Source of the DNA: Thermoplasmata archaeon
Lineage (GTDB): Archaea > Thermoplasmatota > Thermoplasmata > Thermoplasmatales > Thermoplasmataceae
Direction of reading: 5' to 3'
DNA length: 18,395 nucleotides
Assembly (NCBI GenBank): GCA_021799755.1
Contig: JAJYZU010000008.1
Location: 1-18,395, forward strand
Shown: positions 1 to 18,395 of the stretch, in pieces
Numbering within the stretch: the first letter of the stretch is position 1
How the letters are laid out: the number at the start of each line of letters is the position of its first letter
Program-made: the position numbers and the translations under genes
Notes under the pieces: model-generated
What the model was told of the DNA's origin: nothing
Databases searched by the model: none
What the model saw: the letters and a program-made list of their open reading frames with translations, nothing else

Positions 1-1388
1 TCTGGGCGGTTGTTCAACTCATATGCAAGTTCGTAAAGCGCCTTTTCAATACTGAAATATGATACAAGCTCTTTAAAAACATCGCCTTTTCTTTTTAGAA
101 AAACTCCTTTATTGGTATTCTTCAAATACGATTGGAGAAATATTTCACGAAGATGGCGTGAAAGTGCATCGGCATCTCCGCTGGCAATTCCAAGATTTGC
201 TGAATTTTTGAGGGAAAAACTTACCGCATAATCCAGAGAACGCAACATCCCTGCCACATCCTTCTCCGGAAACCACTTCTCATTTCTTTCAAGCATGGTC
301 TTGGATGGTTCGCCCTCAAAATCTATAACATAGAGCATTCCGTTTGAACTAAGAACCTGGCCAAGGTGGTAATCGCCGTGGATTCTCATCTTCAGTTCCC
401 CTTTGAGACTTTCTAAGACCTTTACATTTGAACGCTTAAGCAGGCCGGCCAGTTCCAAAGCAGAAGCAGACATTTTACCAGTACTGCTGAAAACTCTTTC
501 CAGCAGTGCAACCGTATCATTCTGCAGTTTTTCCATTCTGAATGACAGCATCCTGAGATCGTCCCTCCCTGGTATTGAGGGAATAAAATCCTGAAGATTT
601 ACCGTGGACAACGAAAGATGAAGATCAGCGGTCAGTTTTCCAAGATCTCTGGAAAGGGAGAAGCAAGTATTCATGGATAGTTCTCTTTCTTCAGGCATGG
701 TCAGATATCTGATCAACGATTCAGTCATAAGGCTCCAGCAGTCCCTGGAATCAGGAATAAATTGAAAGAGTGATATGAGGTCCCTTCTTGATCCGTGCTT
801 CTCCAACGTGCAGAGGCCAAGCGGAGCAGGCGTGTTCCTGAAGCTATTTCTGTAAAGCTGCAATGGGACAGCGTAATCAGGGTTTTCTCCAAACTTGGAA
901 TTCCTGTACAGCTTGAGTATGTATTTCCTCTCAATGATGATTGAAGTATTACTCTGTTCCGCGTTCACTGATTTTATTTCTGTGACGGCATAATGATCGG
1001 TAGGCATCTCACCGAGTCCAGACAACGAAAAAACTATCGAAGCTTCCGGGCCTTTCACAACTCTAGAATTGATGAAGGATTGCACGACCAAATTTATAAA
1101 CACGGGATCATCCAAAGGATCTTTAAATTCCGCAAGTTTATCGACAATTTCATGTCCTTCCGCTGATACCCGCGAATGACTCTCATCAGAAACGGGGATT
1201 TTCCGGAAAACAGTAAAGTAGGTAGCCTCTCCCTGTGGTTCAAGATCTGCGCGGAAAACGACAAAATAGTAATTATTTTCTTGGGAACCAAGGCACAAAA
1301 GATCGATGACGCTTACATTCTTCAGAAAATATGCCTTGGAGGAGAACCATCTTTTCCCTTTCAGATACTCGGGGAGAATTTTTTCCAA
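1..1388 (-). CDS. mak: Maltokinase (Mak/Pep2), 3'-truncated by window edge
   Basis: Phosphorylates maltose with ATP to alpha-maltose-1-phosphate, the donor used by GlgE encoded two genes upstream. The minus strand is open from 1430 to the left edge with no stop. Seen: HGDYHLGQ at 357-380 (about residue 337), the kinase-like catalytic loop of maltokinases; IDFEGEP at 306-326, the metal-binding segment; EKALYELAYELNNRP at the left edge, a typical C-terminal motif of the family; and GKRWFSSK near the N-terminus. At least 462 codons are visible and only the last few are missing. The start is uncertain: the frame has no ATG or GTG before the conserved region. I placed it at TTG 1388; an ATT at 1430, three bases behind AAGGAGG, or a frameshifted fusion to treS are alternatives. 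The function is secure, the start is not. Confidence 0.9.
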   Translation of the reverse strand, partial: MEKILPEYLKGKRWFSSKAYFLKNVSVIDLLCLGSQENNYYFVVFRADLEPQGEATYFTVFRKIPVSDESHSRVSAEGHEIVDKLAEFKDPLDDPVFINLVVQSFINSRVVKGPEASIVFSLSGLGEMPTDHYAVTEIKSVNAEQSNTSIIIERKYILKLYRNSKFGENPDYAVPLQLYRNSFRNTPAPLGLCTLEKHGSRRDLISLFQFIPDSRDCWSLMTESLIRYLTMPEERELSMNTCFSLSRDLGKLTADLHLSLSTVNLQDFIPSIPGRDDLRMLSFRMEKLQNDTVALLERVFSSTGKMSASALELAGLLKRSNVKVLESLKGELKMRIHGDYHLGQVLSSNGMLYVIDFEGEPSKTMLERNEKWFPEKDVAGMLRSLDYAVSFSLKNSANLGIASGDADALSRHLREIFLQSYLKNTNKGVFLKRKGDVFKELVSYFSIEKALYELAYELNNRP

Positions 1389-1425
1389 TCTAAAGACTAG
1401 GTCTGAATCTGAGAGACCCGTGATC

Positions 1426-3087
1426 TCAATCGTCCTCCTTGAAATCGTTTTCTGTCAGGCTTAGCCAGAAGAAACTTCTCGGGGGCATGGTGAAGAAGTA
1501 AGGAAGATCACCTATTGCAGGGAATTTTGCATCGGTTATGGCTTCCACTGGTCTGAGCCCCTTGAACCTAGAAAGATCAAGTTCAACGTAGGTTGGTCTT
1601 CTTGAAAGGTTGAATATACAGAGCATGTTCCTGCCATCAATGGTTCTTATGTATGCGAGAATCCTCCTGTTCTTGTGCTGCAGAAACTCAACATCTCCAT
1701 GACCCAGAATGTCAGAGAACTTTGATCTCACTCTGGTCATTTTCTTCACCCAGTTTAGGAGGGACGTTGGAAGGCGCAGTTCAGATTCAACATTGACCGT
1801 TTCATAATGGTAATTCGGGTTCGTTATGGGCGGACTGTAGAGCTGTTCAGTGTCAGCAGTCGAGAATCCGGCATTTCGGTCAAAGGACCACTGCATGGGC
1901 GTTCTGACTCCGTTCCGATCTCCCAGATAGATATTATCGCCCATTCCAAGCTCGTCACCGTAATAGAAGATGGGAGTGCCGGGAAGAGAAAGAAGAAGAG
2001 CGTACAGAAGCTCGATGGTTGGTCGATCATTGTCAACTAGCGGCGCAAGTCTCCTTCTAATTCCAAGGTTAAGACGCATCTTCGGTAACTTCGCATATTC
2101 GTTGTACATTATGTCCCGTTCCTCATCAGTTACCATTTCAAGCGTGAGCTCGTCGTGGTTCCGCAGGAAAATTCCCCAGTCACATGTAGGCGGTATGGGC
2201 AGGGTCTGATTGATTATATTAACGATTGGTGCCGCCGATTCCGTAGCCAGTGCAATAAAAATTCGTGGCATGAGCGGAAAATTGAACGCCATGTGGAACT
2301 CATCCTCATTACCGAAGTAGGCTTTGGCATCCGTTGGCCATTGATTTGCTTCGGCAAGAAGAATTGTGCCTGGGAATTCGGTATCCACAAGTTTTCTCAA
2401 CTCTTTGAAATACTCATGAGTTTCGGGTAGGTTCTCGCAAGAGGTGCCTTCTCGTTCAAACAGATAGGGAACGGCATCGCATCGGAATCCGTCAAGTCCC
2501 ATATCGAGCCAGAACCTGACAACGTTCTTGATCTCTTCTCGGACTTCCGGGTTATCATAATTGAGATCCGGCTGGTGGCTGTAGAACCTGTGCCAGTAAT
2601 ACTGTTTTGTTTTTGGTTCCCAGGCCCAGTTCGACATCTCCGTATCCGAAAAGATCACCCTAACCCCACTATATTTTGCGTCATCATCCGACCATACGAA
2701 CCAGTCTCTTTTCGGATTGTCTTTCCCCTTCAGCGCTTCCCTGAACCATGAGTTCTGATCAGAAACATGGTTCAGCACAAGATCTGCAATCACCCTGATG
2801 TTTCTTGCATGGGCTTCAGTGATCAAGATTTTGAAATCCTCAATGGTTCCATACTCAGGCAGGATGGAATAGTAGTCAGAGATGTCATACCCATCATCCT
2901 TGAGCGGAGACTTGTAAAAGGGAAGGAGCCATATTCCATTTATGCCCAGATCCTTGAGGTAATCAAGCTTTTTGGTCATGCCGGCAAAATCCCCGATACC
3001 ATCACCGTTGGAATCATAGAAAGACTTGATGGGTACCTCGTAGAATATTGCATCCCTGTACCATAGCTTGCTATCATCAAGCGGCAT
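1426..3087 (-). CDS. treS: Trehalose synthase (maltose alpha-D-glucosyltransferase, GH13)
   Basis: Intramolecular isomerase interconverting trehalose and maltose; here it would supply or drain maltose for the kinase encoded next. It has 553 residues, the usual length of a stand-alone TreS. GH13 motifs are in order: DLVLNH at 102-107, FRCDAVPYL with nucleophile D204, LLAEANQWP with acid/base E246, and FLRNHDE with D312. The N-terminal GIWLLPFYKSPLKDDGYDI stretch (about 51-69) and RNGVRTPMQW in the latter half are TreS signatures; most family members have FRLDAVPYL where C203 is seen here. The C-terminus PRSFFWLSL closes the usual beta domain. ATG 3087 lies one base after the glgE stop, with a GGGGGAAA SD in the glgE end, so translation is probably coupled. 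The stop is preceded by AAGGAGG, an SD-like sequence discussed in the findings. Confidence 0.96.
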   Translation of the reverse strand: MPLDDSKLWYRDAIFYEVPIKSFYDSNGDGIGDFAGMTKKLDYLKDLGINGIWLLPFYKSPLKDDGYDISDYYSILPEYGTIEDFKILITEAHARNIRVIADLVLNHVSDQNSWFREALKGKDNPKRDWFVWSDDDAKYSGVRVIFSDTEMSNWAWEPKTKQYYWHRFYSHQPDLNYDNPEVREEIKNVVRFWLDMGLDGFRCDAVPYLFEREGTSCENLPETHEYFKELRKLVDTEFPGTILLAEANQWPTDAKAYFGNEDEFHMAFNFPLMPRIFIALATESAAPIVNIINQTLPIPPTCDWGIFLRNHDELTLEMVTDEERDIMYNEYAKLPKMRLNLGIRRRLAPLVDNDRPTIELLYALLLSLPGTPIFYYGDELGMGDNIYLGDRNGVRTPMQWSFDRNAGFSTADTEQLYSPPITNPNYHYETVNVESELRLPTSLLNWVKKMTRVRSKFSDILGHGDVEFLQHKNRRILAYIRTIDGRNMLCIFNLSRRPTYVELDLSRFKGLRPVEAITDAKFPAIGDLPYFFTMPPRSFFWLSLTENDFKEDD

Positions 3088-3088
3088 G

Positions 3089-5017
3089 TTATACTTTCCC
3101 CCTTAAGGCAAATATGTGCGCCGGCCTTGTACCCGGCGTAAGCCTCACATAATTGGCCGATCCATGCCAGGTATATCTGGAACCGTCAAGAAGGTCCTCA
3201 ACAGTGTAACTTTCCCCGTCTGAAATTCCGAACAAACCGATTGGGACGTTCACAGTCGCCTCATGAGTTTCGAGCGGATTAATATTCACTATTATCAAAA
3301 GGGAACTGCCGGTGGAATATCTGGCATATGCGATTATGTTGGGATTCCCGGCCTCAATAAAAACCAGGCCCGACCTCTCCTGAAGGCACCGGCTCATCTG
3401 CCTGATTGAGTTTAACTTTGAAATCAGGGGCTTTATGTTTCCCGGAGAATCCCAGTTTCTTACCTTAATTTCATATTTCTCTGAATTGAGATATTCTTCC
3501 TTGCCTTCAATGGCCTCGTTTTCACAGAGCTCAAAACCGCTGTAGATACCCCAGAGGGGTGAGAGAGTTGCAGCCAGTATAGCTCTTATCATGAAAGCAG
3601 GAGCTCCGCCTTTCTGAAGAACAAAGGGAAGGATATCAGGCGTGTTAGTGAACAGCATTGGTCTGAAGTAGGGTTTAACGTCCTCTGAATAAAGCTCCTT
3701 GAAATATTCCTCGATCTCATCCTTATAATTTCTCCATGTAAAGTAAGTGTAAGATTCGCTGAAGCCTATCATGGAAAGATGATACATCACCTTGGGTCTG
3801 GTGAAGGCCTCGGAGAGGAATATGACGTCAGGATATCTCTCCTTTATGGATGAAAGAAGCCAGCTCCAGAAGTCAAAGGGTTTTGTGTGTGGGTTATCCA
3901 CCCTGAAGATCCTGATTCCCTTTTCTATCCAGAATATCACTATATTCCTCAGTTCATTCCATAATGCATCTCGATCCTGGCAGTCAAAATTGATTGGATA
4001 GATGTCGAAATACTTCTTTGGAGGGTTCTCTGCGTATCTTATGGTGCCGTCAGGCCTGTGGAAAAACCACTCGGGATGATCTCTCACATAAGGGTGATCC
4101 GGAGAGCACTGATATGCGAGGTCCATTGCTATCATGATTCCATTATCGGCGCAGGCTTGCATGAACCGTTCAAAGTCTTTCATGGTTCCCAGGGACCTCT
4201 CAATTGAATAATGCCCGCCATCTGCGTTGCCTATTGCCCATGGGCTTCCCGGATCATTCTTTCCGGACTTCAGTGATCCATTCTTTCCACGCCTGTTCGT
4301 GATCCCAATGGGGTGTATAGGAGGCAGATATATCACGTCGAATCCCATTTTCTTTATGTCCGGTATCCTCCGGAGGCAGTCATTGAATGTTCCGCTTTTT
4401 CTGGGGTTGCTGCCCTGCGATCTTGGGAACATTTCGTACCATGATGCAAATTCTGCATACGGTGGATCTACGGTTATTCTGATCCAGTCGCAACTGACCT
4501 CATGATCCCTTGTCTGGTGTTCAAACATAATTTTCCTGATATCTTCACTTGAGGCAAATTCTATAGCACGATCTACGGAAGCAGATCTGAGAAGCTCAAG
4601 AAGTTTTGAAAGGTTTTTCCCCTCTTCTCCATTAGTTCCTGCAGCTGCATCATTTACGATCTGTATTCCGGATGCAATGTCAGCAGAAACATCCTCCCCC
4701 GCTTCTCTCCAAGCTCTGATCTTCTGAATCCAGTTGGCAAACAGATCTATCCAGGCAACAATCCTGTATTCCAGAATGCCTGCTCGCTCCAGCGGTATTA
4801 ATGCAGTGAAAACATCATTTCCCAAACCCGTCAAAGGGACGGATCGCAGATCAGCAGAACCGGAATTTCTATATTCAACTACGCCAGTGACCAACTCCGT
4901 ACCGTGGGTATAAACGGAACATGAAATCCTTGCAGACGAGGAAACCACACCTTTTGAACTGTATGAAAGATTTCCGGGCGAAGGCAAAACATTCTCAATT
5001 ATTATTCTGTTTTCCAT
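3089..5017 (-). CDS. glgE: Alpha-1,4-glucan:maltose-1-phosphate maltosyltransferase GlgE
   Basis: Transfers maltosyl from alpha-maltose-1-phosphate to the non-reducing end of alpha-1,4-glucan, releasing phosphate (GH13_3). From ATG 5017 it has 642 residues. An N-terminal beta domain (about 1-120) carries the WIQKIRAWREAGEDV helix of the family. The barrel follows: WYEMFPRS, LPPIHPIG at 231-238, HPEWFF, PPKKYFDIYP, FRVDNPHTKP with nucleophile D374, FLSEAFTRP with general acid E403, NTPDIL with D461, and IYSGFELCEN. RVDNPHTKP and the SEAFTRP form separate GlgE from ordinary amylases. An upstream in-frame start at 5050 exists, but the extra 11 residues would lie inside the glgB end. ATG 5017 has GGGAG seven bases upstream, so I chose it. 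It overlaps glgB by 23 bases and ends one base before treS. Confidence 0.95.
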   Translation of the reverse strand: MENRIIIENVLPSPGNLSYSSKGVVSSSARISCSVYTHGTELVTGVVEYRNSGSADLRSVPLTGLGNDVFTALIPLERAGILEYRIVAWIDLFANWIQKIRAWREAGEDVSADIASGIQIVNDAAAGTNGEEGKNLSKLLELLRSASVDRAIEFASSEDIRKIMFEHQTRDHEVSCDWIRITVDPPYAEFASWYEMFPRSQGSNPRKSGTFNDCLRRIPDIKKMGFDVIYLPPIHPIGITNRRGKNGSLKSGKNDPGSPWAIGNADGGHYSIERSLGTMKDFERFMQACADNGIMIAMDLAYQCSPDHPYVRDHPEWFFHRPDGTIRYAENPPKKYFDIYPINFDCQDRDALWNELRNIVIFWIEKGIRIFRVDNPHTKPFDFWSWLLSSIKERYPDVIFLSEAFTRPKVMYHLSMIGFSESYTYFTWRNYKDEIEEYFKELYSEDVKPYFRPMLFTNTPDILPFVLQKGGAPAFMIRAILAATLSPLWGIYSGFELCENEAIEGKEEYLNSEKYEIKVRNWDSPGNIKPLISKLNSIRQMSRCLQERSGLVFIEAGNPNIIAYARYSTGSSLLIIVNINPLETHEATVNVPIGLFGISDGESYTVEDLLDGSRYTWHGSANYVRLTPGTRPAHIFALRGKV

Positions 5018-7193
5018 GATCTTTCTCCCTTTTAAAAAACACTGCAGCAAGCGGTGGGAGGGTTATTTCAATGGAATTCTCGAACCCATGCATTCTTGTT
5101 TGCACCGAGAATACTTTTCCAAGATTTCCCACTCCGCTTCCTCCATACAGGGTTGAATCAGAATTAAATATTTCATCATACACGCCTTTTGAGGGCACAC
5201 CAATGGAATAGTTGCGTCTGACGACTGGAGTAAGGTTAAATACGCAGATCATCGGTTCATCATCAAGATCAGAGAATCGCATAAAAGACAGTACGCTCTG
5301 TGCGCTGTCGTTGAAATCAATCCACCTGAATCCCCTGTAATCTGAATCTAGCCTGTGGAGTTCATCATGTTTCTTATAGAGAGCGTTGAGGTCCCTGACG
5401 AGCATCCTCATCTTGGAATTCATGTCCCTGTTAAGTAAATCCCACTGAAGACCCTCGCTCTCTTTCCATTCCCTGGTTACCGCAAATTCGTCGCCCATGA
5501 ACAGGAGCTTTTTTCCAGGACTTGAAAACATGAAGGAATACGCAGCACGAAGGTTGGCAAATTTTTGCCACTCATCCCCGGGCATCTTGTTGTACATGGA
5601 CCCCTTCAGGTGAACAACCTCATCGTGAGAATACGGTAGAATGAACTTCTCGCTGAATGCATACCAGAGCGTAAAGGTAAGGCGATCCTGATGGTATTTC
5701 CTGTATATGGGATCCATTGAAAAATATTCCAGGGTGTCATGCATCCAGCCCATGTTCCATTTGAAATCAAACCCAAGTCCGCCGGTCTCCGTGGGGGCGG
5801 TGACCTTTGGCCATGCTGTAGACTCTTCAGCCACAGTGATAACGCCAGAATAGTATTCATGAACCTTACTGTTTATCGATCTCAGGAAATCGATGGCTTC
5901 CAGGTTTTCTCTTCCGCCGTATTTGTTCGGAATCCATTCGCCTTCTTTTCTGGAGTAGTCAAGATAAAGCATGGAAGACACAGCATCTATCCTTATTCCA
6001 TCGACGTGATATTTCTCAAGCCAGAATATGGCATTGGAGAGGAGAAAATTTCGCACCTCAAACCGTCCATAATTGAATATTCTCGTTCCCCAGTCCGGAT
6101 GTAAACCAAGTTTTGGATCTGCATGTTCATAAAGATGGGTGCCGTCGAATTCAGCAAGCCCTTCCTGATCTCCCGGGAAGTGGGCAGGAACCCAATCCAG
6201 TATCACTCCCATATTGTTGATGTGGCATTTGTTGACGAAATACATAAAATCAGCGGGTGTTCCATATCTGGAAGTGGGTGCATAGTAGTTGATGATTTGG
6301 TATCCCCAGGACAGGTCAAGGGGATGCTCCATTATCGGCATAAGTTCGATGTGCGTGAAGCCGAGATCAGCAACATAGGGAACAATTTTGTCCGCAAGTT
6401 CCCTGAAGTTCATGAAGCTGTTCGGATCACCTTCCCTCATCCATGAACCAGCATGCACTTCGTAAACCGACAATGGATATTTCTCAAGTTTTTCCATACC
6501 GCGCTTCATGATCCAGTCCCCATCACCCCATTCGTACGAGAGGTCAGAAACAATACAGGCATTCTTGGGCCTCTTTTCAACTTGAAATGCGAAAGGATCG
6601 GTCTTTATCCTTATCTTTTCATCTATTGAGGACTGTACTGCGAATTTGTAGAGTTCACCTGTATGCAATTCAGGAACGAAAACTTCCCATATTCCGGAGA
6701 ACTGGACGTTATCCATTATGGTGATCCCGGCACGCCACCGGTTGAAATCACCTACAACACTTACGGTGATTGCATTTGGTGCCCACACTCTAAAAACCAC
6801 TCCTGGAACGCCTCTTCTTGTCTCCAGGTGCGCGCCGAGGGAGTAATAGCTCCTGATCAGGTCCCCCTCCTTGAACAGATAGATGTCAAAGTCGGAAAGT
6901 GTGCTTCTGAATGAATATGGATCGATATGGCTTGTCAGGTTACCTCTTTCATCTCTGAATGAGATCCTGTAGTTTTCATCAAGCAAACTGTCGTCCACGG
7001 ATATTTCGTAGATATCCGGCAAATCGGATTTTCTCATCTGCATTTTTGTACCGTTGGACAGGTGGATATAAACCTCTCCACTGGCATCTGCCAGTGTCGT
7101 TATTCTTGATTTACCACCGTTAATTTGGAATCTTCCCAGGACGTCTGAGACTCTTTTGCCTGCAAATACCTTCTTCAAATCATTTTCATACAA
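4995..7193 (-). CDS. glgB: 1,4-alpha-glucan branching enzyme (GH13)
   Basis: Cuts alpha-1,4-glucan and rejoins the piece as an alpha-1,6 branch, creating new ends for GlgE. It has 732 residues, typical for bacterial-type GlgB with N1 and CBM48 domains. CBM48 is visible at about 115-210 (GVVFRVWAPNA, GDFNRW). The barrel has YEVHAGSW at 244-251, HIELMPIMEHP, APTSRYG at 305-311, GIRIDAVSSMLYLDY with nucleophile D403, TVAEESTAWP with acid/base E456, and LPYSHDEVVH with D524. The usual GYQxTGY is GYQIINY here. The start is TTG 7193: the frame upstream has only nine codons after a TAG and no ATG or GTG, and GGGGAT lies about eight bases upstream. Many archaea use a GH57 branching enzyme instead, so this GH13 form fits the bacterial-style pathway around it. 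First gene of the leftward operon. Confidence 0.95.
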   Translation of the reverse strand: MYENDLKKVFAGKRVSDVLGRFQINGGKSRITTLADASGEVYIHLSNGTKMQMRKSDLPDIYEISVDDSLLDENYRISFRDERGNLTSHIDPYSFRSTLSDFDIYLFKEGDLIRSYYSLGAHLETRRGVPGVVFRVWAPNAITVSVVGDFNRWRAGITIMDNVQFSGIWEVFVPELHTGELYKFAVQSSIDEKIRIKTDPFAFQVEKRPKNACIVSDLSYEWGDGDWIMKRGMEKLEKYPLSVYEVHAGSWMREGDPNSFMNFRELADKIVPYVADLGFTHIELMPIMEHPLDLSWGYQIINYYAPTSRYGTPADFMYFVNKCHINNMGVILDWVPAHFPGDQEGLAEFDGTHLYEHADPKLGLHPDWGTRIFNYGRFEVRNFLLSNAIFWLEKYHVDGIRIDAVSSMLYLDYSRKEGEWIPNKYGGRENLEAIDFLRSINSKVHEYYSGVITVAEESTAWPKVTAPTETGGLGFDFKWNMGWMHDTLEYFSMDPIYRKYHQDRLTFTLWYAFSEKFILPYSHDEVVHLKGSMYNKMPGDEWQKFANLRAAYSFMFSSPGKKLLFMGDEFAVTREWKESEGLQWDLLNRDMNSKMRMLVRDLNALYKKHDELHRLDSDYRGFRWIDFNDSAQSVLSFMRFSDLDDEPMICVFNLTPVVRRNYSIGVPSKGVYDEIFNSDSTLYGGSGVGNLGKVFSVQTRMHGFENSIEITLPPLAAVFFKREKDHGKQNNN

Positions 7194-7255
7194 GTAGCGG
7201 CATCCCCTCTGGCATCTAAACTAGGCTCAATAGTATTCGATATCTAAAAAGTTTA

Positions 7256-7275
7256 GCTATAAGGTCTTTTTATTC
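7256..7275 (-). promoter_or_regulatory. Candidate promoter of the glgB-glgE-treS-mak operon
   Basis: On the minus strand, GAATAAAAAG (7275-7266) and TTATAGC (7262-7256) are AT-rich TATA-like boxes upstream of the glgB TTG. Either would place a start of transcription around 7235-7248, giving a leader of roughly 40-55 nt that includes the GGGGAT ribosome-binding sequence. Based on sequence resemblance only; which box is used cannot be told. Confidence 0.3.
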
Positions 7276-7407
7276 GATACACTCTAACAGCAGTTATAGG
7301 GCAAATCTTTTGTTAGCATGATTAAGGCGGAAATTCACAATGATCCCTATGGTTTTGAAAATAGAATCATAAGGAATTAATTGGGAAGTACATATGAGTA
7401 GTTATCA

Positions 7408-7416
7408 TTATATAAA
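7408..7416 (+). promoter_or_regulatory. TATA box of the ATP synthase operon
   Basis: TTATATAAA is the best TATA-like sequence in the divergent spacer. Its centre at about 7412 predicts a transcription start near 7435-7440, only a few bases before the atpK TTG at 7446. GGTGA at 7435-7439 could act as the SD if transcription begins at or before it; otherwise the mRNA is nearly leaderless. No comparable box precedes any later atp gene, consistent with one polycistronic transcript. Confidence 0.6.
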
Positions 7417-7445
7417 GAGGACTGATCAGGTTTCGGTGACTTTCA

Positions 7446-7667
7446 TTGGTAGCTAATCCTGAACTAGCCATAGCAGCTGCAATAGCCATTGCTGGTGGTC
7501 TGATCGGTACCGGTATGGCGCAACAGGGAATTGGTGCAGCCGGTATGGGAATTATAGCAGAAAAACCTGAGAAATTTGGTCAGGTTCTGGTGTTCTTCGT
7601 TATTCCGGAAACCCTCTGGATCATAGGGTTTGTGCTGGGGCTTATACTCCTGCTGGGCATACTGTAA
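7446..7667 (+). CDS. atpK: A-type ATP synthase subunit K (c-ring proteolipid)
   Basis: Membrane rotor subunit that carries the coupling ion. It has 73 residues and two membrane helices: about 7-36 (glycine/alanine-rich, with GTGMAQQGIGAAGMG) and about 46-72, joined by the polar loop AEKPEKFGQ. The helix-2 motif FFVIPETLWIIG supplies the ion-binding glutamate in the P-E-T context typical of archaeal c subunits. A single hairpin is the simple form, unlike the fused multi-hairpin c subunits of some methanogens. H+ versus Na+ specificity cannot be settled by reading. The start must be TTG 7446, because an in-frame TGA lies at 7437-7439 and no other start codon precedes helix 1. First gene of the operon, seven bases before atpE. 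Confidence 0.93.
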   Translation: MVANPELAIAAAIAIAGGLIGTGMAQQGIGAAGMGIIAEKPEKFGQVLVFFVIPETLWIIGFVLGLILLLGIL

Positions 7668-7674
7668 GATATAG

Positions 7675-8244
7675 ATGTCTCTAGATAGTATTCTTGCTGA
7701 GATTGAGGATAAAAAAAGAAAAAATCTTCAGTCTGCGCTCGAGGAATTTAATCATGAAAAGGAAATGAAGGAGAAAGCCTACAATACGGAACTCGAGAAT
7801 CTGAAATCATCCTTTGAAAAAAAGAAGATGGAAGAGGCGGAAAGCATCCAGAGAAGCAGGCTGGACACTTCTACCCTTGAGGCGCGGAGACTTCTTACGG
7901 ACAGGAAGAATGAAATCGTTCAGGATATGCTGAACAACGCATCAGCATATTTTACAGGAATCAGGAGAAGAGATATTTATCCAAAGCTGCTTCAAAAAAT
8001 GGTACTGGATGTCGAGAAAACGTTCCCCAAGGGTGGCACGATAACAGTAAACGAGAAAGACCTGGATTTAATCAACGGAATGTTGAAATCAAAGAACATA
8101 ACAGTTGTGAAGGGGGATGTAGATGGCGGACTTGAAGCGGTATCCAGTGACGGTTCACTGGAAATAGATCTATCTCTTTCGTATCTGTGGCAGAACATCA
8201 AGGAGAACATCGCACTAGCAATATCCGAGAAAATAGGTGAGTAG
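7675..8244 (+). CDS. atpE: A-type ATP synthase subunit E (peripheral stalk)
   Basis: Forms the stator stalk with subunit H, tying the catalytic head to subunit I. The 189 residues match the family length. The N-terminal half (about 5-85) is a highly charged heptad-like coiled coil rich in K and E. The C-terminal half (about 95-185) is the globular head-binding domain, with the pattern GDVDGGLEAVSSDGSLEIDLS corresponding to the family's GG-x-x-x-DG-x-x-x-x-(N/D) segment, and a final helix. The last codons GGT GAG TAG form a GGTGA SD for atpC. No strong SD is visible for atpE itself, so it may depend on re-initiation after atpK. Confidence 0.9.
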   Translation: MSLDSILAEIEDKKRKNLQSALEEFNHEKEMKEKAYNTELENLKSSFEKKKMEEAESIQRSRLDTSTLEARRLLTDRKNEIVQDMLNNASAYFTGIRRRDIYPKLLQKMVLDVEKTFPKGGTITVNEKDLDLINGMLKSKNITVVKGDVDGGLEAVSSDGSLEIDLSLSYLWQNIKENIALAISEKIGE

Positions 8245-8247
8245 TTT

Positions 8248-9309
8248 ATGAACGGTACCTATGCCGGCAGTTATGGAAGGGTAAAATCATCCACAACAGA
8301 TTTTCTTTCAGACGAATTTATGCGGTCACTTATCGCCAGATCTCCTGACGAGACAATACAGGAGCTATTAGAGACAAGTTACAAGGAGGACCTTGATGCA
8401 CTTTCATCTGTCTATAGCGGAAACGCTCTGCTTGAGAACGCCATTAACCGACACATCCTAAAAAAAAATAAGCTTGCGCTATTTGCTCCGCCCCCAGGGG
8501 CAAAGGATTTTTTAAAAATATATCTTTCAAAATGGGATATTGAGAATATTAAGATTCTGATTTCATCAAAGGTGCTTGGGCACGAGGTCAAGGAGGATGA
8601 AAACTTCATTATAAGCTTCCGGGACATACCGATGGGTATTTTCGGAGGAAACATTACACAAGACGAATTCAAGGGGCTGATCGGAATTTCATCGATCGAG
8701 GGTATTGTCGAGAGCCTCTCCAGGTTTCCGGTAGGTGTTGAAATGCTGAAGAAACTTGACGAATACAGAAGGGTTGGAGATGTCACAGTTCTGTTCACCG
8801 CCATGGATACCTATTACTATTCATCGATCATGGAATCACTTAAATTTATAAACGGAGACGAGGAGATCATTAGAAATTACTTCCGTGAGACCATTGATTC
8901 CAGGAATTTCATGGTGCTCCTGAAGGCAAAGGAAGTGGAACTGGACTTCCAGCTTGTCAAGGAAGCTTTGAGCAATGGAGGCAATAATCCGGTTGAGAAG
9001 CTTGAAGAACTTTACAGGAACAGCACACTTCAGGAGATAATGCAGATCCTCATGGAGCGTTTCTCCCTCGCTGGGACCTCTGGAAAGGATGCAATGACTG
9101 AACTTGAACTCAGAATCCGAGACCAGATTTACAACAAATACCATGTTTCACTGTCATCGTCATCTATCTCGATCAATTCCATCTTTGACTTCATAATAAG
9201 GGCTGAAAGGGAGAGGAATGCGCTCAGGTCCATAGTTATCGGAAACTCGTACAGGTTACCGGAGAAAACAATACTGAGTCTTTCGGGTCTTCTAAAATAT
9301 GGTGAGTGA
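8248..9309 (+). CDS. atpC: A-type ATP synthase subunit C (central stalk socket)
   Basis: Funnel-shaped homologue of V-ATPase subunit d, linking the central stalk D/F to the c ring in the membrane. The 353 residues match the family. It is almost wholly helical and acidic, with repeated FLSDEFMRSLIARSP/ELLETSYKEDL-type segments that reflect the three-fold helical bundle; IENIKILI (about 98-105) and the RAERERNALRSIV segment near the C-terminus are the most family-like blocks. ATG 8248 is seven bases after GGTGA, embedded in the atpE end. The gene ends GGT GAG TGA, again giving an SD for atpF. Identification rests on sequence pattern plus operon position. Confidence 0.88.
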   Translation: MNGTYAGSYGRVKSSTTDFLSDEFMRSLIARSPDETIQELLETSYKEDLDALSSVYSGNALLENAINRHILKKNKLALFAPPPGAKDFLKIYLSKWDIENIKILISSKVLGHEVKEDENFIISFRDIPMGIFGGNITQDEFKGLIGISSIEGIVESLSRFPVGVEMLKKLDEYRRVGDVTVLFTAMDTYYYSSIMESLKFINGDEEIIRNYFRETIDSRNFMVLLKAKEVELDFQLVKEALSNGGNNPVEKLEELYRNSTLQEIMQILMERFSLAGTSGKDAMTELELRIRDQIYNKYHVSLSSSSISINSIFDFIIRAERERNALRSIVIGNSYRLPEKTILSLSGLLKYGE

Positions 9310-9312
9310 ATC

Positions 9313-9630
9313 ATGGAAAAAGCAAAATCTGTGGCAGTTCTCGGGGAAAGGGAAGTGGTACTGGGATTCAAACTGATAGGGATCTCGAACTGTTTCGAGA
9401 TCCATGGGGAGAATGCTCAGGCTGAGATCAACAGGATCACAGGCAGAAGGGAATTCTCGCTGATAATAATATCAGAAAACATGATGAAGCACATAGAACC
9501 CAAGGCGCTGGAAAGAATGATGGCATCAACCGATCCACTCATAATCTTCATTCCGATGCCTGGAGGAAGGGAAGAGGAATCTGTTTCAAAACTTGCAAAA
9601 AGAATATTGGGAGTAGACATAGGGAGCTGA
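9313..9630 (+). CDS. atpF: A-type ATP synthase subunit F (central rotor)
   Basis: Small rotor protein bound to the subunit D shaft in the catalytic head; it helps control ATP hydrolysis. It has 105 residues with an alternating beta/alpha (CheY-like) layout: SVAVLGEREVVLGFKLIGI (strand 1 and helix, family signature), FSLIIISENM (about 49-58), and DPLIIFIPMPGG (about 74-85), followed by a C-terminal helix ending ILGVDIGS. The length and the GERE-VVLGFKL-G-I block are typical. The SD is GGTGA, embedded in the atpC end seven bases upstream. The GGGAG in its own last codons serves atpA. Confidence 0.9.
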   Translation: MEKAKSVAVLGEREVVLGFKLIGISNCFEIHGENAQAEINRITGRREFSLIIISENMMKHIEPKALERMMASTDPLIIFIPMPGGREEESVSKLAKRILGVDIGS

Positions 9631-9634
9631 TATA

Positions 9635-11398
9635 ATGGGAAAGATTGTAAGAATCTCTGGGCCAGTGGTTGGCGCGGAAGGAATTGAAGATGCTAGAATG
9701 TACGATGTGGTGCGCGTTGGAGAACTTGGACTGGTGGGAGAAATTATCCGCTTGAACGCGGGCATCGCAACAGTGCAGGTTTATGAGGATACCAGCGGCC
9801 TGAGGCCCGGTGATAAGGTTGAGAACACACATATGCCGCTTTCAGTGGAACTGGGCCCGGGTCTTCTCAAATCAATTTATGACGGAATACAGAGACCGCT
9901 TGATGTAATCAGGGAAACAAGCGGTGACTTTATCAGGAGAGGACTTACCGCTGCACCTCTGGACAGGAACAAAAAATGGGCTTTCAGCCCCACCGCACGA
10001 AAAAATGACAAGGTTGTTGCAGGCCAGATTATAGGGTTTGTTGACGAAACAAGTCTCATAAAACACAAGATTATGGTCCCTCTCGGAATAGAGAGCGGTA
10101 CAATAGAAAGTCTCGAATCTGGTGAATATACAGTAACAGACAGGATAGGATCAATAAAGACCGATAAGGGATCAATTGATCTTCACCTGATGCAGAATTG
10201 GCCTGTCAGGAACCCAAGACGGGTTCTCAACAAGCTTCCGCCGAACGAACCGCTCATTACCGGACAGAGGGTTATTGATACGTTCTTTCCAGTCGCCAAG
10301 GGAGGAACGGTCGCAGTTCCCGGGCCGTTCGGTTCTGGAAAAACAGTGGTCCAGCATCAGCTGTCAAAGTGGGCGGATAGCGACATCGTAGTCTATGTGG
10401 GATGTGGTGAAAGGGGGAACGAAATGACAGAAATTCTCACAACGTTCCCGGAGCTTCAGGATCCGAAAAGCGGAAAGCCGCTTATGGAAAGAACCGTGCT
10501 TATTGCCAATACTTCCAATATGCCGGTGGCAGCCAGGGAAGCTTCAATATATACCGGAATAACAATTGCAGAATATTACAGGGATATGGGATACGACATT
10601 GCGCTGATGGCTGACAGTACTTCAAGATGGGCAGAAGCGCTGAGGGAAATCTCCGGCAGGCTTGAAGAGATGCCAGGAGAAGAAGGTTATCCTGCGTATC
10701 TCGGCAGAAGACTCTCAGAGTTCTATGAACGTTCCGGAAATGCAAACGTCGTTTCGAACGAAACGCGTAGGGGGTCAATCACAATAGTCGGTGCAGTTTC
10801 ACCTCCTGGAGGTGACATTTCAGAGCCGGTCTCTCAGAATACCCTGCGAGTGACCAGAGTATTCTGGGCCCTCGACGCCTCGCTGGCTTCAAGAAGGCAT
10901 TTCCCCTCAATCAACTGGCTCAACAGCTATTCACTTTACAGGGAGGATCTTTCAAAGTGGTTTGATTCCAATGTTTCACTGGAGTGGAGTTCGACATACT
11001 CAGATGCCATGGGAATCCTTCAGAAAGAGGCCGAACTACAGGAAATTGTACAACTTGTGGGTTATGACGCTCTTCCAGAGAAAGAAAAAGCAGCGCTTGA
11101 CGTTGCAAGAATAATCAGGGAAGACTTCCTTCAGCAGAGTGCTTTCGATGACATTGACACATACTGTTCAGTGAACAAGCAGTTTCTAATGCTGAAGGCT
11201 ATCCTGAGCCTTGGGAAAAACCAGTCAAATATCATCGAAAGGGGAATAACCATGGATCAGCTCAGGTCACTGAAAGTCAGGGAAATGATCTCCAGGATGA
11301 AGGAAGTGAAGGAGGATCAGGTGAACGATTACTACAAGAATGTGGAATCGGAAATATCTGCAGAAGTATCCTCACTTCTAAAGGGTGGTAAACAATGA
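9635..11398 (+). CDS. atpA: A-type ATP synthase catalytic subunit A
   Basis: Catalytic nucleotide-binding subunit; three copies alternate with B in the A1 head. The 587 residues are the normal length without an intein. The N-terminal barrel (about 1-75) is followed by the A-type non-homologous insert (about 110-185), then the P-loop GPFGSGKT at 230-237, [13 protein letters not shown] with catalytic E259 and R260, Walker B-like [17 protein letters not shown] with D327, [15 protein letters not shown], and a helical C-terminus. The P-loop is continuous, although orthologues in Thermoplasma carry an intein there. ATG 9635 follows GGGAG in the atpF end, with a four-base gap. The stop overlaps the atpB start as ATGA (11395-11398), so translation is likely coupled. 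Confidence 0.98.
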
Positions 11399-12780
11399 TA
11401 GGTTTGAACTACAAATCGATATCACAGATAAGTGGTCCTCTTCTGTTTGTAGATAAGGTTCCAAATGCTGCATACAACGAGATTGTGGAGATAACCACTC
11501 CAGAAGGCGATATACGGTCCGGCCAGGTTCTGGAAACCAGAAACGGGCTTGCGATTGTGCAGACATTTGGTCCTACAGCGGGACTGGACAGCGGTAAAAC
11601 TAAGGTTCGATTCACGGGAAGTATTGCAAGCATATCTGTATCGGATGAGATGCTTGGACGAATATTCAACGGTCTCGGAAACCCCATCGACCAGGGTCCG
11701 CCAATACTGAGCCGGGAAAGACACGAGATTGTGGGAGATGCCATAAACCCATATTCGAGAGAAGAACCTTCAGAATTCATCCAGACGGGGATATCGACAA
11801 TCGATGGAATGAACACCCTTGTCAGGGGTCAGAAACTTCCAATTTTTTCAGGATCCGGATTGCCGCACAACAGGCTCGCCGCCCAGATTGCGAGGCAGGC
11901 AAAGGTCCTTGGCAGCGGAGAAAATTTTGCGGTTATATTTGGGGCCATGGGAATCACGAGCGAGGAAGCGAACTACTTCATAAACGAGTTCAGAAGCACG
12001 GGTGCCATATCCAGATCTGTGCTGTTCCTGAATCTCTCATCCGATCCTTCCATGGAGAGAATTATCCTTCCAAGGGCAGCTCTGACAGCTGCAGAATTTC
12101 TCGCCTATGAGAGGAACATGCATATCCTTGTCATTCTTTCAGATATGACCAATTACTGTGAAGCACTGCGGGAAATATCATCTGCAAGGGAGGAGGTTCC
12201 CGGTAGAAGAGGTTACCCGGGATACATGTACACCGATCTCTCCACCATATACGAGAGAGCTGGAAAGATAAAGGGAAGAAATGGGTCAATAACACAGATA
12301 CCTATCCTAACGATGCCAGGAGACGACATAACAAACCCAATTCCTGATCTGACTGGTTATATCACCGAGGGTCAGATAGTCATGAGCAGGGATCTGTTAA
12401 GAAGTGGGGTATACCCTCCTGTCAATGTGTTACCTTCACTATCCAGGTTGATGAATCAGGGGATCGGCAAGGGGAGAACAAGGGACGATCATCGCGGTGT
12501 GGCAGACCAGCTTTACTCAGCATACGCAAACGGAAAGGATCTCAGATCATTGAGCGCAATAGTGGGCGAGGAAGCCCTTGGGCCCAATGACAGAAAATAT
12601 CTTCGATTTGCAGACGACTTCGAGAAAAATTATGTGAAACAGGGATTCTACGAAGACAGAACAATCGAACAGACGCTCGATCTGGGATGGGAGCTACTTT
12701 CAAAACTTCCAGAGGAAGACATGAAAAGGGTTAAGAGGGAGCAGATACAGAAGTACGGTAAATGGAAGAAGGATGAATAA
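11395..12780 (+). CDS. atpB: A-type ATP synthase regulatory subunit B
   Basis: Non-catalytic head subunit that forms the nucleotide-site interface with A. It has 461 residues. The P-loop position holds FSGSGLPHN at 151-159, the degenerate form diagnostic of B subunits that do not hydrolyse ATP. Also visible are [55 protein letters not shown], and [14 protein letters not shown], where R351 matches the arginine reaching into the A-subunit site. The start is ATG 11395, overlapping the atpA stop, with GGGTGG upstream. The TAA stop shares its last base with the atpD ATG (TAATG). No anomalies in length or motifs. Confidence 0.97.
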
Positions 12781-13418
12781 TGCCTGGCAGGGATCTCAGA
12801 CCTACAAGAATTGAACTGATTAATACGAACAAGAGGATCAAGCTCGCTTCCAGAGGGCTGGATCTATTGAAGATGAAGAGATCGTCGCTGGTGATGGAAT
12901 TCTTCAAGATAAGCAGAACGGTAAGCGGGATGAGGGAAAATTTAAGGGCACTTGTCACCGAAGCCGTAAGTTCCATACAGGTGGCAGAAATACTTAACGG
13001 CAGCCTTACCATTGAGAGAATAGCAAACATGTCGGCAGACGACTCGTCCAGCATAAAGACCAGGAACATCATGGGCGTGCGGATTCCGGAACTGAAAGTC
13101 AATTTTGGGCAATCACTTGTTTCGTACATGTATCGTGCGTCATCACTTCCAGTCCCTGTCAATGAAGCGCTGAAGAAATTTCAGCAGGTGTTCAACATGC
13201 TCATAGAGGTCGCCGAGAAGGAAAGCTCTATGCGAAAGCTTCTCCATGAAATAGATAAGACCAAAAGAAGATCGAATGCCATTGAAAATGTGCTGATACC
13301 AGAGCTCAAGGACGAGGCAAAATACATAAGGATGAGGCTGGACGAGATGGAAAGGGACACATTTACTACCCTGAAAACCATAAAGAGGAAAATGGAGAGC
13401 CAGAGGGTTGAGACATGA
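12780..13418 (+). CDS. atpD: A-type ATP synthase subunit D (central shaft)
   Basis: Rotor shaft inserted in the A3B3 head, homologous in role to F-type gamma. It has 212 residues. The N-terminal block RPTRIELINTNKRIKLASRGLDLLKMKR (about 7-34) is the family signature, with the TR-x-EL pattern. A long C-terminal helix (about 125-205) ends in basic, coiled-coil sequence (KRRSNAIENVLIPELKDEAKYI), which pairs antiparallel with the N-terminal helix. The middle part is the short, variable region that contacts F. It starts on the last base of the atpB stop. The stop TGA overlaps the ATG of the next small gene (ATGA, 13415-13418). Confidence 0.95.
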   Translation: MPGRDLRPTRIELINTNKRIKLASRGLDLLKMKRSSLVMEFFKISRTVSGMRENLRALVTEAVSSIQVAEILNGSLTIERIANMSADDSSSIKTRNIMGVRIPELKVNFGQSLVSYMYRASSLPVPVNEALKKFQQVFNMLIEVAEKESSMRKLLHEIDKTKRRSNAIENVLIPELKDEAKYIRMRLDEMERDTFTTLKTIKRKMESQRVET

Positions 13419-13585
13419 ATCCCATGAACTATATCAACAAAAGATGGACTGATCGGGCCTACAGGATCAAGCCTGAGGCAATCCCTGTAATAAGGAAATT
13501 CAGGAGAATTATCTCTGCTACCTATGCGCTGAATGCGGCAGCTGTTGCTGTGGTATTTTTCCTGATCATTAGCGGGTGGTTATGA
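13415..13585 (+). CDS. 56-aa single-span membrane protein inside the atp operon
   Basis: Small gene fully embedded between atpD and atpH, overlapping atpD by ATGA and overlapping the atpH start. The protein begins MNPMNYINKRWTDRAYR. It has a basic N-terminal half (residues about 9-31, many K/R) and one hydrophobic segment at about 33-54 (ISATYALNAAAVAVVFFLII) ending SGWL, so the charge pattern predicts a cytosolic N-terminus and one membrane helix near the C-terminus. Its length, overlapping junctions and absence of stops argue that it is real. I do not recognise the family. By position it recalls the small ahaG at the end of the Methanosarcina operon, but I see no basis for homology. It could be an accessory or assembly factor of the membrane sector. 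Confidence 0.75.
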   Translation: MNPMNYINKRWTDRAYRIKPEAIPVIRKFRRIISATYALNAAAVAVVFFLIISGWL

Positions 13586-13902
13586 TGGACGATCTGGAGA
13601 TTGTGAAAAAGATAAAGGAAGCAGAAGGGGCCGCAGCGACAGAAACTGCGAAACTGTCAGAAAAGATAAAAACCGACCTCGAGGCTGTTGAAAAAACACT
13701 TTCGGGAAACCTGCATGAACAGAGAGATCTGCTGGAAAGGGACTATGAGAAATTCATAGAAAACCAGGTTTCAATTGCTCAGAAGAAAGCCGAAACGGTC
13801 ATATCTGAGGCTAGGGAAAAGGCCGGAAAACTCAAACTGAACATGGACGTGAAAGATCTTTACAAAATGATCGACAGCGAGTTGCTGAAATTGCTGGAGT
13901 AA
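13585..13902 (+). CDS. atpH: A-type ATP synthase subunit H (peripheral stalk)
   Basis: Forms the paired coiled-coil stator with subunit E. From ATG 13585 it has 105 residues. Nearly the whole chain is one amphipathic charged helix: EIVKKIKEAEGAAATETAKL (about 5-24), then heptads through QKKAETVISEAREKAGKL (about 70-87), as in the H/G family, and a short C-terminal LYKMIDSELLKLLE segment that would contact the head or subunit E. GGTGG sits five bases before ATG 13585; GTG 13576 and ATG 13582 are possible but less well spaced. It overlaps the stop of the 56-aa gene. GGAG in its last codons lies eight bases before the atpI ATG. The family is diverse, so the call leans partly on operon position. 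Confidence 0.87.
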   Translation: MDDLEIVKKIKEAEGAAATETAKLSEKIKTDLEAVEKTLSGNLHEQRDLLERDYEKFIENQVSIAQKKAETVISEAREKAGKLKLNMDVKDLYKMIDSELLKLLE

Positions 13903-13907
13903 TAAAT

Positions 13908-15839
13908 ATGGTACTGAAACCTGAAAAAATGTTGCGGATGAGGGTGATGAGCACACTCAACAGGAAGGATATCGTGCTCTCTGTGCTGCATGACTTCAAC
14001 GCGATACAGATTGAACAGGTTTCAGGGGACATAAAGGGATCGCTCGGGAGGATTGAGGAAGAGGACTTCCAGAAATCCGTGACAAACGAACTGCAGAGGA
14101 TCAAGGGACTTGAAAATTCGCTTCCAAGAGTTCCGGTTAATGGCAAAAAAGCTTTTGCATCGGTGTATGACACCCTCAAGGAAGCCGCGAAAATAACAAT
14201 TGACAGTGATGTCAGGACACTTAAGCAGAAGCAGGAGGACCTTATGGCTGATATCAAGGACATCAGCATAAGAACAGAGACCGTTGAATTTCTCAGGGGA
14301 TTGAACTATGATCTCAGTATTTTTAATGGGAAATCTACAAAGGCATACGTGATTCAGTCGGCATATCCGGAGGAACTTAGTTCATCAATAAAATCCCAGA
14401 TAAGTGATGCGCTGGTCATAGAGAGATCTGGCGCACTTCTGGCAGTGATTCCGGACCGTGAAGAATCAAACCTTGCCAGGATATCTTCTGAGAATGCATC
14501 TGTTATGAGAATAGTTCCAGAGGCCAGTGGTAAGCCGGAGGAATACCTCGCTTCAATGGCGGAGATTAAAAAGGAGAGAGAGAAGGAACTGGAAGAAATT
14601 AACGCCGCTCTGAAGCAAATCTCGGAAAAACACTTTAGTGACATAGTTCAGATCAGGGAGCAGCTTGAGATAGAGGAAAGCAAGATTGAAGTCTATGAGA
14701 GAATGGGATCGACATCTGAGGTATTTGTCCTGGAGGGCTGGGTTCCAAAATCACGATATGAGACCATGATCAAGACGCTCAACAAGGTCACGGGGGGCAG
14801 CATCATCATAAGCGAGGTTGAGACCAAGGATGAGCCTCCTACCATGTTCAACAACCCGAAGAGGATAAGGGTGTTTGAGTTCTTCATAAGATTCTACTCA
14901 CTGCCCCAGGAGTCTGAATATGACCCAACCCTCATTTTTGCTATGGTTTTTCCTCTGTTCTTCGGCCTCATGCTTGGAGACTACGGATACGGGTTGGTCA
15001 TACTGTTATTTTCCATACTCATAATCAGGAAGCTTGATGGAAAGGCCAAATGGTTCAAATTTCCCAAAAAACTGTCCAATTTTGTCATCGTGATATTAGG
15101 CCGGGGGCCCCTCAGAACACTTGCAAAGGCACTCATACCGTCCTCAATCATGGCGATAATATTCGGGCTATTCTTCGACGAATTTTTTGGATTCCAGCTA
15201 TATCATCCGCAACTGTTCAATGTTATAACATCCCTGTCAAAGCTGCTTCTTCTTTCCGGTTACATCGGTCTCTTCATGGTCTCACTGGGACTGATCATGG
15301 GATTCATAACCGAATACTCCCGTGGAAACCGCAAAGGGGCATATGGAAAAATTGGCTGGCTCATGTTTGCCTGGGGAATAGCTGTGACCGGTCTTGACCT
15401 GATCTACCACAATTTTAACTCTACCGGAAACTATGTAGCTTTGGTCATTGCGATTGCGGGTATTGGCATAATATTCGTATTTGAGGGAGTCCTTGGTGCA
15501 GTAGAGCTTCCATCAATGATCAGCCACATATTGTCGTACACGAGGATTGTGGGTATACTCCTTGCTTCGGTGATACTGGCATACGTAGTCGATCTTATCT
15601 TCATGCAGGATGCTCACTCTTTCCCCATGGTAATAGTTGGGGTTTTTATCCTTGTTCTGGGTCAGGTCTTCAACCTTGCCATTGCCATTTTCGAGCCCGG
15701 AATACAGGGTGCAAGGCTTATTTACGTGGAATTCTTTTCCAAATTTTACCACGGAAACGGCAAAATGTTTCGTCCATTTGGAAAAAAGAGGGTTTACACA
15801 ATAAAGCAGATGGATATTGAAACTGTTGAAAAAGCATGA
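13908..15839 (+). CDS. atpI: A-type ATP synthase subunit I (a-subunit, ion channel)
   Basis: Membrane stator that forms the two ion half-channels against the c ring; the V-ATPase subunit a homologue. It has 643 residues. A cytosolic N-terminal half (about 1-325) with two alpha/beta lobes joined by helical hairpins (for example EIKKEREKELEEINAALKQI, about 222-241) includes VFVLEGWVPKSRYE, a family landmark. The C-terminal half has about seven or eight membrane helices beginning at FAMVFPLFFGLMLGDYGYG (about 343-361). The essential buried arginine is R546, in GAVELPSMISHILSYTRI. The tail has VEFFSKFYHGNGKMFRPF, the usual C-terminal motif. GGAG eight bases before the ATG serves as SD. Last gene of the operon; a T-rich stretch follows. 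Confidence 0.97.
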   Translation: MVLKPEKMLRMRVMSTLNRKDIVLSVLHDFNAIQIEQVSGDIKGSLGRIEEEDFQKSVTNELQRIKGLENSLPRVPVNGKKAFASVYDTLKEAAKITIDSDVRTLKQKQEDLMADIKDISIRTETVEFLRGLNYDLSIFNGKSTKAYVIQSAYPEELSSSIKSQISDALVIERSGALLAVIPDREESNLARISSENASVMRIVPEASGKPEEYLASMAEIKKEREKELEEINAALKQISEKHFSDIVQIREQLEIEESKIEVYERMGSTSEVFVLEGWVPKSRYETMIKTLNKVTGGSIIISEVETKDEPPTMFNNPKRIRVFEFFIRFYSLPQESEYDPTLIFAMVFPLFFGLMLGDYGYGLVILLFSILIIRKLDGKAKWFKFPKKLSNFVIVILGRGPLRTLAKALIPSSIMAIIFGLFFDEFFGFQLYHPQLFNVITSLSKLLLLSGYIGLFMVSLGLIMGFITEYSRGNRKGAYGKIGWLMFAWGIAVTGLDLIYHNFNSTGNYVALVIAIAGIGIIFVFEGVLGAVELPSMISHILSYTRIVGILLASVILAYVVDLIFMQDAHSFPMVIVGVFILVLGQVFNLAIAIFEPGIQGARLIYVEFFSKFYHGNGKMFRPFGKKRVYTIKQMDIETVEKA

Positions 15840-15856
15840 ACCAGGAACGAGACATA

Positions 15857-15880
15857 ATTATTTTCTGTTTAAAATTTTTC
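15857..15880 (+). terminator. Candidate T-rich terminator after atpI
   Basis: Three T runs (TTTT, TTT and TTTTT) lie within 25 bases beginning about 20 bases after the atpI stop. Archaeal intrinsic termination works on U-tracts and needs no hairpin, and none is obvious here. The promoter of the next gene lies about 45 bases downstream, which fits an operon end at this place. Confidence 0.4.
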
Positions 15881-15923
15881 AATACAAAATCCAGAATCTA
15901 TGCCTAATGCAAACGTGCAATAG

Positions 15924-15932
15924 GATAAAATA
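15924..15932 (+). promoter_or_regulatory. TATA-like box of the NfeD-like gene
   Basis: GATAAAATA is centred about 25 bases before ATG 15953. No SD-like sequence lies between the box and the ATG, so transcription starting at or next to the ATG (a leaderless mRNA) is expected. Sequence resemblance only. Confidence 0.5.
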
Positions 15933-15952
15933 ACAGGTTTGAATCTTATAAC

Positions 15953-16249
15953 ATGGATTTACTGCTAATACTCGCGTTTCTGGTCGTTGCGGTTGGGTTT
16001 TTCTTCTTCGGCGCTTGGTTTGGAAGATTCTTTACGCGATATCCATTTGGCCAGCAATCTGTTACTGGAAAGGAAGGCATGCTAAGCAAGGTTGCGACCG
16101 TAGAACAGAAAGTATCGGATCATTACCAGGTGAGAATAGACTCGCAGATCTGGAGAGCCTACTGCACCGAGCCTCTAAGCATAGGGGAGAAGGTCGTGGT
16201 CACGGACATTAACGGGAACAAACTCACAGTAGAGAAGCTGCAAAACTGA
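15953..16249 (+). CDS. Short NfeD-like membrane protein with OB-fold domain
   Basis: 98 residues. Residues 1-27 are strongly hydrophobic (MDLLLILAFLVVAVGFFFFG), forming one membrane span. Residues about 37-97 read as the small beta-barrel (OB-fold) of the NfeD C-terminal domain: VTGKEGMLSKVATVE, then YQVRIDSQIWRAYCTEPLSIGEKVVVTDINGNKLTVEKL, with the typical G-x-V-x-(I/V)-D-x-x-x-W and GEKV-V-DGNKL pattern. Full-length NfeD has several spans and sometimes a ClpP-like protease; this is the short form. NfeD genes commonly sit beside a stomatin/prohibitin-like gene, but none is present here. It appears to be transcribed alone. A role in membrane protein quality control or membrane domain organisation is inferred from the family. 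Confidence 0.7.
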   Translation: MDLLLILAFLVVAVGFFFFGAWFGRFFTRYPFGQQSVTGKEGMLSKVATVEQKVSDHYQVRIDSQIWRAYCTEPLSIGEKVVVTDINGNKLTVEKLQN

Positions 16250-16301
16250 TTCACACAATATAAAAATCATAAGCAGGCGATAAAATATTATTTTACACAG
16301 C

Positions 16302-16308
16302 TTTATAC
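16302..16308 (+). promoter_or_regulatory. TATA-like box of the SDR-Nudix pair
   Basis: TTTATAC lies with its centre about 25 bases before ATG 16330 and no SD-like sequence in between, so a leaderless mRNA is likely. A perfect 6-3-6 inverted repeat (16281-16295) lies six bases upstream of the box, where it could bind a regulator or simply be AT-rich chance sequence. Confidence 0.5.
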
Positions 16309-16329
16309 TTCATATTGTGATTATATTTT

Positions 16330-17253
16330 ATGACAAATAGAATTATGGTAATAGGTTCAACCGGATTAATAGGCAGATCACTGGTCAGGTTTCTTTCTGT
16401 CGGAGGAAATGATGTGGTGTCAGTCTCAAGAGAACCGGAGAAAGCCCGGAGAATGTTTCCCGGCCTCGTATCATACGAGAAACTTCCACTTGATCCAGAA
16501 GAAATAAGAAAGATTGCTGAGGGATCAAAAGCAGTTATAAATATGTCAGGTTCCTCAGCATTCGAGAAATACCCGGACTATGACAGAATTGTCAGGGAAA
16601 GCAGGGTTGAGTTGACGGAGCTAATATCTGCAGGGATTGCGCTGTGCGAAAATAAGCCGGAAGTATTCATCAACTCAAGCGCAAGCGGATACTATGGCCC
16701 CGGTGGTCCAGGCGACACGTTCACTGAGGAATCACCAGGGGGAAATGACTACTGGGGAAAACTGGTTAAAGACTGGGAATCTGCGACAAGAAAGGCTGAA
16801 GATGCAGGCGTGAGAACAGTGAAAATCAGGACCAGCGTGGTTCTCTCAGGGGACGGCGGTGCACTTTCACAGCTCGTTCCAGTGTTCAGGAAGCACCTTG
16901 GTGGATACATAAAGCCAGGTAACCAGTTCTTTTCATGGATTCACATAAATGATGAGATCGGCCTCATTGACTTTTCAATGCGGAATCGGGGCATATCGGG
17001 GGCAGTAAACGCAACTTCTCCCGGATACGTCACGTCAAGGGAATTCTTCAGTGCAATAGGCAAAGTAATGGGCAGGAAAGCCTCCATAGGAATCCCTGAG
17101 TTCATACTGAAGGCACGGGTGGGGAAAGCCTTCGAGTTGCTAGCAGCTGGCGGCAAAATAGTTCCCGAAAAGGTACTTAAGAATGGTTACCAGTTCAAAT
17201 ACACCGACGTTGAAAAAGCTCTATCCGACATCATTCCCGGGATGAATGCTTAA
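16330..17253 (+). CDS. TIGR01777-type (YfcH/SDR39U1-like) NAD(P)-dependent epimerase family protein
   Basis: Extended short-chain dehydrogenase fold of 307 residues. The nucleotide-binding loop is GSTGLIG at 9-15, VINMSGSS at 69-76 follows strand 4, and SSASGYYG at 116-123 is the hallmark of the TIGR01777 group, followed by YWGKLVKDWE (141-150) and VKIRTSVVLSGDGGAL. FSWIHINDEIG is the conserved post-catalytic block. The C-terminal DUF1731-like end (IPEFILKARVGKAFELLAAGGKIVPEKVLKNGYQFKY) is complete. The substrate is unknown for this family; some members are linked to nucleotide-sugar or cell-division phenotypes, but nothing here assigns a reaction. The 3' end overlaps or abuts the Nudix gene, so the two are co-transcribed. 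Confidence 0.88.
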   Translation: MTNRIMVIGSTGLIGRSLVRFLSVGGNDVVSVSREPEKARRMFPGLVSYEKLPLDPEEIRKIAEGSKAVINMSGSSAFEKYPDYDRIVRESRVELTELISAGIALCENKPEVFINSSASGYYGPGGPGDTFTEESPGGNDYWGKLVKDWESATRKAEDAGVRTVKIRTSVVLSGDGGALSQLVPVFRKHLGGYIKPGNQFFSWIHINDEIGLIDFSMRNRGISGAVNATSPGYVTSREFFSAIGKVMGRKASIGIPEFILKARVGKAFELLAAGGKIVPEKVLKNGYQFKYTDVEKALSDIIPGMNA

Positions 17254-17674
17254 GATGGCAAACTCAGGCAGGAAAATACAGGCAGTGGTGATCAGGAAAA
17301 GAGACGGGAAGGAAGCTCTTCTGGTGCACTATACTCCCCCCAAATCATACTGGGAAACTATAACAGGAAACGTCAACAGGAACGAATCTATTGAAGAAGG
17401 CCTTAAACGGGAACTCATGGAAGAGATTTCCCTTGACGATACACAATTGATCAAAACCTCTTACCTTTCATCTTTTGAATATGAAAAGAACGGAAACCAC
17501 TACAGGGAGGATATATTCTTGGTCGAGGCCTCTTCAAAATTTATCCCGGATATAGGACATAATCCAGACGGAGAGCATAATGCATACGGATGGTTCTCAT
17601 CAGAAGAAGCACTGAAACTCGTTCCCTGGCAAAACATGAAGGATTCCATAGTAAAGGCTCTCAACAGCGATTAG
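17246..17674 (+). CDS. Nudix hydrolase
   Basis: Hydrolyses a nucleoside diphosphate linked to some other group; the substrate is unknown. It has 142 residues from ATG 17246, or 139 from ATG 17255. Both starts are near a GGGATGA sequence and I cannot decide between them. The Nudix box runs from G41 to L63 (GNVNRNE-x7-RELMEEISL), with G41, E47, R55, E56, E59 and E60 in place, so the metal site is intact. The glycine usual near the end of the box is S62. YWETITGNV before it, FEYEKNGNHYREDIFLVEA, and HNAYGWFSSEEALKLV after it resemble the general fold, with the last close to the dihydroneopterin-triphosphatase-like group. The gene overlaps the SDR gene by eight bases if it starts at 17246. It faces the next gene with one base between stops. 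Confidence 0.9.
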   Translation: MLKMANSGRKIQAVVIRKRDGKEALLVHYTPPKSYWETITGNVNRNESIEEGLKRELMEEISLDDTQLIKTSYLSSFEYEKNGNHYREDIFLVEASSKFIPDIGHNPDGEHNAYGWFSSEEALKLVPWQNMKDSIVKALNSD

Positions 17675-17675
17675 A

Positions 17676-18323
17676 TCACTCGGGCTCCTGATCCAGAGGA
17701 AATCTTATGAAATTCATCAGCACCTCTGTCTTCTTGAACACATCAGCCCTGAAGATCACAGGTCTGTTGGAAGAAAGCCGCATTATCCACCCATGATTCG
17801 TTTTTAAGGAGTGGAGACTTCTTCTGAGCATGTACTTTATCATATTGCTATCCTCATCCTTTCCGTATACCGTTACGTTGACTATGAAAGAGTACCCCAG
17901 ACCCTTCAGAAGTTTATCGCTCCCCGATCTCAAAACGACCTCGTAAGCGATGGTGATTGATCCGGCGATCTTTGGCGCAGAAATGATTCTTGCGACAAAT
18001 TCTGGGTCAAAAAAGTCCTTGGTTTTTCTGTTTCTACGCGCATTTATCAACGTGAATTCATCGTTCCCAGGGCCAATATTTGGCTCAACCCTTTCAACGT
18101 AACAAGGATAAAGGGAAATGAAGAAGGAGGACATACGCCTGAGCGATCCGTCGCGATTGCTGCCAACATAGTAATTGATCGACTCCGGAGTGGAAACCGC
18201 CAGGAACCTGTTCTCCTCTCCGGGAAGCGGGGCAAGAAAATACGAGAATCTCCTGTAAATCGTGAGATCAGTTCTCTGATCAGGTTCAAAGAAGACCACG
18301 CGCCTCCATTTAATCCTCTCCAT
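17676..18323 (-). CDS. Protein of unknown function, possibly N-terminal HerA/VirB4-like domain
   Basis: I do not recognise the family with confidence. From ATG 18323 it has 215 residues; a TTG at 18338 would add five. It is soluble-looking, without membrane segments or signal peptide. It begins MERIKWRRVVFFEPDQRTDL and contains SSFFISLYPCYVERVEP (about 69-85), IAYEVVLRSGSDKL, FIVNVTVYGKDEDSNMIKYM, and ends LMNFIRFPLDQEPE. The order (a short beta-rich start, an SLYP-x-x-VE segment, a helical block, then a T-x-x-LMN-x-x-FP tail) recalls the part preceding the ATPase core in archaeal HerA/VirB4-like proteins. No Walker motif follows because the gene stops there. It is either a stand-alone domain or a shortened relative. 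The stop is one base from the Nudix stop. Confidence 0.6.
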   Translation of the reverse strand: MERIKWRRVVFFEPDQRTDLTIYRRFSYFLAPLPGEENRFLAVSTPESINYYVGSNRDGSLRRMSSFFISLYPCYVERVEPNIGPGNDEFTLINARRNRKTKDFFDPEFVARIISAPKIAGSITIAYEVVLRSGSDKLLKGLGYSFIVNVTVYGKDEDSNMIKYMLRRSLHSLKTNHGWIMRLSSNRPVIFRADVFKKTEVLMNFIRFPLDQEPE

Positions 18324-18341
18324 TTTTCGCCATATCAATGG

Positions 18342-18348
18342 TTAATAA
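18342..18348. promoter_or_regulatory. TATA-like box shared by two divergent genes
   Basis: TTAATAA reads as a near-TATA sequence on both strands (TTATTAA on the minus). Its centre is about 22 bases before the minus-strand ATG at 18323 and about 25 bases before a plus-strand ATG at 18370. Neither ATG has a convincing SD, so both may be leaderless. Promoter activity is inferred from spacing. Confidence 0.4.
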
Positions 18349-18369
18349 CTTTGTTTCGCATACTTGATA

Positions 18370-18395
18370 ATGGAATCTCAGACGAAGTTCGAGGA
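18370..18395 (+). CDS. Possible 5' end of a divergent gene, cut by window edge
   Basis: ATG 18370 opens a frame of eight full codons (MESQTKFE) to the right edge. It is supported only by the TATA-like box about 25 bases upstream and by the pattern of leaderless starts elsewhere in this window. Too short to name or verify. Confidence 0.3.

Follow-up and report, generated by a model that had tools for sequence, protein, structure and literature searches.

In the bacterial prfB gene, a programmed +1 frameshift takes place at a UGA codon with an SD-like hexamer just before it. The distance from the SD to the shift codon is 3 nt and the P-site tRNA re-pairs from CUU to UUU. E. coli infC represents another exception, the rare initiation of translation at AUU. 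Termination-reinitiation coupling of overlapping gene pairs is documented in archaea (PMC6728339), and enzymes of the GlgE pathway are known there as well, Picrophilus torridus being the first reported with all four and Acidiplasma and others following later (PMC6355812). Neither overlapping coupled genes nor the pathway is therefore new to this domain. Fusions of the trehalose synthase TreS with the maltokinase Pep2 (Mak) have been reported for 96 bacterial and six archaeal species, in keeping with the remark in an earlier note on this DNA that such fusions are known in bacteria, and the structure of the TreS:Pep2 complex has been called compatible with fusion (PMC6509496). Archaeal recoding is proven for Sec/Pyl readthrough and −1 frameshifting (PMC8037382; PMC8211752). 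In addition, one haloarchaeal virus seems to use +1 frameshifting, and for a magnesium chelatase frameshifting has been suggested (PMC8211752); the available parts of both papers contain no proven case of programmed +1 frameshifting in a cellular gene of an archaeon.

The window, the whole stretch of 18,395 nucleotides of Thermoplasmata DNA analysed here, carries glgB, glgE, treS and mak in that order on its minus strand, as assigned with Pfam and NCBIfam. The features of the locus are the following.

4995 to 7193, minus strand: glgB, branching enzyme (NF003811, 958.9 bits against a cut-off of 741)
3089 to 5017, minus strand: glgE, with ATG at 5017 (PF11896, PF21702)
1426 to 3087, minus strand: treS, maltose alpha-D-glucosyltransferase (trehalose synthase), 553 aa ending ...ENDFKEDD (TIGR02456, 925.8 bits, above the curated cut-off of 678.35)
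1 to 1430, minus strand: mak, maltokinase, as read from ATT 1430, with 476 codons inside the window, off which the gene runs
1434 to 1440, minus strand: AAGGAGG, inside the coding end of treS, complementary to the 16S rRNA tail
1431 to 1433, minus strand: ACG, where the relatives L010-L013 and L026 have the ATG of mak (junction comparison)
1428 to 1430, minus strand: ATT, the most likely start of mak, with one base in common with the treS TGA and 3 nt after AAGGAGG
1426 to 1428, minus strand: TGA, the treS stop, read from the sequence
1422 to 1424, minus strand: ATC, an alternative non-canonical start, 9 nt after AAGGAGG
1386 to 1388, minus strand: TTG, where the mak frame first offers a canonical start codon, 13 codons ahead of the W in GKRWF

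The glgE start overlaps the end of glgB by 23 nt. The mak product scores 26.8 bits against PF01636 (cut-off 23.2) and, as a protein cut by the window end, 222.6 bits against TIGR02457 over residues 2-462, below the curated cut-off of 375.05. It is named Mak because of PF01636, synteny and matches to maltokinases in the PDB, and a protein search adds four homologues (P0001-P0004). The nearest genome in the comparison set, G001, is a 1.2 Mb assembly that is 77% complete and identical (100%) to the window over 532-3200. Where mak seems to break off in G001, the scaffold has a run of N, followed by another gene that looks GlgX-like by eye. In the treS scan the nearest relatives were Thermoplasmata MAGs, and bacteria appeared at 56-62% identity.

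On the minus strand treS ends with AAG GAG GAC GAT TGA (1440-1426). The order across the junction is ...AAAACGATTTC AAGGAGG (1440-1434), ACG (1433-1431), ATT (1430-1428) and then, passing the TGA, GAG ATC ACG GGT. The mak gene occupies the +1 frame relative to treS, and skipping the T of TGA leads into it. This frame is open from just after a TGA at 1457-1455 and reads TGA CAG AAA ACG ATT TCA AGG AGG ACG ATT GAG ATC ACG GGT ... AGA TTG (1388), with no ATG, GTG or TTG between the TGA and TTG 1388-1386. The earlier note had described the same treS end, SD-like motif, +1 frame and lack of ATG or GTG ahead of the GKRWF region, and re-reading the sequence bears it out. TreS and Mak do not share one open reading frame, since a TGA lies between them both in the window and in G001; the junction T is likewise present in G001, which may derive from the same data as the window.

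The junction was compared in 31 Thermoplasmatales-type relatives in which mak lies beside treS. Outside this set are two loci without mak (L003, L009), one that ends inside treS (L050), the second contig of the L028 genome (L047), G001 itself (L001, L002) and six genomes with matches but no locus. The treS stop precedes mak in each of the 31, and the register of mak relative to treS is +1 in 23, +2 in seven and 0 in one (L049, with a gap). The order of the two genes is conserved across them with overlapping or abutting stop and start, and ATG, GTG or TTG is available to mak inside or next to the treS tail; ATT 1430, if it is the start, shares a base with TGA. The overlap in L010-L013 and L026 reads GAT GAT TGA with mak beginning ATG ATT GAT, where the window has GAC GAT TGA and ACG ATT GAG, the GAT/GAC difference being silent in TreS. 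Two loci of genus g10, L015 and L019, have GTG AGG in the mak frame, followed by ACG or ATA and next by ATT ACT, and so the ancestral mak start need not have been an ATG of the L010 type. Either way a canonical mak codon is available in all these relatives and absent from the window.

A canonical start codon is found 19-32 codons before the W of RW[FY] in 35 out of 35 distinct relatives, some of them closely related and hence not independent, whereas the sole canonical codon of the window, TTG 1388, is only 13 codons away. The count started from 81 loci including the window, from which five without a mak match, one without RW[FY] (L049) and 39 repeats were removed to leave 36. As the chance of finding no canonical start over 14 random codons is 45%, the agreement of all the relatives reflects constraint, whereas the window's own lack, taken alone, is not improbable. 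The absence of a canonical mak start in this lineage is well supported, and near-cognate initiation of mak is probable.

We read treS and mak as two overlapping operon genes of the GlgE pathway, with mak initiated independently, probably at AUU 1430 and in coupling to treS termination, an account that we consider likely. TreS would be finished at TGA 1428-1426, after which either the ribosome or just its small subunit, retained by AAGGAGG, would reinitiate on mak. Initiation of mak would thus be a separate event within the overlap, most likely SD-assisted termination-reinitiation. The canonical codon of the ancestral type would have been lost in this lineage, the mak start having passed to the near-cognate AUU 1430 (or AUC 1424) under the guidance of AAGGAGG. 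The coupled pairs of Haloferax volcanii and E. coli likewise consist of co-directed genes with a start/stop overlap and an SD-like motif in the upstream gene, but treS-mak has no ATG, GTG or TTG at the overlap and its coupling is a proposal (PMC6728339). The putative likeness to infC is an AUU start codon with SD help, but mak is an archaeal, overlapping operon gene with an AUU start predicted from sequence and no known autoregulation.

The 16S rRNA of G001 ends ...GGATCACCTCCT, the complement of AAGGAGG, which can therefore pair as an SD. By itself the motif is weak evidence, because Lys-Glu-Asp gives AAGGAGG where AAG makes up 55% of Lys and GAG 45% of Glu codons. AGGAGG occurs within the last 15 nt of five of 280 conserved genes, treS among them. 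Among 53 SD matches in 174 genes of G001, some of them due to chance as a control region gave 17, a spacing of 3 nt like that from AAGGAGG to ATT occurs once, whereas 9 nt, the distance to ATC 1424, is the commonest with nine. Spacing therefore favours AUC 1424. AUU is placed first because it abuts the treS stop and has a parallel in tgtA (see below), and the evidence does not decide between the two codons. An archaeal initiation review lists only AUG, GUG and UUG as starts (PMC7531240), and aIF1 is reported to promote discrimination against starts of other kinds (PMC6237735). The accessible parts of the literature speak against ACG as the mak start and leave AUU and AUC. A limited search of open-licence literature (titles and partial abstracts) found no native archaeal AUU start. 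The 3-nt spacing, existing gene calls at TTG 1388 and an alternative CTG in tgtA count against our reading; ATT 1430, one of the starts offered in the earlier note, nevertheless has the best support among the readings given there, although AUC also fits. The predicted N-terminus of Mak is MEITGLSDSDLVFR... from AUU 1430, MTGLSDSD... from AUC 1424 and MEKILPEYLK from TTG 1388.

The last of these starts would make the N-terminus about 14 residues shorter and leave the codons from the treS stop to 1388 now untranslated. TTG is an ordinary archaeal start, accounting for 16 of the 174 starts of G001 genes that are conserved in the related genome G002 (142 are ATG and 16 GTG). P0001, the entry for this species (479 aa, 40 member sequences), and P0002 (80% identity) are both annotated from exactly this position. 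Against this stand the distance of only 13 codons to RW[FY], the absence of a visible SD in the preceding 15 nt and the conservation of the 14 residues upstream. The N-terminus MTSRRTIKIKGFADQGLVKQIESGLP of P0003 (53% identity) matches TISRRTIEITGLSDSDLVFRLEKILP in the mak frame of the window, and from ATT 1430 to TTG 1388 six of the 14 residues are identical (shuffle p about 1e-5, binomial about 9e-5, in this one comparison). P0003 has Ile at the position of TTG 1388, and its annotated start is six codons further up, inside the treS overlap. It presumably keeps AAGGAGGACGATT, as suggested by the protein sequence SRRTIK, the junctions of P0002-P0004 being judged from protein only. The DNA encoding these three was not found in the treS scan, a mak search of 77 family genomes, the three locus genomes or viral contigs, and the 120 TreS proteins listed include no matching tail for a TreS partner of P0003. 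The annotation of P0004 (52% identity) begins only at a Met deep within the gene; perhaps the gene caller found no start further upstream there either, which is a guess.

An AF2 model of Mak read from ATT, built with 66 sequences, has a mean pLDDT of 87.3. Residues 1-7 fall below 50 and are followed by a helix at 9-24, in which the block 11-20 averages 91. TTG 1388 corresponds to residue 15, and starting there cuts off the first six residues of this predicted helix. Being conserved in a Mak of 53% identity and part of the predicted helix, the stretch between ATT 1430 and TTG 1388 looks coding. Removing 70 N-terminal residues from the mycobacterial enzyme reduces both its activity and its affinity to TreS (PMC6509496); the bearing of this on the present case is only suggestive, as the cut would be much shorter. 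TTG 1388, also proposed in the earlier note, is thus a possible start that fits conservation and predicted fold less well, and we regard it as unlikely.

Loss of the mak start might also have left a gene that is poorly or not expressed and decaying, or the start region could be an error of the assembly sequence. Two sister species in the genus of G001 (G002 and G003) have treS and no match to mak or glgE, as such decay would allow. However, mak has 476 uninterrupted codons in the window, P0001 comprises 40 member sequences, P0002 is intact at 80% identity, and G001 agrees with the window, possibly from the same data. Both decay and error are accordingly rated as distinctly improbable.

A programmed +1 frameshift at GAT TGA, prompted by AAGGAGG, would yield TreS plus a TreS-Mak fusion, and the prfB-like layout holds in part: AGGAGG stands 2 nt before the last sense codon, the stop is UGA and the downstream frame is +1. 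The TreS-Pep2 fusion enzymes and complex described above unite the same two enzymes, here encoded by adjacent genes, but in two separate reading frames (PMC6509496). The remaining parts of the prfB analogy fail, as treS-mak has no slippery codon, its relatives start mak independently and no fused product is known. The GAT-decoding tRNA-Asp, for which the note had itself expected poor re-pairing, cannot re-pair, since GAU to AUU mismatches at the first two bases. To our knowledge, the archaeal host also lacks RF2, unlike the prfB setting. A downstream frame that is startless in orthologues, as in prfB-type recoding, is not seen, a canonical mak start being available in all 35 distinct relatives. 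The RNA of the junction folds no better than shuffled sequences (z +0.68). A search with a joined TreS-Mak query (residues 540-1028 scored) found no fused relative above 32% identity among the best 120 of 8000 scored, and the best-scoring candidate of at least about 565 aa reached 30%. This search was open to proteins of at least about 565 aa and gathers only candidates sharing short words, so that a missing match is no proof. The TreS variants at 95-100% identity (P0121-P0134) end with ...ENDFKEDD in 14 of 14 cases; they are known as protein only, nine of them (P0121-P0129) with '-' for source, from a search covering proteins up to about 968 aa. With mak separate and canonically started in its relatives (by ATG in L010-L013 and L026), mostly in the same register, no fused relative listed, and neither tRNA pairing nor RNA folding in its favour, the frameshift is rejected as extremely improbable; such a mak in related genomes is the very result that the note had named as an argument against recoding. 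A single-base indel and a recent fission of a fused gene, likewise raised there, are rejected on account of the same +1 register of a separate mak in 23 of the 31 relatives, which means that the extra T is not a recent indel.

An overlapping gene pair can thus imitate a programmed frameshift signal: AAGGAGGAC can arise simply by encoding a Lys-Glu-Asp-Asp tail, and once its start codon is lost the downstream frame seems startless. Should the AUU start prove real, archaea would select starts less strictly than gene callers assume with their AUG/GUG/UUG rule, and Mak and some other proteins of this group would carry mis-annotated N-termini. More broadly, and only tentatively, this Thermoplasmata species may initiate several genes (mak, tgtA) at a functional AUU, with treS-mak as a native case of SD-assisted AUU reinitiation in an archaeon. 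A scan of 60 of the 82 G001 loci for an unusual initiator tRNA gave two tRNA-Met with CAT anticodon and nothing odd.

The tgtA locus of G001 (L116 6832) reads CTG ATT GAG ATA CTG CAC where G002 and G003 have ATA ATG GAA, placing ATT at the position of their ATG; the CTG one codon before it could also serve as the start. In an alignment of 30 loci, a canonical codon is present upstream of the GxAR motif in the 29 others (from 29 of 69 other family genomes with a match) and absent in G001. When G001 (0.95 Mb) was compared with a 0.67 Mb part of G002, 402 ORFs of at least 50 codons were matched after deduplication, with shadow ORFs still counted, and 51 of them were flagged; after overlap removal 41 startless candidates remain in G001 and 35 in G002 (ORFs of at least 50 codons). 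Most flagged ORFs appear by eye to be shadow ORFs or to come from alignments that extend beyond a good start. The tgtA gene of G001 is a clear startless case, and three in G002 are possible: an eL24-like ORF in L206, which could reflect a one-base deletion, a RimI-like ORF in L198 and a 54-codon ORF in L207. An MFS-type ORF of G001 (a3581) is also among those flagged.

The tgtA gene of G001, the near-identical assembly from the same species (L116:6832-8754), contains no ATG, GTG or TTG upstream of the conserved GxAR motif. The ATG of tgtA in the two congeneric species, G002 and G003, is ATT at the same place in G001. The tgtA matches of two species of one genus (G051:C44 and G059:C10) carry one in-frame TAG each.

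Other possible cases of an unusual start come from G002. The ORF of an eL24-like ribosomal protein, identified by eye (L206:6676-6882), either begins with ACG or has suffered a one-base deletion beside an ATG. A RimI-like ORF, also recognized by eye (L198, minus strand), and the ORF at L207:17748-17909 each have CTG close to the position of an ATG or TTG in G001.

The same two congeners retain treS (76-77%) on loci that probably correspond to G003:C76 (L032) and G002:C23 (L035). The treS neighbourhood in both loci lacks an ORF of glgE size, and neither mak nor glgE has a match in the two assemblies, which are 84% and 96% complete. The mak gene of another relative, G049 (L096 / L013), contains three internal TGA codons. 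They lie within an apparently out-of-frame stretch flanked by two ambiguous codons and thus probably reflect an assembly fault.

The window itself holds these further features.

4995-5017, minus strand: 23-nt glgE-glgB overlap, the glgE ATG at 5017 lying within glgB
7675-15839, plus strand: gene run that by eye resembles an A-type ATP synthase operon
16330-17253: epimerase-like gene following that run
17246-17674: NUDIX-like gene, also after the run
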